A stretch of 64,000 bases of DNA from positions 1,814,068-1,878,067 of the forward strand of contig CAKZJV010000007.1 of NCBI GenBank assembly GCA_937120475.1, read 5' to 3'. A program made the translations under genes and the position numbers. Shown here piece by piece: positions 1 to 64,000 of this stretch (position 1 is its first letter; each line of letters starts with the position of its first letter). A model generated the notes under the pieces. It searched no databases. It was given only the letters and a program-made list of their open reading frames with translations, and was not told the origin of the DNA. Source of the stretch: an uncultured Cryomorphaceae bacterium. GTDB lineage: Bacteria > Bacteroidota > Bacteroidia > Flavobacteriales > Schleiferiaceae.

Positions 1-798
1 GCGTATCATAACCTGCATCCAGGGAGGGGTTTCAAAAAGTCCTTCCCTTTTGGCATAAGCCTGCGAAAGCAGCTCCGTCATACCATACTCGGAATGAACC
101 TGCGGCACACCAAAGGCCTGCTGCAGTTTAGCATGTACATCGTTACGTACCATTTCTTTCCGCCTTCCTTTCATTCCCCCCGTTTCCATTACCATCAGCT
201 CCTCCCAGGGCAATTGTTGTTCTTCAGCCAGGTCCAGCAACGCAAAAGTTACGCCCAGCAATAACACCTTTTTACCTGATTTTAGTTTTTTATCGATCAG
301 CGGTAGCAATACGTGGTATTCATCCAGGTAAAAACCACTTTCCCGATCTCCGCTTTCCTCAATCAGTTTTTCCACCATAAAGATAAGGGACGAACCTTCA
401 CGTTCCAGGTAAGAAGGTAGTAAACCCAGTATGCAGTAATTTTCAGGCCGCCCGTAAAATTGTTCGAAAGCTCTTTTAAAAACCTGCTGATACCAACCTA
501 CATCTCTTACCCAATGCCGGCTGGTATTTTTACCGCTGGTGCCCGAACTGATGAATACGGTTTGGGCTTTAAAGCGAGTGGTGGTAAGCTCAAAATTCTT
601 GAAAAATTCAATGGGTATAAACGGAATATCCGTCAACAACTGTATGGAATCAATCTTACGCCCCAGATGCTCCAGATAATTTGCATATACCGGATTGTGC
701 TGAGCCTGGTATCGAAATAGTTCCAGGGCAAGCTGGCTAAATTCCTCCGGGGTGGCAATATCAAAAATCCTATTTTTGAAATATTGATGATCAGGCAA
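1..798 (-). CDS. LuxE-like acyl-protein synthetase / acyltransferase (C-terminus cut by window edge)
   Basis: This minus-strand reading frame is open from about 807 to the first base of the window, so only the N-terminal ~266 residues are present. The translation contains an adenylate-forming signature (FISSGTSGKNTSRHW), then SYLEREGSSL, a hydrophobic GVTFALLDLAEE strand, METGGMKGRRKE, and SEYGMTELLSQAY. These match the LuxE / PaaK-like acyl-protein synthetase family that is common in Bacteroidota, which activates acyl groups through an acyl-adenylate. No ATG exists between the upstream in-frame stop and the conserved core, so initiation must use TTG (798, or 807). The acyl substrate cannot be told from sequence. 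It is divergent from the lipoprotein gene at 830 with only about 30 bases between them. Confidence 0.8.
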   Translation of the reverse strand, partial: MPDHQYFKNRIFDIATPEEFSQLALELFRYQAQHNPVYANYLEHLGRKIDSIQLLTDIPFIPIEFFKNFELTTTRFKAQTVFISSGTSGKNTSRHWVRDVGWYQQVFKRAFEQFYGRPENYCILGLLPSYLEREGSSLIFMVEKLIEESGDRESGFYLDEYHVLLPLIDKKLKSGKKVLLLGVTFALLDLAEEQQLPWEELMVMETGGMKGRRKEMVRNDVHAKLQQAFGVPQVHSEYGMTELLSQAYAKREGLFETPPWMQVMIR

Positions 799-829
799 CG
801 TTTTCAATCCAATCAGCGTTAATACTTAT

Positions 830-1348
830 ATGCACGGGCAATTTTCAAAAATACTATTCTGCGGTTTGATGCTTTTACCGTTTATCGCGTGTAAAAAAAA
901 CGCACAGTTCAGTGACAAACCTTTCCTGGAATACAAAGCCTACCGTTTTGTAAACAGTCAGGACACCACAACCAACCGCAGGAGCATTGAGTTCACTATT
1001 TATTTTACCGATGGCGATGGCGATCTGGGCTCTGATGATGAACCTAAAGACTCCTGCGACACGTCCATCAACAACTTTTTTATCCGGTATTTTGAAAAGG
1101 TAGGGACCAACTTTGTAGAGGTACAACCCCGGGATTCCTGCCTCCCCTTTGACAGTCGTATTCCGGATATCACCCCGGGAGGTTCCAACCCGGTTTTGGA
1201 GGGGGACATTATTACCTTTTTCGACTATAGTGGCTTTCCGGCCAATACTGATGTGGACTCTATCCGCTTTGAGTTTAAGGCCATCGACCGTGCCGGTAAC
1301 GAAAGCAACGTAAGCGTTACCCCTTCTATTCCTGCTCCTGGGCGTTAA
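830..1348 (+). CDS. Secreted lipoprotein of unknown function
   Basis: A 172-residue protein that begins with a signal peptide and a lipobox ending FIAC, so Cys21 is probably lipidated. The mature part is acidic, with a DGDGDLGSDDEP stretch that could bind calcium. It ends with a beta-rich segment (DSIRFEFKAIDRAGNESN) resembling an Ig or cadherin-like strand pair. I do not recognise a named family. The acidic aspartate/glycine loop and late Ig-like strands resemble part of the 484-residue lipoprotein at 42493-43947, but the similarity is weak. The 3' end overlaps the convergent Na/Pi symporter gene by 23 bases. Confidence 0.8.
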   Translation: MHGQFSKILFCGLMLLPFIACKKNAQFSDKPFLEYKAYRFVNSQDTTTNRRSIEFTIYFTDGDGDLGSDDEPKDSCDTSINNFFIRYFEKVGTNFVEVQPRDSCLPFDSRIPDITPGGSNPVLEGDIITFFDYSGFPANTDVDSIRFEFKAIDRAGNESNVSVTPSIPAPGR

Positions 1349-3059
1349 TACGCTCTTCGCGGCTGAGGAATACCTGGGAAATATGAGCTACGTGATCGGC
1401 AATACGTTCCATTTCTGAAATAAGATCACTATAGTACATACCACTCTCCAGGCGGAAGCGGCCTTTTTCGATTTTCTTAATGTACTCGGCCCTCAGTTCA
1501 CGATATAGAATATTGATCTTCTCTTCTATGCGCTCTGCTTCCTGAAAATTCATTTTACCTTCATTGGCCTCGAGGTTACTGACCATTGTGTCCATAGCTT
1601 TGGCTACGAGGTTAGACAGGCGAAGAATACGATCACGGATTTCCTGGGTGAAGTAGGCTTTCTTCTTTTTACGGATCATCAGGTTGCGACTGATTTCCAG
1701 GTAAATGTCACCAATACGTTCCAGGTAATTGGCTACACTGAGCATACTACGTACCCGCGTACTGGCTTCAGAGCTCAAATCTCCTGCTGATGCCTTGGTG
1801 AGGTAGGTAGCTATTTCAATTTCCATGCGATCTGAAATATTCTCGTAGTGCTCCAGTTTCTCTACGTACAGTTTAAATTTCTTTTCCTCCATCTCCGTAA
1901 CCAACAAAGGCACATAGCGGTAGGCACTGCGCATTATACGGGCAAACTTGGCCAATTCCTTCCGTGCTTCAACTATGGACAACTCCGGTGTGGACATAAG
2001 GCCACTACCTATATAATCCAGGCTAAACACTTCATCTTCACCTTTGCTGGGCACCATACGAATAACTATTCGGGCAATAATACCTACCAGGCCAACCATC
2101 AGCAATACGTTAATTATGTTGAACGAGGTATGAAACAAGGCCAGGGCCATAGGTATGCTGGTGGCGGACTCAAACGGGTTACCACCAAAAACCATTTCAG
2201 TGGCTGAAGCGGTCATTTTGAGGAAGAAGGGCAATAGCAAAAGCATCCACAACACCCCAAAAACATTAAAAATAAAGTGGGCTCGTGCCGCTCGTTTGGC
2301 ATGCACGTTAGCCACCAAAGCAGCCAGGTTAGCGGTAATAGTAGTGCCTATGTTTTCCCCTAAAACTATGGCCGCAGCCAGTGGAAAGGAAATCCAGCCC
2401 TCATTACACATGACCAGGGTAAGGGCCATTGCGGCACTGGATGATTGCACTACGATGGTTAAAATAGTGCCGATACCTACAAAAGCAAGGCTGATGAAAA
2501 ACTTACCCACCCAGCCCTTTTCATCGTAGGTAATGTTTCTTAAAAACTCCAGTACCTCAGGGTTACCCTTAAGATCGGGTACTGCATCCTTCATAAAGGC
2601 CAGGCCTAAAAAAAGCAGTGCAAAACCGATGAGTACTTCGCCCCATAGTTTCACCTTTTCCTTGCCCACAAACATCATGGGGAAGCCTACACCCACTATA
2701 GGCAGGCATAAAGCACTAATACTAAACTTACCCAGGCCTAAAACAGAAATCAACCAGGCGGTTACCGTAGTACCCACATTGGCCCCCATTATAACACCTA
2801 TGGACTCGACCAGGCTCAACAGACCTGCATTTACAAAGCTTACCACCATAACCGTGGTGGCCGATGAGGATTGTACCAGGGTGGTGATCAACAAACCCGT
2901 AAAGATCCCGAAAAAACGGTTGGAAGTCATGGCTCCCAATATTTCACGGAGCTTACTTCCCGCTACCTTTTGAATAGCTTCACTCATCACCTTCATACCA
3001 TAAATGAAGATACCGAGTGCACCAATGAGGGTCAGGAAATCGAAAATACCGAAGTTCAT
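1326..3059 (-). CDS. Na+/phosphate symporter with C-terminal PhoU-like domain (NptA/YjbB type)
   Basis: This 577-residue membrane protein should import phosphate, or in the YjbB subfamily possibly export it, coupled to sodium. The family hallmark, an inverted repeat carrying QSSSA, is seen twice: QSSSATTVMVVSF near residue 63 and QSSSAAMALTLVM near residue 207. Each is followed by a glycine-rich GANVGTT or GENIGTT loop. About eight hydrophobic segments fill residues 1-340. The last ~220 residues are a helical PhoU-like module (repeats around RSMLSVANYLERIGDIY and SEMERIADHVAHI), which in other bacteria signals phosphate status to PhoR. It is the last minus-strand gene of the locus and follows the large T9SS gene across a terminator-like hairpin. 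No TTAA-type operator is visible directly upstream. Confidence 0.92.
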   Translation of the reverse strand: MNFGIFDFLTLIGALGIFIYGMKVMSEAIQKVAGSKLREILGAMTSNRFFGIFTGLLITTLVQSSSATTVMVVSFVNAGLLSLVESIGVIMGANVGTTVTAWLISVLGLGKFSISALCLPIVGVGFPMMFVGKEKVKLWGEVLIGFALLFLGLAFMKDAVPDLKGNPEVLEFLRNITYDEKGWVGKFFISLAFVGIGTILTIVVQSSSAAMALTLVMCNEGWISFPLAAAIVLGENIGTTITANLAALVANVHAKRAARAHFIFNVFGVLWMLLLLPFFLKMTASATEMVFGGNPFESATSIPMALALFHTSFNIINVLLMVGLVGIIARIVIRMVPSKGEDEVFSLDYIGSGLMSTPELSIVEARKELAKFARIMRSAYRYVPLLVTEMEEKKFKLYVEKLEHYENISDRMEIEIATYLTKASAGDLSSEASTRVRSMLSVANYLERIGDIYLEISRNLMIRKKKKAYFTQEIRDRILRLSNLVAKAMDTMVSNLEANEGKMNFQEAERIEEKINILYRELRAEYIKKIEKGRFRLESGMYYSDLISEMERIADHVAHISQVFLSREERINAQEQE

Positions 3060-3102
3060 CCGTAGTTTTTAGAGGTTACTGCTACTAAAAGGGCATCTAA
3101 AA

Positions 3103-3139
3103 TAAAAAGAGAATGCCGCATTCTAATGCAGCATTCTCC
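3103..3139 (-). terminator. Rho-independent terminator after the large OB-fold T9SS gene
   Basis: An inverted repeat of 12 bases per arm (3109-3120 and 3127-3138, one wobble) encloses a six-base loop. On the minus strand it is followed by a T-rich run (3103-3108). It lies between the stop of the large T9SS protein at 3177 and the start of the Na/Pi symporter at 3059. Confidence 0.8.
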
Positions 3140-3176
3140 ATTTGTTAAAAATTTGGGGTATAGATTGGTCTCGAAA

Positions 3177-6100
3177 TTATTGAACAATCAGCTTGCGCGA
3201 AGCTCTTTGTCCGTTCATTTCGATGGAAACCAAATAAACGCCTTTCACCAGCTCATCGGTGTTCAATTCGATCAACACCTCGGAGGTATTGAAAGACTGA
3301 ACAGTTTTACCGGTAAGGGTAGTTATTACCACCGTTTTAATTTCACGGGTATCCGTTTCAATGAAAACCTTGTCGGTAGCCGGGTTTGGATAAAGTGTAA
3401 TGGTGTTGGCCATAAACTCGTCCAAACCAACCGGAGTCATATTTCCGGGGCTACCAATATCACCATTGGTAGAAGTATAAGCACCGTTGGTACCGCTTAC
3501 CGAAGAACCCAGCAAGGTACCCGTAGTATCATACTGAAGTGATACACCCAAGCTTACATCACCGGCTCCCCAGCTAACGCTGGATATTTTTTGACCTTTA
3601 TCATCGTAGAAATTTACTTCATCGGCCGACTCCTGAAGGCTTGAGAAACCGATAGGCCCTACCTCATCCTTGGCAATAACCACGAGGTTGTTAGGCAACT
3701 GCATCCAGATGTTGGACCAGTTGTCATCATCAGGGGTAACCTCATCCAGGAAGATGATGGACTCACCCGGTTGGATAACCAGGCTGGACTGAACCTTACG
3801 GGTTCCGGGTACATCATCGGCATCGTCCCAGCTAAAATCCAACAGATCGATGGGCACATTTCCAAAGTTGGTCAGCTCAAACCAGTCACCATCTAAACTA
3901 GGATGGGCACTGTTAGGCATAACCTCGGTAATAGCCAGTGAGGGTATTATTCGAATAATATCATCTCCACCACGTGGCAGTATCTGGTACCCGTCAGTAT
4001 AGGGGCTGGAAGCATCAAACTGCCCGCCAATACCGATCACGTCAAACTTACCTACCGGGGCACTTCCCCAGTTGGTAATGATATCCGAATCAAGGCGCAT
4101 AATAACCGTATCATTATTAGCCAGTACAATATCAAAGTTACCGAAGTTAGTGCTGGGCCATCCTGAGGTATCCACCATTTCAACACCGTTCAAACGGATT
4201 AAGCGACCTTCGGTGGGCTCACCCAATGAAGTTTCAACTGCGGGGGTAAGTGTATTACCGGAAGAGATCAACTTGATAGAATCAGGGATAATCTCGATGG
4301 TACCGTTAAACTGATCGATCACACCTACCGCGCGAATTTCATCACCTACCACCGGGCTGTAGGTAAAGCCGCTAATGTTAGACTTGAACACTTTTAAACC
4401 AGCATCATTGTTAGGAGAAGTGATGTAAAAGTCAAAACGGTTGAAACCAAGGTTAGAAATGGAAACGATACCCTCCAACTTGCAGTAAACGTTCAGAGAG
4501 TCAGCATCACCAGTGGCATTCACACCTACCACATCGATGATGTTGTACAGTGGAATATCATCCACAATGGTAAATACGTGGGTAGAGGTGATACCGGTAT
4601 TCAAACCAGCACTGGTTTTGGCAATGGTGAAAGTAATGTCTTCATCCACTTCGTTTAAGCCATCGGCAATCAGGTTTACATCAAAGCTCACGGAAGAAGA
4701 GTTTGCAGGAACCATCAAGGTGATGGTATCGTTAACCGCGGCAGGTGTAGTAGTATAATCGCCTGCTGTAACACCTACACCATTACTTACGTAAATCTTA
4801 ACCTGCTCCATGGCGGTAGTAGAAGGAGCAATCGGCATATTGATAGTCACTGTGCCAGCCGCTTCAACCTGGGATTGAGCAGCAGCTGGGAAGTTGATTG
4901 TAGGCGTAGTTACCACCACCGGGATAATGTCGTTCAAATCCCGCGGTAATATTTGATAGCCAGAAGTAAAAGGGTTAGAGCTATCGAACTGACCACCGGC
5001 ACCGATCACATCAAACGGACCCGTTGGCACAGGAGAGCCGTCAATGTCGGTATCACTATCAATACGCATTACCACGGTAACGCTACCGTTGCTGATGTTC
5101 ACATTCGCACTGTTGCCGTTTGCGGGCCACTGCGAAGGGGTTACCACACTGAAACCGTTCATGCGGATATATTCACTTTCAGTGGTTGCATCCACAGCAG
5201 GCACTACCGCTGGCATTTTCAAGGTGAGGTTGGAATCCAGTACTACTATAGAATCAACGATAAGTTCGGTTAACCCGTTAAAGAAACCTATTTCTCCCAC
5301 CACGCGGATGGAATCGCCACGCTCTACTACATAGTTGCTTACATCGCTACCGGAAAACACATTTATACCTCCGGTGGCATCGTATATGTAAAAACTAAAG
5401 CCATTATTACCGTCAAAGTCATCGGTGTAAACCACCCCGTTCAGCTTACAATACACATTCAGCGAATCGGGATTACCGTTGGCATCATCGGTGGTTACAT
5501 CCGCAATGTCATAAGTAGGAATACCAGGAGCAGGAGCATCGTTATCCTGAACTACAAAAGTGTAGCTGGTATTGTTACCCAATAAAAGGCCGGAAGTTAC
5601 CGAGGTGATATTCACGAAAAGGGTTTCGTTGTTTTCCACCAGGGCATCGTCAAAAACAGTAACGTCAAAACTTACACTGTCTTCATTAGCCGGAACGCTT
5701 AATGTGAAAATACCGGTAGTTGGATTGGGAGCCGGGTTAATACTTCCATCGGAAGGAATGCTTACTCCAACTCCGGGGATAGCCTGGAAGGTAATGGTTT
5801 CTGCAGTAGAAGCCGTGGGGTTGATTAATACATCAACCGTTACGGTACCTACTGCTTCGCCAACGGTGATTGAGCTTACCGCAAAGTTGACGGTTGGATT
5901 AGTGGGTGGTGCCAGTAGGATATCGCTCAGGCGACTTGGCAAAATCTGGTAACCTTCGTCAAAGGGAGAAGAACTGTCAAACTGACCACCGGCACCGATT
6001 ACATCGAAAGGCACGGTTGGAGCGGTGGTACCGTCAATATCGGTATCGCTGTCAATGCGCATTACGGTGGTATCAGTACCGTTGGTAATATCCACGCTTG

Positions 6101-7970
6101 CACTGTTACCGGCTGATGGCCATTGGCTGGCATTTACCAGGGAGTAACCATTAAGGCGGATATAATCACTTTCCACCGCTTCGTTGGGCACATTTACCAC
6201 CGTTGGCATTTTAAGGCTAACTCCTGTGGACCACAATACAATGGAATCCGCAAATATTTCGGTAAGCCCGTTAAACTGGGCAATATCACCAAAAACACTG
6301 ATGGAGTCACCCGGCTGCGGGTTGGAATAGGTGAGCACATCATTAAAGTTAAATACGTTGATGGCTCCGGTGTTGTCATAAATATAAAAGCTGTAACCGT
6401 TGTTACCATCAAAATCAATAGAGTGAACCGTACCTCTCAATTCACAAGTTACGTTCAATGAATCCGGCTCACCGTTAACATCGTTGGTAGTAACCTGGCC
6501 TATATTATAATAAGGAATGTTGGAGGTGAGTATGGCCTCAAAGTCCAAAAGGCTGCTAGGGAGTATCTGGTAGCCTTCATCATAGGGTGAAGAGCTATCA
6601 AACTGGCCACCGGCACCGGTAATGTTGAAAGGTGCGGTAGGTGCCGCAGAACCATCAATATCGGTATCGCTGTCAATGCGAAGCGTAGTAGTATCAGGCC
6701 CGTTGGTAATAGCCACACTGGCACTGTTGCCGGAAGCCGGCCATTGGCTGGCATTGATAACCCAATAGCCGTTTAACTTGATATAATCGCTTTCAGTAGA
6801 TTCATCGGGTACGCTTACCACAGTTGGCATTTTAAGGTTACTGCCACTGCTTAGTAATACGATGGAGTCCGGTACAATTTCAGTAAGACCGTTAAATTGA
6901 TCGATATCACCAATCACCCGGATGGAATCACCGACAGCCGGGTTGTTGTAATTGCTTACATCACTGAAGCTGAATACGTTTATACCACCGGTATTGTCGT
7001 AAATGTAAAAGCTGTAACCGTTATTACCGTCAAAATCGATAGAGTGAACAATACCGTGCAGGCGACACTCAACGTTCAGTGAGTCCGCCACCCCGTTCAT
7101 GTCGTTGCCTTTAATATCGGCAATATTGTAGTTAGGAATACCCCCGGCTCCAACCATAGGAGCTTCAACACGGAAGTTATCTACGGCCGCATAATCAGAG
7201 CCTCCATTTTGCCTGGCATAAATACGCAGACGTACGTGGGTTGCTGAGGAAGGAACCGGGATATCAATGGTTACCCAGCTCTGTGAGTTCTTGCTCAATT
7301 CAGTAAGAGGTCCCCAGGTAGCACCATTGTCGAATTCTACAACGTAAGCCAGGGAATCGCTGGTTTCATAGCCGATAGTATAATAATCGAATTTTACCCG
7401 GGCGTTGGGAAGTGCGCTCACATCCACCGCGGCAAAATCAAGGGTGTGCCCAAAAGGACCGCCTCCGTTCGGATTATCCAGGTCCTGCATACCCCAAAAG
7501 TTTGCTCCTTCGGATGGAACAATGGTAGATAACGAGGAAACCATACTCCATACATCACCGGAGGTATTATAGCTGGCCGGAGTATTTACGTAAGTCCACG
7601 AACCACTACCTTCAAAGCCCTGGTTCACCGGACCGGTTACCGGGGACAATGGGTTTACGGTAACACTTCCTGACATGCCAGGAGCATGGGGATCGCACTG
7701 GTAGCTGTAGTTACCTACAGTCCTGAATACATGCTGAAAGGTCCAACCGGTGCCCACTGAGTTCCCAAAAGATTCAGGGTTGGAGGGAAAAGTACTGGTG
7801 GTTCCGTTCACATTATGAGAACCGGACGTATTGGTCCAGATTACCGTATCGCCCTGAGCGATGGTTAAACTTGAGGGGTTGAAAAAGTTGCTTCCTACCG
7901 CAACATTATGCACAGTAGCAAATCCGGTAAAGCTTATGAGCAGTGCCAGAATGGATAATCTTACTTTCAT
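3177..7970 (-). CDS. Giant T9SS-secreted protein: cupredoxin, jelly-roll, four OB-fold (DUF5689-like) repeats, two Calx-beta, lamin-tail domain
   Basis: A 1597-residue secreted protein if translation starts at 7970. An in-frame ATG lies 18 codons upstream, but the 7970 start gives a clean signal peptide (MKVRLSILALLISFTGFA). Approximate domain order is: cupredoxin 20-107 with putative copper ligands His52, Cys92, His95 and Met99; a jelly-roll domain 111-275; OB-fold repeats near 276-478, 482-682, 816-1019 and 1139-1339, each ending GYQILP; Calx-beta domains near 687-814 and 1024-1137; a lamin-tail domain near 1342-1490; and a type A T9SS sorting domain from about 1519 (LYPNPATDKV). In known secreted nucleases such as ExeM, lamin-tail and OB-fold modules accompany an EEP nuclease domain, but no nuclease domain is visible here. 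A nucleic-acid-binding role is inferred. It has its own promoter with a candidate Pho operator. Confidence 0.88.
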   Translation of the reverse strand: MKVRLSILALLISFTGFATVHNVAVGSNFFNPSSLTIAQGDTVIWTNTSGSHNVNGTTSTFPSNPESFGNSVGTGWTFQHVFRTVGNYSYQCDPHAPGMSGSVTVNPLSPVTGPVNQGFEGSGSWTYVNTPASYNTSGDVWSMVSSLSTIVPSEGANFWGMQDLDNPNGGGPFGHTLDFAAVDVSALPNARVKFDYYTIGYETSDSLAYVVEFDNGATWGPLTELSKNSQSWVTIDIPVPSSATHVRLRIYARQNGGSDYAAVDNFRVEAPMVGAGGIPNYNIADIKGNDMNGVADSLNVECRLHGIVHSIDFDGNNGYSFYIYDNTGGINVFSFSDVSNYNNPAVGDSIRVIGDIDQFNGLTEIVPDSIVLLSSGSNLKMPTVVSVPDESTESDYIKLNGYWVINASQWPASGNSASVAITNGPDTTTLRIDSDTDIDGSAAPTAPFNITGAGGQFDSSSPYDEGYQILPSSLLDFEAILTSNIPYYNIGQVTTNDVNGEPDSLNVTCELRGTVHSIDFDGNNGYSFYIYDNTGAINVFNFNDVLTYSNPQPGDSISVFGDIAQFNGLTEIFADSIVLWSTGVSLKMPTVVNVPNEAVESDYIRLNGYSLVNASQWPSAGNSASVDITNGTDTTVMRIDSDTDIDGTTAPTVPFDVIGAGGQFDSSSPFDEGYQILPSRLSDILLAPPTNPTVNFAVSSITVGEAVGTVTVDVLINPTASTAETITFQAIPGVGVSIPSDGSINPAPNPTTGIFTLSVPANEDSVSFDVTVFDDALVENNETLFVNITSVTSGLLLGNNTSYTFVVQDNDAPAPGIPTYDIADVTTDDANGNPDSLNVYCKLNGVVYTDDFDGNNGFSFYIYDATGGINVFSGSDVSNYVVERGDSIRVVGEIGFFNGLTELIVDSIVVLDSNLTLKMPAVVPAVDATTESEYIRMNGFSVVTPSQWPANGNSANVNISNGSVTVVMRIDSDTDIDGSPVPTGPFDVIGAGGQFDSSNPFTSGYQILPRDLNDIIPVVVTTPTINFPAAAQSQVEAAGTVTINMPIAPSTTAMEQVKIYVSNGVGVTAGDYTTTPAAVNDTITLMVPANSSSVSFDVNLIADGLNEVDEDITFTIAKTSAGLNTGITSTHVFTIVDDIPLYNIIDVVGVNATGDADSLNVYCKLEGIVSISNLGFNRFDFYITSPNNDAGLKVFKSNISGFTYSPVVGDEIRAVGVIDQFNGTIEIIPDSIKLISSGNTLTPAVETSLGEPTEGRLIRLNGVEMVDTSGWPSTNFGNFDIVLANNDTVIMRLDSDIITNWGSAPVGKFDVIGIGGQFDASSPYTDGYQILPRGGDDIIRIIPSLAITEVMPNSAHPSLDGDWFELTNFGNVPIDLLDFSWDDADDVPGTRKVQSSLVIQPGESIIFLDEVTPDDDNWSNIWMQLPNNLVVIAKDEVGPIGFSSLQESADEVNFYDDKGQKISSVSWGAGDVSLGVSLQYDTTGTLLGSSVSGTNGAYTSTNGDIGSPGNMTPVGLDEFMANTITLYPNPATDKVFIETDTREIKTVVITTLTGKTVQSFNTSEVLIELNTDELVKGVYLVSIEMNGQRASRKLIVQ
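3948..4557 (-). repeat. OB-fold repeat unit 4 of the giant T9SS protein
   Basis: This is the most diverged copy. It begins IPLYNIIDVVGVNATG, keeps QFNGTIEIIPDSI and MRLDSD, and ends GYQILPRGGDDI. The EGIVSISNLGFNRFDFYI segment replaces the DFDGNNGYSFYIYD of the other copies. Boundaries are approximate. Confidence 0.75.
4914..5529 (-). repeat. OB-fold repeat unit 3 of the giant T9SS protein
   Basis: Begins IPTYDIADVTTDDANG and contains DDFDGNNGFSFYIYD, FFNGLTELIVDSI and MRIDSDTDIDG. It ends SGYQILPRDLNDI. It is flanked on both sides by Calx-beta domains. Boundaries are approximate. Confidence 0.8.
5916..6525 (-). repeat. OB-fold repeat unit 2 of the giant T9SS protein
   Basis: Begins IPYYNIGQVTTNDVNG and contains SIDFDGNNGYSFYIYD, QFNGLTEIFADSI and MRIDSDTDIDG. 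It ends GYQILPSRLSDI. It is very close to unit 1 at both protein and DNA level, which suggests a recent tandem duplication. Confidence 0.8.
6537..7146 (-). repeat. OB-fold repeat unit 1 of the giant T9SS protein
   Basis: Begins IPNYNIADIKGNDMNG and contains SIDFDGNNGYSFYIYD, QFNGLTEIVPDSI and LRIDSDTDIDG. It ends EGYQILPSSLLDF. It is adjacent to unit 2 with almost no linker. Confidence 0.8.
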
Positions 7971-7993
7971 TATTCGGTGTTTTAATAGAGGTG

Positions 7994-8001
7994 CAAAATT
8001 A
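7994..8001 (-). promoter_or_regulatory. -7 promoter box of the giant T9SS gene
   Basis: The minus strand reads TAATTTTG, an exact match to the Bacteroidota -7 consensus TAnnTTTG. It lies 23 bases upstream of the chosen start codon and 31 bases downstream of the candidate Pho box. No good -33 TTTG element is seen, as expected for an activator-dependent promoter. Confidence 0.6.
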
Positions 8002-8032
8002 TTAAAGAATAATTTTGGCGTCATGGTGGTAA

Positions 8033-8049
8033 GATTAAGCCAATGTTAA
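8033..8049 (-). promoter_or_regulatory. Candidate Pho-type operator upstream of the giant T9SS gene
   Basis: The minus strand reads TTAACA-TTGGC-TTAATC, two hexamers with an exact 11-base period. This is the geometry of PhoP/PhoB direct-repeat sites (for example TTAACA-like repeats for Bacillus PhoP). The same geometry occurs beside the phoB-like gene and upstream of the EEP cluster. Binding is inferred. Confidence 0.5.
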
Positions 8050-8090
8050 TACTTCAAAAACCCCAAAGCCAATCGTGCTTTAAGGTATTA

Positions 8091-8120
8091 AAAAAAGCCA
8101 CCCCAGGGGTGGCTTTTTTT
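8091..8120 (-). terminator. Rho-independent terminator after the TonB receptor gene
   Basis: A near-perfect hairpin with arms built on AAAAAAGCCACCCC and GGGGTGGCTTTTTT lies 22 bases beyond the stop of the TonB receptor. The poly-T tail is present on both strands, so it can work in either direction. Confidence 0.88.
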
Positions 8121-8141
8121 ACCTCTGTTCAGTAGGAGGAG

Positions 8142-11012
8142 TTACTTTAAGTCGTAAGAAAAACTCACGGATACGGTAGTTCCCGGGTTAAAAGATTGGA
8201 ATATCTGTTCAGAAGCCCGGTAAGATACCGCGATCATTTCACGGTAATCCCCTAAAAGGTTGTCCACACCAAAGCCCAGTTGGAATTTATCGTCTTCACC
8301 AAATTTCTTGTTCACATTGAGCTTAAGGCTATGAAAAGGTACGGTGTATATATTAGGGTTGAAGTTGATACCTACAATAGCCAGCTTGGGGCCCTGTACA
8401 TTGTAGAAAACCCCACCGTCCCATCCGTTCTCGATATCGGTATAGGAGATCCCGGCATTAACAATATAAGGGGCCTGGCCTTGCATATCGCGATAATCGC
8501 CTAAACTTTCACCCGCACGAAGTCCGTTGAGTTTAGCGTCATATTCCCCACCGGGGCTGCGATCATAACGCACCCGAGAATCAATCACGGAAATATTGGT
8601 GTTTAGTTGGAGATTGGAGAAGGCCTCACTAATGAAATCAAGGTTGATGCGAGCCTCTAACTCGGCCCCAATTACTTGTCCATCACCTACGTTTCGCGGT
8701 TGTATAGAACCCGGATCAGAGGCAAAGCTTACCAATTCGATGGGGTTGGAAAAGTATTTATAAAAACCACTCAAAGACACCGTTTGACCACGCTCCATAA
8801 AGACCTCATAACGCAAATCAAAATTCTGAATATCCGTTTCCTTAAGTGGATCCACTCCCAGGCCACCATCCAGGTTACCGATAAAGGTGGAGTTGGTGAG
8901 AGGATCATCAATCTGGGCAGCCGACTTTTCCTTAAAGGAAGGGCGGGCCGTGGTTAAAAAGTAGGAAGCACGGATATTGGTCTTTTCATTCATCTCAAAA
9001 ATCACACTGGCTGTGGGAAAAAAGTCAAGCAGGTCCAATACCTTTTCATTATCTAAAACTTCCCTTTGTTGGTTCGTTCCGGTATAGTACTGATCGTATT
9101 TCTCCATACGAACGCCAAGGATCGATTTCCAGCGGGGTGCAAAGCGGAACTCCTCCGAAAGGTAACCTGCAAGGTTGGTAATAACTCCCTCGTAAGTATT
9201 GTTGGGCTGGTAATTACCAAAGTAAAACATACCTGCTCTTTCAACCGGATCATATACAAAACCTTCGGTGAGCAACTCATCGGCATCACCCGTAAAAGGC
9301 AGTGTTCCCCTTTGAATGGATTCCATGTTATAATTAAAAATGTTGTAATCCCGGGTTTTATAGGTGTAGGCTCCCCCGAATTTGAATTTTGCACCTTCGC
9401 CCAACAAGCGGTGCTCCCAGGTAAAGTCCAGGCGGCTGGCCAGGTTAATTTCACTCAGGTTCCGCCAGATTCTTTGTGGTACACCAGCCTCACTGGGTTC
9501 GATGCGATAACTATTCTCTGAAGGTTCGTAACGGTAAGGGGTAATCCGTACGTCCTTGTCCTCAATACGAGAGTACGTAGGGGATACTTTCCACTCAATG
9601 TTAAAATCTCCACCATTCAAAATGTGCTCACCGGAAATCAAAGCGTTGGAGATGGAGCGCTCGCTATACTCCAGGTTATCCCTGAATATAAGTGCCGAAT
9701 TTTGGATATACTGACCGTTAAAGAAGTAACCCGATTTCTCTTCGGCATTTTGCAGATGCATCAGGTTAATCTTATACTTGGCATTTTCCGTTTTCATAGC
9801 ACCACCCAGCATACCGCTTACCAGTACGTTGCGTACACCTAAATCCCCCACAATCTCCTCATTTAACTGAAGCTCATACTGATCGGGGTTCTGACGGTTC
9901 TTCAACCAGTAGTTTTGCTGGTAATCCCGGTAAAAGTCGGTGGAGTTTTTGTAGGATATGGCCGCACTATAGCCATAAGTATTTACCTCCCCGGTAAATT
10001 GGTCACCTCCGGAGGCTCCCAATCCGAAGTTCATAAAACTGGTGGCCTGTTGAGCAGCCAGGTTTTTGTTGAATTTTAAAGTTTGTTCCCGGGCATTGCT
10101 GTTGGATGAAGCCGGGTTAATAATAGTTTGGGGGTTGGATGGGCTCATCCCCAATGGCTCGTCACGATAGGAGCCGTCAAAACCCAGCGCATCGGTAGGG
10201 CTACCTTCCTGGGTCAAAAACTCATCGTTGAAGTGCATACCTGGCGTATAGCCGAGGCTGGCCGAAACACCTAAGGTAGGCTCTTCGGGAAATTCCTTGG
10301 TTTCAATATTTACCAGTCCTCCTACAAAATCAGCCGGAAGATCGGCCGTAAAGGATTTAACTACGGTAATATTGCTGATAATGTTGGTTGGAAAAATATC
10401 CATTTGCAGGGAGTTCCGGTCTGGGTCCAAACCGGGAATATCAAGCCCGTTAAGGGTGGTTTTGGTATAACGATCACCCAAGCCCCTAACGTAAACATAC
10501 TTCCCTCCTTGTATGGAAACTCCGGGTACACGGGTAACAGCGGCTGCAGCATCACCATCACCAATTTTACGGAAGGTTTGTGCAGAAATACCGTCCAGTA
10601 CGTTTACGGATTTCTTTTTAACCGTAAGCAGTGCAGCCTCAGTATTACGGGTTTGCTCAACGGTAATGGTTACCTCACCTAACTGGCTGGTAGATGGTTC
10701 GAGTTTAACCGGGTCTATAGCGGTTACTTCCCCTGCCTTAACCGTAACGTCAGTAATAGTAACACTTTGATAACCAATGAAAGATATCACTAATTGGTAA
10801 GTGCCCGGATCGGCTTTCAGCTCGTATTTACCATCAAAGTCGGTGGTGGTACCTATGGTGGTGCCCTTAAGCACTGCGTTACCACTAAACAAGGGTTCTC
10901 CTACCTCATCGATCACCGTACCTCTTACCGTACCTTTTTGAGCTTTTGCAAAACCAGCCAACATTAGTGAAACGGCCAAAAAGATAATTTTCGTTACTCT
11001 CATCAAATTCAT
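8142..11012 (-). CDS. TonB-dependent outer-membrane receptor (Pho-linked cluster)
   Basis: An outer-membrane active transporter of about 955 residues. Met codons at 11012 and 11003 both precede the signal peptide (MRVTKIIFLAVSLMLAGFAKAQ), and a further in-frame ATG at 11036 falls inside the preceding hairpin. Residues ~30-115 form a carboxypeptidase-regulatory-like beta domain (GTVRGTVIDEVGEPL, DFDGKYELKADPGTY). A TonB plug follows (VRGLGDRYTKTTLNGLDIPG), then a 22-strand-type barrel ending in the aromatic-rich VSVSFSYDLK. No SusD homologue is adjacent. The partner is the beta-helix-like surface lipoprotein encoded immediately upstream. Substrate is unknown; the locus suggests phosphate or an organophosphate. 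A strong terminator-like hairpin sits only about 10 bases before the start. Confidence 0.93.
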   Translation of the reverse strand: MNLMRVTKIIFLAVSLMLAGFAKAQKGTVRGTVIDEVGEPLFSGNAVLKGTTIGTTTDFDGKYELKADPGTYQLVISFIGYQSVTITDVTVKAGEVTAIDPVKLEPSTSQLGEVTITVEQTRNTEAALLTVKKKSVNVLDGISAQTFRKIGDGDAAAAVTRVPGVSIQGGKYVYVRGLGDRYTKTTLNGLDIPGLDPDRNSLQMDIFPTNIISNITVVKSFTADLPADFVGGLVNIETKEFPEEPTLGVSASLGYTPGMHFNDEFLTQEGSPTDALGFDGSYRDEPLGMSPSNPQTIINPASSNSNAREQTLKFNKNLAAQQATSFMNFGLGASGGDQFTGEVNTYGYSAAISYKNSTDFYRDYQQNYWLKNRQNPDQYELQLNEEIVGDLGVRNVLVSGMLGGAMKTENAKYKINLMHLQNAEEKSGYFFNGQYIQNSALIFRDNLEYSERSISNALISGEHILNGGDFNIEWKVSPTYSRIEDKDVRITPYRYEPSENSYRIEPSEAGVPQRIWRNLSEINLASRLDFTWEHRLLGEGAKFKFGGAYTYKTRDYNIFNYNMESIQRGTLPFTGDADELLTEGFVYDPVERAGMFYFGNYQPNNTYEGVITNLAGYLSEEFRFAPRWKSILGVRMEKYDQYYTGTNQQREVLDNEKVLDLLDFFPTASVIFEMNEKTNIRASYFLTTARPSFKEKSAAQIDDPLTNSTFIGNLDGGLGVDPLKETDIQNFDLRYEVFMERGQTVSLSGFYKYFSNPIELVSFASDPGSIQPRNVGDGQVIGAELEARINLDFISEAFSNLQLNTNISVIDSRVRYDRSPGGEYDAKLNGLRAGESLGDYRDMQGQAPYIVNAGISYTDIENGWDGGVFYNVQGPKLAIVGINFNPNIYTVPFHSLKLNVNKKFGEDDKFQLGFGVDNLLGDYREMIAVSYRASEQIFQSFNPGTTVSVSFSYDLK

Positions 11013-11021
11013 TGGTTTAGT

Positions 11022-11057
11022 AAAAAAGCTCGTCAACCGGTGAGATTGACGAGCTTT
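11022..11057 (-). terminator. Terminator/attenuator hairpin directly before the TonB receptor start
   Basis: Perfect 12-base arms (11025-11036 and 11046-11057) enclose a 9-base loop. On the minus strand they are followed by six T's ending at 11022. It lies after the stop of the surface lipoprotein (11100) and ends just 10-19 bases before the receptor start codon, so the receptor is probably expressed by readthrough. Confidence 0.85.
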
Positions 11058-11099
11058 CTATGTTGAGTTTTATAACAAATTATTAGCTAAAGAGCTTTC

Positions 11100-12362
11100 T
11101 TAGAAAGCACCTTGAGCCTTTGCAGAAGTCCAGCTAAATGCAGTAACATCGGCACCGGCAGCACCTGGAGCAGTTACGTTAGAAGCAAAACCTAAACCTA
11201 AAAGAGCGAATACATCTACTCCGGCAAGCTTGTCAGAGAAGATATCGGAAACATCTACGTTACCGCTGGTAAGGTGGCTGGTGTTGAATTCCCAGTTGAT
11301 GAATTCCAGATCGCCATTAGCGTAGTTGTTAGATACACGAGGATCATCATTATCATCGCCAGCATCCAGTTCAACATCGCTGTTTTGAGAGAAGTTAGTC
11401 CAGTAAATGTTAGTGAAAGTACCTCTGGCTCCGTCACGGAAGTCAGCGTACTCACCACCACCTTCACCACCGTCATTCCAACCGATCATGGTACCGTTTT
11501 GCATGGTAAAACCACTTTCAAAGCTACCTTCAGCGCCATCGATTTCAAGACCGTGATCGCTGTCAGCGCTACCGATAAACATGAAGTTATCAATAGTTCC
11601 GCTGTACGCCTGGTCAACGTCAAAAGCATCGTCACCCTGACCCCAAACTAAAGCGTTGGTTACGTTTACCGTTCCACCGAACCACTCGATACCGTCATCC
11701 AGGTTAGAAACTACCTCAACGTTAGTGATAGTAGTAGCATTACCTACACCACCTAAAGTGATACCGTTGATTTCGTTACCTTCACCAATAAGGGTACCTC
11801 CGAAACGTACGGATACGTAGTTGATCACACCAGAGTTGTCATCGTCAATGGAACCACCGTAAAGACCACGAGTATCATCAGCAGGAATACCTTCAATTTG
11901 AACTTCGCTGTTATCAGCAGAGATGGTTGCTCTACCCAATACAATTAAACCTCCCCAAAGACCATTGAAAGTCTCATCAAGGTTCGGGCTTTCAGTTTCG
12001 CCTACAGCAATCTCATCCAATACAGAAGTAAAGATGATAGGCTGGCTAGCCGTACCATTTGCCATAATTTTACCACCACGGGCGATAATAAGTGCAGAAG
12101 CGTTAGCTTCACGACCACCTTCAGCTTTAATGATGGTTCCTGGCTCGATAGTTAAGGTAGCACCGCTTTCCACAACAACACGGCCAGAAAGCTGGTAAAT
12201 TTTATCAGCAGTCCAGGTTTCGTCAGAGGTAATACCTCCGGACTTCACAACATTACCGGAATTATTGTTGTTTCCGTTGTTGTTTCCGTCATCGTCACTA
12301 CATGAGGTCAATGCAAATACAGCCATCGCACTGTAAAGCATCATTGATTTGATTTTTTTCAT
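11100..12362 (-). CDS. Surface lipoprotein with beta-helix-like repeats, partner of the TonB receptor
   Basis: A 420-residue lipoprotein starting at 12362 (MKKIKSMMLYSAM), with lipobox LTSC and Cys about residue 21. The Cys is followed by SDDDGNNNGNN, an acidic patch of the kind that directs Bacteroidota lipoproteins to the cell surface. The body is rich in short repeated strands (ITNVEVVSNLDDGIEWFGG, VNYVSVRFGG, DHGLEIDGAEG) like a right-handed parallel beta-helix. Homologues are widespread next to TonB receptors and are often mislabelled as multidrug transporters; there is no transmembrane segment to support that. It probably binds the receptor's ligand outside the cell. It is transcribed divergently from the phoB-like gene, with a candidate Pho box about 45 bases upstream. 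Confidence 0.82.
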   Translation of the reverse strand: MKKIKSMMLYSAMAVFALTSCSDDDGNNNGNNNNSGNVVKSGGITSDETWTADKIYQLSGRVVVESGATLTIEPGTIIKAEGGREANASALIIARGGKIMANGTASQPIIFTSVLDEIAVGETESPNLDETFNGLWGGLIVLGRATISADNSEVQIEGIPADDTRGLYGGSIDDDNSGVINYVSVRFGGTLIGEGNEINGITLGGVGNATTITNVEVVSNLDDGIEWFGGTVNVTNALVWGQGDDAFDVDQAYSGTIDNFMFIGSADSDHGLEIDGAEGSFESGFTMQNGTMIGWNDGGEGGGEYADFRDGARGTFTNIYWTNFSQNSDVELDAGDDNDDPRVSNNYANGDLEFINWEFNTSHLTSGNVDVSDIFSDKLAGVDVFALLGLGFASNVTAPGAAGADVTAFSWTSAKAQGAF

Positions 12363-12408
12363 CGGAATATCTGTTTTTAAGATTTGCGGCAAAGGAACGC
12401 TGGTTATG

Positions 12409-12425
12409 TTAAGTCGGTATTAACT
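12409..12425 (-). promoter_or_regulatory. Candidate Pho-type operator upstream of the surface lipoprotein
   Basis: The minus strand reads TTAATA-CCGAC-TTAACA, with an 11-base period. The only nearby -7-like element is TTCCTTTG at 12390-12397, a one-mismatch match. Its distance from the operator is shorter than at the other sites, so the promoter assignment here is weak. Confidence 0.45.
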
Positions 12426-12502
12426 CAATTTGAATTTTACTTCACCCCTTATCCGCAGTGCTATTGGAGCGTAAAACAGAGTTTACAGAGTAATTGCATA
12501 AA

Positions 12503-12550
12503 TTAACACTGGATTAACAGTGGTAATACTGTATTAAAGATTTGTTAAGA
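12503..12550 (+). promoter_or_regulatory. Candidate multi-site Pho operator in the divergent phoB/lipoprotein region
   Basis: Two TTAA direct-repeat pairs are seen: TTAACA-N5-TTAACA (12503-12519) and TTAAAG-N5-TTAAGA (12534-12550), each with an exact 11-base period. A degenerate GTAATA half-site lies between them. The first pair has the same form as the TTAACA direct repeat described for Bacillus PhoP. The position, upstream of a phoB-like gene, suggests autoregulation. Confidence 0.55.
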
Positions 12551-12575
12551 CCTAAAGGCAGGGGCCTAATATAAT

Positions 12576-12583
12576 TACTTTTG
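12576..12583 (+). promoter_or_regulatory. -7 promoter box of the phoB-like gene
   Basis: TACTTTTG matches TAnnTTTG exactly. It lies 25 bases downstream of the nearest candidate operator pair and 23 bases upstream of the ATG at 12607. Confidence 0.55.
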
Positions 12584-12606
12584 ACCCGGAGATTTCTGAT
12601 AGACCT

Positions 12607-13290
12607 ATGAAAAACAGTGATTATAAAATACTGCTGGTTGACGATGAACCGGACATTATAGAGTTTGTAAGCTACAACCTCAAAAAGGAAGGTTTTGACG
12701 TTTTAACGGCAAATAACGGGGAAGATGGCCTGCAAATGGCTAAAAAAAGTCACCCTCATTTAATCCTCCTGGATGTAATGATGCCCGGCATGGACGGTAT
12801 TGAAACCTGTGACCAGATACGCAACACCCCGCACCTGGAAGATACCTTGATCGCCTTTTTAACGGCCCGTGGTGAGGATTATAGCCAGGTAGCCGGTTTT
12901 GATGCCGGAGCAGATGATTACATTACCAAACCCATTAAACCCAAAGTACTGATCAGCCGGATTAAGGCTTTACTAAGGCGCTACGGGCAAACTGAAAAGA
13001 AATCCAACATCCAGGAATTCGGGCGCATTGCGATAGACCTAGACAAATACCAGGTAAAGTATAAGGACAAAAAGCTGGACCTGCCCCGCAAGGAGTTTGA
13101 ACTGCTAACCCTGCTCACCTCCCGTCCCGGTAAGGTGTTTCACCGTGACGAAATACTGGACAAAATATGGGGTAACGAGGTAGTGGTAGGTGGACGCACC
13201 ATCGATGTTCACATCCGTAAGCTGCGCGAAAAGATTGGAGAAAAGTATATCAAGACGGTAAAAGGCGTTGGCTATAAGTTTGAGGTGTAG
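12607..13290 (+). CDS. phoB: PhoB/OmpR-family response regulator
   Basis: A 227-residue two-component regulator. The receiver domain (about 1-122) has the acidic pair Asp12-Asp13, the phospho-acceptor Asp56 in LILLDVMMPGMDG, the switch Thr86, and Lys108 in DDYITKPI. The C-terminal winged-helix DNA-binding domain (about 130-227) has the recognition-helix region VVGGRTIDVHIRKLREKIG and the closing KTVKGVGYKFEV. It lies 27 bases upstream of the histidine kinase gene, so the two form an operon. Orthologous pairs in Bacteroidota are usually called PhoB or PhoP, and the neighbouring Na/Pi-PhoU gene supports a phosphate role, but the stimulus is inferred. The divergent upstream region carries the TTAA direct repeats that this protein is the best candidate to bind. 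Confidence 0.88.
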   Translation: MKNSDYKILLVDDEPDIIEFVSYNLKKEGFDVLTANNGEDGLQMAKKSHPHLILLDVMMPGMDGIETCDQIRNTPHLEDTLIAFLTARGEDYSQVAGFDAGADDYITKPIKPKVLISRIKALLRRYGQTEKKSNIQEFGRIAIDLDKYQVKYKDKKLDLPRKEFELLTLLTSRPGKVFHRDEILDKIWGNEVVVGGRTIDVHIRKLREKIGEKYIKTVKGVGYKFEV

Positions 13291-13317
13291 TTCGCGTATT
13301 TCCTTATATTTCTGGCT

Positions 13318-14364
13318 ATGAGAATGGATAAACCAGGGTTTTTGGCTCTAGCGGTATCCCTGATCCTTGGCCTCATCATTTTTGCTTCGGGGGTTACCCT
13401 AACTTTCCTAACCCAGAATGAATGGCCATGGCAGGAGCTATTCCTATTTACCATCTGGTCGGCTTTTATAGCTTACTTTCTGGTGCGTTTTGCCGCCTAT
13501 CAATTTATTTACAGCAAAGTAAAGATCATCTATAAAAACATTCATGACCTTAAAGTAGGTAATGATACCGATGAGGACGAAGTGGTGCGCAGTACCGACC
13601 TGGATATGGTTACCCGTGAAGTTTCGGAATGGGCGGCCCAGCGCAGAAATGAGATCCAGGAATTAAAGGCCCGGGAGCAATTCCGCAGGGAGTTTATCGG
13701 TAATATTTCACACGAACTAAAAACGCCTGTTTTTAATATTCAGGGCTATTTATTAACGCTTCTGGACGGGGCTCTGGACGATCCTGACATTAACCGCAAA
13801 TACCTGAAGAGGGCCAGCAAGTCAGTAGATCGCATGATTAACATTATTGACGACCTGGAAACCATCAGTAACCTGGAAGCCAACCGCGTACACCTGGACT
13901 ACAGCAATTTTGACATTGTAAGCCTGGTGCAGGAAACCTTTGAGCTTTTAGAAGAAAATGCCAAAGACCGGCAAGTTACCCTGAAGCTTAAGAAAGACTA
14001 TGACAAGCCCTTAAAAGTGAGGGGCGATCGACAAAAGATCGAGCAGGTATTGATCAACCTCATTATTAACGCGATAAAATACGGGCGCAATAAAGGCAAA
14101 GTGGAAGTTCGCTTTTACGATATGCACAATAACATCCTCATCGAGATCTCTGACGATGGTATCGGAATTCCCCAGGAGGACATCCCCAGGATATTCGAAC
14201 GCTTTTACCGGGTGGATAAAAGTCGCTCCCGGGAGGCCGGTGGTACCGGCCTGGGCCTTTCCATAGTAAAACATATTATAGAGGCTCACAAACAGGCCAT
14301 AAATGTGCGCAGTAGTGAAAATGCCGGATCAACCTTTTCATTTACCCTTAAAAAGGTTAAATAA
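13318..14364 (+). CDS. phoR: Sensor histidine kinase, PhoR-like, without a periplasmic sensor domain
   Basis: A 348-residue kinase. Two transmembrane helices (about 8-30 and 41-62) are joined by only about ten residues, so there is no extracytoplasmic sensor. I also see no PAS domain before the dimerisation helix. The H-box is FIGNISHELKTPVF with phospho-acceptor His132. The N-box is QVLINLIINAIKYG, the G1 box ISDDGIGIPQEDIPRIFERFYR, and the G2 box GGTGLGLSIVKHI. A kinase of this shape probably takes its signal from a membrane or cytoplasmic partner, as PhoR does from PhoU. The PhoU-like tail of the Na/Pi symporter is a candidate partner. The 3' end overlaps the convergent glycosyltransferase gene by 27 bases. 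Confidence 0.87.
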   Translation: MRMDKPGFLALAVSLILGLIIFASGVTLTFLTQNEWPWQELFLFTIWSAFIAYFLVRFAAYQFIYSKVKIIYKNIHDLKVGNDTDEDEVVRSTDLDMVTREVSEWAAQRRNEIQELKAREQFRREFIGNISHELKTPVFNIQGYLLTLLDGALDDPDINRKYLKRASKSVDRMINIIDDLETISNLEANRVHLDYSNFDIVSLVQETFELLEENAKDRQVTLKLKKDYDKPLKVRGDRQKIEQVLINLIINAIKYGRNKGKVEVRFYDMHNNILIEISDDGIGIPQEDIPRIFERFYRVDKSRSREAGGTGLGLSIVKHIIEAHKQAINVRSSENAGSTFSFTLKKVK

Positions 14365-15396
14365 TTCGGGCCAGGAGGAGATTCTTTCATGCGGTTCCGC
14401 TAAACCGGGAAAGGTTAAAGCCTCGGAAATATCGTATCGCAAGTTCATATCTTTTTGCCGCACGGAATAGAAGATACCCTTTCCCCGAAGATAAGTGGCC
14501 AGGTAACCCTGTTCCACCTGACCGGGGGTGGGCACCAGTAAAGCTTTATTTCCCATAAAGTAGTAATCCATAATGGATGAGTAGCCTGAACGGCTGATCA
14601 CCAAACCCGAAGTGTGTATCAGTTCGGCAATTTCCGCTCCCGTAAGCAAGGAAGCATGCGGTATCTGCGTTTCCAAGGGTGCCGCCTTAGTGCTACCCCG
14701 CACCAAAAAAAAACGCCCCTCCATTTTTTCCAGTTGGCGGATTATCCTCTTTTCCAACAGAGAGCGTTGCGGCTCCGGGCCACTCATCAGAACTACCGCA
14801 TCATATTGCTTTTCATGGCTGACCGTTTTACCAAGCTGGCTCAAGGGGCCTATATAACGGACCGGAAAATCGGTTGGCCCAATGTGCGAAAGCTCTCCTC
14901 CCAAACTATTCTTTTCATCTTCCAGGTCGGGAACCCAACACTCATGGTACTTTTTAATGAAGTAACGATGTACCCAACTGGCTACGGGGCCTACCAAAGG
15001 CATCCTGATCTTTAACTGGTGCGTGATGTAAACCGCGGGCACTTCCTTACTAAAAAAGCCCAGTCGGTTGTCGGATATAATACCCTTCGGGCGGTATTGC
15101 TCCACCAGTTCCCCGGCCTGGGCCTTTTCCGCCTTAACCGTTCGGGCGATCTTGGGCAATTGCTGCAACATGGCCCCCGTAAAGTTATACCTGCTGTAAT
15201 GAATGTTATACGATGGCAGTTCGGCACTAGGCAGATCGGGAAAGGTGGTTTTCAAATATTGTAAGGCTTCACCATCTGAGGCCAGTACCGGGGTAAAGCC
15301 CTGCTCCCTGAGGGCACCAATAATAGGGATGGATCGGGTTGCATGACCCAGGCCCCAATTCAGAACCCCGAATAAGATAAATGACTCTTTACCCAT
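14338..15396 (-). CDS. MurG-like (GT28/GT1-fold) glycosyltransferase
   Basis: A 352-residue predicted GT-B glycosyltransferase. The N-terminal half has the glycine-rich nucleotide-sugar-enzyme motif GVLNWGLGHATRSIPI. The C-terminal half resembles the GT28 domain: VVLMSGPEPQR, then LLTGAEIAELIHTSGLVISRSGYSSIMDYYFMGNKALLVPTPGQVEQGYLA, read here as two adjoining stretches. This corresponds to the UDP-GlcNAc-binding region of MurG-like enzymes. The acceptor is unknown. No signal peptide is seen, so the protein is probably cytosolic or membrane-associated. It stands alone between phoR and trmB. Confidence 0.8.
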   Translation of the reverse strand: MGKESFILFGVLNWGLGHATRSIPIIGALREQGFTPVLASDGEALQYLKTTFPDLPSAELPSYNIHYSRYNFTGAMLQQLPKIARTVKAEKAQAGELVEQYRPKGIISDNRLGFFSKEVPAVYITHQLKIRMPLVGPVASWVHRYFIKKYHECWVPDLEDEKNSLGGELSHIGPTDFPVRYIGPLSQLGKTVSHEKQYDAVVLMSGPEPQRSLLEKRIIRQLEKMEGRFFLVRGSTKAAPLETQIPHASLLTGAEIAELIHTSGLVISRSGYSSIMDYYFMGNKALLVPTPGQVEQGYLATYLRGKGIFYSVRQKDMNLRYDISEALTFPGLAEPHERISSWPELFNLFKGK

Positions 15397-15415
15397 ACGG
15401 CAGCAATATCCGAAA

Positions 15416-15446
15416 ATTGACGATTGTACGGGTTACTCTATTTTTG
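15416..15446 (+). promoter_or_regulatory. Promoter of trmB (-33 ATTG, 19-base spacer, -7 TATTTTTG)
   Basis: The -7 box TATTTTTG (15439-15446) is an exact consensus match. A -33-like ATTG (15416-15419) lies exactly 19 bases upstream, the canonical Bacteroidota spacing. The start codon is only 5 bases downstream of the -7 box, which implies a leaderless or nearly leaderless transcript. Confidence 0.6.
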
Positions 15447-15450
15447 CGCT

Positions 15451-16134
15451 ATGGCCAGAAGGAAATTAGCTCGTTTTGAAGAGAACAAAGAGTTCGAACA
15501 TGTAATTGAACCCAGCCGCGAAGCGGTGTTGAACGACTTTAAATGGAAAGGAAAATGGAAAAAGGAGTTTTTTGGAAATGACTACCCCATTGTTTTAGAA
15601 CTGGGGTGCGGCAAAGGTGAATATACCGTAGCCATGGCCAAAAACTTTCCTGAACAAAATTTTATCGGTATTGACATTAAGGGTGCCCGCATTTGGCACG
15701 GTGCGCAAAACGTGAAGGAGGAAAACCTGCCCAACGCGGCCTTTTTACGTACGCAGATTGAATTGATCGACCATTGTTTTGCCCCCGGTGAAGTGAGTGA
15801 AATATGGATCACCTTCCCCGATCCGCAGATCAAGCATAAACGTTCCAAACACCGCCTTACCCACCCGGATATGTTAAAAAAATATCAACAGATATTGCAG
15901 GAGGACGGTTTGGTACACCTTAAAACCGATAGTGAGTTCCTGCATGGCTACACCATTGGACTGTTGGAAACGTTGGGGCATCCCATCGAGGAAGCTTGGT
16001 TCGATATAGACTTGCAGGTAGTAAACCGTAAAAACCTCTTACACCAGGTTACCACCCATTACGAAGAGCTTTTCAGGGAAAAGGGAAAAACCATTACTTA
16101 CCTGCGCTTTAGATTCCAAAAGGATGGAAAGTAA
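15451..16134 (+). CDS. trmB: tRNA (guanine-N7-)-methyltransferase
   Basis: A 227-residue SAM-dependent enzyme that methylates G46 in the tRNA variable loop. The SAM-binding motif is LELGCGKGEYTVAMAK, followed by FIGIDIKGARIW. The family signature EIWITFPDPQIKHKRSKHRLTHP contains the catalytic-region Asp and the basic tRNA-binding patch. I chose the ATG at 15451 (MARRKLARF) over the upstream in-frame ATG at 15424, because that one lies inside the promoter. It leads a three-gene overlapping operon with the alkyltransferase-like gene and rsmI. Confidence 0.95.
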   Translation: MARRKLARFEENKEFEHVIEPSREAVLNDFKWKGKWKKEFFGNDYPIVLELGCGKGEYTVAMAKNFPEQNFIGIDIKGARIWHGAQNVKEENLPNAAFLRTQIELIDHCFAPGEVSEIWITFPDPQIKHKRSKHRLTHPDMLKKYQQILQEDGLVHLKTDSEFLHGYTIGLLETLGHPIEEAWFDIDLQVVNRKNLLHQVTTHYEELFREKGKTITYLRFRFQKDGK

Positions 16135-16468
16135 CTTTTTTGATCGCGTTTATGAAGTGGCTGCCCTTATCCCCTACGGCCGGGTAACCAGTTATGGAGC
16201 CATTGCCCGCTTTGTAGGGGCCGCCAATAGTGCTCGTATGGTAGGCTATGCTATGAATGCCTCGGTAAATCGCCCGGATATTGCTGCCCACCGCGTAGTA
16301 AACCGCAACGGCCTGTTGAGTGGAAAGCATCATTTTGGGGGAAGCACCGTTATGGAAGACCTCCTGAAATCGGAAGGAATAAAAATAACCAACAACCAGG
16401 TTCAGGATTTTGAAAATGTTTTTTGGGACCCCAACCTTGAGCTGAACCGCGAAGATTTTGTGAAATGA
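16124..16468 (+). CDS. Alkyltransferase-like (MGMT-family) DNA-binding protein lacking the active-site cysteine
   Basis: A 114-residue protein equal to the DNA-binding domain of O6-methylguanine-DNA methyltransferase. It includes the helix-turn-helix and Arg-finger region GRVTSYGAIARFVGAANSARMVGYAM. Where the methyltransferase has PCHR, this protein has IAAHRVVNRNGLLSG, so the alkyl-accepting Cys is Ala. It cannot be a suicide methyltransferase. By analogy with Atl proteins it would bind alkylated bases and flag them for nucleotide-excision repair. It overlaps the trmB 3' end by 11 bases and rsmI by four, which suggests translational coupling. Confidence 0.87.
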   Translation: MESNFFDRVYEVAALIPYGRVTSYGAIARFVGAANSARMVGYAMNASVNRPDIAAHRVVNRNGLLSGKHHFGGSTVMEDLLKSEGIKITNNQVQDFENVFWDPNLELNREDFVK

Positions 16469-17139
16469 ACGGCAAGTTATACCTCATCCCTACCCCCATT
16501 GGCAACCTGGAAGATATCACCTTGCGTGCTATCCGGCTTTTAAAAGAGGTGGATTACATATTGGCGGAAGATACGCGCACCAGTGCCAAACTTTTGCAGC
16601 ATTACAACATAAGCACTCCACTACGCTCTTACCACATGCACAATGAACACAAGCTCACTGAAAAGCTGGTGGAAGAATTACAGCAAGGCCGGCAGTTGGC
16701 GCTCATAACCGATGCCGGTACCCCGGCCATATCCGACCCCGGATTTTTACTAAGCCGCGAAGCTATTAAAGGAGGTATTGCGGTGGAAACCTTGCCGGGT
16801 GCCACGGCTTTTGTTCCGGCCCTGGTGAATTCGGGCTTGCCAGCCCACAACTTTGCCTTCGAGGGTTTTCTTCCCGTAAAAAAAGGGCGTAAAACACGCC
16901 TGGAAGAATTGGCCTCCGAAAAACGTACCCTCATCTTTTACGAGTCTCCCTACCGCGTGGTAAAAACCCTGGCCGATTTGGCCGCTGCCTTCGGGCCGGA
17001 TCGACAGGCCTCTGTTTCGCGGGAGATCAGCAAAAAGTTTGAAGAAACCAGCCGTGGTAGTTTGGAAGAACTGGCAGAGCATTTCAAAAAAAATTCCCCA
17101 AAAGGGGAATTCGTGATTTGTGTGGCGGGCAGTGCTTAA
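16465..17139 (+). CDS. rsmI: 16S rRNA (cytidine1402-2'-O)-methyltransferase
   Basis: A 224-residue tetrapyrrole-methylase-fold enzyme that 2'-O-methylates C1402 in the decoding centre. N-terminal LYLIPTPIGNLEDITLRA, then AEDTRTSAKLL, LITDAGTPAISDPGF and GATAFVPALVNSGLP are the classical family motifs. It is shorter than the E. coli protein (about 286 residues) because it lacks the small C-terminal domain, which is normal for Bacteroidota. It starts by ATGA overlap with the upstream gene. The last ~50 bases of the gene also encode, on the opposite strand, the frr terminator. It overlaps frr by four bases, tail to tail. Confidence 0.95.
   Translation: MNGKLYLIPTPIGNLEDITLRAIRLLKEVDYILAEDTRTSAKLLQHYNISTPLRSYHMHNEHKLTEKLVEELQQGRQLALITDAGTPAISDPGFLLSREAIKGGIAVETLPGATAFVPALVNSGLPAHNFAFEGFLPVKKGRKTRLEELASEKRTLIFYESPYRVVKTLADLAAAFGPDRQASVSREISKKFEETSRGSLEELAEHFKKNSPKGEFVICVAGSA
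17086..17112 (-). terminator. Terminator of pyrH-frr embedded in the rsmI coding sequence
   Basis: On the minus strand the arms GAATTCCCC and GGGGAATT enclose a TTTT loop and are followed by a run of eight T's. The hairpin lies wholly inside the 3' end of rsmI, 24 bases beyond the frr stop codon. Confidence 0.8.
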
Positions 17140-17690
17140 ACGTGCATTATTTCCGATTCTTTCTTATCCAGAATTTCGTCCACCTTAGTGGTGTATTTAT
17201 TGGTAACCCCCTGCACTCTTTCTTCTGCATCCTTAATCAGGTCTTCAGATATGCCTTCCAGGGTCTTGATCTCATCATTGGCCTCCTTACGCGCACTGCG
17301 TATGCCTATACGGGCATCTTCACCTTCGGCACGGGCGGCTTTTACCAGTTCCTTCCTACGCTCTTCCGTGAGCGGTGGAATATTGATAATTACCATCTCT
17401 CCGTTGTTTTGAGGGTTCAGTCCCAGGTCTGAATTGAGGATCGCCTTTTCTATTTCGGGGATCATCGCTTTTTCCCAGGGTTGCACCGAAATAGTGCGGG
17501 CATCGGGCGTACTCACATTGGCTACCTGGTTCAGCGGGGTTTGCGAACCGTAGTACTCTACCCTCACGGAATCAAGCATACTGGGGTTTGCCCTTCCGGC
17601 CCTGATCTTTAAAAGGTTTTTTTCGAGGTGTGAAATAGATTTGCTCATTTGTTCACGAGCCATATCTATAATCATATCAATATCTTCCAT
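17136..17690 (-). CDS. frr: Ribosome recycling factor
   Basis: A 184-residue factor that, with EF-G, splits post-termination ribosomes. Its length is typical. Characteristic segments are LLKIRAGRANPSMLDSVRVEYYGSQTPLNQVANVS, here read as two adjacent blocks, then ISVQPWEKAMIPEIEKAI and PPLTEERRKELVKAARAEGEDARIGIRSARKEA. It follows pyrH by 20 bases, the usual order in Bacteroidota. The ATG at 17690 is followed by MEDIDMIIDMAREQM, consistent with the family start. Confidence 0.97.
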   Translation of the reverse strand: MEDIDMIIDMAREQMSKSISHLEKNLLKIRAGRANPSMLDSVRVEYYGSQTPLNQVANVSTPDARTISVQPWEKAMIPEIEKAILNSDLGLNPQNNGEMVIINIPPLTEERRKELVKAARAEGEDARIGIRSARKEANDEIKTLEGISEDLIKDAEERVQGVTNKYTTKVDEILDKKESEIMHV

Positions 17691-17710
17691 ACCGGGTACA
17701 ATTAACGGGG

Positions 17711-18418
17711 TTAATTTTTAACGAGTGTACCAACACTCTCACCGGTAACCACCTTTTTAAGGTTACCCGGTGTATTCATATCAAAAACTAATATCGGCAA
17801 TTTGTTCTCTTTACTTAAGGTAAAGGCCGTCATATCCATTACGTTGAGCCCTTTTTCGTACACTTCCTTAAACGAAAGGGTTTCGTATTTAACGGCATTG
17901 GCATCCTTTTCAGGGTCAGCACTGTATATGCCATCCACCCGGGTACCTTTTAAAATAACATCGGCATTAATCTCAATGGCACGAAGGGTGGCGGCCGTAT
18001 CGGTAGTGAAATAAGGATTACCCGTTCCGGCCCCAAAAATCACCACCCTGCCTTTTTCAAGGTGTCGTACCGCACGCCTGCGAATAAAGGGTTCGGCTAT
18101 CTTGTCCATTTCAATAGCGCTCTGCAAACGGGTTTTAAGACCGGTATCCTCCAAAGCCGATTGCAAGGCCAAACCATTGATCATGGTGGCCAACATTCCC
18201 ATGTGGTCTCCCTGAACGCGATCCATTCCTTCACTGGCACCTTTAAGCCCTCTAAAAATGTTTCCCCCTCCAATTACAATAGCCACTTCTACACCTTCTT
18301 CAGCCACTTCCTTTATTTCATGGGCGTATTCCTTAAGGCGGCTTCCGCTGATACCGAATTGCTGGTCGCCCATCAGAGCTTCACCACTTAGCTTTAAAAG
18401 AATTCTCTTGTATTTCAT
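17711..18418 (-). CDS. pyrH: UMP kinase (uridylate kinase)
   Basis: A 235-residue amino-acid-kinase-fold enzyme that converts UMP to UDP. Motifs seen are [15 protein letters not shown] at the N-terminus, [29 protein letters not shown], and [20 protein letters not shown] -7 box TACATTTG (18444-18451, minus strand) lies 25 bases upstream of the start. It heads a pyrH-frr operon. In many Bacteroidota this pair directly follows tsf; here two unrelated plus-strand T9SS genes lie between. Confidence 0.97.
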
Positions 18419-18590
18419 TTTTGGGGTTTTGCGGAAATCTTGGCAAATGTAAAAATCCAGCGAATAAGATGAGGACCGGTGGCACTAAAAGATATTTAAC
18501 AGTCTGGTAATCTTAATATAATTGTAAGGTAATATTTACAAAAATGCCTTTTTTAACTTTAAGTAATGTTTAATTAAAATACATGAAAGC

Positions 18591-20105
18591 ATGAAAACTA
18601 ACTACTTATTAGCAGCCGTCTTCTCGATGGCCTGCACGGCATTTTACGCTCAAACGTGGAATAATGGAGCCGTAACCCTTACTTCTGACCCCATCGATAC
18701 CCGGGTGGGAGTTGGTATTAACTCACTCGCAGATTTTGACAATGCCCCTCCCACTGGCACCTACTCAGGAGCCAACCAGGTAGGTTTACTTTTAGAAGGT
18801 GAGGTGGGGTCCGAAAGAGGGGTATTCAATTACGGCCACCTTTTGGAAGGCGCTTTTGGTGCCGAAGTAAATGACACGCGCTGGTTCACCTTAGGCGGAC
18901 CGGGCTTTACCACCGCTGACATTAACCTTTACGGTGCCCGCTTTCAATTTGATGAATACGCGGTTAACCTGGCCCTGGCCGATCGTGACCTGATCGGACC
19001 GGCCCCCGGTCAGGAAAGTACCGATGGCGGTTCCCTTTTCGGCAACGGAATTAAGGATGCTATCTTATTCTGGAACTCCGGAATCGGTCAGGATGGCGTT
19101 CCCCTATCCGCGATGAGAATCGGCCCCACCCGCGGCTCAGGTCAAATCATCCGCAGAATCCAGATTGACGGCAGCCGTGAAGGAAACATTGAAATCCGTA
19201 CCGGTGATGACGGCTTCGATGGTTCCGGAGATATTAACATTTTTACGGAAGACGCAGTTAATGAAAATGGTGGCAGCATATTTTTGACAGCGGGAAGCAG
19301 TGAAGATGCCGATGCCGGAGATATTATTTTGAGGACCAAGCTGGGTGACCGTGACGGCAATATTTCGCTATTTGGTGGCGGTGATATCTTCTTGAATGTA
19401 GATCCGGTATTTGGCCTTATCAGTTTAACTGGTTTTGTAAGAGCCAACAACGACTTACAGGTTTTAGGAACTTTTACCAACCCTTCCGATGGGCGCTACA
19501 AAAAAAATGTAGAAAGTATGACCAGCGAGATTACGGACAAGCTGAACTCCTTAAACCCCACCACTTACAATTTTATAGAGGACAGCCCGGTAAGTGCGAG
19601 CCTTAAAAACAACTTGCAATACGGGGTTATTGCCCAGGAGTTGGAAGAAGTATTTCCTACCCTGGTTATGGAAGACCGGGATGGTTTTAAAACGGTAAAC
19701 TACCTGGCCTTTATCCCCATGTTGATCCAGGCTCATAAAGACCAGCAGGAAACCATTGAGTCTTTAACCGCAATGGTGAACGAATTGATGGCGGAGAAAA
19801 AGATCAACGAGAGTGGTATTTCCGGTTCAGCTCCTAATGAGCTGGATATAATCGATGCTACTTTATCGCAAAATGCCCCCAATCCATTCAGCGAAATGAC
19901 CACCATCAGCTACACTTTGCCCGCTACCTACCAAAATGCCCAACTCTACATTTTGGATATGAACGGTAAGCAGGAAAGAAGCTTTGTACTTGATGGTTCT
20001 CCCATTGAACTAAGTGCTTACTCCCTGGAAGCCGGATTGTATATGTACAGTTTGGTGATTGATGGAAAAATGATTGACACCAAAAAAATGTTGCTGACCA
20101 AGTAA
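18591..20105 (+). CDS. T9SS-secreted protein with intramolecular-chaperone (peptidase S74) domain
   Basis: A 504-residue secreted protein with signal peptide (MKTNYLLAAVFSMACTAFYAQ). Residues about 25-290 are repetitive glycine/aspartate-rich strands (ISLFGGGDIFLN, GDINIFTEDA) that suggest a beta-solenoid stalk. Residues about 300-390 match the chaperone-of-endosialidase domain: NPSDGRYKKNVESM, LNPTTYNF, YGVIAQELEEVFPTLV, VNYLAFIPMLIQAHK. This domain typically trimerises and self-cleaves. A heptad-like helix follows, then a type A sorting domain (NAPNPFSEMTTISY ... KKMLLTK). A cell-surface fibre-like role is inferred. It ends in a strong terminator. Confidence 0.85.
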   Translation: MKTNYLLAAVFSMACTAFYAQTWNNGAVTLTSDPIDTRVGVGINSLADFDNAPPTGTYSGANQVGLLLEGEVGSERGVFNYGHLLEGAFGAEVNDTRWFTLGGPGFTTADINLYGARFQFDEYAVNLALADRDLIGPAPGQESTDGGSLFGNGIKDAILFWNSGIGQDGVPLSAMRIGPTRGSGQIIRRIQIDGSREGNIEIRTGDDGFDGSGDINIFTEDAVNENGGSIFLTAGSSEDADAGDIILRTKLGDRDGNISLFGGGDIFLNVDPVFGLISLTGFVRANNDLQVLGTFTNPSDGRYKKNVESMTSEITDKLNSLNPTTYNFIEDSPVSASLKNNLQYGVIAQELEEVFPTLVMEDRDGFKTVNYLAFIPMLIQAHKDQQETIESLTAMVNELMAEKKINESGISGSAPNELDIIDATLSQNAPNPFSEMTTISYTLPATYQNAQLYILDMNGKQERSFVLDGSPIELSAYSLEAGLYMYSLVIDGKMIDTKKMLLTK

Positions 20106-20125
20106 TTTTTTCTCTTTAGTAATAA

Positions 20126-20153
20126 AAACGGGCGGCCTTAGGCCGCCTGTTTT
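20126..20153 (+). terminator. Rho-independent terminator after the S74-domain T9SS gene
   Basis: Arms AACGGGCGGCC and GGCCGCCTGTT (one wobble) enclose a TTA loop and are followed by TTTGTTT. It lies 20 bases beyond the stop at 20105. Confidence 0.85.
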
Positions 20154-20271
20154 GTTTCATAGTAACAGCCAAGCCTAAACTCCGCCTACAACACTATTCT
20201 ATACATTTAAGCTTTAAATAATCAAATACTTACACATCCTCATTTACCTTATCTAATTTAGCTCAATGAAT

Positions 20272-20279
20272 TATTTTTG
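20272..20279 (+). promoter_or_regulatory. -7 promoter box of the FG-GAP T9SS gene
   Basis: TATTTTTG matches TAnnTTTG exactly and lies 17 bases upstream of the ATG at 20297. No good -33 element is seen. Confidence 0.5.
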
Positions 20280-20296
20280 TAGGCAAACCCTTTCTA

Positions 20297-23191
20297 ATGC
20301 CCAAGTTTCCTGCCTTTTTATGCCTTCTTTTTTTTTATAGCCAAACTCCCCTTGCCCAGAACCTTCATTTTACCGAAGCCCTTTTGTCATCAAGTCGCCC
20401 CCGATTACCGATCGATATTGAACCCGGTAACATTTTACCCATTGACCTGGAAAATGATGGCGATATGGACCTTATTACTTTTGGCCGTATTAAGCCCAAT
20501 GTGTATTCTCATGCCATATACGAAAATAATGGCCAGAGCAGCTTTACACTTAAAGAGAAGTTACCTTTTGGTGCTGTAGATCACTTGCGAATAGCGGCCG
20601 CGGATATAAACGGTGATGGCTTTAAGGATATTTTTATAAATGGAAGGGATGGCACCGACTCTTCCCCTATCCACGCTTTCTATTTAAATAATGGCTCCGG
20701 TGATTTTGTTTTGTTAAGTAGTCCCAACTTATTAGCAAACCATATTGACCAAATCGAAAATTTTGTTTTTCGGGATATGGATAATGACGGAGATCGGGAT
20801 ATTATAACGATAGGTAAGAGAGCCAATCTACCCGTAACTCTCCTTCTTACAAACAATGGTTTTGGATTATTTACACCGGTACCCAACACATCATTCATGA
20901 AACCCATTTCTAATAGTCTCATAAGAGTATTTGATTTGGATGGCGATAAGGATATGGATGTCATTATCGCGGGTAAAATAAATCATCAAGACTTTGTTAT
21001 AGAAGTATATGAAAATCACGGGCAAGGTTCACTCTCTCGTATTTCGGTAACAAGTGTCGAAAACTGGAATCAACCACAGGCGTTCCAATTCCTGGATCTT
21101 GACAACGATAATGACATTGATGCCTATATTGAGGGTTATGACACGGCCGGTACTTTCCAAAAAAATATTTTAATCAATGACGGAATAGGAAACTTTACTT
21201 CCAAACCTTCTCCATTACCAAACTCTGCGCTTGGCCTATTTGGGGATGTTGATATGGATGGAGATCCTGATGTATTGAGTTCTCAGTTTCAGATATATAT
21301 TAATGATGGTAACGCCAACTTTTCACAGGATTTAACTTTTATACACTCTTCTTTTGAAAGTTATGTTCAGATGGTAGATATAGATTCCGATCAGGATCTT
21401 GACATAATAACCATCAACCATTTCAACACAGTCTTTTACTTTAATGATGGTAAGGGAGGATTTGAAGTCTCCAGCGGACTGCTAGATCATGGTCCCGGTA
21501 TCGCCAAAGCTGAGTTTATAAATTGGGACGGAAAAGGCAGAGATGGCATATTGGCTTTTGGGCCTATGTCTACTTTTAACGGTACCAACCCCCAATTCAC
21601 TCAGCTTACCTACAATAACGATGGCTTCGGACAATATCAGCAAGTTCCAAAGGTCAAGTTATTTCCACATGCTATGCCGGGATTTCCACCTTATGCCATT
21701 GGCGATATAGATAATGATGGACTCTTGGACTGCATTGCCGGTACCCTGGAGGCAGGAACACCTACCCGGATTTACCATAATCTGGGTAATAATAACTTTA
21801 GTGTAATAACGGATACTGCTTTCTTAAATCTCCAGGAGGGTGCCATAAGTTTAGCAGATTTGGATGGAGATGGAGATTTGGATGTTATTCGCAATGGACG
21901 AACCGCAAACCCAGCTCAACACTTTACTCAAGTTTATCTTAACTTAGGAATGAACGGCTTCATACGTTCAAATTCTGTTAATTTCAATAGATTTCCTGCC
22001 CATAAGATCCTGGCGGATGATATAGATGGAGATTTGGATGTGGATTTAATTTTAGTGGGGCGTAACCAAAGTGAGATTTACTTAAATGACGGGAGTGCTA
22101 ACTTTACCCTTAAGTCTAATACTGCTTTAAAAGGCTATAATAGTAACGTTGGAAATGCAGACCTGATTGACATTGACAATGACAGTATTAAGGACTTTAT
22201 TATAACCGGAGAAAATCACCTTAGCGCAAACACTCAGGAAGCTTATATAAACGATGGTAGCGGAAATTTCACCCCTTCTAACCTGCTATCAGGCCTAGGC
22301 TTTCAAATAAATAGTTTCGGCTTTGGCGACTTGGATGGAAACAGTTACAAGGACCTTATCGCCCTGGGGAGGGAGGCTTCAGGCTTACCTGTTACCAAAG
22401 TGTATTTGAAAGATAGTACCGGCAGTTTTAATTTTTACTCCGGTGATCTGTTTGATGCGTTTGGAGAAGGTTTCATTGACTTTTCTGACATCGATGGAGA
22501 TGATGATATTGATGTGCTTATCAGCTCTTCAGGAAAGGCAAAGTTGTATCGTAATGGAGAGTGCTTCTCCGTTTTGAAGGCTCTGGACACATGTGCACCG
22601 GGCTTCACCTGGCACAATGGAGTAACCTACACTAAAAGTGATACGCTAAGGCATAAATTTCAAACTTTAAGTGGGTGCGATTCACTGGTAACCCTTTACC
22701 TGGATCTTACCTATTTAAGTTCCAATATTTTAAAGAGGGATAGTTTTTTATATGCTGAAGACAGTACAGCCTCTTACCAATGGCTGGTTTGTTCCAATGG
22801 TTTTATTCCGTATCCCGGTGAAACCGGCAGGACCTTTAAGCCTCCCATGAACGGCAGTTATGCAGTAGCCATTTCAAAAAATGGTTGCACCGACACCTCT
22901 GCCTGCTTCCTGGTTCAGGATGTTTCATTGAAAGAAGAAACTTTAAAACAGGATATCCGGATATTCCCTAACCCTACCGAGGAAATTGTAACTATTGAGG
23001 TTGATGCCAAATACCGCAATGAAACCATGGAAATAGAGGTTTTTAATTCCGTAGGGCAAAGGGTGCAACATTTATCCCGCCCCTACCAAAAAAGACAAAA
23101 TATATCACTTGCTGGTACCTATGGGGTTTATTTCATCAAAATAAAAACCGACTCGGATTATCTGGGCCAATTTACTGTAGTCAAACAATAA
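20297..23191 (+). CDS. FG-GAP/VCBS-repeat T9SS-secreted protein
   Basis: A 964-residue secreted protein. After a signal peptide (MPKFPAFLCLLFFYSQTPLAQ), residues about 40-750 hold more than ten repeats of the form DxDxDGDxD (DLENDGDMDLITFG, DINGDGFKDIFING, DLDGDGDLDVIRNG, DIDGDDDIDVLISS). These are integrin-like FG-GAP/VCBS blades that bind calcium and fold as a beta-propeller. Residues about 760-880 hold an Ig-like segment with several Cys. A type A sorting domain follows from IRIFPNPTEEIVTIEV. It is probably displayed on or released from the cell surface, possibly in adhesion. By eye its codons are more AT-rich than the flanking housekeeping genes, which hints at different ancestry. Confidence 0.88.
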   Translation: MPKFPAFLCLLFFYSQTPLAQNLHFTEALLSSSRPRLPIDIEPGNILPIDLENDGDMDLITFGRIKPNVYSHAIYENNGQSSFTLKEKLPFGAVDHLRIAAADINGDGFKDIFINGRDGTDSSPIHAFYLNNGSGDFVLLSSPNLLANHIDQIENFVFRDMDNDGDRDIITIGKRANLPVTLLLTNNGFGLFTPVPNTSFMKPISNSLIRVFDLDGDKDMDVIIAGKINHQDFVIEVYENHGQGSLSRISVTSVENWNQPQAFQFLDLDNDNDIDAYIEGYDTAGTFQKNILINDGIGNFTSKPSPLPNSALGLFGDVDMDGDPDVLSSQFQIYINDGNANFSQDLTFIHSSFESYVQMVDIDSDQDLDIITINHFNTVFYFNDGKGGFEVSSGLLDHGPGIAKAEFINWDGKGRDGILAFGPMSTFNGTNPQFTQLTYNNDGFGQYQQVPKVKLFPHAMPGFPPYAIGDIDNDGLLDCIAGTLEAGTPTRIYHNLGNNNFSVITDTAFLNLQEGAISLADLDGDGDLDVIRNGRTANPAQHFTQVYLNLGMNGFIRSNSVNFNRFPAHKILADDIDGDLDVDLILVGRNQSEIYLNDGSANFTLKSNTALKGYNSNVGNADLIDIDNDSIKDFIITGENHLSANTQEAYINDGSGNFTPSNLLSGLGFQINSFGFGDLDGNSYKDLIALGREASGLPVTKVYLKDSTGSFNFYSGDLFDAFGEGFIDFSDIDGDDDIDVLISSSGKAKLYRNGECFSVLKALDTCAPGFTWHNGVTYTKSDTLRHKFQTLSGCDSLVTLYLDLTYLSSNILKRDSFLYAEDSTASYQWLVCSNGFIPYPGETGRTFKPPMNGSYAVAISKNGCTDTSACFLVQDVSLKEETLKQDIRIFPNPTEEIVTIEVDAKYRNETMEIEVFNSVGQRVQHLSRPYQKRQNISLAGTYGVYFIKIKTDSDYLGQFTVVKQ

Positions 23192-23217
23192 AAAAGGCCC
23201 GCGATGCGGGCCTTTTT
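23191..23217. terminator. Bidirectional terminator shared by the FG-GAP gene and tsf
   Basis: Perfect arms AAAAAGGCCCGC and GCGGGCCTTTTT enclose a GAT loop, and T-runs are present on both strands. It sits between the convergent stops at 23191 (plus) and 23237 (minus). Confidence 0.92.
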
Positions 23218-23236
23218 AGTTTATAAAGTGAAGTAT

Positions 23237-24061
23237 CTACACGCCTAAACCTACTCTCTTAAATTCAGTAATACTTAAACCTTTTTCAACTGAATCCAGG
23301 TACTTGGTGATGTTTAATTTACCATCGCGGATATAGTCCTGCTCGAGTAAAGTATTCTCCTTATAGAATTTGTTTAAACGACCCTGGGCAATTTTATCCA
23401 GCATTTCTTCCGGTTTACCCTCTTCCCGGGCTTGTTCGCGACCCACTTCCAGTTCACGTTCAATTACATCCTGGGGCACCTCATCGCGGTTCAGCGATAC
23501 CGGGTTCATAGCAGCTGCCTGCATAGCCACGTTTTTACCCGCCTCTTCAGCTTCACCCGTAAGAGCTACCAAAGTGGCCAGCTTGTTACCGGCATGGATA
23601 TAGTTGGCTACATAAGCTCCGCTGACGGTTTCATAAGCACCGATTTCCAGTTTTTCACCGATTACACCGGTTTGCTCAGTCAGCTTTTCGCCTATGGTCA
23701 AATCCCCCAGAGAAAGGCCTAACAAGGCCTCTTTATCCGCTGGCTTTTCAGCTAAGGCTTTGTCGAGTATGCTTTGAGTAAGCTCTACAAAACTTTCGTT
23801 CTTGGCCACAAAGTCCGTTTCGCAGTTCAGGCTAACAATAGCACCAAAAGTGCTATCAGCAGTAGTTCCCGCCAATACACAACCTTCGGTAGCCTCACGG
23901 TCAGCACGCTTGGCAGCGATCTTCTGTCCTTTTTTGCGAAGTATGTCAATAGCTTTTTCAAAATCACCATCGGCCTCCTGAAGGGCTTTTTTACAGTCCA
24001 TCATACCGGCACCGGTTTGTTTTCTCAGTTTGTTTACGTCTGCTGCAGTTATTGTAGCCAT
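23237..24061 (-). CDS. tsf: Elongation factor Ts
   Basis: A 274-residue nucleotide-exchange factor for EF-Tu. The N-terminal UBA-like domain contains VNKLRKQTGAGMMDCKKALQEADGDFEKAIDILRKKG (given here only as the family's known conserved block, TGAGMMDCKKAL being the key part). The core has CETDFVAKN. Length and start (MATITAADVNKLRK) are typical. It lies 112 bases after rpsB, in the order rplM-rpsI-rpsB-tsf. A weak hairpin with a T-run occurs in the rpsB-tsf gap (about 24104-24136) and could reduce or tune tsf expression. Confidence 0.97.
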   Translation of the reverse strand: MATITAADVNKLRKQTGAGMMDCKKALQEADGDFEKAIDILRKKGQKIAAKRADREATEGCVLAGTTADSTFGAIVSLNCETDFVAKNESFVELTQSILDKALAEKPADKEALLGLSLGDLTIGEKLTEQTGVIGEKLEIGAYETVSGAYVANYIHAGNKLATLVALTGEAEEAGKNVAMQAAAMNPVSLNRDEVPQDVIERELEVGREQAREEGKPEEMLDKIAQGRLNKFYKENTLLEQDYIRDGKLNITKYLDSVEKGLSITEFKRVGLGV

Positions 24062-24173
24062 TGTATTAAATGTTTATTTAAGTAATCGTAATTATAAAAA
24101 TCAAAAAAGGGATAAAAATCGCTTTTCACCCCTTCTTATATATCATTAAAGTGTTAAGAAAAGCTTAGTGAGA

Positions 24174-24950
24174 TCAGTTTTCTTCTGCTTCCACAGTTTC
24201 TTCCTGCCCAGCTTTTTTAGCGGCCTTCTTGATCTTTTCATTAGAAGACTTTTCCTTGTCAGCCTTACGCTCGGTCAAGCCTTGTTTAACGTATGCCGTA
24301 ACCTTTTTAACCATTACGTCAATGGACTTGGTTGCGTCATCGTTAGCAGGAATGGCAAAATCCACTTCCTGGGGATCAGAATTGGTATCTACAATAGCGA
24401 AAGTAGGAATCCCCAACTTTTGGGCTTCAGCCACTGCAATATGCTCTTTATTGATGTCGATAATGAACAGGGCCCCTGGCAGGCGGGTCATCTCAGAGAT
24501 AGAACCCAACTGCTTATCCAGTTTAGCACGCTGACGGTCCACCTGCAACCTTTCTTTTTTGGAAAGGGTGTTGAAGGTACCGTCTTCCTTCATTTTATCG
24601 ATACCCTGCATTTTCTTTACCGCCTTACGGATGGTAACGAAGTTGGTTAACATACCACCGGGCCAGCGCTCGGTAATGTAGGGCATATTCACTTCCCCGG
24701 CTGATTCAGCCACAATTTCCTTTGCCTGCTTTTTGGTAGCTACGTAAAGGATCTTACGGCCTGAAGCTGCAATTTTTGCCAAAGCCTCTCCGGCTCTTTC
24801 CAGCTTAGCCTGGGTTTTGTAAAGGTCGATGATGTGAATCCCATTACGCTCCATAAAAATGTAGGGCGCCATGTTGGGATTCCATTTGCGGGTGAGATGG
24901 CCGAAGTGTACTCCGGCATCCAGCATTTCTTTAATGTTGTCGTTTGCCAT
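24174..24950 (-). CDS. rpsB: 30S ribosomal protein S2
   Basis: A 258-residue small-subunit protein. Conserved blocks are LDAGVHFGHLTRKWNPNM, YIFMERNGIHIIDLYKT, VATKKQAKEIV, ERWPGGMLTNF, LPGALFIIDINKEHIAV and GIPTFAIVDTNSDP. The C-terminus carries a charged Lys/Glu-rich tail (KADKEKSSNEKIKKAAKK), which varies within the family. It lies 92 bases downstream of rpsI. Confidence 0.98.
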   Translation of the reverse strand: MANDNIKEMLDAGVHFGHLTRKWNPNMAPYIFMERNGIHIIDLYKTQAKLERAGEALAKIAASGRKILYVATKKQAKEIVAESAGEVNMPYITERWPGGMLTNFVTIRKAVKKMQGIDKMKEDGTFNTLSKKERLQVDRQRAKLDKQLGSISEMTRLPGALFIIDINKEHIAVAEAQKLGIPTFAIVDTNSDPQEVDFAIPANDDATKSIDVMVKKVTAYVKQGLTERKADKEKSSNEKIKKAAKKAGQEETVEAEEN

Positions 24951-25042
24951 TTTAACTGTTGTTTACTTTCACTAAAATCAATCTGCCGGTGGTTAATACA
25001 TTACTGTAAAGCGCCCGGCAAATTTGGATACTAAACCAAATA

Positions 25043-25429
25043 TTAACGCTTGGAGAACTGGAATTTCTTCCTTGCTTTCTTCTGGCCGAATTTCTTACGT
25101 TCCACCATGCGGGGATCACGGGTAAGGAAACCTTCAGGCTTAAGCTCAACTCTCCACTCCGGGTTAATCTCGCACAAAGCGCGGGAAATTCCCAGGCGGA
25201 TAGCTTCGGCCTGACCAGTAATACCGCCACCTTCAACGTTAACCTTTACATCGTAGTTACCGAGAGTTTCGGTAACCCGGAAAGGCTGCTCCACCTTGTA
25301 GTGCAAAGTAGAGGTGCTGAAGTAGTTCTTATAGTCCTTGTCGTTAACGGTAATACCACCTTTTCCTTCCGCCACGAAAACACGGGCAATGGAAGTCTTT
25401 CTTCTACCAATGGTGTGGGTTACTGCCAT
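25043..25429 (-). CDS. rpsI: 30S ribosomal protein S9
   Basis: A 128-residue protein. It starts [15 protein letters not shown] and ends with the typical basic tail [24 protein letters not shown] (a conserved C-terminal Lys/Arg tail that reaches the P-site tRNA). It contains [19 protein letters not shown]. It starts 5 bases after the rplM stop, so the two are cotranscribed. Confidence 0.98.
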
Positions 25430-25434
25430 CTTTC

Positions 25435-25890
25435 TTATTTAATAGTATTCAGATCAATTTTTTTAGGCTGCTGAGCTTCCTGGTTGTGATCAGCACCTTC
25501 ATAAACATAAAGGTTACGGAACAGGTCACGACCCAAACGGTTTTTAGGCAACATACCCTTCACCGCATTTTCAACCACTTTAATAGGTTGCTTCTGTAAA
25601 AGCTCTTTAGGTGTGCTGAAGCGTTGACCACCGGGAAAACCAGTGTGTGAAACATATTCCTTGGACTCTACCTTGCTTCCGCTCAACCGAACTGAACCAG
25701 CATTAATTATCACTACATTATCACCGCAATCGGCATGAGGTGTAAAATTGGTTTTGTTCTTTCCTCTCAGGATATAAGCCACTTTCGAGGCTAACCTTCC
25801 CAGGGTTTGTCCTTCAGCATCAACCAGCACCCAGTTTTTATCTGCGGTTTGTTTGTTAGCGGATACAGTTTTATAACTTATGGTATTCAC
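25435..25890 (-). CDS. rplM: 50S ribosomal protein L13
   Basis: A 151-residue large-subunit protein and first gene of the rplM-rpsI-rpsB-tsf operon. Conserved blocks are [41 protein letters not shown], and [22 protein letters not shown] plausible promoter lies upstream on the minus strand: a TTGG, a 20-base spacer and a -7-like TAAATTCG at 25949-25956. A small CCCC/GGGG hairpin follows in the ~60-base leader and could be an autoregulatory site, which is unproven. Confidence 0.97.
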
Positions 25891-26051
25891 AACTGTTTTA
25901 TTTTAAGCCTTTTACATTTCAAGCATTACCTCCCCCAAAAAGGGGCTGCGAATTTACAACTAAAATTCTGAATTGACCAAACATCCTCATCTATAAAATA
26001 TTGAAAACTACAGATTAAGGGTGCTGACCTTCATCCCACACCCTGGTTGAG

Positions 26052-26082
26052 TTCGTAAATACAATTAGAAAGTTTATTTTTG
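26052..26082 (+). promoter_or_regulatory. Promoter of the M43 protease gene (-33 TTCG, 19-base spacer, -7 TATTTTTG)
   Basis: The -7 box TATTTTTG (26075-26082) is exact, and a one-mismatch -33 element TTCG (26052-26055) lies exactly 19 bases upstream. Because the -7 box overlaps the upstream in-frame ATG at 26080, the true start must be the ATG at 26104. Confidence 0.65.
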
Positions 26083-26103
26083 AAACCCTTTATAAAACTG
26101 AAA

Positions 26104-28167
26104 ATGAAAAAGATTACCCTATTTCTTGCTACTTTACTTGTATCTATATCCGTTTTTGGCCAGCACAGGCACGGGGATTGGTGCGCCACCGATCACCTTA
26201 CCGAGGAACTGATTAAGAATGATCCCGATTATGCTCAACAGCTTCAGGAAAGCTGGAAGGCCATTCAGGAAACCGTTGCTTCGCAGGACAAGCAAAAAAA
26301 GCAAGCCGTGGTTTATACCATACCCGTGGTATTCCATGTAATATATAATGACTACCGCGATAATATTTCCAGGTTGCAACTGGAGGATGGCCTGCGTGTT
26401 TTAAACGAGGACTTCCGCAGGTTAAATGCCGATACCGGAAATACCCGCTCCATTTTTAAAGGAGTTGCTGCCGATATTGAAATAGAATTCGCCCTGGCTA
26501 AAAAGGACCCCCAGGGAAATTGTACCGATGGCATTACCCGCACCCAGTCCGCGCTTTCTGTTAACGCCCGGGATAATGTAAAGGCCTTGGCAAGCTGGGA
26601 TAATACCAAATATTTTAATGTTTGGGTGGTTAACAGTATTAACTCCCAGGGCACCCCGGGAACGGTGCTCGGCTATGCTTACCTCCCCTCCTTTGGGCAG
26701 TCCGGCACCAGAGATGGTATGGTAATACGTCACGACCGGGTGGGAACTATCGGAACTGCGATTTCCGAAGGACGTACCTTTACCCATGAAGCGGGGCATT
26801 ACCTGGGGCTTCGTCATCCCTTTAACGGAAACTCCTGTACAGCCGGTGATGGTGTAAGTGACACCCCTCCGGTAAGTGCACCCAATTTTGGTTGTAACCT
26901 CAACGCCAACTCCTGTAATAATGACAATCCTGATCTTCCGGATATGATTGAGAATTATATGGATTATGCTGACGAAGATTGCCAGAATATTTTCACGCAG
27001 GGCCAGAAGAACATTATGAGGGCTACCCTTCAAAACTCCTCTTTGCGACTAAACTTAAGAAGCTCCTCCAATCTGATAGCCACCGGTGTTACCAACCCTC
27101 CTGCCTGTACACCCACTGCTATTTTCGATACCGAGCGCAAAGCTATATGCACCGGTGAAAGCATCACTTTCACCGATCTTACCGAAGACGGTGACCCCAC
27201 CAGCTGGAACTGGAGTTTCCAGGGCGGAACACCTTCTACCTCTACACAGCAAAACCCCACCATTACTTACAACTCCCCTGGTTCGTTTCCGGTTACTTTA
27301 ACCGTTAGTAACTCTGCCGGGCAGGACGTAGTTACTTACTCCGATTACATTCAAGTTAAGGTGGCCGGTAACCCGGCTTTTAACCCTAATTGGAGTGAGG
27401 ACTTTGAGGGCGCTACTATCCCGAACCCAGACGTAAATATTGAAGACGGTGGAGACGGTATAAGCTTTAGCCTGTTTACCCAGGCCGGAAGTTCAGGCAG
27501 CCAATCCCTTAAGCTGGATAACCTGAACTCTACCGTTATTGGTGAGATTGATGCGGTTATTTCACCCGCCATTAGTGTAAACTTTGGCCAAAACCTGAAC
27601 CTGAGTTTTGACTATGCTTTTGCCGCTACCCAAAGCGGTAATGCTGATGAACTTAACGTTTATGCCTCTACCGATTGCGGGGAAACCTGGATATTAAGAC
27701 GTTTTTACCGGGGCGGGCAACTGAGAACCGGAGCTAATACCTCACAACCTTACGTACCTGCGGCTAACGAATGGACTACCCAGTCCATCAACTTTAATGC
27801 TTATTCCGGTCCGGACCCACTCCTCATTAAATTTGAGTTTATCAATGGCGGAGGAAACAATTTTTACCTGGATAACATCAATTTCTCCGGTATTATAGGT
27901 TTGGATGATTACTTTAGTAACCAATTGGAGTTATTTCCCAACCCAAGCCAGGGGCAGTTCACCATCCAGTCCGGGCAGTTTGAATTGAACGGGGCGAAAA
28001 TTACCCTCAGTGATATAAGCGGCCGCGCGGTAATGCAAACTGAATTGGAAACCAATTCTAATTCACATACTTTTGACACCTCAAGTCTAGGCTTAAAAAA
28101 CGGAGTGTACCTGCTCACCATTGAAAAAGAAGACCGGGTAGCTCACAAAAAACTCATCCTGGAATAA
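26104..28167 (+). CDS. M43-family (pappalysin/cytophagalysin-like) zinc metalloprotease with PKD domain and T9SS signal
   Basis: A 687-residue secreted protease with signal peptide MKKITLFLATLLVSISVFG. The catalytic domain (about 60-300) has IPVVFHVIY and the extended zinc site HEAGHYLGLRH, in which three His bind zinc and Glu is catalytic. A downstream ENYMDYADEDC supplies the Met-turn of the metzincin fold. A PKD domain follows (about 340-425: SITFTDLTEDGDPTSWNW, NPTITYNSPGSFPVTLTVSN, read separately). Then comes a jelly-roll domain and a type A sorting domain (LELFPNPSQGQFTI ... KKLILE). It is exported to digest proteins outside the cell. Two small envelope genes follow in the same direction. 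Confidence 0.93.
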   Translation: MKKITLFLATLLVSISVFGQHRHGDWCATDHLTEELIKNDPDYAQQLQESWKAIQETVASQDKQKKQAVVYTIPVVFHVIYNDYRDNISRLQLEDGLRVLNEDFRRLNADTGNTRSIFKGVAADIEIEFALAKKDPQGNCTDGITRTQSALSVNARDNVKALASWDNTKYFNVWVVNSINSQGTPGTVLGYAYLPSFGQSGTRDGMVIRHDRVGTIGTAISEGRTFTHEAGHYLGLRHPFNGNSCTAGDGVSDTPPVSAPNFGCNLNANSCNNDNPDLPDMIENYMDYADEDCQNIFTQGQKNIMRATLQNSSLRLNLRSSSNLIATGVTNPPACTPTAIFDTERKAICTGESITFTDLTEDGDPTSWNWSFQGGTPSTSTQQNPTITYNSPGSFPVTLTVSNSAGQDVVTYSDYIQVKVAGNPAFNPNWSEDFEGATIPNPDVNIEDGGDGISFSLFTQAGSSGSQSLKLDNLNSTVIGEIDAVISPAISVNFGQNLNLSFDYAFAATQSGNADELNVYASTDCGETWILRRFYRGGQLRTGANTSQPYVPAANEWTTQSINFNAYSGPDPLLIKFEFINGGGNNFYLDNINFSGIIGLDDYFSNQLELFPNPSQGQFTIQSGQFELNGAKITLSDISGRAVMQTELETNSNSHTFDTSSLGLKNGVYLLTIEKEDRVAHKKLILE

Positions 28168-28195
28168 GGAACAGTAACCCGCTTAATTAATACTC

Positions 28196-28924
28196 ATGAA
28201 ATTTAAGGTTTTGCCTATGTTACTCCTTTGGGGTAGCATAGCTTTTTCGCAGGTGGAAGACACCAAATCTGTGCGCTTTTTGATTAGCCCGCCAGCCGAA
28301 ACACTGATAGTAAATGATTCTGTGCTTACCAAAGGCAATAAAATGGACCTGGAACCGGGCGTTCACCGGGTACGCTTCTGGACTCCGCACTATGTGTTGA
28401 TAGATACAGTTGTAAATGTGCAAGAGGCCGGAGGCCGTATGGACTTTGTTTATTTTCATAAGCAGTTTTCCCAGGAGTATGCCTCCTACCAAAATGAAGT
28501 AAAACAGTACAATGCTAAAAAGGGCTGGAATTTCCTGCTTCCATTAAGTACTACCTTAGTACTTACCGGTACTACGGCCTATACCTATTTTGCCACTCAA
28601 AACCGTTATGACGAGGCCCTGGCCGCCTTCGAGGATTACCGCTTTAATAACCGTGACAGCCGGGGCCAGGCCTTTGCTGATTTTGAAACTATTCGCGATA
28701 AATACCGGAATGGTATTACCTCTTTTTATATTCAGGCCGGAATGACGTTGGTTAGTGCCTACTTCCTGTACCAGGGTTTCCGTTGGAAAAGCAAAAACAA
28801 ACCCCCTTCGTTTAAAGAGGAGAAAAATCCGCTGGCCCTCGAATCGGTATTCATAAGCCCGGGTCACGTATCTCTGCCTCAAAATTCAGGCGTCTCTTTT
28901 GGTTTAACCTTTAGCCTTAATTAA
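28196..28924 (+). CDS. Envelope protein with PEGA-like domain and two hydrophobic helices
   Basis: A 242-residue protein with a signal peptide (MKFKVLPMLLLWGSIAFSQ). Residues about 25-85 resemble a PEGA-type beta domain (VRFLISPPAETLIVND, LEPGVHRVRFWTPHYV). Two hydrophobic segments (about FLLPLSTTLVLTGTTAYTYF and ITSFYIQAGMTLVSAYFLYQG) flank a soluble region containing YDEALAAFEDYR, so it is probably anchored in the inner membrane. The end (GVSFGLTFSLN) looks like a barrel strand but is too short for a barrel. No named family is recognised. It is two bases from the next gene and probably coexpressed with the M43 protease. Confidence 0.7.
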   Translation: MKFKVLPMLLLWGSIAFSQVEDTKSVRFLISPPAETLIVNDSVLTKGNKMDLEPGVHRVRFWTPHYVLIDTVVNVQEAGGRMDFVYFHKQFSQEYASYQNEVKQYNAKKGWNFLLPLSTTLVLTGTTAYTYFATQNRYDEALAAFEDYRFNNRDSRGQAFADFETIRDKYRNGITSFYIQAGMTLVSAYFLYQGFRWKSKNKPPSFKEEKNPLALESVFISPGHVSLPQNSGVSFGLTFSLN

Positions 28925-28926
28925 CT

Positions 28927-29400
28927 ATGTGGAAAAATGTAATATACGCTGCCTTACTGTTAAGCTTGAGCAGTTGTTTTAAAGAAGATGTTTTTGAGCT
29001 TGAAAAGAGTGGAAACTTTTTAGAAACCGATTTTTACAAGAATGAATTTCAATCTTTTGAACTGGTCGTAGAAGGAGTTCAGTATTTCGACCCGATACCC
29101 AATCTGCAAACCTCCGATACCAGTTATGCATTTTCCATAACCTACGGCTTAAGTGAGGATTTCTACGAAGGGCTACGTGCAGAGTGGCCCTATGATATTG
29201 TACTCTCCCGCTTGGTGAATGCTACCTTGCAATTAGATGACGAGCACTTGGTGGAAGAAGGGCGATTTCTTTTTACCGATACCATTGGCCGAAGGAATTT
29301 TCCCAGCAATTACAAGCTCAACGTGGAACTACAGGTAAAAAGTCCCCGGGGGGTAATGGCCAGCCAAGTGCGTGAGGAAAGCCTGGTGCTGAACCCTTAG
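28927..29400 (+). CDS. Small lipoprotein of unknown function
   Basis: A 157-residue lipoprotein with lipobox SSCF (Cys about 17) followed by the acidic FKEDVFELE, which could be a surface-export signal. The rest is predicted beta-strand, without recognisable motifs. It starts two bases after the preceding envelope gene and overlaps polA tail to tail by four bases. Confidence 0.72.
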   Translation: MWKNVIYAALLLSLSSCFKEDVFELEKSGNFLETDFYKNEFQSFELVVEGVQYFDPIPNLQTSDTSYAFSITYGLSEDFYEGLRAEWPYDIVLSRLVNATLQLDDEHLVEEGRFLFTDTIGRRNFPSNYKLNVELQVKSPRGVMASQVREESLVLNP

Positions 29401-32186
29401 TGGGCTTCCAGCCAATTGGAGCCCTGGCCAAAATCTACAATTAGAGGAACTTTGGTTTTTACGGCATTTTCCATAGCTTCCTTAATAAGAGGCTTTACTT
29501 TTTCGGCCTCACCATTGGGGGTATCAAAAACCAGTTCATCGTGAACCTGTAGTATCATTTTGGTTTCCAGCTTTTGCTCCTTTAACTCTTTGTGAATACG
29601 GATCATGGCCAGCTTAATGATGTCAGCAGCACTCCCTTGTATAGGGGCATTTACCGCGTTGCGCTCCGCATGGCCCCGCACCACGGCATTTTTAGAGTTA
29701 ATGTCCTTAAGGTAGCGCTTGCGCCCCAGCATGGTTTTAACAAAGCCGTGTTTACGCGCAAAGGCCTTTTGCGATTCAATGTATTCGTGAATACCGGGGT
29801 AGGTTTGAAAATAAGACTTGATGATCTCGGCTGCTTCAGAGCGGGAAAGTGTAGTTTGCTGGCTTAAACCAAAAGCACTCACTCCGTAAATAATCCCGAA
29901 ATTTACCGTTTTGGCGTTGCTGCGTTGTTCACGGGTAACGTCTTCCGGCTTTACGCCAAAAACACGTGCGGCCGTAGCCGCGTGAATGTCGCGCCCTTCG
30001 ATAAAGGCTTCCATCATACTCTCGTCACCACTCAGTTCGGCAATTAGTCGCAGTTCTATCTGGGAGTAATCAGCCGCTAAAATGAGGTGGTCACTATTAC
30101 GCGGAATAAAAGCTTTACGCACTTCACGCCCCCTTTCCGTACGGATGGGGATATTCTGCAAGTTGGGGTTATTGGAACTCAACCTGCCGGTAGCCGCTAC
30201 CGCCTGGTTAAAGGAGGTATGAATACGACCTGTAACCGGGCTTACCAGGCCCGGCAAGGCATCAACGTAAGTGGATTTTAGCTTTACCGCCTGGCGGTAA
30301 TCCAATATACGTTCGGCAATCTCATGCTCTTTGGCTAATTCCAACAGTATATCTTCGGATGTAGAATATTGCCCGCTTTTGGTTTTTTTAGGTTTCTCAA
30401 TCAGTTTCATTTTACCAAACAAAACGTCACCCAACTGCCGGGGTGAAGCAATATTGAATTCTTCTCCACTGATCTCGTAAATTTCCTTTTCATAGCGGCT
30501 AATATCCGCTTCCAACTCTTTGGACAAACGGGATAGAGCCTCCTTATCCAGGTTAATACCTTCCGTTTCCATATCCGCGAGGACCGGAACCAGGGGAACC
30601 TCTATCTTTTCAAACACCTCGTTGGTCTCCTCCTCCTTAAGCCGTGGCTCAAAAAGCTGTTTCAACTGGAAGGTGATATCCGCATCTTCGCCCGCGTATT
30701 CCTTTACTTTTTGCGGATCAATATCCCGCATACTGAGCTGATTTTTGCCTTTTTTGCCAATCAGGGTTTCAATACTTACCGGCTGGTAATGCAAGTAGGT
30801 TTCCGCCAGGATATCCATATTATGGCGCATATCCGGTTGAATGAGGTAATGAGCCAGCATGGTATCGAAAAGCGGGCCTTTTACCTCCAGCCCGTAATTT
30901 TTAAGAATGGAAATATCGTACTTCAGGTTCTGCCCGATTTTTTCAATCTGCTCATTTTCGAAAAAAGGTTTGAACTCTTCCGCTATGGCCTGCTCCTCCC
31001 CTTTGGGAACGTTCACATAGTAAGCCACTCCCGCGCGATAGCTAAAAGCGATCCCTACCAGGTCGGCATCTGAAACTTCAATATCCGTGGTTTCGGTATC
31101 AAAGCATACTGAGCTTTGCTCCAACAACTTTTTAAGCAACAGTTTTCTTTCCTTGGGGTGATTCACCAACTGGTACCAATGGTCATGGGTCTCAATATTG
31201 TGAAAGCCATCGGGAACCTTCTCCTCCGAAGAGCCGGACTCCATGGCCTGGCCAAAAAGATCGGTTTGCCCACCGGCAGGAGCTGCGGCAGCCGGTTTTT
31301 CCAACTTCTCCCCGGTTACCCGTTTGAGCAGGGTACGGAACTCCAGTTCCGAAAAAACATCCTTGATTTTATCCTCATCCGGATCTTCCTTTTCGTACAA
31401 CTTCGCATCAAACTGAATGGGGGCATCGGTTATAATGCGCACCAGTTTTTTGGAAAAACGCCCTTGCTCCGCATTATCCCTGATCTTTTCTCCCAGCTTG
31501 CCTTTAATCTCATCGGCATGTTCCAGCATGGTTTCCATATCACCGTATTGTGCCAGGAGCTTTTGTGCCGTTTTAGGCCCAACTCCCGGAAAACCGGGAA
31601 TGTTATCTACCGAGTCGCCCATCATCCCCAGGTAATCCACTACCTGCTCCACCCGTTCGATACCGAATTTTTTCTGCACCTCTGGGATACCCCAAATTTC
31701 AGGTGGATTGCCCATCCGCCCGGGGCGGTACATTTTTATATGTTCGGTCACTAGCTGAGCAAAGTCCTTATCCGGGGTCATCATAAAAACCTCAAAGCCT
31801 TCCTTCTCAGCCTGGCAGGCCAGGGTACCTATCACATCGTCTGCTTCATACCCATCCACCCCTAAAAAAGGGATGTTGAAGGCATCCAGCAATCGTTGAA
31901 TGTAGGGGATGGAAATTTTAATGGCCTCCGGGGTATCGTCACGGTTGGCTTTGTAGGCCTCATACTCTTCATGCCTGAAGGTAGGTTTATCCGTATCGTA
32001 AACCACCGCTATATGCGAGGGGCTATGCTTTTCCAATACTTCCAGTAAGGTGGTGGTAAAACCAAATATGGCCGAGGTATCCAGCCCTTTGGAAGTAACC
32101 CTGGGGTTACTGATAAAGGCAAAATAAGCCCTGTAAATCAAGGCATAGGCATCAAGAAGGAAAAGTTTGCGGCTGTTTTCAGACAT
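29397..32186 (-). CDS. polA: DNA polymerase I
   Basis: A 929-residue repair polymerase with all three activities. The 5'-3' exonuclease/flap domain (1-~300) begins KLFLLDAYALIYRAYFAF and has GYEADDVIGTLA and GDSVDNIPGFPGVGPKTA. The proofreading domain (~330-510) keeps the DxE motif in VCFDTETTDIEV, so 3'-5' exonuclease is probably active. The polymerase domain (~550-929) has ADYSQIELRLIAELSGD, RSNAKTVNFGIIYGVSAFGLS and QVHDELVFD. It is a single transcription unit, convergent with the lipoprotein at 29400 and divergent from the metallophosphoesterase at 32266. Confidence 0.97.
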   Translation of the reverse strand: MSENSRKLFLLDAYALIYRAYFAFISNPRVTSKGLDTSAIFGFTTTLLEVLEKHSPSHIAVVYDTDKPTFRHEEYEAYKANRDDTPEAIKISIPYIQRLLDAFNIPFLGVDGYEADDVIGTLACQAEKEGFEVFMMTPDKDFAQLVTEHIKMYRPGRMGNPPEIWGIPEVQKKFGIERVEQVVDYLGMMGDSVDNIPGFPGVGPKTAQKLLAQYGDMETMLEHADEIKGKLGEKIRDNAEQGRFSKKLVRIITDAPIQFDAKLYEKEDPDEDKIKDVFSELEFRTLLKRVTGEKLEKPAAAAPAGGQTDLFGQAMESGSSEEKVPDGFHNIETHDHWYQLVNHPKERKLLLKKLLEQSSVCFDTETTDIEVSDADLVGIAFSYRAGVAYYVNVPKGEEQAIAEEFKPFFENEQIEKIGQNLKYDISILKNYGLEVKGPLFDTMLAHYLIQPDMRHNMDILAETYLHYQPVSIETLIGKKGKNQLSMRDIDPQKVKEYAGEDADITFQLKQLFEPRLKEEETNEVFEKIEVPLVPVLADMETEGINLDKEALSRLSKELEADISRYEKEIYEISGEEFNIASPRQLGDVLFGKMKLIEKPKKTKSGQYSTSEDILLELAKEHEIAERILDYRQAVKLKSTYVDALPGLVSPVTGRIHTSFNQAVAATGRLSSNNPNLQNIPIRTERGREVRKAFIPRNSDHLILAADYSQIELRLIAELSGDESMMEAFIEGRDIHAATAARVFGVKPEDVTREQRSNAKTVNFGIIYGVSAFGLSQQTTLSRSEAAEIIKSYFQTYPGIHEYIESQKAFARKHGFVKTMLGRKRYLKDINSKNAVVRGHAERNAVNAPIQGSAADIIKLAMIRIHKELKEQKLETKMILQVHDELVFDTPNGEAEKVKPLIKEAMENAVKTKVPLIVDFGQGSNWLEAH

Positions 32187-32265
32187 TTGTGGGAGATAAT
32201 TTCCGCTAAAATTAGCATTATTATTACGAGGCTCCCAGTGTTATAATTTCACCTTTCGTTAATTC

Positions 32266-33498
32266 ATGAGTTTTACATTTCTCCTTCGCTTGCTCATCGT
32301 TGCCGGCATCCTTTTCCTGATAGACCTTTACGCTTACCAGGCGGTACGCACCACTTTCCGCGAAAGTGCTTGGGCACGCTGGACTTACTGGGGAATATCG
32401 GCAGGCGTTCTGCTGTTCATTGTTTATGGCTTCCTGAGTTTTGACCGGCAACAAGGGCCGGGCGGTCTGTTTTCCGTATTAATGGGCGCAGTAATACTTT
32501 TTTTAGTGCCCAAGCTTATTTTATTGGTGTTTATGCTGGGCGAAGACGTTTGGCGCTTGCTTTCGGGCACGGTTCGCAAAGTAGCCCACGGCAGCGAGGC
32601 CGAGTTTATGGCGGACCGCAGAAGGTTCGTCAGTCAAACGGCTATGGTGCTGGCCGCTATTCCCTTTGCAGGGATTTTACACGGCATCTGGAGGGGACGC
32701 TACAACTATAATGTAATCCGCAAAACGCTCACTTTTAAAGATTTGCCCGAGGCTTTCGATGGATTGACCATCACCCAGATATCGGATATCCATTCCGGCA
32801 GCTTTGATAACGCCCAAAAGATCAATTACGGCATTGACCTTATTAACGCCCAACAATCTGACCTCATCCTTTTTACGGGTGACCTGGTTAATAACCGGGC
32901 TCCGGAAATGGAACCCTGGGTTAAGGATTTTTCACGTTTGCAGGCACCCATGGGTAAGTTCTCCATACTGGGCAACCATGATTACGGGGATTACGTAGAA
33001 TGGCCGGAAGGTGGAAAACAAGCCAATATGGAGCATCTGTTTGATATTCATGAAAGACTGGGGTTCCGCCTCCTTAAAAATGAGCACGTATCCCTCGATA
33101 AAAACGGGGAATCCATAAACCTGGTAGGAGTAGAAAACTGGGGCGAAAGTTTTGTAAAGCACGGTGACCTTGAAAAGGCTACGGAGGGTTTGAAAGACGG
33201 GGCTTTCAATATATTAATGTCACACGACCCATCCCACTTCGATCTGGTGGTAAAATCCTTTAAAAAGTGGATGCATCTCACCTTAAGCGGTCATACCCAC
33301 GGTATGCAGTTCGGTATTGAAATTCCAGGCTTTATAAAGTGGAGCCCGGTAAAATACCGCTATCCCAAGTGGGCAGGCCTTTACGAAGAAATGGGCCACT
33401 ACCTTTACGTAAACCGTGGTTTTGGCTTTTTAGCCTTCCCCGGAAGGGTGGGTATATGGCCGGAAATTACGGTGCTTACCCTCAAGCGGGAAGCCTAA
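32266..33498 (+). CDS. Membrane-anchored calcineurin-like metallophosphoesterase
   Basis: A 410-residue protein. About four hydrophobic segments fill residues 1-140 (FLLRLLIVAGILFLIDLYAYQ, TYWGISAGVLLFIVYGF, FSVLMGAVILFLVPKLILLV read separately). The phosphoesterase domain follows: metal ligands in TQISDIHSG, LFTGDLVNN, LGNHDYGDY, NILMSHDPSHFD and LTLSGHTHGMQFG. This domain order is that of the YkuE/YaeI group, in which some members hydrolyse UDP-sugar or lipid phosphoesters; the substrate here is unknown. The 3' end overlaps the convergent S41 peptidase gene by four bases. Confidence 0.9.
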   Translation: MSFTFLLRLLIVAGILFLIDLYAYQAVRTTFRESAWARWTYWGISAGVLLFIVYGFLSFDRQQGPGGLFSVLMGAVILFLVPKLILLVFMLGEDVWRLLSGTVRKVAHGSEAEFMADRRRFVSQTAMVLAAIPFAGILHGIWRGRYNYNVIRKTLTFKDLPEAFDGLTITQISDIHSGSFDNAQKINYGIDLINAQQSDLILFTGDLVNNRAPEMEPWVKDFSRLQAPMGKFSILGNHDYGDYVEWPEGGKQANMEHLFDIHERLGFRLLKNEHVSLDKNGESINLVGVENWGESFVKHGDLEKATEGLKDGAFNILMSHDPSHFDLVVKSFKKWMHLTLSGHTHGMQFGIEIPGFIKWSPVKYRYPKWAGLYEEMGHYLYVNRGFGFLAFPGRVGIWPEITVLTLKREA

Positions 33499-34493
33499 CG
33501 CAGCAGTATAAGGGCTGTTTCCAGAATTTGATCTACCCCTGCGGCATTGGTGGTGGGGTTGTTGGTTACTTCAATATCCGGTGGGATACCCAACTCAATA
33601 TTGTAACCATCGGGTGTAAATGAAGTTGTAGCCGAAAAACGGTAACGCCAGCCATTTGGCAATTCCTGGTCAATGGGTAAGCCTCCCCCGCCCCCGGTTT
33701 GGTCGCCTATTAAGGTAACATTATCATAATTACTCATAATCGCGGCAAAGGTGTTAGTAGCCGAATAGCAACTCCGGTTGGTGAGTACCGCTACCGGCCC
33801 ATCGTAATTACCGATAGAAGAAGGTCCGAAACTATACGATAATCCATTGCCAAAATCATTCGGCCCGGGGCCGGTCTTTTCGAAAGTGATAAGGGCGGTT
33901 TTGGTTTGGTTGATGAAGGTTTGTGCCAGTACAAAAGCGTTGTTCAGGCTACCTCCGCCATTATCGCGAACATCTACAATAACCCCTTTGGCATTTTTAA
34001 AGTAATCGGTAACGGCCTCCAGGTTTTGGCGGGTAAAGCCATTGGAAAAACTGCCGTAGTACACGTAACCTACTGAGTCGATCATGGTGTACCTGATACC
34101 CCCGGCAATGCGGTGATCTTCACCCAGGTAATTACGCTCCACTACATCGTAATTAAAATTTACCGGAAAGCCCAAATACCATTGCCAGTTGCGGCTAAGG
34201 TTAAAAGGGGAAACCAGGTTTACATGGCCGTCCCTTAAATCGTAAAGCATACTATCCATAATGGCGAACAGCTCCTCATCGGAGGTGTTGTTATCCACCA
34301 TAGGATCGTAGTGGGTGTACACGGAATCCCAATTAATATTTTTCAGGTTAAAAAAGGAGTACTTCTCCCGCACCGTTTCCCAAAGTACATCGAGATTGGC
34401 CTGGGGGTTATTCTCAGGGTTTTCATCGAGGAGGGCTTTTTCGCAGGCCCCCAGCATAAAACCACTCAATAGGATGATAATTACTTTTCTCAA
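33495..34493 (-). CDS. S41-family (C-terminal processing-like) peptidase lipoprotein
   Basis: A 332-residue protein with lipobox LGAC (Cys about 17), so it should be membrane-anchored. Two S41 landmarks are visible: the substrate-binding strand KGVIVDVRDNGGGSLNNAF, and the nucleophile region AVLTNRSCYSATNTFAAIM with the likely catalytic Ser in YSATN. LIGDQTGGGGGLP follows. The family's PDZ domain is reduced or missing between residues 110 and 160, so it resembles interphotoreceptor-retinoid-binding-like S41 members. It overlaps the upstream membrane-protein gene by four bases and is the last gene of a four-gene unit. Confidence 0.88.
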   Translation of the reverse strand: MRKVIIILLSGFMLGACEKALLDENPENNPQANLDVLWETVREKYSFFNLKNINWDSVYTHYDPMVDNNTSDEELFAIMDSMLYDLRDGHVNLVSPFNLSRNWQWYLGFPVNFNYDVVERNYLGEDHRIAGGIRYTMIDSVGYVYYGSFSNGFTRQNLEAVTDYFKNAKGVIVDVRDNGGGSLNNAFVLAQTFINQTKTALITFEKTGPGPNDFGNGLSYSFGPSSIGNYDGPVAVLTNRSCYSATNTFAAIMSNYDNVTLIGDQTGGGGGLPIDQELPNGWRYRFSATTSFTPDGYNIELGIPPDIEVTNNPTTNAAGVDQILETALILLR

Positions 34494-35251
34494 AACTTAA
34501 AAATGGTGCTTACGGATAAAAAATGGGTAGCAGTTTGTATTTTGTTGGGAATATCCAACTGTGTGTACTCCCATTGGTAACTCAACTTTAACCAGTTGGA
34601 TTCATTGAGGCTCCAGTACAGGTCGGTTTTGGAATCCAAAGCAAAATAATCCCCCCAATAAGCAAAATCCTTTACAGCAATTTCATCGGCAAAAAAGGGT
34701 TTGATGTAGCCCGGGCGCCAGTAATAGCAAGCCACCGGTAACCCCAGGGCATATTGCAAGCCAAAGTTTTCACCAAAAAGCTCAAAGGGTTTTTGTGCGG
34801 TGAGTTGAATACCGGCCGCAAACATGCCGTTAAAATTGGAGGCGCTATTAGTGTAGGAGCGTACATCGCGATAATCCCAAACGTTATGCGATAATAAACC
34901 GGTAAAAAAACGCCAGTCACCACTTTGATACACCTGGTACGAAAGGCTGTAAATAACCCGGCCGGCAAAAAGTGTAGTGCGGTTGTTATTGCCCTCCGGG
35001 TTTACATCAGGATATTGAAAACCTCCAAAACCGGATATATCCAAAAGGTTTAGCCATCGTTCATCCTGGCTGTAGTAACCACTTTGTATTGTGCCCAAAT
35101 TGCCGGAGTAACTCACCGGTGAGAGCGATGCGTCTTTTACCGTTTGAAAAGCATAACCCAAGCCAAAAGGCATATAATGGCCTTCCAGTAACTGGGCTTT
35201 AAGCATTCCTGAAAATAGCAGGGGTACTACGAATATTAGTCGTTTAACCAT
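34490..35251 (-). CDS. Predicted outer-membrane beta-barrel protein, unknown function
   Basis: A 253-residue protein with signal peptide (MVKRLIFVVPLLFSGMLKAQ). It has alternating hydrophobic strands with many aromatics (YSLSYQVYQSGDWRFFTGLL, NWLKLSYQWEYTQLD) and a terminal Phe (FLSVSTIFKF), typical of small outer-membrane barrels. No family is recognised. It overlaps the aspartic-protease gene by 16 bases and the S41 gene by four, so it is part of the same secreted-protease unit. Confidence 0.7.
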   Translation of the reverse strand: MVKRLIFVVPLLFSGMLKAQLLEGHYMPFGLGYAFQTVKDASLSPVSYSGNLGTIQSGYYSQDERWLNLLDISGFGGFQYPDVNPEGNNNRTTLFAGRVIYSLSYQVYQSGDWRFFTGLLSHNVWDYRDVRSYTNSASNFNGMFAAGIQLTAQKPFELFGENFGLQYALGLPVACYYWRPGYIKPFFADEIAVKDFAYWGDYFALDSKTDLYWSLNESNWLKLSYQWEYTQLDIPNKIQTATHFLSVSTIFKF

Positions 35252-36438
35252 GACTTGGTTTTGGTGAGGTTAATCTCCCGAAGGTTATCTTCTAAAATAA
35301 TCTGTACGGTATCGACCTTATTTTCCATGGAAAAAAGGTAATCCATATAATCACATAAACCATCAAAATCCGGGTACTGCATTCCGTTAAGGCTATGTAC
35401 ACGCTGACCGTATCGCAGGCCTTTCTCCCAGGCTTCCCCGTTTCTTTGAATGGATGAAATGTAAAAACCTGCGGTATCCATCATAATGGTTACCCCTGCC
35501 TTGCCCTTGTGTTGGTAGTGGGCGATGGAATCATAGGGCAAAAAACCAACGCGCTCACCACTGTAATCGAGATGCACGATGCTTTGCTCCAAAATACGGG
35601 TGCCTATTTTAGAGCCGGAGGGTTTTTCAATTTCCACCAAAGGATTGTACAGCACATAGCTTCCAATGCGGAGGCTATCAACTTTCACATGAATGGTGGT
35701 ATCCATTTTACTGCCATAAAGCCCCTGTGAAGAACCATCAATTTCATAAACGTGTGGATATTTCTGCCAGTTCCAGCCCTTGCTTTTAACGATGGAGGTA
35801 CTCACATCCAGGTTACCGGAGCTTCCTAAATCCAAAAGGCATTCGCTGATTTCCAGGCTATCGGCCTGTACCTGCAGGTAGGGACGGCCGTTGGGGTATT
35901 TCATGGGCACATAATGCATGCCTTCACGCTGAAGATTGCCATCGCTCAGGTACATGGTGTACTCTTTATAATCCACTACCCAATTGCAATGCCGGATCAG
36001 GTTATTGCCGATAATACCGGCCGGGGCCAGGCACTCGATAACGGAGTACTCGGGCCAGTCCACTATCGCTGCGGCAATATCACCAAAATGAACCCCGGCA
36101 ATGGTCATGGTATCCACCAGGGCAACCGATAAATTCTTCTTATTTCCTTTGGAATCACCCGCGTTTACATCCGCCTTTTTTTCAAGGCTCAGTTTACCGG
36201 CCAGTTCTCTTGAAACAACGGTAGTAGAAGCCCCGGTATCAAAAATAAAATCATAGGTTTCTCCTTTTATTTGAACGGGTATAATAATCAGGGGGCGGTC
36301 CTCTTTAAAGCGGATGGTTTCTTCAAAGCCCGTGCTCATTATTTTGGAGGCCGACCTTACCCGGTAGTAATCCAGGTTTTGCAGGGAACCGCAGGCAGCG
36401 AGCACAAACAAAACCGGAAACCAAAGCGCGTTTTTCAT
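35236..36438 (-). CDS. Retropepsin-like aspartic protease with PDZ domain (lipoprotein)
   Basis: A 400-residue protein with lipobox LAAC. The first catalytic loop is YDFIFDTGASTTVVS (about residue 66), followed by a flap-like stretch and a hydrophobic GIIGNNLIRH segment (the family's GNxLL element). A second loop, ECLLDLGSSGNLDVS (about residue 203), is positioned like the second half of a duplicated protease, so a monomer may hold both catalytic Asp residues. Residues about 300-395 form a PDZ domain (GFYISSIQRNGEAWEKGLRYGQRV). It is expected in the periplasm or on the surface. It lies two bases after DUF2141. Confidence 0.85.
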   Translation of the reverse strand: MKNALWFPVLFVLAACGSLQNLDYYRVRSASKIMSTGFEETIRFKEDRPLIIIPVQIKGETYDFIFDTGASTTVVSRELAGKLSLEKKADVNAGDSKGNKKNLSVALVDTMTIAGVHFGDIAAAIVDWPEYSVIECLAPAGIIGNNLIRHCNWVVDYKEYTMYLSDGNLQREGMHYVPMKYPNGRPYLQVQADSLEISECLLDLGSSGNLDVSTSIVKSKGWNWQKYPHVYEIDGSSQGLYGSKMDTTIHVKVDSLRIGSYVLYNPLVEIEKPSGSKIGTRILEQSIVHLDYSGERVGFLPYDSIAHYQHKGKAGVTIMMDTAGFYISSIQRNGEAWEKGLRYGQRVHSLNGMQYPDFDGLCDYMDYLFSMENKVDTVQIILEDNLREINLTKTKSWLND

Positions 36439-36440
36439 TT

Positions 36441-36836
36441 TTACTTAAGGGTAATGCTGATACGCTTATCCTGGGTTAAGGAGATGAGTTGATCTTTTAA
36501 AGCCGGTGGCCCGAAGGTTCCCCGGGCATTATTACTGAAGCCGTATTTTTCGTTGGGAATACCCATCCAGTTGGTATCCAGCTTTTTATTGTCATTAGCA
36601 TCATGAAAAGCCGAAACCGCATATTGTCCGGAGGCCAAGCTCACGTCCAGGGTGGCTTCACCGTTTTTTATACGTACCGAGTGGCCTCCAACTTCTTTTT
36701 CATCCGCATCTACAATTCGCACTAAAACGTGACCCCGGTCGGAGTCCATTCCTTCAAAGTGAATGGTAAGCTTATGATTTTGAGCGGTTACCTGAAAGGC
36801 CATAAACAAGGACAGCAAAAGAAGATACACTTTCAA
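36441..36836 (-). CDS. DUF2141 secreted beta-sandwich protein
   Basis: A 131-residue protein with signal peptide (MKVYLLLLSLFMAFQVTAQ). The body matches the DUF2141 pattern: GHVLVRIVD, SGQYAVSAFHDANDNKKLDTNWMGIPNEKYGFSNNA read as neighbouring blocks, with the diagnostic HDxNxNxKLDTNxxGxPxExYGFSNN core. Function is unknown. The Asp/Asn-rich loop could bind calcium. It is the first gene of the unit that continues into the aspartic protease. Confidence 0.88.
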   Translation of the reverse strand: MKVYLLLLSLFMAFQVTAQNHKLTIHFEGMDSDRGHVLVRIVDADEKEVGGHSVRIKNGEATLDVSLASGQYAVSAFHDANDNKKLDTNWMGIPNEKYGFSNNARGTFGPPALKDQLISLTQDKRISITLK

Positions 36837-36878
36837 ATATACGCGGAATTAAGTTGGAAAAACGGGATTGGTGATCCT

Positions 36879-37316
36879 CTAGCGGATCAATACCACGGAG
36901 CCTTGTTTATTAATTAGTTGGGCTTCATAGTTCCGGGAGGGATCAACCAGTTTTGCGTAAACACGCCACATATAAACTCCCTCCTTCATTTCACGACCTT
37001 CGGACTTACCATCCCAGGCGGTAGCCGGATCAGCTTCTTTGGTTTCATATACCAGGCGGCCCCAACGGTCAAATATCTTCATTGAGTACTCCGCCATAAT
37101 ACAATCCCCGTTGTACTTGGTTACAAAAAAGTCGTTGGTATTATCCCCATTGGGAGTAAAAGCATTGGGAACAAAAAGCTGACAGGTAGTTACTGTGTTA
37201 ATGCCGGGGTTCTGGCTATTACTGCCATTCCCTCCGCCACCTTTTTGGGCCACCGCTTCAAAGCCGCTAAACGAAAGAAAAGCGGTGAAAAATAGAAGAA
37301 TAAGAGTTTTTTTCAT
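36879..37316 (-). CDS. Minimal CHU_C (T9SS type B sorting / gliding-associated C-terminal) protein
   Basis: A 145-residue secreted protein. A signal peptide (MKKTLILLFFTAFLSFSGFEAVAQ) and about 25 residues of Gly/Asn linker are followed directly by a complete type B sorting domain: CQLFVPNAFTPNGDNTND, MKIFDRWGRLVYE, AWDGKSEGREMKEGVYMWRV. CHU_C domains normally sit at the end of very long cargo proteins, so a protein that is almost only the sorting domain is unusual. It may be the remnant of a larger gene or a genuine small cargo. It lies 42 bases upstream of DUF2141. Confidence 0.85.
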   Translation of the reverse strand: MKKTLILLFFTAFLSFSGFEAVAQKGGGGNGSNSQNPGINTVTTCQLFVPNAFTPNGDNTNDFFVTKYNGDCIMAEYSMKIFDRWGRLVYETKEADPATAWDGKSEGREMKEGVYMWRVYAKLVDPSRNYEAQLINKQGSVVLIR

Positions 37317-37423
37317 TGTGCCGTAAACACAAATATAATTAAATACCCTTCACTTTAAGTATCCATTTATAGCTTAAGGCTTCATCACTTATTAAAGGCA
37401 GCCGTATGATGAACTAACGAACC

Positions 37424-38638
37424 CTACTCGAAATCAGTAGTGAGCTTAAAGCGTAAAACCCTTCCGTTGCCCGCATCAGCCACGTAAACAATCTCATTAA
37501 AATAGGCCACCGCCAAAGGTTCCCTGAATTGGGTTACCCCGGAGCCAGTTCCGCCAAAACTGGCTTTTTGGTATCGGTTAATACCGGTAGCTTGCGGGGG
37601 AAGTACTCCTTCCAGGCCGGTAGCGGTAAACTGGTAGAGCGAATCGGTGGCGGCATCCACCACAAAAATGAAAGCCGTAGCATCACCCGCTACCGTTACA
37701 TCATAAGGGCGGGTAAAGCGATTGGGCTTATTAATGAAACCATCGGCCCGGCTGGTATCGGTACCCGATTCAAGTATTCGCGGTCGAAATTCTGCCCCAA
37801 ACTCGCTTTCATTAAATTCAATGTACTGTACTTTAAGTGCATTGGTTTCATCCAGGGAGGTGAAGATGAAATCCCCACCGGTACGGGCCGTAATCTGAGG
37901 AGGCTGTGCCAGGGTGGTAATACCGTTCGGATCCTCAAAGTAATCACGGAATAAACCGCTGGAGGTATTCACTGAAATAGTGGAGATATACTGATCATCA
38001 TTGCCAAACCACACTACGGCATCATCAGGATTTAACGAATTGCCCGATGGACCGGTACGGGTTACGTAGTAACGGTTATTACGTACCGGGCTATTGTCGG
38101 CAATCACCGCGATACGGTTAAATTCTACCTGCTTATCACTATTGGAGAAGCTGCTTTTCGCATAAAAAGGGTGAATGATCTTTTTCACGATCCGGGCATC
38201 GTTCAGGCCATAGCCACTGTTACCCAATAAGCGAAGCCGATAAATGGTGGTAAAGGATATGGGTGCAGAGCCAGCCGGTATAGCCGTATCGGTGCGCCCG
38301 ATCACCAAAAGATCGAAACGCCTGTCCTGCGTTACGGCTTTAGCTCCCGGTATGGTTTTACGGCCAATAATGCGGCCTGCCTCATCCATGGCAATCACCT
38401 CCTCGGTAGCCTCATCCACTACGTATATCAATTCATCGTAGCCCACACAAACATCTACCGGGCGATCAAAATCAGAGAGTACCGGAAGAATAGGTACGTA
38501 GGCTACTTCCCGGTAATCTACTTCGGGCACCTCTATAAAGTCGAGGTTGGTTTTCTCCCCAAAATAATCTTCACAACCCCCTAACAGGGCTATCGAAATA
38601 AGTGCTGCAATGCTTCGTATTACGACCTTTCCCTTCAT
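37424..38638 (-). CDS. NHL-repeat-like beta-propeller lipoprotein
   Basis: A 404-residue lipoprotein starting at 38638 (MKGKVVIRSIAALISIALLGGC). The mature protein has propeller-like blades: FDRPVDVCVGYDELIYVVDEAT, FTRPYDVTVAGDATAFIFVVDAATDSLYQF, and FREPLAVAYFNEIVYVADAGNGRVLRFKL, each quoted in part. The pattern xPxxVAVxxxxxVYVADxxNxRVxxF is the NHL signature. It is the last gene of the seven-gene cluster and starts one base after the PorV-like stop. A role as a surface or periplasmic scaffold is inferred. Confidence 0.85.
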   Translation of the reverse strand: MKGKVVIRSIAALISIALLGGCEDYFGEKTNLDFIEVPEVDYREVAYVPILPVLSDFDRPVDVCVGYDELIYVVDEATEEVIAMDEAGRIIGRKTIPGAKAVTQDRRFDLLVIGRTDTAIPAGSAPISFTTIYRLRLLGNSGYGLNDARIVKKIIHPFYAKSSFSNSDKQVEFNRIAVIADNSPVRNNRYYVTRTGPSGNSLNPDDAVVWFGNDDQYISTISVNTSSGLFRDYFEDPNGITTLAQPPQITARTGGDFIFTSLDETNALKVQYIEFNESEFGAEFRPRILESGTDTSRADGFINKPNRFTRPYDVTVAGDATAFIFVVDAATDSLYQFTATGLEGVLPPQATGINRYQKASFGGTGSGVTQFREPLAVAYFNEIVYVADAGNGRVLRFKLTTDFE

Positions 38639-38639
38639 A

Positions 38640-39653
38640 CTAGCGACTGTCATTATTAATTTGCACCCGAATACCTACGTTGTGCTGAAAGCCCAGAAAA
38701 TCGTTGGGGTTTACTGCGTAATCAATGTAAAACGGATGGGCTCCCATACGGCTGCGCAGGCCAATACCGAAGGTTGGCCTGCTTTGCCCTTTTACACTAA
38801 CCTTATAACCGGCCCGGGCAAAAAAGAGGTTGTAGGCCCGGTATTCGAGCCCCAGGCGAAAGTTCTCCGCATTATCATTGGGGTGATTCAGTTGAACAGC
38901 GGTCAGCAGGCTTTGATTTTCCGTGCTCCACGGCACCATACTTATACCCAAGCTGAACACGGTAGGTACGGTATTGGCATCCAGGCTAATACCTTCGTTG
39001 CGATTGAATACTACGGGAATGTCTTTATCTTCATTACCGAGACTGGAGTTACCTCCGAAGTTTTGCACCATTACGGCAAATTTCAAGTCTTTATAATCGG
39101 TTTTATAGAGAAACGCCACATCCACCGTAGCGTTGTGGTTGCTGTAATTGGCAATACCCTCATAAATATACTTTACCGTAACCCCCGCACTAAACAAAGC
39201 GGATAGCTGACGGGCATAGGTGGCTCCAAAAGCCAGGTTGGTAACGTACACCTGGCGGCCGGTACCCATTGGTTGAAACTCGGTACGTTCCTCCATTTCA
39301 CCGGAGTTAAGGGCGTTAAGGCTAAAGGCCAGTTTGCTTACTCCGTCTTTTAAGCCAAAGCTACCGGTAGCAAAGGATTGGTTGATGCCCGCTCCGATAA
39401 ACTGATGCGATAGCGCTAAAGCGGAACTTTCCAAATCCGTAAGGGCGGCCGGGTTGGTTAAGGGTGAATAAGCATCACCGGAAAGGGAGAGGCTGGCTCC
39501 ACCCAATGCTACGGAACGGGGGTTGAGATCGTTCTTTAGGAAGCTGAGTGCTGAAAGCCCAGCTCGCTCACCTCCGAAGTTGGGCAGTATTTGCGCCCTC
39601 AGGCCGGTGCCCACCAGTAGTATTAAATTAATGTAGATCCAAGTGTGCTTCAT
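38640..39653 (-). CDS. PorV/PorQ-family outer-membrane protein
   Basis: A 337-residue beta-barrel with signal peptide (MKHTWIYINLILLVGTGLRAQ). The N-terminal SALSFLKNDLNPRSVALGGASLSLSGDAYSPLTNPAAL region (conserved elements RSVALGGA and NPAAL) is the family hallmark, and it ends with the amphipathic GIRVQINNDSR. PorV is the T9SS shuttle protein that carries sorted cargo to the attachment complex. A copy inside a cargo-rich cluster may be dedicated to the T9SS proteins encoded just upstream, which is an inference. It lies six bases after the TonB receptor stop. Confidence 0.85.
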   Translation of the reverse strand: MKHTWIYINLILLVGTGLRAQILPNFGGERAGLSALSFLKNDLNPRSVALGGASLSLSGDAYSPLTNPAALTDLESSALALSHQFIGAGINQSFATGSFGLKDGVSKLAFSLNALNSGEMEERTEFQPMGTGRQVYVTNLAFGATYARQLSALFSAGVTVKYIYEGIANYSNHNATVDVAFLYKTDYKDLKFAVMVQNFGGNSSLGNEDKDIPVVFNRNEGISLDANTVPTVFSLGISMVPWSTENQSLLTAVQLNHPNDNAENFRLGLEYRAYNLFFARAGYKVSVKGQSRPTFGIGLRSRMGAHPFYIDYAVNPNDFLGFQHNVGIRVQINNDSR

Positions 39654-39659
39654 TATCCC

Positions 39660-42503
39660 TTAAAATCTGAATGCCAAACCGTATAATATTTGACGTGGTG
39701 CCAGGTAACGTGCAGGGTTCCTGGGGTCAACACCACTTTCCTGCGGGCCGTTGTACTGCGGACGCGGATCGCGCCACGTGGACGGAACATCGTCTCCGTA
39801 CTCATAGGCCCGCCCGGTTACCGGGTTAATAATCTGGGCATTTTTACGATCCAGCAGGTTACGTATTTCCACGCTGAGGGAAACTCCTTTACCACCCTTC
39901 ATGCCCAATGGCAGTTTATAGGTAAGTTTTAAATCGAAATTATGCCAGTTATCAGCCGTTTCTTCCAGATAGCGATCTATCTGTTCTTCATATTCCGGCC
40001 GTTCCAAATCATTTTCGCCAACGCGCACCTGGGGTGTATAGCGGAAGCCTGAGGTAAACTGGTAGGAGAGGTAGGCACTGAACCCGCTCCAGTCCATCCC
40101 CATAATAGGCAAAGTACTGTCCGGGGCAAATACTACTCCTACGTTTATATTCCAGGGGCGGTCAAAGGCCAAAAATTGTTCGCGGGTTAAGGATACTTCC
40201 CCGTTCTGTTCAATTTGCAGGGCCGATTCACGGGCGGAGTTGGATTTACCCCGGGCTACCTGGTAAGCGATGTTGGAGAAGGTACGGAAGTACTTACCTA
40301 TCCGGTAATTAAGGCCGAATTCTACCCCATAAATCTTCGCATAATCCTGGTTGATGAAAAAGGTTTTGGTTACCGGGCGGCCGGTTTGATCTTCCACCAA
40401 TATGCTGCGCGATACAATGTAATCAAAACGGTTGTTGTTAAAGGCGGTAAAGGTCATGGCCAGGTCGCGGGTAAGCTTGGATTTAAGGCCTACTTCATAG
40501 GAGACATTCACCTCCGGGTCCAGGTCGGGGTTACCGAGGTTGGAAAGGAAAGAACGATCCTGGTAAACCGGGTCCAGTCCGGCATAGAGAAAACGTGGGT
40601 GCGGCAAGCGCATGCTATGGCCGTAATTGAAGTACAATACATTGTTCTCAGTAACGGGAAAGGAAACGTTGATCTTTGGCAACAAGCGGGCCTTCCATCG
40701 CAGGCCAAACAGCTCAACCGTTTTACGTTCATAATCCTCGCGTACCTGGTCAATTACGGGTGCTTTAGGGTCATTCACGGCATCATCGGCAAATTTTCCG
40801 GGAGCCCAGTAGCTCATCCGCAAACCCAGGGTGGCGATAATTCCTTTATAGGTGATCTTATCCTGGAAGAAGAGGCCTCCTTCCACGGGGTTCACCCTCC
40901 AAATATCGTTGCTGGAACCAATGCTTACCGCAGGGGTGGTTACCGAGTCATTGATCTGTATGGGGGCTCCCACCCAAGGGCGGCTTACGTCCACCCATTG
41001 GTACTCTTTAAAAATGTTTTGCACCCCAAAACTGATTTCGTGGGTTTTGCTGGGAATATAGGTGGCCTTGGCATTTACGGAGTATTCACGGGCGTAATGG
41101 TCATGCCATACCGGGGTAATACCTCCGTTGTTGTAAAGGCCATTGCCAGGCAGCACGAAATAGATGCCACTGGGGTCGTTGGGGTTGAATACCTCCACCG
41201 GGGTAGTGGTAATGTTTTCTTCATCCAATATCTGATCCACCGTTTCGCTGCGAAAGGGACGACCATTGGCATCAGCCCGCAGGTTGGTAAAAAGCCTTCC
41301 CAGTGATAGCGATACACCCCAGTTTTTGGTAATCAGGTGGTTGATGTTGATGGCGGTAAGGTTGGTGTGATGGGTATAGGTAGTGGCATTGTCCAGGTTA
41401 AGGCTGCGTTGGTATTGGAAACCAGGGGTAAGAATAGCATCGAAACCTACAATCTGTAGAGTACGGGTATTTTGGTTGATGTTCAAGGAGTGCTGGTTGG
41501 TAACGGTAAGCTTGGTACCGGGTTTCAGTTGATAGGCCAGTTTTACGGTGTGGGTGTAGGAATTGGTTTGGCGGGGTGCCCAGAATTCCGGGTTATCCTG
41601 GAACAGAGAACTATTCAACTGATTAGCGGTGGCTCCGAAATACTCATCCGTCAGGAACATACTGGCATTCGTAAAAAACGTCAGCTTGTTTTTGGTACCG
41701 GGAATGGGGGTTCCGAGAGAAAGCTCCACCCGGTCGGTATTAAAAGAGGAAGGTATGTCACTATTGCCGAAATAATCGCGTTGCCAGCTGCCGGCAATTT
41801 CAAACTGATCGCTTCCTTCGCGAATGGTGGTGTTCACCACCCCGGAAGAACCACCGCCAAATTCGGCTCCGGCACCTCCGGTAATCAAGTCGATATTGGC
41901 AATGGAGGCACTGGATACATCCACCCCGAAACCGGTACCGGCCAGCGGGTCCTGTGCACTGATACCATCTACTATATATTGTGTTTCATACACGCGGGCA
42001 CCTCGTATTTGCAAACCATCCTGGGTTTTCACCACTCCTGCCTGCATTTCCAGCACTTCCTTTACGTCCCTCACGTTCATTTCAGAAATCTGATCCTGGG
42101 TAATGCTTACTTCCGAGGCAGCTGTTTCCAGGTTTATCTGGCTGGATCGCCCTACAATGGTTACTTCACCCAGCGATTCGGATTGCTCTTTTAGCTGGAT
42201 ATCCAGGGTTTTGGTTTCGCCCGCTTCAAAGGTAATTCCGTTGTAAATTTTAGTTTCATAACCGATGAATTGCACCTTAACCTGGTAATCGTTCGGTTTG
42301 ATGTTGTTGATTACATAGTTACCGTCAAAATTGGCGGCTGCGCCCAGGTAGGTTCCCACTATGGTAATGGAGGCACTGTACAACGGCTCTCCGTTCAAAT
42401 CGGTGATTTTTCCAGTGAGGGTAGCTGGTTGCTGCTGCCCGAAGGCGGCAACACTCAATAGGCTAAGGCCCGTTAAAAGAGGGATAAGTGCTTTAAAACT
42501 CAT
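39660..42503 (-). CDS. TonB-dependent outer-membrane receptor (EEP-nuclease cluster)
   Basis: A 947-residue receptor. After a signal peptide (MSFKALIPLLTGLSLLSVAAFG), residues ~25-110 form the carboxypeptidase-like domain (ATLTGKITDLNGEPLYSAS, NFDGNYVINNIKPNDYQV). The TonB plug has VKEVLEMQAGVVKTQDGLQIRGARVYETQYIVDGIS, of which LQIRGARVYETQYIVDG is diagnostic. The barrel ends QILYGLAFRF. There is no SusD-like partner. The adjacent 484-residue lipoprotein, with an 11-base gene overlap, may take that role. The substrate is unknown. It shares with the 8.1-kb receptor the same domain order but is not a close copy. Confidence 0.93.
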   Translation of the reverse strand: MSFKALIPLLTGLSLLSVAAFGQQQPATLTGKITDLNGEPLYSASITIVGTYLGAAANFDGNYVINNIKPNDYQVKVQFIGYETKIYNGITFEAGETKTLDIQLKEQSESLGEVTIVGRSSQINLETAASEVSITQDQISEMNVRDVKEVLEMQAGVVKTQDGLQIRGARVYETQYIVDGISAQDPLAGTGFGVDVSSASIANIDLITGGAGAEFGGGSSGVVNTTIREGSDQFEIAGSWQRDYFGNSDIPSSFNTDRVELSLGTPIPGTKNKLTFFTNASMFLTDEYFGATANQLNSSLFQDNPEFWAPRQTNSYTHTVKLAYQLKPGTKLTVTNQHSLNINQNTRTLQIVGFDAILTPGFQYQRSLNLDNATTYTHHTNLTAININHLITKNWGVSLSLGRLFTNLRADANGRPFRSETVDQILDEENITTTPVEVFNPNDPSGIYFVLPGNGLYNNGGITPVWHDHYAREYSVNAKATYIPSKTHEISFGVQNIFKEYQWVDVSRPWVGAPIQINDSVTTPAVSIGSSNDIWRVNPVEGGLFFQDKITYKGIIATLGLRMSYWAPGKFADDAVNDPKAPVIDQVREDYERKTVELFGLRWKARLLPKINVSFPVTENNVLYFNYGHSMRLPHPRFLYAGLDPVYQDRSFLSNLGNPDLDPEVNVSYEVGLKSKLTRDLAMTFTAFNNNRFDYIVSRSILVEDQTGRPVTKTFFINQDYAKIYGVEFGLNYRIGKYFRTFSNIAYQVARGKSNSARESALQIEQNGEVSLTREQFLAFDRPWNINVGVVFAPDSTLPIMGMDWSGFSAYLSYQFTSGFRYTPQVRVGENDLERPEYEEQIDRYLEETADNWHNFDLKLTYKLPLGMKGGKGVSLSVEIRNLLDRKNAQIINPVTGRAYEYGDDVPSTWRDPRPQYNGPQESGVDPRNPARYLAPRQILYGLAFRF

Positions 42504-43947
42504 CTTTCAGTATCCTTCCGATTAATTCTTCTACCGGCTCCGGGGCTCCGGTTTTATGGAATGCGTGTAATTCTACAGCAAAAAACACCTGGGTCATTTT
42601 CTGATTCCCATCCCTGCGCACCGTAGCCACCAAACCTTCGCCCTCCCAGTTTCCCCGGGGGTCGAACTGGGCTACGTAAAATTCTTCGGCATCGGCAGCC
42701 ACAATTACGGGGGTGCTAATCTCCGTATTCTTGGGTTGTAAAAGGGGGTAGTCCAAATAGCCCGGCTGAGGCTGCACGCTATCAATGGGCCGCACGCGGA
42801 AGAAACCGTTGGAGCGGTCGATATCTTCAATGGCAAAGGCATTGGCAAAAGCTGAAACTTCATTGGTAGCTAGTGTTTTATCTATACTAGCCGTTACCAG
42901 GCTTTTACCTCCCACGCTTTTATAGTCCTGAATAATGGGTGCCAGGTAGTTGAGTATCACTACATCGTCCGGGGTAACCGGATTGGGAAATTTAGAGGCG
43001 GGGGCATCCAGGAAAAACTTGGGATAAAGGTTGAGAATAAGTTTAAAAGTAGGATCCCAATAAACGGGTTGCCTGCTACCGAAATCCGAACCGTAATCCA
43101 GGAAATCGTATTGAACGGACTCCTTGTTCAGGAAAGAGCGATAGGCAGCTGCAATATTGGGAGTGTGGGCACTTACCCATAGTACATCAGCACCGGGGGT
43201 TTTATTGCGCAAATAAAATGATTGGGAAGTATCCACGGCACTTTCCGAACCGGCCAGGTCCACCGCTTTTATGTACAACACATTTTCGGCCCCTACCTGC
43301 AAACCGTCAATGGTAATATTTTCCGGCTCATCGTTACGGCCGTAATACAACTGGGCGGTTGCGGGGCCGCTACCGATGGAAGTATCCACTACAAAGGATA
43401 TCAGGTTTTCGCGGGTGGATATTTCAGTCCACTGGCCATTGTTGAAACGTACAAAAACCTGTTGTACGGTTTGGTCGCCATCGGGGTCGGTGGCTTCCCA
43501 TGAAAAGGTGCTTACACAAAGTGCCGTATCCCGGGGGCTCAGGTTATCGTTAAAGCTGGCCACGGGAACTGAATTTTTTAAAGGTATGCTCAGGTAGGCC
43601 GGTGAAGGATCGGTATTGTTGTCATTATCAATAGCGCGAACGTAAAAGTCTATATCCGTGGTATCGGAACCGGTTTCCAAAGCAAAAATGAAAACCGAAT
43701 CCTGAACCGTGGTAAAATCCCAGTTTTGGTTATCGAGCGATATTTCAAAGCCTTTGATGTAACCATCCTGGTCGGTACCGTACCAACTTAAACGTACCTG
43801 CGAGTTAAGACGGTTTTCGCCACTGAGGTTGATGGATTCGATGGACAGGCGCGTATCCGGAAGCTCATTGGGCTTGAGTTCACCTCTGCGACAACCAGCC
43901 AGTGTCACTATCAATACCAAAATAAAGACTAAATAACGTAAGGCCAT
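42493..43947 (-). CDS. Ig-domain lipoprotein with a C-terminal amidotransferase-like domain
   Basis: A 484-residue lipoprotein (lipobox LAGC, Cys about 19). Residues about 35-245 look like two or three Ig or cadherin-type domains (VRLSWYGTDQDGYIKGFEIS, SFSWEATDPDGDQTVQ, TDIDFYVRAIDNDNNTDPS). Residues about 250-484 look like a Rossmann-type domain (ADVLWVSAHTPNIAAAYRSFL, PDDVVILNYLAPIIQDYKSVGGKSLV quoted in part), similar in outline to class-I glutamine-amidotransferase/ThuA-like folds, but I see no clear catalytic Cys-His pair. The ATG is forced, since no other start precedes the signal peptide. It lies six bases after the T-run of a terminator hairpin, and overlaps the TonB receptor by 11 bases. 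Confidence 0.75.
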   Translation of the reverse strand: MALRYLVFILVLIVTLAGCRRGELKPNELPDTRLSIESINLSGENRLNSQVRLSWYGTDQDGYIKGFEISLDNQNWDFTTVQDSVFIFALETGSDTTDIDFYVRAIDNDNNTDPSPAYLSIPLKNSVPVASFNDNLSPRDTALCVSTFSWEATDPDGDQTVQQVFVRFNNGQWTEISTRENLISFVVDTSIGSGPATAQLYYGRNDEPENITIDGLQVGAENVLYIKAVDLAGSESAVDTSQSFYLRNKTPGADVLWVSAHTPNIAAAYRSFLNKESVQYDFLDYGSDFGSRQPVYWDPTFKLILNLYPKFFLDAPASKFPNPVTPDDVVILNYLAPIIQDYKSVGGKSLVTASIDKTLATNEVSAFANAFAIEDIDRSNGFFRVRPIDSVQPQPGYLDYPLLQPKNTEISTPVIVAADAEEFYVAQFDPRGNWEGEGLVATVRRDGNQKMTQVFFAVELHAFHKTGAPEPVEELIGRILKDEF

Positions 43948-43952
43948 GAGTT

Positions 43953-43991
43953 AAAAAAGAGGGTTCGCCACGCAAAAGCGTGGCAAACCTC
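43953..43991 (-). terminator. Terminator/attenuator hairpin directly before the cluster lipoprotein
   Basis: Arms 43959-43973 and 43978-43991 (one mismatch) enclose a TTTT loop on the minus strand. Six T's follow (43953-43958), and the next start codon begins at 43947. It would end transcription after the T9SS genes unless read through. Confidence 0.83.
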
Positions 43992-43999
43992 AGTTAAAT

Positions 44000-46228
44000 T
44001 TATTTTCGAACGATCACCTTTTGCGTGCTCAGCACGTTTCCGTCTTTATCGTTGATTTTCATAATGTAAATACCGTTGGTCAATGCTGATACATTTACCT
44101 CCAGTTCTTCTCCGTTACTGCTGTTGGAGCTCAATATCCTGCGGCCGTTCAGGTCATATACCTCAGCACTCATATTGCTGTGGCCTAATGAGCGAACCTT
44201 GAACCACTCGCTGGCTGGGTTAGGATAAATATCCACCTGTGCCAGGGAAATAACTTCTTCTACACTGAAGGGGTTAGGACGGGCGGCAGAATCCAGTTGA
44301 ATGTTGATCCCAACAAGGTCGTCATTAGCTCTTGGCAATAAACGGTAGTTGGAGAAGCCGTAGGAAAGTACACCCACTACAGCATCCATAGTCATGGTAT
44401 CACTGGTTTCAATCGGGCCTACAAACATAATTCCGTCCCGGGTTTCGTAAACCGAGTCGGTTACCAGTTGAACCCATAGTGAAGAAGCCGCACTACCGGA
44501 CTGACGACCTGCCAATACACGGGATGATTTACTCAATCCAAAAGAAGGATCAGTGCCTACGGTATAGTCACCAAAACCCACGTTATTATCAGTAATGTAA
44601 ATTTTTCCACCACCGGGGTTCTCAAACTTCACCAGCATACTTTCGTATTTCTCCCAATCACCCCTGGCATAGGCAGCACTATCTGAAGGGTCGATAGAAA
44701 CAGGCTGGATTACATCGTAAGTGTTGAGTTGCTTAACGTTGGAAACCGCCATTTGAGTAAAACCAAAGTTCTCCTGGATATCACCGGATACTTCCACCCA
44801 CTCGTGACGGAAAAGGTTGGCCAAAGCAGGGTTACCAATCAGTGAAAGACCAGTGTAAGCACCGGATGCTGTATCCTGGATGTACACATAGCCCAGGTCA
44901 TGAGACTTCGTGCTCGCGGTAACCACACCTTTAACGGTTACTGATCTTCCGCGGTAAGGAGAATCACCATTGCCGCTCAGGCTGAACTGAACGTCAGCAA
45001 TGGTTAAGCCATTGGCGCGTACGGTATAGAACTCATAGTTAGGCTCCGGCTGACTTACCGGCTTATTGGGATAGTAGGATACGTTACCTTCATTATCCTC
45101 TGCATAAATATAGTAGCGAACGATGGTACCGTTGGGCTGCTTAGGAATTGAAAATTCGTATTCATCCACCGAACCGATGGCCAAAGGCATGTTGAATACC
45201 GGGAAAGCCGAGGTTGAAATGGAGGTGTCAGCCGACCAGCCGATGGCTACGGAGTCCACGGTTCCGTCAAGATCGGTTATGGTTGCTACAATATCCACAT
45301 CCTGGTTAGGATTGGGCACTACCGGGTCACGATCCAAATCCGAAATAAAGGGCGGAGCAAAGCCTACATCATAGTGAGTACTGTCAAAAGGATTGATTTC
45401 AAACCCACGGCCACCGCCACCGGTGCAACCGTTTCCACTCTGGCGAATCACACCTTTAATAGAGTTGTAGAAAGTTCCGGGTACGGGCGCTACAAAGCTT
45501 CCGGTTCCGTTAGCACCAGCCGGAGAGTTAGGGTTCACCACCTGGTGAGAACTGGTTTTTTGCGCCAGGAAACGGTCACTCACGTTCAGGAGGTTACCGT
45601 TGGCATCGGCTACGTTAAAGCTTACACGGCCGTTGCCGAAGGGAATAACATCGGTTACGGTCACGTTTTGCAGTTCGGCAAAAGTACCTTCCCACTGCTG
45701 ACCACTCTGTACGTTGTTTACCCGGTTTTGATCGTTAAGATCTGAAACGGGCACAACTATGGAATTCGGGGCAGGTTCAAAGCCTATAATAGCAATGGAG
45801 TTGGCATCAAGGGTGGTGATTTGGTTGGAACTTTCAAAAGAACCAATATAACCGGTTACTTCGATTATGTCACCCGAAAGTAGTTGTGAGGCAATACTGT
45901 TTGCTTGAAAAGCTCCCTGCGCATTTTCGTAAATGGCCATCATTTCCAAACCTTTATAGGGACCGGGCGCACCGCCATTGGCTGTATCCACCAAAAAGAT
46001 AAAAGGGCGATAACCACCAATCACCGAACCGGAAGGTACTTCACTTAAACCACCATCCGTAACTACCACACCAACCGTTTTGATGGTGTCACCGTAGTAT
46101 AGTGAAGTGTCGTTACAACTAGCCAGGTTCAGGGGCTGGTTAATCTGTGAGATGCTCACAAAAGGATACTGCGCCTGCATGCTAAGGGCAAATCCCAGTG
46201 CGAATGTTAAGAGTACTAGTTTTTTCAT
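44000..46228 (-). CDS. T9SS-secreted OB-fold (DUF5689-like) protein
   Basis: A 742-residue secreted protein with signal peptide (MKKLVLLTFALGFALSMQAQ). Two OB-fold, nucleic-acid-binding-type regions are visible: about 25-190 (DTIKTVGVVVTDGG, SGDIIEVTGYIGSFESSNQI) and about 410-650 (RSVTVKGVVTAS, GYVYIQDTASGAY, EWVEVSGDIQENFGFTQM, ending YRLLPRANDDLVGI). The closing PRANDDL equals the end of the OB units in the 3.2-8.0 kb protein. A bacterial Ig-like region lies between (about 285-400). The type A sorting domain begins VDIYPNPASEWFKV. It sits 20 bases after the next T9SS gene, in the EEP operon. DNA or another phosphodiester as ligand is inferred. Confidence 0.85.
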   Translation of the reverse strand: MKKLVLLTFALGFALSMQAQYPFVSISQINQPLNLASCNDTSLYYGDTIKTVGVVVTDGGLSEVPSGSVIGGYRPFIFLVDTANGGAPGPYKGLEMMAIYENAQGAFQANSIASQLLSGDIIEVTGYIGSFESSNQITTLDANSIAIIGFEPAPNSIVVPVSDLNDQNRVNNVQSGQQWEGTFAELQNVTVTDVIPFGNGRVSFNVADANGNLLNVSDRFLAQKTSSHQVVNPNSPAGANGTGSFVAPVPGTFYNSIKGVIRQSGNGCTGGGGRGFEINPFDSTHYDVGFAPPFISDLDRDPVVPNPNQDVDIVATITDLDGTVDSVAIGWSADTSISTSAFPVFNMPLAIGSVDEYEFSIPKQPNGTIVRYYIYAEDNEGNVSYYPNKPVSQPEPNYEFYTVRANGLTIADVQFSLSGNGDSPYRGRSVTVKGVVTASTKSHDLGYVYIQDTASGAYTGLSLIGNPALANLFRHEWVEVSGDIQENFGFTQMAVSNVKQLNTYDVIQPVSIDPSDSAAYARGDWEKYESMLVKFENPGGGKIYITDNNVGFGDYTVGTDPSFGLSKSSRVLAGRQSGSAASSLWVQLVTDSVYETRDGIMFVGPIETSDTMTMDAVVGVLSYGFSNYRLLPRANDDLVGINIQLDSAARPNPFSVEEVISLAQVDIYPNPASEWFKVRSLGHSNMSAEVYDLNGRRILSSNSSNGEELEVNVSALTNGIYIMKINDKDGNVLSTQKVIVRK

Positions 46229-46248
46229 AATACTTGGATTATAGGGTG

Positions 46249-48420
46249 TTACTTAATAATTACAAATTTTCCGGTGGTTTCCTGGCCGGTTTCCAAATCT
46301 TCAACCGAGAACATGTAAAGACCACGGCTAATGATCTGGCTATCGAGTGAAAGGAGATCCCAGGCATGTTCACCGCCTGAAAAACGGTTGTCTTCGGTAT
46401 CTTCAGCACCAAAGGTTTGGTACCATCTTATATCCTCACCCTGGTAGTCCTGGTCGTGGTAAATTTCATCGATAAAATCGCCCGCCACGGTGAAAATGCG
46501 AATTCTGCATCGTTGTGGCAGGTTGGCAAAAATCAGCTTGCGGCTCTCCTCCTGAAAATTGGAACGGCCTTCCCAGGCAGCACCGTAATAATAGGGATTG
46601 GGATATACAAAAGGCTGGTTGGCTTCCATGTTTTCATTGACCGGAGTGCCTGGAAAAACCCGGAAGTTATTGGCCAAAAAACTACTTTCCAACGACTCCA
46701 GGCCGGATTCCTCGTCACCGCGGTCAAAAGCGGTTACGGCCACCGCATACTGCCATCCGTTGGGGATATTATCAATCACGTATTGATATTCATACGTTAC
46801 TGTATCTCCCTCAAAAAAACGGGGGCTGCTTAACTCTACCGGCTCAAAGCCCGTTTCCTTAAATAAATCGTTTCCACGAATATCGTACTCAGCGATCAGC
46901 TTAAAATCTTCTGCCAAATCCGGTACACCGGTAACATCAAAGCCCAGTTTGGAGAGGTAAATACGGTAACCCTCAAAATCCTGCTCATTACTGATCGGAT
47001 CTATCGAATTCCGCGCATTGTCGGCCCAATAAATTTCAATGCGGTTGTTTTCAGCTATCACTTTGGTGCGCGGAATGCTGGGCGGACTAGGCAGTATGAA
47101 ACGGGTAATTTCATCATCCCCGTCATTGTCTTCACCCTCATCTAAAACACCATTAAAATTTTTGTCCTCTCCATTATAGGCTTGCTGAGCCCAACCGGCA
47201 TTTGCAATAAGGTTAGCACGTTGTTCCGGGCTATTATCAGTGTTGGGATTGCCGTCTTCATTTTTGCGGGCCAGCACATAGGCAAAGGCCACGTTGATCT
47301 CATCGCCCGGCTCAAAATCGGCAAATGGCCCGGCCGAGATCAGGTCAGAACGGTTACCGGCCGCATTCAACTGGGCTTGCAGATCTACCCCCAAACCGGA
47401 TTGGCAGGGTGCACCGTTGGGGGCATCCCAGCAAGGGTTGTAATTAAGGCCATTGGTCATTTTCTGGTAACGCGCCTGGTCATTTACCGGAAAAAAGAAA
47501 ATCGGCTCGTTGGTTCCCTGGAAGGTCCAGGCATTGTAGTGTAGTTTGAAATTATCCGGTTCCCACTGCTGGGTTATTGGATTGAAGGTTGAATCCAGGT
47601 TGGGGTGGTGAAAACCGGCTTTGTCTTCTGAGCCCAAAAACACCTGGCCGATGTAACTTTCGGTAAAACCGATATCGCCCGCTGCATCGTAGCAATAGGC
47701 CATGTTGATGGAATCCATAAAACCGTTTCCTCCCTTGTTGTAAAAGGCTGCTCCACCTGATCCGGCCGGGGTAATGTTCACGTTACGCACTACGGTATTA
47801 TTCCAAAGAGCCACGTGAAAATCAGAGAAGGTTTCCGTACCGGCATTGGTAATTTTCAGGTTAACGATTACCATAAAATCGCTGAAGCTGAAGTTCCAAT
47901 TATAGGTTTGCATTTCCACCTCCACATTCATGGGATTATTGTGGTCGGTAATCAAAATCTCCGTTCCGGGTATTTTCACATTCTTATCGGAGAATAAGGC
48001 CACATAATCCTGGTGAGAAACTGCCCTGGGGTCGTAAAACTTACTATCGAAGAGTGAACTTCTTTCCTGCAGTCCGCTACCTACCTCAGCTGTTATTTCA
48101 AAGCCTACCCTACCGGGAGCATATCCCTGGGGGGCATCGTAGGCCGAGGTGCTTACCACGGGTTGTCCTCCATCGGTAATACCACCCAGCCATATACCTC
48201 CTTCAAAAAGGTGTTCTATTCCTGAACCGGCCGGGTACTCGCAGGAGGGGTCGCCACTACCATCGCGATAACCGCGAAAGGCGTTACCAAAAGTTCCGTA
48301 GTTGGACACGTTCAAGCGGACATTGGAAGCATTGGTTACTTTATCTTCAAAGCTTTGCTGCGCCTGGGCAGGCCACCATGATATTACAGATATAACAAAT
48401 AGAATCGCTGCCTTTCGCAT
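46249..48420 (-). CDS. T9SS-secreted protein with calcium-loop and FlgD/FnIII-like C-terminus, unknown function
   Basis: A 723-residue secreted protein with a signal peptide (MRKAAILFVISVISWWPAQAQ). The body is beta-rich with many aromatic residues (FSFSDFMVIVNLKITNAGTETFSDF). It contains an EF-hand-like loop DKNFNGVLDEGEDNDGDDE near residue 425. An FnIII-like segment follows (NRIEIYWADNARNSID, DFEGYRIYLSKLGFD). The end is a type A sorting-like domain with an FlgD-type Ig fold (FVYPNPYYYGAAWEG, LIFANLPQRCRIRIFTVAGDFID, closing TTGKFVIIK). No enzymatic motif is recognised. Its start overlaps the EEP nuclease stop by one base. Confidence 0.8.
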   Translation of the reverse strand: MRKAAILFVISVISWWPAQAQQSFEDKVTNASNVRLNVSNYGTFGNAFRGYRDGSGDPSCEYPAGSGIEHLFEGGIWLGGITDGGQPVVSTSAYDAPQGYAPGRVGFEITAEVGSGLQERSSLFDSKFYDPRAVSHQDYVALFSDKNVKIPGTEILITDHNNPMNVEVEMQTYNWNFSFSDFMVIVNLKITNAGTETFSDFHVALWNNTVVRNVNITPAGSGGAAFYNKGGNGFMDSINMAYCYDAAGDIGFTESYIGQVFLGSEDKAGFHHPNLDSTFNPITQQWEPDNFKLHYNAWTFQGTNEPIFFFPVNDQARYQKMTNGLNYNPCWDAPNGAPCQSGLGVDLQAQLNAAGNRSDLISAGPFADFEPGDEINVAFAYVLARKNEDGNPNTDNSPEQRANLIANAGWAQQAYNGEDKNFNGVLDEGEDNDGDDEITRFILPSPPSIPRTKVIAENNRIEIYWADNARNSIDPISNEQDFEGYRIYLSKLGFDVTGVPDLAEDFKLIAEYDIRGNDLFKETGFEPVELSSPRFFEGDTVTYEYQYVIDNIPNGWQYAVAVTAFDRGDEESGLESLESSFLANNFRVFPGTPVNENMEANQPFVYPNPYYYGAAWEGRSNFQEESRKLIFANLPQRCRIRIFTVAGDFIDEIYHDQDYQGEDIRWYQTFGAEDTEDNRFSGGEHAWDLLSLDSQIISRGLYMFSVEDLETGQETTGKFVIIK

Positions 48421-49706
48421 CAGTTCTTAATAATCTTTTGGGTAGTACTTTCTCCCCTGGGCGTACTAACATTTACCAGGTAAATGCCGGTAGGCAGGTT
48501 ATCCATTACTACCGTTTTTTCACGGCTTCCCTTCAACCAACTTGACCGGCACACCGTTTTTCCGGTAAGGTCGAGAATACGCACTTCTATATTTTCCGAA
48601 ACTGAGTTTTTCAGGTGTAATTGCAAATACTCTTTTACCGGGTTGTTACAGGAAAAGTTATCCCGTAACGAACGGTGTTCCTCGATACCGATATTGGATA
48701 CCGCCTGTAGCTTCATCATAATGGGCAGGTGGTCGCTGAAATTATAAAGGGCATTTACAATGCTGGATGGAGCACTGGAATTGGTACCGCTATTAATGGA
48801 TTGGTTGAAGTGGTTACCATCCTGGCCGATGGTGGCATAAGAGTTCAGTTTATAACTCAAACCCTCGGAACCATTCATTATTTCATCGGAAATAAGGAAG
48901 AAGTCAAAACGGTCGTCCATACCGCCACCGCTAAAACAACCGCTGCCTGAACTGCGGGTACTCTGGGTATGAATGGCGGCATAGGCACTGTTGTTATTCC
49001 AGCTACCGCTTTGGTTCAGTGGGTCCATTAAGCGTTCGGAAACGGTGGAATAATTAATAAGCTCCTGGTAACCAGGCTCATTGCTCCGGTAAAAGTTAAA
49101 ATCCCCGCAAAAAATAATGTTGTTTTGGTTCACCGATTGATCGAGTGCCTCCATAAAAGCCTCAGTGGCTTCCAAACGCTCCAGCGCATCGGCTGTGCTA
49201 TTTCCGGCTTTCAAGTGGGCTACCGCTACAATAAACGATACGGTATCAGCACCGGCACTGAGGTTAGTGTCTTTATGGTATAAATGGTACAAATCAATGA
49301 TACGCACCAGGTTATTGCCCGCCTTATCCTTACTAATGGAAGACTGACCGATGAGCCCCAACTTTTCGGTATTGTAATACAGCATATTGGTGATGCTGGA
49401 AAAGCTGTTGTTGGAATACTGCGCGCTGGCATACTTGGTAACGCCTCCGGTATTGAGCACAAAATCGCGCACAAAACCGTGATTGGAAGGATTGGCCCCC
49501 ATTTCATTTACCGTAAAAATGTCGGGATTAACAAACTTTACAATGTCTTCCAGGTGTTGATCACGCTGAGATGGTGATACGTTTGGTGTACAAGGGGCCG
49601 AGCTTGCCCGGTAGTACATGAGATTGTAACTTAAAAGGGTAATGTCCTCCGTTTGAGCACTTAAGAAAAGAGGAAAAACTAAAATGAACAGTATAATTCT
49701 TTGCAT
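48420..49706 (-). CDS. T9SS-secreted endonuclease/exonuclease/phosphatase (EEP) family enzyme
   Basis: A 428-residue secreted enzyme with signal peptide (MQRIILFILVFPLFLSAQ). The EEP catalytic set is complete: Asn in SYNLMYYR, Glu in TVNEMGANP, His in VAVAHLKAG, Asp-x-Asn in FCGDFNFYRS, Asp in DRFDFFLIS, and Asp-His in FSDHLPIMM. EEP members cut DNA/RNA or phosphodiesters with Mg2+; this sequence does not separate nuclease from phosphatase. The C-terminal ~75 residues resemble a T9SS domain (VRILDLTGKTVCRSSW, LPTGIYLVNVSTPRGE), but with NNPVKEYLQ where other cargo has YPNP. It leads the seven-gene cluster and has a -7 box and a candidate Pho operator upstream. Confidence 0.9.
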   Translation of the reverse strand: MQRIILFILVFPLFLSAQTEDITLLSYNLMYYRASSAPCTPNVSPSQRDQHLEDIVKFVNPDIFTVNEMGANPSNHGFVRDFVLNTGGVTKYASAQYSNNSFSSITNMLYYNTEKLGLIGQSSISKDKAGNNLVRIIDLYHLYHKDTNLSAGADTVSFIVAVAHLKAGNSTADALERLEATEAFMEALDQSVNQNNIIFCGDFNFYRSNEPGYQELINYSTVSERLMDPLNQSGSWNNNSAYAAIHTQSTRSSGSGCFSGGGMDDRFDFFLISDEIMNGSEGLSYKLNSYATIGQDGNHFNQSINSGTNSSAPSSIVNALYNFSDHLPIMMKLQAVSNIGIEEHRSLRDNFSCNNPVKEYLQLHLKNSVSENIEVRILDLTGKTVCRSSWLKGSREKTVVMDNLPTGIYLVNVSTPRGESTTQKIIKN

Positions 49707-49731
49707 TCGCCAGCCGCTTCAAAATCCGCGG

Positions 49732-49739
49732 CAAAGATA
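49732..49739 (-). promoter_or_regulatory. -7 promoter box of the EEP-nuclease cluster
   Basis: The minus strand reads TATCTTTG, an exact TAnnTTTG match, 25 bases upstream of the EEP start codon. It lies 30 bases downstream of the candidate Pho box, nearly the same spacing as at the 8.0-kb promoter (31 bases). Confidence 0.6.
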
Positions 49740-49769
49740 AGGCCTTTAGCCCCTGCTTTTAACCCCTAA

Positions 49770-49786
49770 TGTTAAGCTAATTTTAA
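49770..49786 (-). promoter_or_regulatory. Candidate Pho-type operator upstream of the EEP cluster
   Basis: The minus strand reads TTAAAA-TTAGC-TTAACA, again with an 11-base period. It overlaps the last bases of the upstream asmA-like gene. It matches the sites near phoB and the giant T9SS gene in sequence and in distance to the -7 box. Confidence 0.5.
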
Positions 49787-52254
49787 TTTTGCTTTTTGTC
49801 TGACGAACCTTCGTCCCACTCAAATATTATTCCTGGGTCGTTCTTGTCCTTTTTATCGGAGTCTTCTTTTTTAAAGATATCCTTGATCTCCTGCCCCTGC
49901 TGCTTTAGATCTCGCGAAAAGGCACTTCCCATAGACTCACGATCCAGCGAAATATCAGGGTCATCAGCCGTTCCGCTCATCTTCACATAAATATACGGCT
50001 CATCCTCATTGTCGATTTCCACCAGGTGTTCATCAAATTCAGACTTTTTGCGCTCCCGCTTTCTCTTGCTGAACAAAACGTCATCCAGCTTAAGGCGCAT
50101 CGAGTAATCAATCATATTATTGAAATCGTGCGTACCGCTGATCTTCAAGCTAAGCACATTGCTTTCCACATCCATACTGGGAATAATTACCCTGGAGTCG
50201 CGAATAGAAATGGTATTGTTCAGGGAACGGAAACGTACATCTTCCAATTCGCTGATATCGGCAAAGCGCGAGAGCGCAAGCATGGGTTCATAATTTTTAA
50301 GGTTGCCATCTTTAATTTGTAGTACGGCTGTCATATCCACACTTTCGGTAATTACCGAAAGATCGGAACGCATAAAAGCCTTAAAGTTAATATCGGAATT
50401 AGCCTCACCATATATATTGTTGGCCTTAATGGCATCTTGTCCAAAATCCCTGAAACTCACAAAAAGGTCATGAATATTGATATTCTCGGCCTGCAGCCGC
50501 GCTACTATTTCATACCGGTCAGCATTACTGAGGTCTATGGAAAATTGACCCACATAAGTTCCTTCATCGGCTTTAAGGGTGAGCTTCCCCACCTTAATTT
50601 TTTGATTATCGATACTGAGATTTCCTGATATGGAGGAGGCCTCAAAATCCTCGAAGGCAAAACGGTCTATTTCCAGTATTAGATCCAGCTTCAGGTTTTT
50701 GGCAAAATCCAGGTTATGATCTTGCTTACCACCGGCTTTGTCGGTCACAAAATCCGACAGGTCTATTTCCTGCGATTTAACCCGGCAATCTACCGTGAGC
50801 CCCTCGTTTTCCAGCACCAGAAAATTGAGCACATTCCCCAAAATACCATCCAGGAAAATATCGCTTTTGCCGGTTTTAAAATATAGCCTTTGTACTTTAA
50901 GATCATTTCCTGAAAAGCTCAATTCACCGTTAATGCTATTTACGGATTTATCGGAACCCTTAAAGCGGAATTCAGCGTCCTCAATGGTAATATTACCTTG
51001 GGTAACGGCTTTTTTAAGCTCGGTGGCTTTTATGTTACTAAGGGAACTGAACTGATTTTTCAAATTCAAATCCACTAACAACTTACCTTCAGGATTCTGA
51101 ATGGTATCTATCGGAAACAGCAATAACCATTCGGCCAAATCGAGATCAGAACGTAATTTAAGATCCACAAAGGGACTGGCCATGTTCTTTATAAAAAGTG
51201 AGCCTTCAATATTTCCGGTTTTACCACTACCCTTAAAACTTTCCAGCTTTAAATCCCGTTTGCCTTTTTCATTGGAAAAGGTACCGGAACAATTGATATT
51301 GGTAATACTGGCCTTATGATAGCCGTTTAAAGCGGCATCATCCGCAGTAAAATCAAGCTTAAACTGAGGGTCAACACCATCGGCAAATCGCCCATCAAAA
51401 CGGAGGACTGCTTTTCCCTTGAGCTTAGCCTCTTCAAAGGAGTACCAGCCTTGGGTGGCCAGGAGGTTTTGTAATTTTTCAAGGGCTAGGGAATTGGCAG
51501 TAGCCCTTATACGGGTTTGCTCACCGATTACACATTTCACCTCAATATTTTGTCCTTCCCAACTAATGTTGGCCGGTTTTATGAGGGTGGAATCGGGATA
51601 ACCACTTAACTGGAATTCGGTCTTTAGCGGCATTTGAGCGAGGTACTTACGCTCCCCTACCGTTAATTCATTTATCACCAGAGCTCCTTTACTTTCAAGC
51701 TGATAGTTACTGGTTTCAAAATTGCCGTTAAAAACCAGCTTATCCAGTAAAATATCCGTGTAAAAGTCTGCGGAATGGCCGTGTACTTTTGTTTTTACGT
51801 TCCTGAGGTTTACCTGCTCCAAAACAAACAGTTCACCGGAGGAGGTGGTATCCTCCCTCCAGATACGAAAGTTATCACGCCCCCTGTCTCTGAGGTGAAT
51901 ATGAACGATGGCATTTTCAAGGCTGAGTTCATTTACCGAAACCGAAGAAAACAGCACCTGCCAAATACTGAACTGAAGGTATAATTCCCGGGCATAAACC
52001 AATGTATCGCCCGGCTGGCTGTAGGCCCCCTGCGAAAACACATCTTTAAACACAAAGGAGGCACTGGGAAACTTCCTCAGGCTTACATCCACCGATGAAA
52101 CCTCCACCGGAACGGTAAGTTGCTTATTGATCTCGCTTACGAGGAGGCCTGAAAATTTTTCACGATTGGCATACAGTATGGCCGTTAATATTAAAAAAAG
52201 GGCCAGCAATACACCCAACACTATTGCGGTAAGCCTGAAAAGTTTTTTACCCAT
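49783..52254 (-). CDS. AsmA-family envelope protein
   Basis: An 823-residue protein starting at 52254 (MGKKLFRLTAIVLGVLLALFLILTAILYA), with one N-terminal membrane anchor. The AsmA signature region follows (LVSEINKQLTVPVEVSSVDVSLRKFPSASFVFKDV, quoted here as the family-conserved N-terminal block with VEVSSVDVSLRKFP). The rest is a long repeated-beta-strand body of the kind now seen as lipid-transport bridges (AsmA/TamB/YhdP group), and the C-terminus is Lys/Asp-rich. It would span from inner membrane into the periplasm. It is single in its direction, following a terminator at 52307-52335. Confidence 0.87.
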   Translation of the reverse strand: MGKKLFRLTAIVLGVLLALFLILTAILYANREKFSGLLVSEINKQLTVPVEVSSVDVSLRKFPSASFVFKDVFSQGAYSQPGDTLVYARELYLQFSIWQVLFSSVSVNELSLENAIVHIHLRDRGRDNFRIWREDTTSSGELFVLEQVNLRNVKTKVHGHSADFYTDILLDKLVFNGNFETSNYQLESKGALVINELTVGERKYLAQMPLKTEFQLSGYPDSTLIKPANISWEGQNIEVKCVIGEQTRIRATANSLALEKLQNLLATQGWYSFEEAKLKGKAVLRFDGRFADGVDPQFKLDFTADDAALNGYHKASITNINCSGTFSNEKGKRDLKLESFKGSGKTGNIEGSLFIKNMASPFVDLKLRSDLDLAEWLLLFPIDTIQNPEGKLLVDLNLKNQFSSLSNIKATELKKAVTQGNITIEDAEFRFKGSDKSVNSINGELSFSGNDLKVQRLYFKTGKSDIFLDGILGNVLNFLVLENEGLTVDCRVKSQEIDLSDFVTDKAGGKQDHNLDFAKNLKLDLILEIDRFAFEDFEASSISGNLSIDNQKIKVGKLTLKADEGTYVGQFSIDLSNADRYEIVARLQAENINIHDLFVSFRDFGQDAIKANNIYGEANSDINFKAFMRSDLSVITESVDMTAVLQIKDGNLKNYEPMLALSRFADISELEDVRFRSLNNTISIRDSRVIIPSMDVESNVLSLKISGTHDFNNMIDYSMRLKLDDVLFSKRKRERKKSEFDEHLVEIDNEDEPYIYVKMSGTADDPDISLDRESMGSAFSRDLKQQGQEIKDIFKKEDSDKKDKNDPGIIFEWDEGSSDKKQN

Positions 52255-52306
52255 TGCCAATTGCAAACGCTAAAACGCTACTAAAAAGTTTGGGGGCCAA
52301 AATAAA

Positions 52307-52335
52307 AAAAGCCCGTTTCCGGGAAACGGGCTTTT
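52307..52335. terminator. Bidirectional-type terminator between the 78-residue gene and asmA
   Basis: A near-palindrome with arms AAAAGCCCGTTTCC and GGAAACGGGCTTTT is flanked by A/T runs. It is 25 bases beyond the stop of the small gene on the minus strand. Confidence 0.88.
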
Positions 52336-52359
52336 ACCTGATATCTTTATTTTCCCCCC

Positions 52360-52596
52360 TCAGGATTTTTGCACTTTAAATCCGAACCTCTCAAGAAAAT
52401 CGATTTTTTCCTGGATTACTTTACCTTCTCTTTTCTTAAGTTCTTTGTTAATGCTTCTCTTTAAAGCCTCCAGTTCCTCAACGGAGAGTTTCCCAAGAAA
52501 TTGAGTAGCAAATAACGCCTTCAAAGTTTTGTTGTTGTTTTGGTTTTCACGTAAAGTGTGTACCAAAACACCGGGTGTTATTTTTCTTTTTGCCAT
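52360..52596 (-). CDS. Small Lys/Glu-rich protein of unknown function
   Basis: A 78-residue cytosolic protein (MAKRKITPGVLVHTLREN ... FLERFGFKVQKS). It is predominantly helical, with a charged stretch SVEELEALKRSINKELKKREGK suited to a helical hairpin. No family is recognised. It follows the pseudouridine synthase gene by 66 bases and ends at a strong terminator, which supports it being a real transcribed gene. Confidence 0.65.
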   Translation of the reverse strand: MAKRKITPGVLVHTLRENQNNNKTLKALFATQFLGKLSVEELEALKRSINKELKKREGKVIQEKIDFLERFGFKVQKS

Positions 52597-52662
52597 AATG
52601 ATGAATTAATTAATTTCCTTCAAAAGTAATCACTAAAATTTAACATACCTAACTCGTGATAA

Positions 52663-53475
52663 TTAACCATTCATTTTTAAAAACTGCACTTCTTTTTCTG
52701 AGAGGTAACGCCACTGTCCTCGGTTCAGGTTCTTTTTGGTAATACCGGCAAAAAACACCCGATCCAGCTTGCTAACTTCATAGCCCAGGCTTTCAAATAT
52801 CCTGCGCACAATACGGTTACGGCCGCTATGTAAAATAACCCCGATATTATTTCGCGACTTACCTTCTATGTATTGAATATCGTCCACTTTTATGGGACCA
52901 TCTTCCAGTTCCAGGCCATCCTGTATCTTGTGAAAATCAGCTTTGGTAAGGTTCTTATCCAGCCCAACCTCATAAATCTTACGCGCCCCGTGTGAAGGGT
53001 GAGTAAGTTTTTTGGCCAGGTCGCCATCATTGGTGAACAGAAGCACTCCGGTAGTTTTACGGTCGAGCCGCCCTACCGGGTAAAAGCGTTCACCTCCGGC
53101 ATTGCTCAAAAGCTCCATCACCGTTTTCCTGGCTTTGGGATCGTCCGTGGTAGTAATAAAGCCTTTCGGTTTATTGAGAACCATATATACCTTTTTTTCC
53201 TGCTTTATTTCGGCACCATTAAATTTTACCTGATCCGTGGGCTTCACCTTGTAGCCCATTTCGGTAATGGTTTTTCCGTTTACCTCCACCAAACCGGCTT
53301 TTATGAGATCATCGGCTTCGCGCCTGGAGGCGATGCCCGAATGGGCCAGAAATTTGTTTAAGCGAACCAGGTCTTTGTCCCCGTCACGGTTGGCTGGTTT
53401 CTTCTCCGCTGAGCCCGGATTTGAAGGTTTTCTTCGAGGTCGATCGGGCCTTTTTCCAGGTCTCTTACTTTGCAT
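52663..53475 (-). CDS. Pseudouridine synthase, RsuA/RluB/RluE/RluF family (rRNA)
   Basis: A 270-residue RNA-modifying enzyme. A disordered basic extension (residues 1-~35, MQSKRPGKRPDRPRRKPSNP) precedes an S4 RNA-binding domain (VRLNKFLAHSGIASRREADDLIKAGLVEVNG). The catalytic domain has YMVLNKPKGFITT and the family motif VGRLDRKTTGVLLFTNDGDLA with the nucleophilic Asp, then GRNRIVRRIFESLGYEVSKLDRV. It is closest in layout to RluB, which makes pseudouridine 2605 in 23S rRNA, but the exact target in this organism is not shown. Confidence 0.92.
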   Translation of the reverse strand: MQSKRPGKRPDRPRRKPSNPGSAEKKPANRDGDKDLVRLNKFLAHSGIASRREADDLIKAGLVEVNGKTITEMGYKVKPTDQVKFNGAEIKQEKKVYMVLNKPKGFITTTDDPKARKTVMELLSNAGGERFYPVGRLDRKTTGVLLFTNDGDLAKKLTHPSHGARKIYEVGLDKNLTKADFHKIQDGLELEDGPIKVDDIQYIEGKSRNNIGVILHSGRNRIVRRIFESLGYEVSKLDRVFFAGITKKNLNRGQWRYLSEKEVQFLKMNG

Positions 53476-53525
53476 AAATATTTTTTTGCAAAGCTATAGA
53501 TAATTAATTGCCCTGAACAGACGGT

Positions 53526-54299
53526 TTAGGGTGCCATAACCGTATGTGCGCCTGCCAATTGAGCACTGGAATGTACGCGTGGGGCAAGGGTGAAAAGTTT
53601 GTTTTTCAGGTGCGCCATTTGAACCAGGTTCTTGCGTATTTGACTCCCTTGCCCGGGAGAAACTAATGATTCCTCACCCGGAACCTGGTCACCACCCCAA
53701 AAAGTAATTACAGGCTCATTTTCCTTTTTCTTTCGGGATAACACGCGTTTTTTCCTGGGTTTATCCAGCAAAGAGCTGATTTCTTCAAATCCAAAGTCGT
53801 TGTAAACAAAAGCCTCTTTGGCATTGAACTCCGCCAGGGGAATACCTAACATATAGAGCAGGTTTTTTATCAGAAGCTGGGTAAATTCCTCCTCTCCATA
53901 AATTGGAACCAAGGCTATCTCGGAACTGACGTTTGTGAAAGTGTAGGTATGATCTGGCCCGCTTTCTGAGCCCGGGTATATGTAAATGGTAAGCTGTTCA
54001 TCAAAAACCGGTAGCTGGTAATTTTTCCAGTCTTCAACCAGGCTTTCCGGCTGACCGAGATACTCACGGGTAGGAGCAAAAACAAAGTGGATGCTTTGAC
54101 CGGCAAAGGCCTCATTTACCTGTGGTTTGATTTTGTGAATCAGCCTTTCCAATGGGTAGCTCCCGTGATCTTCACCTACTTTTACAAAGCCCAGGTTGAT
54201 ATAAATATCACCCTGAAGGCTTGTTAGGCCGTTCGATTGCGCAAAGCCGGAATTCAGAAAAAAACAAATGAGGAAGACGTAAAGATTTCGCATCATCAA
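53526..54299 (-). CDS. Secreted protein of unknown function, possible degenerate metzincin fold
   Basis: A 257-residue protein with signal peptide (MMMRNLYVFLICFFLNSGFAQ). The order of elements recalls an M43-type metalloprotease: a first strand GDIYINLGFVKV, a helix ending IKPQVNEAFAGQ, then IHFVFAP, a strand QLTIYIYPGS, and finally LLIKNLLYMLGIPL. In active enzymes that last segment is HExxHxLGL. Here the zinc His and catalytic Glu are missing (KNLLYMLGIP), so any such ancestry implies an inactive protein. The C-terminal third is basic (DKPRKKRVLSRKKKE). Similarity is judged by eye only. It lies between the pseudouridine synthase and yraN. Confidence 0.6.
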   Translation of the reverse strand: MMMRNLYVFLICFFLNSGFAQSNGLTSLQGDIYINLGFVKVGEDHGSYPLERLIHKIKPQVNEAFAGQSIHFVFAPTREYLGQPESLVEDWKNYQLPVFDEQLTIYIYPGSESGPDHTYTFTNVSSEIALVPIYGEEEFTQLLIKNLLYMLGIPLAEFNAKEAFVYNDFGFEEISSLLDKPRKKRVLSRKKKENEPVITFWGGDQVPGEESLVSPGQGSQIRKNLVQMAHLKNKLFTLAPRVHSSAQLAGAHTVMAP

Positions 54300-54438
54300 T
54301 TCAATTTTGATGGTGCAAAGTAGTAATATTTTTACAGAATTATACTACAATAAATGAAATATTTCTGTAGCCGTTGACCCAAAACCTCTTTAAAATTCTG
54401 TTTTTCAGTTATTTAAAAATTATATTCGAATACAATAT

Positions 54439-54801
54439 TTATCCGGGATAAAATGCTTCTTTGAAATGCTCCAACCTGAATTCGGGTTTAAAGGTAATGC
54501 TAACCACATCGAATTGAAGGTCCTTTTGAAGGTCTTCCGCTTCAGCGTAGGCGTTGGCCGCCTTAATCAAATGCTTCTGCTGTGCTTTACTGATAAACTC
54601 ATGGGGATTTCCGAACCGATTGCTTTCACGCGCTTTCACTTCTACAAAGGCAATATGATCGGGCCCTTCGGCAATAATATCCAGTTCAGCCTTTCGGAAA
54701 CGCCAATTGCGCTCCAATATGCGGTAACCTTGTTCCGATAAATACCGGCAGGCTTCTTCCTCACCCCTTTTACCCAACTCATTATGCTCCGCCATCTTCA
54801 A
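54439..54801 (-). CDS. yraN: YraN-family (UPF0102) endonuclease-like protein
   Basis: A 120-residue protein. The family pattern is clear: GKRGEEEACRYLSEQGYRILERNWRFRKAELDIIAEGPDHIAFVEVKAR, with the nuclease-like elements GExxA, ELDIIA and FVEVKAR. These correspond to a PD-(D/E)xK core (the Asp in ELDI, then Glu-x-Lys in VEVK). The biochemical role is unresolved. It overlaps the LD-carboxypeptidase gene by 20 bases at its start, so the two are translationally linked. Confidence 0.9.
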   Translation of the reverse strand: MKMAEHNELGKRGEEEACRYLSEQGYRILERNWRFRKAELDIIAEGPDHIAFVEVKARESNRFGNPHEFISKAQQKHLIKAANAYAEAEDLQKDLQFDVVSITFKPEFRLEHFKEAFYPG

Positions 54802-55687
54802 AAATCAGTTCAACGGAATTTCCCACCCTCAAGCTGGCCCTACGGCCAAAAATAAGGGTTTGATTATCCTGAACATGACCGGCCGGGAAACCAAAGCACA
54901 CCGGGAAGTTATACGATTGAACCGTGTCCGCTACAATTTCTTCCGCGGTTTTACCGAAGGGTACCTGGTTATCGTTCATATCGGTTAACCCGCCTACTAC
55001 AAGCCCTGATATATTCTCCAAGTAGCCATTTCTTTTAAGGTTCATCATCATCCGGTCAATATGATACAGGTATTCGTCCAGATCTTCGATAAACAGTATA
55101 TCACCTTCGGTTTGCAAACTGGTTTCCGAACCCATCTGGCTGTATAATACCGACAGGTTACCACCGGTTACCCGGCCCCTGGCTTCGCCATTTCTATTAA
55201 GGGGGTGCGCTTCGGCTTGCAAAGTGAGCTTTTCCCCGAAAAATGCCTTCCGCAGACTCTCCAGGCTGGACGGGGTGTTATCCGGAAAACCGAAGGGCAT
55301 AGGCGCATGGAGGCATTCAATCCCAATTTTCCGGAGTTTGTTCAGGAGTACGGTAACATCACTGTACCCGCATATCCACTTAGGACGACTAATCAGTGGG
55401 AAAAAATTGATTTCATCGATAATCCGAACCGTACCGTAACCACCGCGCACACAGATAATGGCTGCTACATCCGGGTCATCTATAAATCCCTGGAAATCGG
55501 CCAATCGCTGTTCATCGGTGCCGGCAAACTGGCGATCACTTTTAAAAAGATTAGGAGCCAGTTTCACCTTGAGCCCCCAGCTTTCGAAAAGGTCGATGGA
55601 AAAGTTAAGCTCTTCCTTCGAAATTTTTCGAGCCGTAGAAACCAGGCCTACCACATCGCCCTTCTTTAAAACCGGTGGACTAATCAA
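54782..55687 (-). CDS. S66-family LD-carboxypeptidase
   Basis: A 301-residue muropeptide-recycling-type peptidase that removes the terminal D-Ala from L-Lys/mDAP-D-Ala tetrapeptides. S66 landmarks are the N-terminal [26 protein letters not shown], the nucleophile in [12 protein letters not shown], the Glu region [18 protein letters not shown], and the His in [13 protein letters not shown]. Ser-Glu-His are thus all present. The closest family role is LdcA. It overlaps pdxJ by four bases. Confidence 0.92.
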
Positions 55688-56409
55688 CGTTGCGCATTTT
55701 CCAGTTTCCTCAAATACATCTGAATGGTATTTTCAAGTCCGTAATATAAGGCATCCGATATAAGGGCATGACCAATGGAAACTTCCAGCAGACCGGGTAC
55801 GGAACGGGCAAAAAACTCCAGGTTATCGAGATTAAGGTCGTGACCGGCATTCAGGCCCAGGCCATTTTCAGCCGCCATTTCAGCCGCTACCACGTAAGGA
55901 GCCACGGCATTATCAGGATCGTAAGCATAGCCACGCGCATATTCCTCGGTGTACAATTCAATACGGTCGGCACCGGTAGCCGCAGCCGCGTTTATGAAGT
56001 CTTCATTGCACTCCATAAACAGCGAAACCCGGATTCCGCTCCCTTTTATACGTTTCACCACTTTCTTTAGAAAATCAGCTTCTGCCAGGGTATCCCAACC
56101 GGCATTGGAGGTAAGTACATCCGGTGGATCGGGCACCAGGGTAACCTGCTGTGGTTTTACCTCTTCCACCAATTGTAAAAAGTCTTCCGAGGGATAGCCT
56201 TCTACGTTGAACTCCGTTTGAAGATGAGGAGCTATATCCCGAACATCCTGGTAGCGGATATGCCGCTCATCCGGGCGGGGATGAACAGTTACACCTTCGG
56301 CACCAAAACGTTCGCAGTTCAGGGCGGCCTCCAAAACATCGGGAACCGAGCCACCACGGGCATTCCGCAGGGTGGCTATTTTATTGATATTAACGCTTAA
56401 ACGAGTCAT
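55684..56409 (-). CDS. pdxJ: Pyridoxine 5'-phosphate synthase
   Basis: A 241-residue TIM-barrel enzyme that condenses 1-deoxy-xylulose-5-phosphate with 3-amino-2-oxopropyl phosphate to make PNP, the last ring-closing step of vitamin B6 synthesis. The N-terminus [37 protein letters not shown], and [17 protein letters not shown] match. [15 protein letters not shown] includes the catalytic-site GH. I chose the ATG at 56409; an in-frame ATG at 56460 lies inside the divergent gene. It is divergent from the CBS-domain gene with 37 bases between. Confidence 0.95.
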
Positions 56410-56446
56410 CGAAGCAAAGATAAAAACCTTAAGTTTGCTTGTATCT

Positions 56447-57112
56447 ATGAATGTTTCCAAACATCAATTAAACGATATAAAACCCCTCCAGGTTTCGGAG
56501 TCCGTAAAGGATGTACTGGACCTGATGGAAGAGCTCAAATTCACCCATTTACCGGTGGTGGAAGCTTCTAATCGCTACCTGGGCCTGGTGGATGAGGATG
56601 ATCTGCTGGAAATTGAGGACGATACACAGACGATCTCGGTCCACCAGCGTTTGTTAAAACCTTATTCGGTTGATGAATCGGCCGACCTCTTTAAGGCCAT
56701 CCAGGTTATAGGAGTCGGACAACTAAGTATGTTGCCCTTAACGGATCAGGATGATTACTACAAGGGGTATATATGCACTGGTGAGTTATTGCAGGACCTG
56801 GGCCGCCAATTAAGCTTTAGCGAAAACGGCAGTACCGTGGTACTGGAAGTATCGGTGCGCGATTATCAGCTTTCACAAATAGCCCATATTGTTGAAAGTG
56901 AAGATGCCCTTATACTGGGTTTTTTGATGAAAAACTCGGGTGAGATGGACAATATAGAGTTGAGCCTTAAAATTAACCAGAAGGATATTACGCGCATCCT
57001 CAAATCCCTGGAACGGCATAATTACAAAGTATTGCAGGTACACCATGAAAGCCTGTTTGACGATACGCTGGAACAGCGTTATGAAGCCTTGATGAAGTAC
57101 CTCAATATGTAG
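56447..57112 (+). CDS. Tandem CBS-domain protein
   Basis: A 221-residue protein starting at 56447 ([18 protein letters not shown]). Residues ~1-135 hold two CBS motifs ([31 protein letters not shown] and [33 protein letters not shown], quoted partially), which bind adenosyl nucleotides. The remainder is an ACT-like region ([22 protein letters not shown]). It is the first gene of a long plus-strand run and lies directly before nadK, so sensing of adenine nucleotides linked to NAD(P) is plausible, though this is inference. A longer in-frame ORF beginning at 56372 would overlap pdxJ and is rejected. Confidence 0.88.
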
Positions 57113-57116
57113 TGTT

Positions 57117-57995
57117 ATGAAGGTAGCCGTATTTGGAAAATTGATTACCCCGGACTCGCGCCCCTTTATTGAAAAGTTACACCGGGATCTGCTCAGCTTT
57201 GACGCGGAAATAATCGTTTACAAAAGACTGAACCGTTTTATACAGGATCACTGTGACCTGGGTCTGGACTTCGAGGAATTTTCCAATTACCGGGAATTAC
57301 ACGCTGCCAAACCTGACTTTTTGATCACTATCGGTGGTGATGGCACCATACTCGATGCGGTTACACTGATCCGGGATTCCGGCATACCCATTTTAGGAAT
57401 CAATATTGGCCGGCTGGGCTTCCTCTCGAACGTAAGCCGCGAGAAAATTACCGATGCCATTGCGGCATTGCATGAAGAAAATTACAGCATTGACGAGCGT
57501 TTTGTACTGGCCATGGAGAGTGCTGATTTAAACCTGGAAATACCCTTTGCACTAAACGAAGTTACGGTAAGCCGCAAGGATACCACAGCTATGGTTACGG
57601 TACATACCTGGATTAATAACGAGTACCTGAATAGCTATTGGGCCGATGGTTTAATTATATCCACTCCAACGGGCAGTACGGGTTATTCACTGAGCTGTGG
57701 CGGACCTATTATCATGCCGGGTTCCGAAAGTTTTGTAATTACCCCCATTGCTCCGCACAATCTCAACGTAAGGCCATTCGTTATTCCCAACAAATATTCC
57801 ATCCGGCTAAAGGTAGAAGGACGGGAAAAACAGTTCCTGGTTTCACTGGATTCCCGCATCTATTCGCTGGACTCCGGATCAGAGCTGACGGTAAACCTGG
57901 GAAGTTTTAGAATCCGAATGATAAAGACTGAAATTCAGAATTTTGCAGAAACTTTAAGAAATAAATTACTTTGGGGTTTGGATCGCAGGAATTAA
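57117..57995 (+). CDS. nadK: NAD kinase
   Basis: A 292-residue enzyme that phosphorylates NAD+ to NADP+. The ATP-binding motif is ITIGGDGTILDAV (GGDGT). GINIGRLGFLSN and the NE-type loop GLIISTPTGSTGYSLSCGGPI, with the central TPTGSTGYS, complete the family pattern. It begins four bases after the CBS gene stop. It is the second gene of the run. Confidence 0.95.
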   Translation: MKVAVFGKLITPDSRPFIEKLHRDLLSFDAEIIVYKRLNRFIQDHCDLGLDFEEFSNYRELHAAKPDFLITIGGDGTILDAVTLIRDSGIPILGINIGRLGFLSNVSREKITDAIAALHEENYSIDERFVLAMESADLNLEIPFALNEVTVSRKDTTAMVTVHTWINNEYLNSYWADGLIISTPTGSTGYSLSCGGPIIMPGSESFVITPIAPHNLNVRPFVIPNKYSIRLKVEGREKQFLVSLDSRIYSLDSGSELTVNLGSFRIRMIKTEIQNFAETLRNKLLWGLDRRN

Positions 57996-58029
57996 ACCAC
58001 CTTAAGCGGCCGGCTTCATACGAAATGGT

Positions 58030-58037
58030 TATATTTG
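58030..58037 (+). promoter_or_regulatory. -7-like box before the DUF6089 gene
   Basis: TATATTTG is an exact TAnnTTTG match 16 bases upstream of the ATG at 58054. No convincing -33 element is seen 19 bases upstream, so it may be a secondary promoter inside the run. Confidence 0.45.
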
Positions 58038-58053
58038 CCCTCATTTTCGCGGA

Positions 58054-58875
58054 ATGAAGATTAAGCAACTCATTTTCAAAATATTACTCGCTGTTTTCTG
58101 GCTCCCAGCCTCAGGACAATACACTGAAATAGGCTTCTTTGGCGGGGGTAGTCATTTTATAGGTGACGTGGGAGATTATGGCCTGCACCTCCCCAAGGGT
58201 TATGCCTTTGGCGGCTTTGTGCGCTACAATCTCAACGAAAGATGGTCCTTCCGGTTACAGGCTAATTACGGAACAGTAGCTAATGAAGACAGCACATCCG
58301 GTTTCGGTTACCGTCTTAACCGGAACTTGCATTTTAGCTCCACCATCCTGGAAGGAAGCCTGATGGCGGAATTCAATTTCCTGGAGTTTGAGCCCGGCAC
58401 CAAGCACAACCATACTCCTTATGTAATGGCTGGTTTTGGCATTTTTAAGTTTAATCCCAAAGCCAGTTACCAGGGCGAGGAATATGAATTGCAACCCCTG
58501 GGTACTGAAGGCCAGGGCACCAGAGCCAACAGTGAAGGCCCCTATCCGCTTGCCTCTTCTTTTATGATTTTTGGGATGGGTTACAAATTTGCCATCGGTG
58601 AATTTACCTCCATTGGTATTGAAAGCACCTTTAGAAGCACACGTACTGATTACCTCGATGATGTAAGCGGTTATTATGCCGACCCCGAAATTATCGAGGC
58701 TGAGAACGGCCCGGTGGCGGCCGCGCTTTCCGATCGGAGCATTTTGGAAGGTGATAAGGAAAACCTGTATCGTGGCAATCCTCAAAATAACGATTGGTAC
58801 ATCTTTACCGGCCTTACGCTACAGTTCAAATTCGGGGATCTCTATGAGAAATGCGCAAGCTTTGTTGGAAAATGA
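58054..58875 (+). CDS. DUF6089 outer-membrane beta-barrel protein
   Basis: A 273-residue protein with signal peptide (MKIKQLIFKILLAVFWLPASGQ). The N-terminus YTEIGFFGGGSHFIGDVGDYG and the following RYNLNERWSFRLQANYG are characteristic of DUF6089, which lies before uppS-bamA in Flavobacteriia. The body alternates barrel strands (FGMGYKFAIGEFTSIGIEST). The C-terminal FIFTGLTLQFKFGDLYEKCASF-type segment is shorter and less aromatic than a classical barrel end. Function is unknown; location beside bamA suggests envelope biogenesis. It overlaps uppS by four bases. Confidence 0.87.
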   Translation: MKIKQLIFKILLAVFWLPASGQYTEIGFFGGGSHFIGDVGDYGLHLPKGYAFGGFVRYNLNERWSFRLQANYGTVANEDSTSGFGYRLNRNLHFSSTILEGSLMAEFNFLEFEPGTKHNHTPYVMAGFGIFKFNPKASYQGEEYELQPLGTEGQGTRANSEGPYPLASSFMIFGMGYKFAIGEFTSIGIESTFRSTRTDYLDDVSGYYADPEIIEAENGPVAAALSDRSILEGDKENLYRGNPQNNDWYIFTGLTLQFKFGDLYEKCASFVGK

Positions 58876-59615
58876 GCCTGAAGGAACAAATCAAACAAAA
58901 CCCCTTACCTAAACACATTGCCATTATAATGGATGGCAACGGCCGCTGGGCTAAAAAAAAAGGCTACCTGCGCGCCATCGGCCATGAAAACGGAGTAGAT
59001 GCCCTCCGTAATATTGCTACGGCTTCGGCCGAAGCCGGTGTTCGCTACTTAACCGTTTATGCTTTTTCCAGCGAAAACTGGAACCGCCCTAAAACTGAAG
59101 TGACTGCCCTGATGGCCCTCTTGGTAAGCAGCCTTCGAAAAGAGCTAAAAACCCTTACCGAAAACAAGATTCGGCTCAATACCATCGGTCACACCGATAG
59201 CCTTCCTAAAAAATGTCAGAACGAGTTGGCCGAGGTTATTCAAAAAACCAGCGACCTTACCCATATGACCTTAACGCTGGCCCTTAGCTACGGCAGCAAA
59301 GAGGAAATCACAGACGCTATTAAAACATTGGCGCACCAGGTAAAAACGGGCGAGCTAAACCCCGATGATATTACTGAAGAACATATAAACCAAAACCTGT
59401 ACACCGCTAATATGCCTGATCCTGATCTGCTCATCCGCACCAGTGGCGAATACCGGATCAGCAACTACCTACTTTGGCAAATTGCCTACTCTGAGTTGTA
59501 CTTCACCGATAAGTTGTGGCCTGATTTCGGGGCTGAAGACCTTTATGAAGCCATATGGAATTACCAGCACAGAGAAAGGAGGTTTGGTAAAATCAGTGAG
59601 CAATTAAATTCCTGA
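58872..59615 (+). CDS. uppS: Isoprenyl transferase (undecaprenyl diphosphate synthase)
   Basis: A 247-residue cis-prenyltransferase that makes the C55 lipid carrier for peptidoglycan and O-antigen. The catalytic N-terminal motif is IAIIMDGNGRWAKKKG (catalytic Asp), then YLTVYAFSSENWNRP, LALSYGSKEEI, and LLIRTSGEYRISNYLLWQIAYSELYF with the RxSGExRxSN signature. The ATG at 58872 overlaps the previous stop as ATGA. An in-frame ATG at 58851 adds seven residues that belong to the DUF6089 coding region and is rejected. Confidence 0.96.
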   Translation: MSLKEQIKQNPLPKHIAIIMDGNGRWAKKKGYLRAIGHENGVDALRNIATASAEAGVRYLTVYAFSSENWNRPKTEVTALMALLVSSLRKELKTLTENKIRLNTIGHTDSLPKKCQNELAEVIQKTSDLTHMTLTLALSYGSKEEITDAIKTLAHQVKTGELNPDDITEEHINQNLYTANMPDPDLLIRTSGEYRISNYLLWQIAYSELYFTDKLWPDFGAEDLYEAIWNYQHRERRFGKISEQLNS

Positions 59616-59622
59616 ACCGAGA

Positions 59623-62121
59623 ATGCGAAGAATGATTTTGTGCCTTGCGGCACTTATTGTATTTAATATATCCTACGCTCAGATTTCAACTACCAAAAGC
59701 CTGCAACAACTAGCCGTTGAAAGTGGAGGTATGTATGAGATCGGTGGTATCACCATAAGCGGTTCCGAAAACCTGGATCGCCAGGTGATCCTGTTGATCT
59801 CCGGTTTGAAAGTAGGTGAAAAAATTGAGCTTCCCGGGGAAGAAACCACGCGCGCTGTTAAAAATTTATGGGCGCAAAGGCTGTTTGACGATATCGGCAT
59901 TTACGTTACCGAAATCAAGGGCAACGTAGTATTCCTGGAAATAAGGCTTAAGGAACTGCCTAAACTCAGCAAGTATTACATCAAGGGTATTAAAAAATCT
60001 AAACAGGATAATCTTCGAGAAGAATTAAACCTTTCCAGCGGGACTATCGTAACCGAAAACCTGATTGTAAACACCGAGAACATTGCCCGCGAATATTACG
60101 TCCAAAACGGATACCTGAACGCGGATGTGGACGTGGTGAAAAGCATAGATACCACCACCAATAATGCCGTTATACTGGGGGTAATTGTGGACCGCGGTGA
60201 AAAAGTAAAAATTCGCGATATAGAATTTGAGGGCAACGATAACATTTCCGATTACAAGCTGCGTAAGGCCATGAAGGAAACCAAGCGTAAACGCATTTGG
60301 AACATCTTCAAATCCTCCAAATTCATTGAAGACGAATACGAGGAAGATAAGCGCAAGATCATTGAAAAGTACAACCAGAACGGTTACCGGGATGCACGCA
60401 TTGTGAATGATTCTATTTATAAGATAAAGAATGACCGCCTGCGTATAGACATCAATATCGAGGAAGGAAGAAAGTATTACTTCCGCGATATAACCTGGTT
60501 GGGGAACACCAAATACAGTAATGAAACTCTTTCTAAAATACTGAGTATAGAAAAGGGAGATGTGTATGATGCCGCTTACCTTCAGGAACGCCTCTTCCTC
60601 GATCCGCAGGGAGGTGACGTAAGTTCACTATACCTGGATAATGGCTACCTCTTTTTTGACCTGAACCCGGTAGAAGTACTGGTGGAGAATGACTCCATCG
60701 ATATGGAAATGCGGATCAGGGAAGGTCGCCAGGCTACCATTAATAAGGTAACTGTTATAGGTAACGACCGCACCAATGACCACGTGATTATGCGGGAACT
60801 GCGCACCAAGCCGGGTGAACTCTTCCGAAGGTCGGACATTCAAAGGAGTATTCGCGAACTGCAACAGCTCGGTTATTTTGAGCCTACCGAACTGAACGTT
60901 AACCCCCGTCCTGATGCCGAAACCGGAACGGTGGATATTGAATATTCCGTAGTGGAACGTTCAACCAGCCAGCTGGAGCTGCAAGGAGGTTACGGTGCAG
61001 GCCGCATTGTAGGGACACTGGGGCTTAACTTCAACAACTTTTCGGCCCGTAATATTTTCAATAAGGAATCATGGAAGCCCCTGCCTTCCGGTGATGGTCA
61101 AACCATTAACCTGAGAGCCCAGAGTAACGGTCTCTTTTTTCAATCTTACAGCGCTTCCTTTACGGAGCCCTGGCTGGGCGGCAAAAAGCCCAACTCGCTT
61201 ACCGTTTCGGTTTACCACAACATTCAAAACCTCAACGGCCGTCCTAAGGAAGACCCCTTACGCCAGTCGCTAAACATTACCGGGGTAACCCTCGGGCTGG
61301 GTCAGCGCCTCAAATGGCCGGATGACTATTTCACGCTTTACAACGCAGTGGATTACCAGGTGTATCGACTGAGAAGGTATCCCCTGGCGGGCATACAGTT
61401 TACCGATGGCCAGGTACACAATGTTACTTTCCGGAGTACTTTGGGCCGTAACAGTACTGATTACCCTATTTATCCAAGAAGAGGTTCGCTTTTTAATATT
61501 ACCATGGAGGCTACTCCGCCTTACTCATTGATTAACGGCCGAGACTATTCCTCCCTGAGTGACCCCGATAAATACGAGTTGCTGGAATACTATAAGCTGA
61601 AGGTGAACAGCAGCTGGTTTACCGAAATATTTAACAAAACAGTAATTAAAACGGCTGGTGAATTCGGGTTTTTAGGGTCCTACAATGAAGAGGTGGGTTT
61701 ACCTCCCTTCGAACGTTTCTTCGTAGGTGGTGACGGGCTTCAGAACTTTGTGCTGGACGGTCGCGAAATTATCGGTTTGAGAGGTTATCCCAACAACTCC
61801 ATTGTTCCCGGAGGTTTGGGTGCCAACAACCTTGGTGGTGCCTTGTACAATAAATTCACGCTGGAACTCCGGTACCTCATCACTGAAAACCCCAGTGCAC
61901 AGATATTTGTCCTGTCTTTCCTGGAAGCTGGAAACAATTACGATACTTTTGAGAACTATGAGCCGTTTAAGTTAAAACGATCGGCCGGTGGTGGAGTGCG
62001 CATCTTTATGCCGATGTTCGGACTGTTAGGTATTGATTTCGGGTACGGTTTCGACCCCTTCCCCGGCTCTCTCACACCCTCCGGTTGGAACACGCATTTC
62101 ATTATTGGCCAGCAATTTTAA
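59623..62121 (+). CDS. bamA: Outer-membrane protein assembly factor BamA
   Basis: An 832-residue barrel-assembly protein. A signal peptide (MRRMILCLAALIVFNISYAQ) is followed by POTRA domains (residues ~35-430; e.g. YEIGGITISGSENLDRQVI, VKIRDIEFEGNDNISDYKLRKAM, INKVTVIGNDRTNDHVIMREL). The 16-strand barrel follows, with LELQGGYGAGRIVGTLGLNFNNFSARNIF quoted in part, VGGDGLQNFVLDGREIIGLRGYPN (the VRGF/L6-type loop is LRGYP), and a final GWNTHFIIGQQF ending in Phe. It is the insertase for outer-membrane barrels and is essential in Gram-negatives. It is seven bases after uppS and is followed by Skp-like genes. Confidence 0.96.
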   Translation: MRRMILCLAALIVFNISYAQISTTKSLQQLAVESGGMYEIGGITISGSENLDRQVILLISGLKVGEKIELPGEETTRAVKNLWAQRLFDDIGIYVTEIKGNVVFLEIRLKELPKLSKYYIKGIKKSKQDNLREELNLSSGTIVTENLIVNTENIAREYYVQNGYLNADVDVVKSIDTTTNNAVILGVIVDRGEKVKIRDIEFEGNDNISDYKLRKAMKETKRKRIWNIFKSSKFIEDEYEEDKRKIIEKYNQNGYRDARIVNDSIYKIKNDRLRIDINIEEGRKYYFRDITWLGNTKYSNETLSKILSIEKGDVYDAAYLQERLFLDPQGGDVSSLYLDNGYLFFDLNPVEVLVENDSIDMEMRIREGRQATINKVTVIGNDRTNDHVIMRELRTKPGELFRRSDIQRSIRELQQLGYFEPTELNVNPRPDAETGTVDIEYSVVERSTSQLELQGGYGAGRIVGTLGLNFNNFSARNIFNKESWKPLPSGDGQTINLRAQSNGLFFQSYSASFTEPWLGGKKPNSLTVSVYHNIQNLNGRPKEDPLRQSLNITGVTLGLGQRLKWPDDYFTLYNAVDYQVYRLRRYPLAGIQFTDGQVHNVTFRSTLGRNSTDYPIYPRRGSLFNITMEATPPYSLINGRDYSSLSDPDKYELLEYYKLKVNSSWFTEIFNKTVIKTAGEFGFLGSYNEEVGLPPFERFFVGGDGLQNFVLDGREIIGLRGYPNNSIVPGGLGANNLGGALYNKFTLELRYLITENPSAQIFVLSFLEAGNNYDTFENYEPFKLKRSAGGGVRIFMPMFGLLGIDFGYGFDPFPGSLTPSGWNTHFIIGQQF

Positions 62122-62143
62122 TTTAATTATTTTCGCCCGGCTT

Positions 62144-62653
62144 ATGAGGACTTCTCTGCTATTTTTGTTTGGTCTGGTTTTTGGAACCCAGCTATTTGCA
62201 CAACGATTTGCCATAGTTGATACCGAGTTGATCTTAACCAAAGTTCCCGAGTATAAGCAAGCTCAAAATCAATTAGACCAGTTGGCTACCCGTTGGCAGG
62301 GTGAAGTAGAAGCCCTGCAATCCGAGGTTAATGCTTTGCAAAAAGCCTATAACGCGGAAAAAGTTCTTTTAACAGAGGAAATGCAGCAGGAACGCCTGAA
62401 TGCAATTAAGGATAAAGAGCAGGAAGTAAAAGAATTGCAACGCAAGTATTTTGGCCCGGCTGGCGATGTTTTTAAAAAAAGGCAGGAGCTTATCCGACCC
62501 ATTCAGGACCAGATTTACAATGCCGTGCAGGAAGTGGCACGCAGGCGAAAGCTGGATGTTGTATTTGATAAAAGCAGTGACCTGATCACCCTATACAGCA
62601 ATGATAAGGTGGATATTAGCGAGGAGGTGCTGGAAAAATTAGGTTATAAATAA
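62144..62653 (+). CDS. Skp/OmpH-family periplasmic chaperone (first copy)
   Basis: A 169-residue protein starting at 62144 (MRTSLLFLFGLVFGTQLFAQ). A longer in-frame ORF from 62033 overlaps bamA and lacks a signal peptide, so it is rejected. The mature part begins RFAIVDTELILTKVPEYK and has a long Lys/Glu/Gln coiled coil (about 50-120). A short C-terminal strand region (VFDKSSDLITLYSNDKVDIS) completes the Skp beta core. It binds unfolded outer-membrane proteins in the periplasm. It lies 22 bases after bamA and 18 bases before the second copy. Confidence 0.92.
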   Translation: MRTSLLFLFGLVFGTQLFAQRFAIVDTELILTKVPEYKQAQNQLDQLATRWQGEVEALQSEVNALQKAYNAEKVLLTEEMQQERLNAIKDKEQEVKELQRKYFGPAGDVFKKRQELIRPIQDQIYNAVQEVARRRKLDVVFDKSSDLITLYSNDKVDISEEVLEKLGYK

Positions 62654-62671
62654 AATAGAAAAACAGTTACA

Positions 62672-63193
62672 ATGAAAAAACAACTAGCGACTTTGCTATT
62701 GGCTTTAGGATTAATGACGAGCTTCAGTGCAATGGCTCAGCAAAAAATCGGTCACATCAATGCCGATGAGCTTCTGCAATTGATGCCCGAAACTAAAACT
62801 GCTCAACAGCAACTGGAAACTTACGGCCGCCAGTTGGAGAAGGATCTCAAGGAAATGGAGACCGAACTTCAAACGAAGGTGAATAGTTTTCGCGAAAACC
62901 AGAAACTGATGACTGAACTGTCCCGTGAAACTAAATCAAGGGAAATTCAGGAGTTACAACTTCGCATCCAGGAATACAGTCAAAAGGCTCAGGAAGATCT
63001 GCAGCAAAAACAGGTAGAACTTCTCTCACCTATTATAGAAAAGGCTACCAAAGCTGTACAGGATGTGGCGAAGGAAAACAACCTGGCTTATGTACTGGAT
63101 AGCTCACCCAGTAAGGCGGTGGTAATTTTCACCGCGGACAATAGTGAAGATCTTATGAAAAAAGTAAAAGCCAAACTGGGCATTACCAATTAA
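62672..63193 (+). CDS. Skp/OmpH-family periplasmic chaperone (second copy)
   Basis: A 173-residue protein with signal peptide (MKKQLATLLLALGLMTSFSAMAQ). QKIGHINADELLQLMPETKTA is followed by a coiled coil of about 85 residues (EKDLKEMETELQTKVNSFRE). The C-terminal strand LAYVLDSSPSKAVVIFTADN completes the family core. It is a paralogue of the preceding gene, with the same beta-coil-beta layout. Trimeric chaperoning of outer-membrane proteins next to bamA is expected. It ends at a strong terminator. Confidence 0.93.
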   Translation: MKKQLATLLLALGLMTSFSAMAQQKIGHINADELLQLMPETKTAQQQLETYGRQLEKDLKEMETELQTKVNSFRENQKLMTELSRETKSREIQELQLRIQEYSQKAQEDLQQKQVELLSPIIEKATKAVQDVAKENNLAYVLDSSPSKAVVIFTADNSEDLMKKVKAKLGITN

Positions 63194-63220
63194 CATACTG
63201 AATTATTGAAGTATATTCGA

Positions 63221-63252
63221 AACCGCTGATCCTGAAGATCAGCGGTTTTTTT
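63221..63252 (+). terminator. Rho-independent terminator after the Skp genes
   Basis: Perfect 11-base arms (63221-63231 and 63237-63247) enclose a CTGAA loop and are followed by eight or more T's. It ends the bamA-skp-skp run and sits directly upstream of murI. Confidence 0.92.
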
Positions 63253-63265
63253 TATTTTGTTGACA

Positions 63266-64000
63266 ATGGCCAAACCCATCGGGATATTTGACAGTGGTGT
63301 AGGTGGACTTACAGTAGCCGCAGCTATTAAGGAACTTCTTCCTGAGGAATCGTTTATATACTTTGGCGATACCCGGCATGCCCCTTACGGTGATAAATCC
63401 CGGGATACCATTCAAAAGTATTCTACTGAAATTACCCGGTTTTTGCTGGAACAGGACTGCAAAGCCATAGTTATTGCCTGCAATACCGCTTCAGCCCTGG
63501 CTTACGAGAAATTGAAGGAAAAATTCTCCGATGTTCCCATGATCAACGTGGTAGATCCCGTGGTGGACTACGTAGCGGAGAATACTCATGGTAAGATTGG
63601 CATTATCGGAACCCGGGCTACTATTAAGTCGGGTATTTATAAAAAGAAGCTACTGGAAATAAACAATAAGCTAAAGGTGGTTTCCAAAGCTACGCCCCTG
63701 CTGGTGGGTATTGCCGAAGAAGATTTTACCCATACCGAAATCAGCCGTCACGCCATCAAGCAATACCTGGATAATAAGGACTTTAAAAACGTGGCTTCCC
63801 TCATCCTGGGCTGCACCCATTTTCCTCTTTTTCAAACCGAGATTGAAAGTTTTTACCAGGGCAAAGCGGAAATTGTAGATTCACCGGAATTGGTGGCAGA
63901 CCGCCTCAGCCATATTTTATCCGACCATGGCCTGCATAATAAAGACCAGGAAAAAGAAGCCTCCTATGATTTTTATGTTTCGGAAAAAACCGGAGCTTTT
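63266..64000 (+). CDS. murI: Glutamate racemase (C-terminus cut by window edge)
   Basis: A reading frame from ATG 63266 stays open to the end of the window, giving 245 residues; the last part of the protein is missing. It makes D-glutamate for peptidoglycan. Catalytic Cys regions are both present: VIACNTASALAYEKL and ILGCTHFPLFQTEI. The N-terminal PIGIFDSGVGGLTVAAAI and YFGDTRHAPYG (Asp7 and Ser8-type pair in FDSGVGG) match the family. The start lies 13 bases after the terminator that follows the Skp genes. Confidence 0.95.
   Translation, partial: MAKPIGIFDSGVGGLTVAAAIKELLPEESFIYFGDTRHAPYGDKSRDTIQKYSTEITRFLLEQDCKAIVIACNTASALAYEKLKEKFSDVPMINVVDPVVDYVAENTHGKIGIIGTRATIKSGIYKKKLLEINNKLKVVSKATPLLVGIAEEDFTHTEISRHAIKQYLDNKDFKNVASLILGCTHFPLFQTEIESFYQGKAEIVDSPELVADRLSHILSDHGLHNKDQEKEASYDFYVSEKTGAF

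Follow-up and report, generated by a model that had tools for sequence, protein, structure and literature searches.

Tandem TTAA(C/G) half-sites, two or three of them at 11-bp steps, form a conserved element in the phoB-like cluster of an uncultured Cryomorphaceae bacterium and recur in degenerate form at its phoX gene; the TTTG of a Bacteroidota-type -7 box follows 15 bp after the final TTAA. These boxes are very probably PhoB operators (Pho boxes), as predicted from their bases and positions, and would belong to a Pho regulon without pst. The diagnostic feature is the tandem TTAA(C/G) together with the 15-bp distance to TTTG, not the 11-bp spacing of TTAA alone. An earlier note on the window, the 64,000-nucleotide stretch of DNA analyzed here, had proposed a Pho-type operator. 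The proposal is supported by conservation of the boxes in the gap between phoB and a lipoprotein gene, by their fixed distances from -7 boxes, by their recurrence at phoX, and by the phosphate response of homologues in Flavobacterium johnsoniae.

Domain searches identified a phoB-like response regulator of 227 amino acids (12607..13290, plus strand) and a phoR-like histidine kinase of 348 amino acids (13318..14364, plus strand). The regulator has a receiver domain (Response_reg) and an OmpR-type C-terminal DNA-binding domain (Trans_reg_C), both over their Pfam cut-offs; the NCBIfam PhoB models gave it 223.5 and 220.4 bits, short of their cut-offs, which are 296.2 and 270. We call it PhoB-like because its best-scoring models are PhoB and because of its gene neighbourhood. 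Divergent from phoB, as in relatives, is a surface lipoprotein gene (11100..12362, minus strand, presumed start at 12362), whose product had no Pfam or NCBIfam match at an E value of 0.001 and no credible match among the PDB sequences searched. Also on the minus strand are genes for a TonB-dependent receptor (8142..11036, start codon not settled), a large T9SS-exported protein (3177..7970), and a Na/Pi symporter with C-terminal PhoU domains (1326..3059). The T9SS protein contains plastocyanin-like, OB-fold, DUF5689, and LTD domains and a sorting tail, based on a domain search run on 3177-8024; its gene probably starts at 7970 rather than 8024. PhoU occurs in this genome only fused to the symporter, whose PhoU domains are the sole PF01895 matches, and no PF12849 (PstS-type) match was found in the genome. 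Across the family, 26 of 88 genomes had a PF12849 match at an E value of 0.001, four of them over the cut-off.

All four TTAA pairs with an 11-base period that the earlier note had listed are present, as TTAA-N7-TTAA at 8035, 12409, 12503, and 12534. Three lie where the note placed them, and the first begins at 8035 instead of 8033, two flanking bases having been included. The phoB-proximal box (12534..12550, TTAAAGATTTGTTAAGA) reads TTAACA-N5-TTTAA on the minus strand and lies 31 nt before the TTTG of the phoB -7 box (12576..12583, plus strand, TACTTTTG), which fits the Bacteroidota -7 consensus TAnnTTTG. A second box in the same gap (12503..12519, plus strand, TTAACA-CTGGA-TTAACA) starts 31 bp upstream of the phoB-proximal one. 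The lipoprotein-side box (12407..12423) reads TTAATA-N5-TTAACA on the minus strand, its last TTAA 15 nt before the TTTG of the lipoprotein -7 box (12390..12393, minus strand; CAAA on the plus strand, within a conserved GCAAAG). The box before the T9SS gene (8035..8049) reads TTAACA-TTGGC-TTAATC on the minus strand and lies 37 nt before the TTTG of that gene's -7 box (7994..8001, minus strand, TAATTTTG).

Three copies in the 244-nt phoB/lipoprotein gap (12363-12606) are unlikely by chance: dinucleotide shuffles gave a mean of 0.048 copies, and at least three copies appeared in 2 of 20,000 shuffles. The estimate first offered, about 0.02 copies per 200-base gap, agrees with this in order of magnitude. 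Across the window as a whole, the count of the motif is ordinary (6 observed, 4.10 expected).

Conservation was assessed in 50 lipoprotein loci, 30 from a homologue search and 20 fetched additionally, with G047, G023, G024, second tandem copies, and weaker matches left out. Six loci had no phoB in the stretch examined, leaving 44 phoB/lipoprotein gaps; in five g16 sequences the phoB start is not on an ATG. These gaps held 59 period-11 TTAA pairs, distributed over 31 gaps and ten genera, and each other period from 5 to 30 gave 0 to 17 pairs. Upstream regions of 61 named phoB genes, one of them (L164) labelled Actinomyces, gave 39 period-11 pairs in 31 sequences and 4 to 16 at other periods. No pair at any period was found in 19 loci from other phyla, which says little because these loci contain only 22 TTAA in total. 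The linker between TTAA halves varied across related gaps, in which the period of 11 stood out; the second TTAA was followed by G or C in 47 of the 59 boxes and by A in 4.

Distances to the -7 boxes were likewise conserved. On the lipoprotein side, CAAA-N13-TGTWA occurred in 34 of the 44 gaps (7 genera), and on the phoB side, TTAA-N7-TTAA stood 30 to 31 nt before TTTG in 14 (6 genera). The additional pair, 31 bp further up than the phoB-proximal one, was also present in G003, G004, G002, G022, G025, G026, and G016. The joint geometry, CAAA-N13-half-site-11-half-site, was found in 21 of 44 gaps and 11 of 61 named regions, and other combinations tested gave 0 to 4.

The element recurs elsewhere in the genome at phoX, with degenerate half-sites, so that the tandem 11-bp repeat is partly degraded there. 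Of 24 PF05787 places, 21 were viewed, and the seven encoding 613 to 647 amino acids, the presumed phoX orthologues, were used for the 15-bp geometry; among the other 14, six had reading frames that ran off the end of the stretch. The arrangement was present in all seven. (C/T)TAA stood exactly 15 nt before TTTG in six of them and before TTT(G/A) in all seven; no other spacing between 8 and 25 gave more than 1 and 2, respectively. Each also had a TTAA 22 bp further upstream, and a period-11 TTAA pair recurred upstream of all seven orthologues at distances similar to one another. Strict TTAA-N15-TTTG was found in just three of the seven, and the middle half-site was TTAA in only two. Of the remaining eight places, four from other Flavobacteriia carried one period-11 pair upstream and four carried none; F. 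panici and F. potami had no PF05787 match. Boxes are located at promoters of phoB itself and of the phosphate-scavenging lipoprotein/TonB and phoX genes.

As a genome-wide marker, the bare repeat failed. TTAAY-N6-TTAAY occurred 61 times in the genome and its reversed pattern 55 times, a result close to what the earlier note itself had named as speaking against the operator, a motif no more common upstream of Pho genes than in random intergenic DNA. A 259-kb genome sample had 8 period-11 TTAA pairs and 5 to 19 at other periods. We therefore rejected both TTAA-N7-TTAA and TTAAY-N6-TTAAY for this use, as equal to controls. In the 3.65-Mb genome the composite CAAA-N(12-14)-TGTTAAG-N6-TTA matched twice, at the promoters of the lipoprotein gene and phoX; these matches are not independent evidence because the pattern was designed after viewing both. 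In G003 it again had two matches, also at the lipoprotein and phoX genes. Family-wide it gave 26 matches against 16 for the reversed pattern, 11 of the 26 lying elsewhere, about the control expectation; with one mismatch allowed, the own genome gave 12 against 12.

Two broader searches were also rejected. A TTAA pair with a -7 box 8 to 14 bases after it matched 7 times in F. panici (19 reversed) and 47 times in ten family genomes (43 reversed). The 47 matches include the lipoprotein promoter in six genomes and a 33-base string that five genomes share without a difference. When the composite was used to seek a Flavobacterium-wide regulon, F. panici and F. potami gave 11 matches (28 reversed), of which only those at the phoB locus were convincing.

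The T9SS-gene box was kept in four of eight genomes with a homologue at that place. Its distance to TTTG was 36 to 37 nt in four genomes, equal in G003 and G022 and one nucleotide less in G028; the box was degenerate in G002 and not seen in G013, G016, or G018. No box was seen in the stretches viewed before the glycosyltransferase and Na/Pi genes, even though in F. johnsoniae the homologue of the former is induced. Among 20 upstream regions of lipoprotein paralogues, four from the Flavobacterium group, put together by eye, carry TTAAC-N14-TTTG (other spacings, 0 to 1 of 20), and the remaining 16 lack it.

The window half-site TTAACA equals the consensus half-site of Bacillus subtilis PhoP, and TTAA(C/G) is unlike TGTCA, the half-site of the Escherichia coli Pho box. 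With both systems the window boxes share 11-bp tandem half-sites beside phosphate-scavenging genes; they differ in that the TTTG of a Bacteroidota -7 box stands a constant 15 bp away and that no pst operon was found in the genome. The E. coli PhoB and B. subtilis PhoP boxes are built of 11-bp tandem steps, each comprising seven conserved bases and four that are less so (PMC4415409). In F. johnsoniae, the PhoBR locus, PUSIV, brings together genes for a glycosyltransferase, PhoR, PhoB, a TonB-dependent transporter, and the lipoprotein FII. Low phosphate clearly increased all of these except PhoR, with Table 1 listing fold changes of 3.06 for PhoB, 8.02 for the transporter, and 9.91 for the lipoprotein (PMC8115612). 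The words "motif" and "promoter" do not occur in the main text of that paper. Homology of the window cluster to PUSIV is based on family, neighbourhood, and related Flavobacterium loci rather than on F. johnsoniae sequence, and in the Flavobacterium loci the TonB gene adjoins phoB, whereas in the window the lipoprotein gene does. Within the same phylum, Bacteroides fragilis, which has pst, encodes a PhoB that binds a 512-bp pstC promoter fragment in a gel shift (PMC3547664); "motif" and "consensus" are absent from the main text of that paper, which thus apparently gives no binding sequence. Our literature search found no description of a PhoB operator in Bacteroidota.

Could another regulator account for the boxes? 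A paralogous RprY-like regulator might be their main binder, or bind alongside PhoB, since its presumed element, GTTAAA-N5-GTTAAA by our own definition, shares the TTAA core and 11-bp period. Three Trans_reg_C matches in the genome pass the cut-off, and for one of them the RprY model is the best hit. The GTTAAA element lies before a histidine kinase gene beside that of the RprY-like regulator and in the dapF-degP and moxR-phoX intervals; the period-11 pairs upstream of all seven phoX orthologues would also suit this regulator. The bases following the second TTAA in the phoB gaps are nonetheless unlike GTTAAA, and the element itself is absent from the phoB-gap locus L031 while occurring at five other places in the own-genome loci examined. 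In five stretches around GTTAAA elements, TTAA-N15-TTTG was found only at phoX itself, and the F. johnsoniae homologues respond to phosphate (PMC8115612). We consider binding by this regulator, as the main binder or beside PhoB, unlikely.

A sigma factor could instead use the conserved bases as core promoter elements, with the TTAA ahead of the -7 box acting as an extended -33 region; the lipoprotein and phoX boxes do overlap the -33 region. This is highly improbable: it leaves unexplained the second and third half-sites at 11-bp steps and the position of the phoB and T9SS-gene boxes, 31 and 37 nt away from their -7 boxes, and the exact composite matches only twice in the genome. Chance pairing in AT-rich intergenic DNA would agree with the lack of enrichment over the window or genome, but the shuffle result contradicts it, as do the sharp peaks that related sequences show in both period and distance; conserved across ten genera, the pairs are not chance, and we give this explanation almost no weight.

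Under the preferred reading as PhoB operators, PhoB binding, the direction of regulation, and the promoter class would most likely be as follows. On phosphate limitation, the PhoR-like kinase would phosphorylate the PhoB-like regulator, which would then bind head-to-tail to the TTAA(C/G) half-sites every 11 bp. At the lipoprotein/TonB genes and phoX, the last half-site occupies the would-be -33 element, its TTAA 15 bp before TTTG, so PhoB would recruit RNA polymerase in place of the -33 contact. The boxes of phoB and the T9SS gene, which lie further upstream (31 and 37 bp), may serve autoregulation and a differently placed activation. The predicted targets are outer-membrane scavenging genes, for the TonB receptor, the lipoprotein, and T9SS-exported proteins including PhoX.

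More tentatively, the family may possess a Pst-less Pho switch that senses phosphate without PstSCAB or free PhoU. The Na/Pi symporter-PhoU fusion of the same cluster could signal to PhoR, and PhoB, acting at one fixed promoter design (TTAA half-sites every 11 bp, two or three in number, with 15 bp to TTTG), could build an outer-membrane and T9SS scavenging set, with a sister regulator that uses the same TTAA core and different flanks serving envelope proteases. The phosphate switch of Bacteroidota is poorly described, and the operator predicted here sits at promoters of phosphate-scavenging genes. Its defined half-site, period, and promoter distance would make Pho regulons predictable in marine and soil Bacteroidota, organisms important to the recycling of phosphorus, and give exact bases to mutate. 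The finding points to a Pho system built on outer-membrane capture and a Na/Pi symporter, without pst.

All four TTAA pairs with an 11-base period that the earlier note described were found in the window, distributed as it had placed them. Three (12409-12423, 12503-12517 and 12534-12548) lie in the 244-nt gap (12363-12606) between the lipoprotein gene (11100-12362, minus strand, start inferred) and the divergent phoB-like gene (12607-13290, plus strand). The fourth precedes the gene for a large T9SS-exported protein (minus strand, 3177 to about 7970) and spans 8035-8049, rather than starting at 8033, a position that had counted two flanking bases. The T9SS reading frame as listed begins at 8024 (3177-8024). 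Its true start is probably the ATG at 7970, judging by the -7 box at 7994-8001 and a signal-peptide-like stretch that follows this codon. The cluster runs Na/Pi symporter with PhoU domains (1326-3059), T9SS protein, TonB receptor and lipoprotein (all minus), phoB and phoR (plus) and glycosyltransferase (minus); the PhoB-like protein scores below the NCBIfam PhoB cut-offs. Inspection of the stretches upstream of the glycosyltransferase and Na/Pi genes revealed no box.

The bare motif did not hold up as a genome-wide signal, because its counts resemble controls at every scale: 6 pairs found versus 4.10 expected in the whole window, 61 matches to TTAAY-N6-TTAAY versus 55 for the reversed pattern in the 3.65-Mb genome, and 8 pairs versus 5 to 19 at other periods in a 259-kb sample of it. 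The 244-nt gap holds three copies versus a shuffle mean of 0.048, and at least three were reached by 2 of 20,000 dinucleotide shuffles.

We compared this gap with its counterparts in relatives. Of the family's 88 genomes, 75 have lipoprotein matches; we used 50 such places, 44 of which had a phoB. These 44 related gaps contain 59 period-11 TTAA pairs in 31 sequences, against 0 to 17 pairs at each other period between 5 and 30. A second sample of 61 named loci, retrieved with the window PhoB as query and taken as Bacteroidota (one is labelled Actinomyces), gave 39 period-11 pairs in 31 sequences versus 4 to 16 pairs at other periods. No TTAA pair of any period was present in 19 loci from other phyla, a sample with just 22 TTAA in all. 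When 21 gaps are aligned, the linker varies and the TTAA half-sites stay. A 33-base promoter match of one family member (G023) is also present in L154, a metagenome-assembled genome (MAG) labelled Schleiferiaceae, which suggests that Schleiferiaceae is the family in question. In six small-genome members (L039-L044, genus g18), the lipoprotein match is doubled within one open frame of 780-815 aa.

The Bacteroidota -7 box has the consensus TAnnTTTG, and we take the TTTG near the lipoprotein half-site to be part of one. The nearest half-site keeps a constant spacing to it: 34 of the 44 family gaps contain CAAA-N13-TGTWA (CAAA being TTTG on the opposite strand), as do 11 of the 61 named loci. Requiring a second half-site one 11-bp step further, with its first base relaxed, leaves 21 and 11; other combinations of this geometry occurred in 0 to 4 sequences. 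When the 34 sequences, which come from 7 genera, are combined in a genus-weighted consensus, two half-sites stand out clearly and a third, weaker one keeps the register. The phoB box is placed farther upstream; its distance to TTTG is 30-31 nt in 14 of 44 gaps. Eight genomes (our own plus seven) have a T9SS homologue behind TonB, and four of them retain the T9SS box: it is 37 nt from TTTG in the own genome, in G003 and in G022, and 36 nt away in G028. In G002 its second half-site is degenerate, and G013, G016 and G018 have no period-11 TTAA pair before the homologue, where the gene start differs.

The arrangement recurs at phoX, whose product in the own genome matches PF05787 and carries a T9SS sorting tail. 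The composite CAAA-N(12-14)-TGTTAAG-N6-TTA, designed after inspecting the own lipoprotein and phoX promoters, has these two promoters as its sole matches in that genome. Across the family it gave 26 matches in 20 of 88 genomes (reversed pattern, 16); their coordinates place 13 at lipoprotein promoters, 2 at phoX promoters and 11 elsewhere, about the number predicted by the reversed control. The spacer is N13 in all 15 assigned matches and in 2 of the 11 others. A better test comes from presumed phoX orthologues (613-647 aa) in seven genomes. In relaxed forms chosen after the sequences had been seen, a (C/T)TAA precedes TTTG by exactly 15 nt in six, and TTT(G/A) by the same distance in all seven; other spacings between 8 and 25 gave at most one and two, respectively. 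Strict TTAA-N15-TTTG occurs in three (0 or 1 at other spacings). A TTAA lies 22 bp further up in all seven; the middle half-site is TTAA in two and degenerate or absent in the rest. Of 20 regions upstream of lipoprotein paralogues in other Flavobacteriia, four carry TTAAC-N14-TTTG together with further half-sites at 11-bp steps; these belong to look-alike genes in four genomes. The element is missing from the other 16, and other spacings gave 0 or 1.

Several scans came out against the composite as a marker. A relaxed form gave 11 matches versus 28 reversed in F. panici and F. potami, where the copies at the phoB locus alone are convincing, and allowing one mismatch in the own genome gave 12 versus 12. 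An earlier composite was rejected as no better than control in F. panici (7 versus 19 reversed) and about equal to it in ten family genomes (47 versus 43). Five genomes (own genome C7:2156310-2156342, G003, G013, G016 and G018) share, unchanged, one 33-base string that contains a TTAA pair and TTTG and is probably constrained for another reason.

A TTAA core of the same period could also belong to another regulator. GTTAAA-N5-GTTAAA repeats, period 11, occur at five of the own-genome loci examined: C7:1020384 (L013), C7:2535343 (L251), C9:259376 (L279), C7:995411 (L012) and C7:375798 (L009). In that order, they sit in the dapF-degP gap and the moxR-phoX gap, then upstream of a histidine kinase adjoining an RprY-like regulator, of an S8 peptidase and of a PDZ/T9SS protein. 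The RprY-like regulator is a PhoB paralogue, and only three Trans_reg_C matches in the genome score above cut-off. These loci, a possible envelope-protease regulon of that regulator, had been picked by TTAA pattern and are a lead, not a regulon count. The phoB-gap boxes differ from this element in their flanks, since the base after the second TTAA is G or C in 47 of 59 and A in 4. The GTTAAA element is a caution that TTAA-N7-TTAA by itself should not be taken to mark PhoB sites.

The Pho-type operator reading is supported by the conserved half-sites, the promoter spacing, the recurrence at phoX and the phosphate response of a similar gene set in F. johnsoniae. In the fold-change column of Table 1 of PMC8115612, phosphate depletion gives 3.06 for PhoB, 8.02 for a TonB transporter, 9.91 for lipoprotein FII, 5.42 for a glycosyltransferase and 0.76 (adjusted p 0.056) for PhoR; this set resembles the window cluster. 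Many named Flavobacteriia agree with it, having TonB and lipoprotein genes on one side of phoB and kinase and glycosyltransferase genes on the other. PMC3547664 reports that a 512-bp pstC fragment shifts in a gel assay. The TTAA boxes are real, and we consider it very likely that they are Pho-type operators with predicted PhoB binding; our confidence is slightly lowered by the retention of the T9SS box in four of eight genomes, not nearly all. What this work adds is a defined Bacteroidota element and its distance from the promoter, neither of which we found described in the literature searched. The own genome has no PF12849 match, and its only PhoU domains are those fused to the Na/Pi symporter, whose gene clusters with phoBR; the organism apparently has a Pho system without pst.
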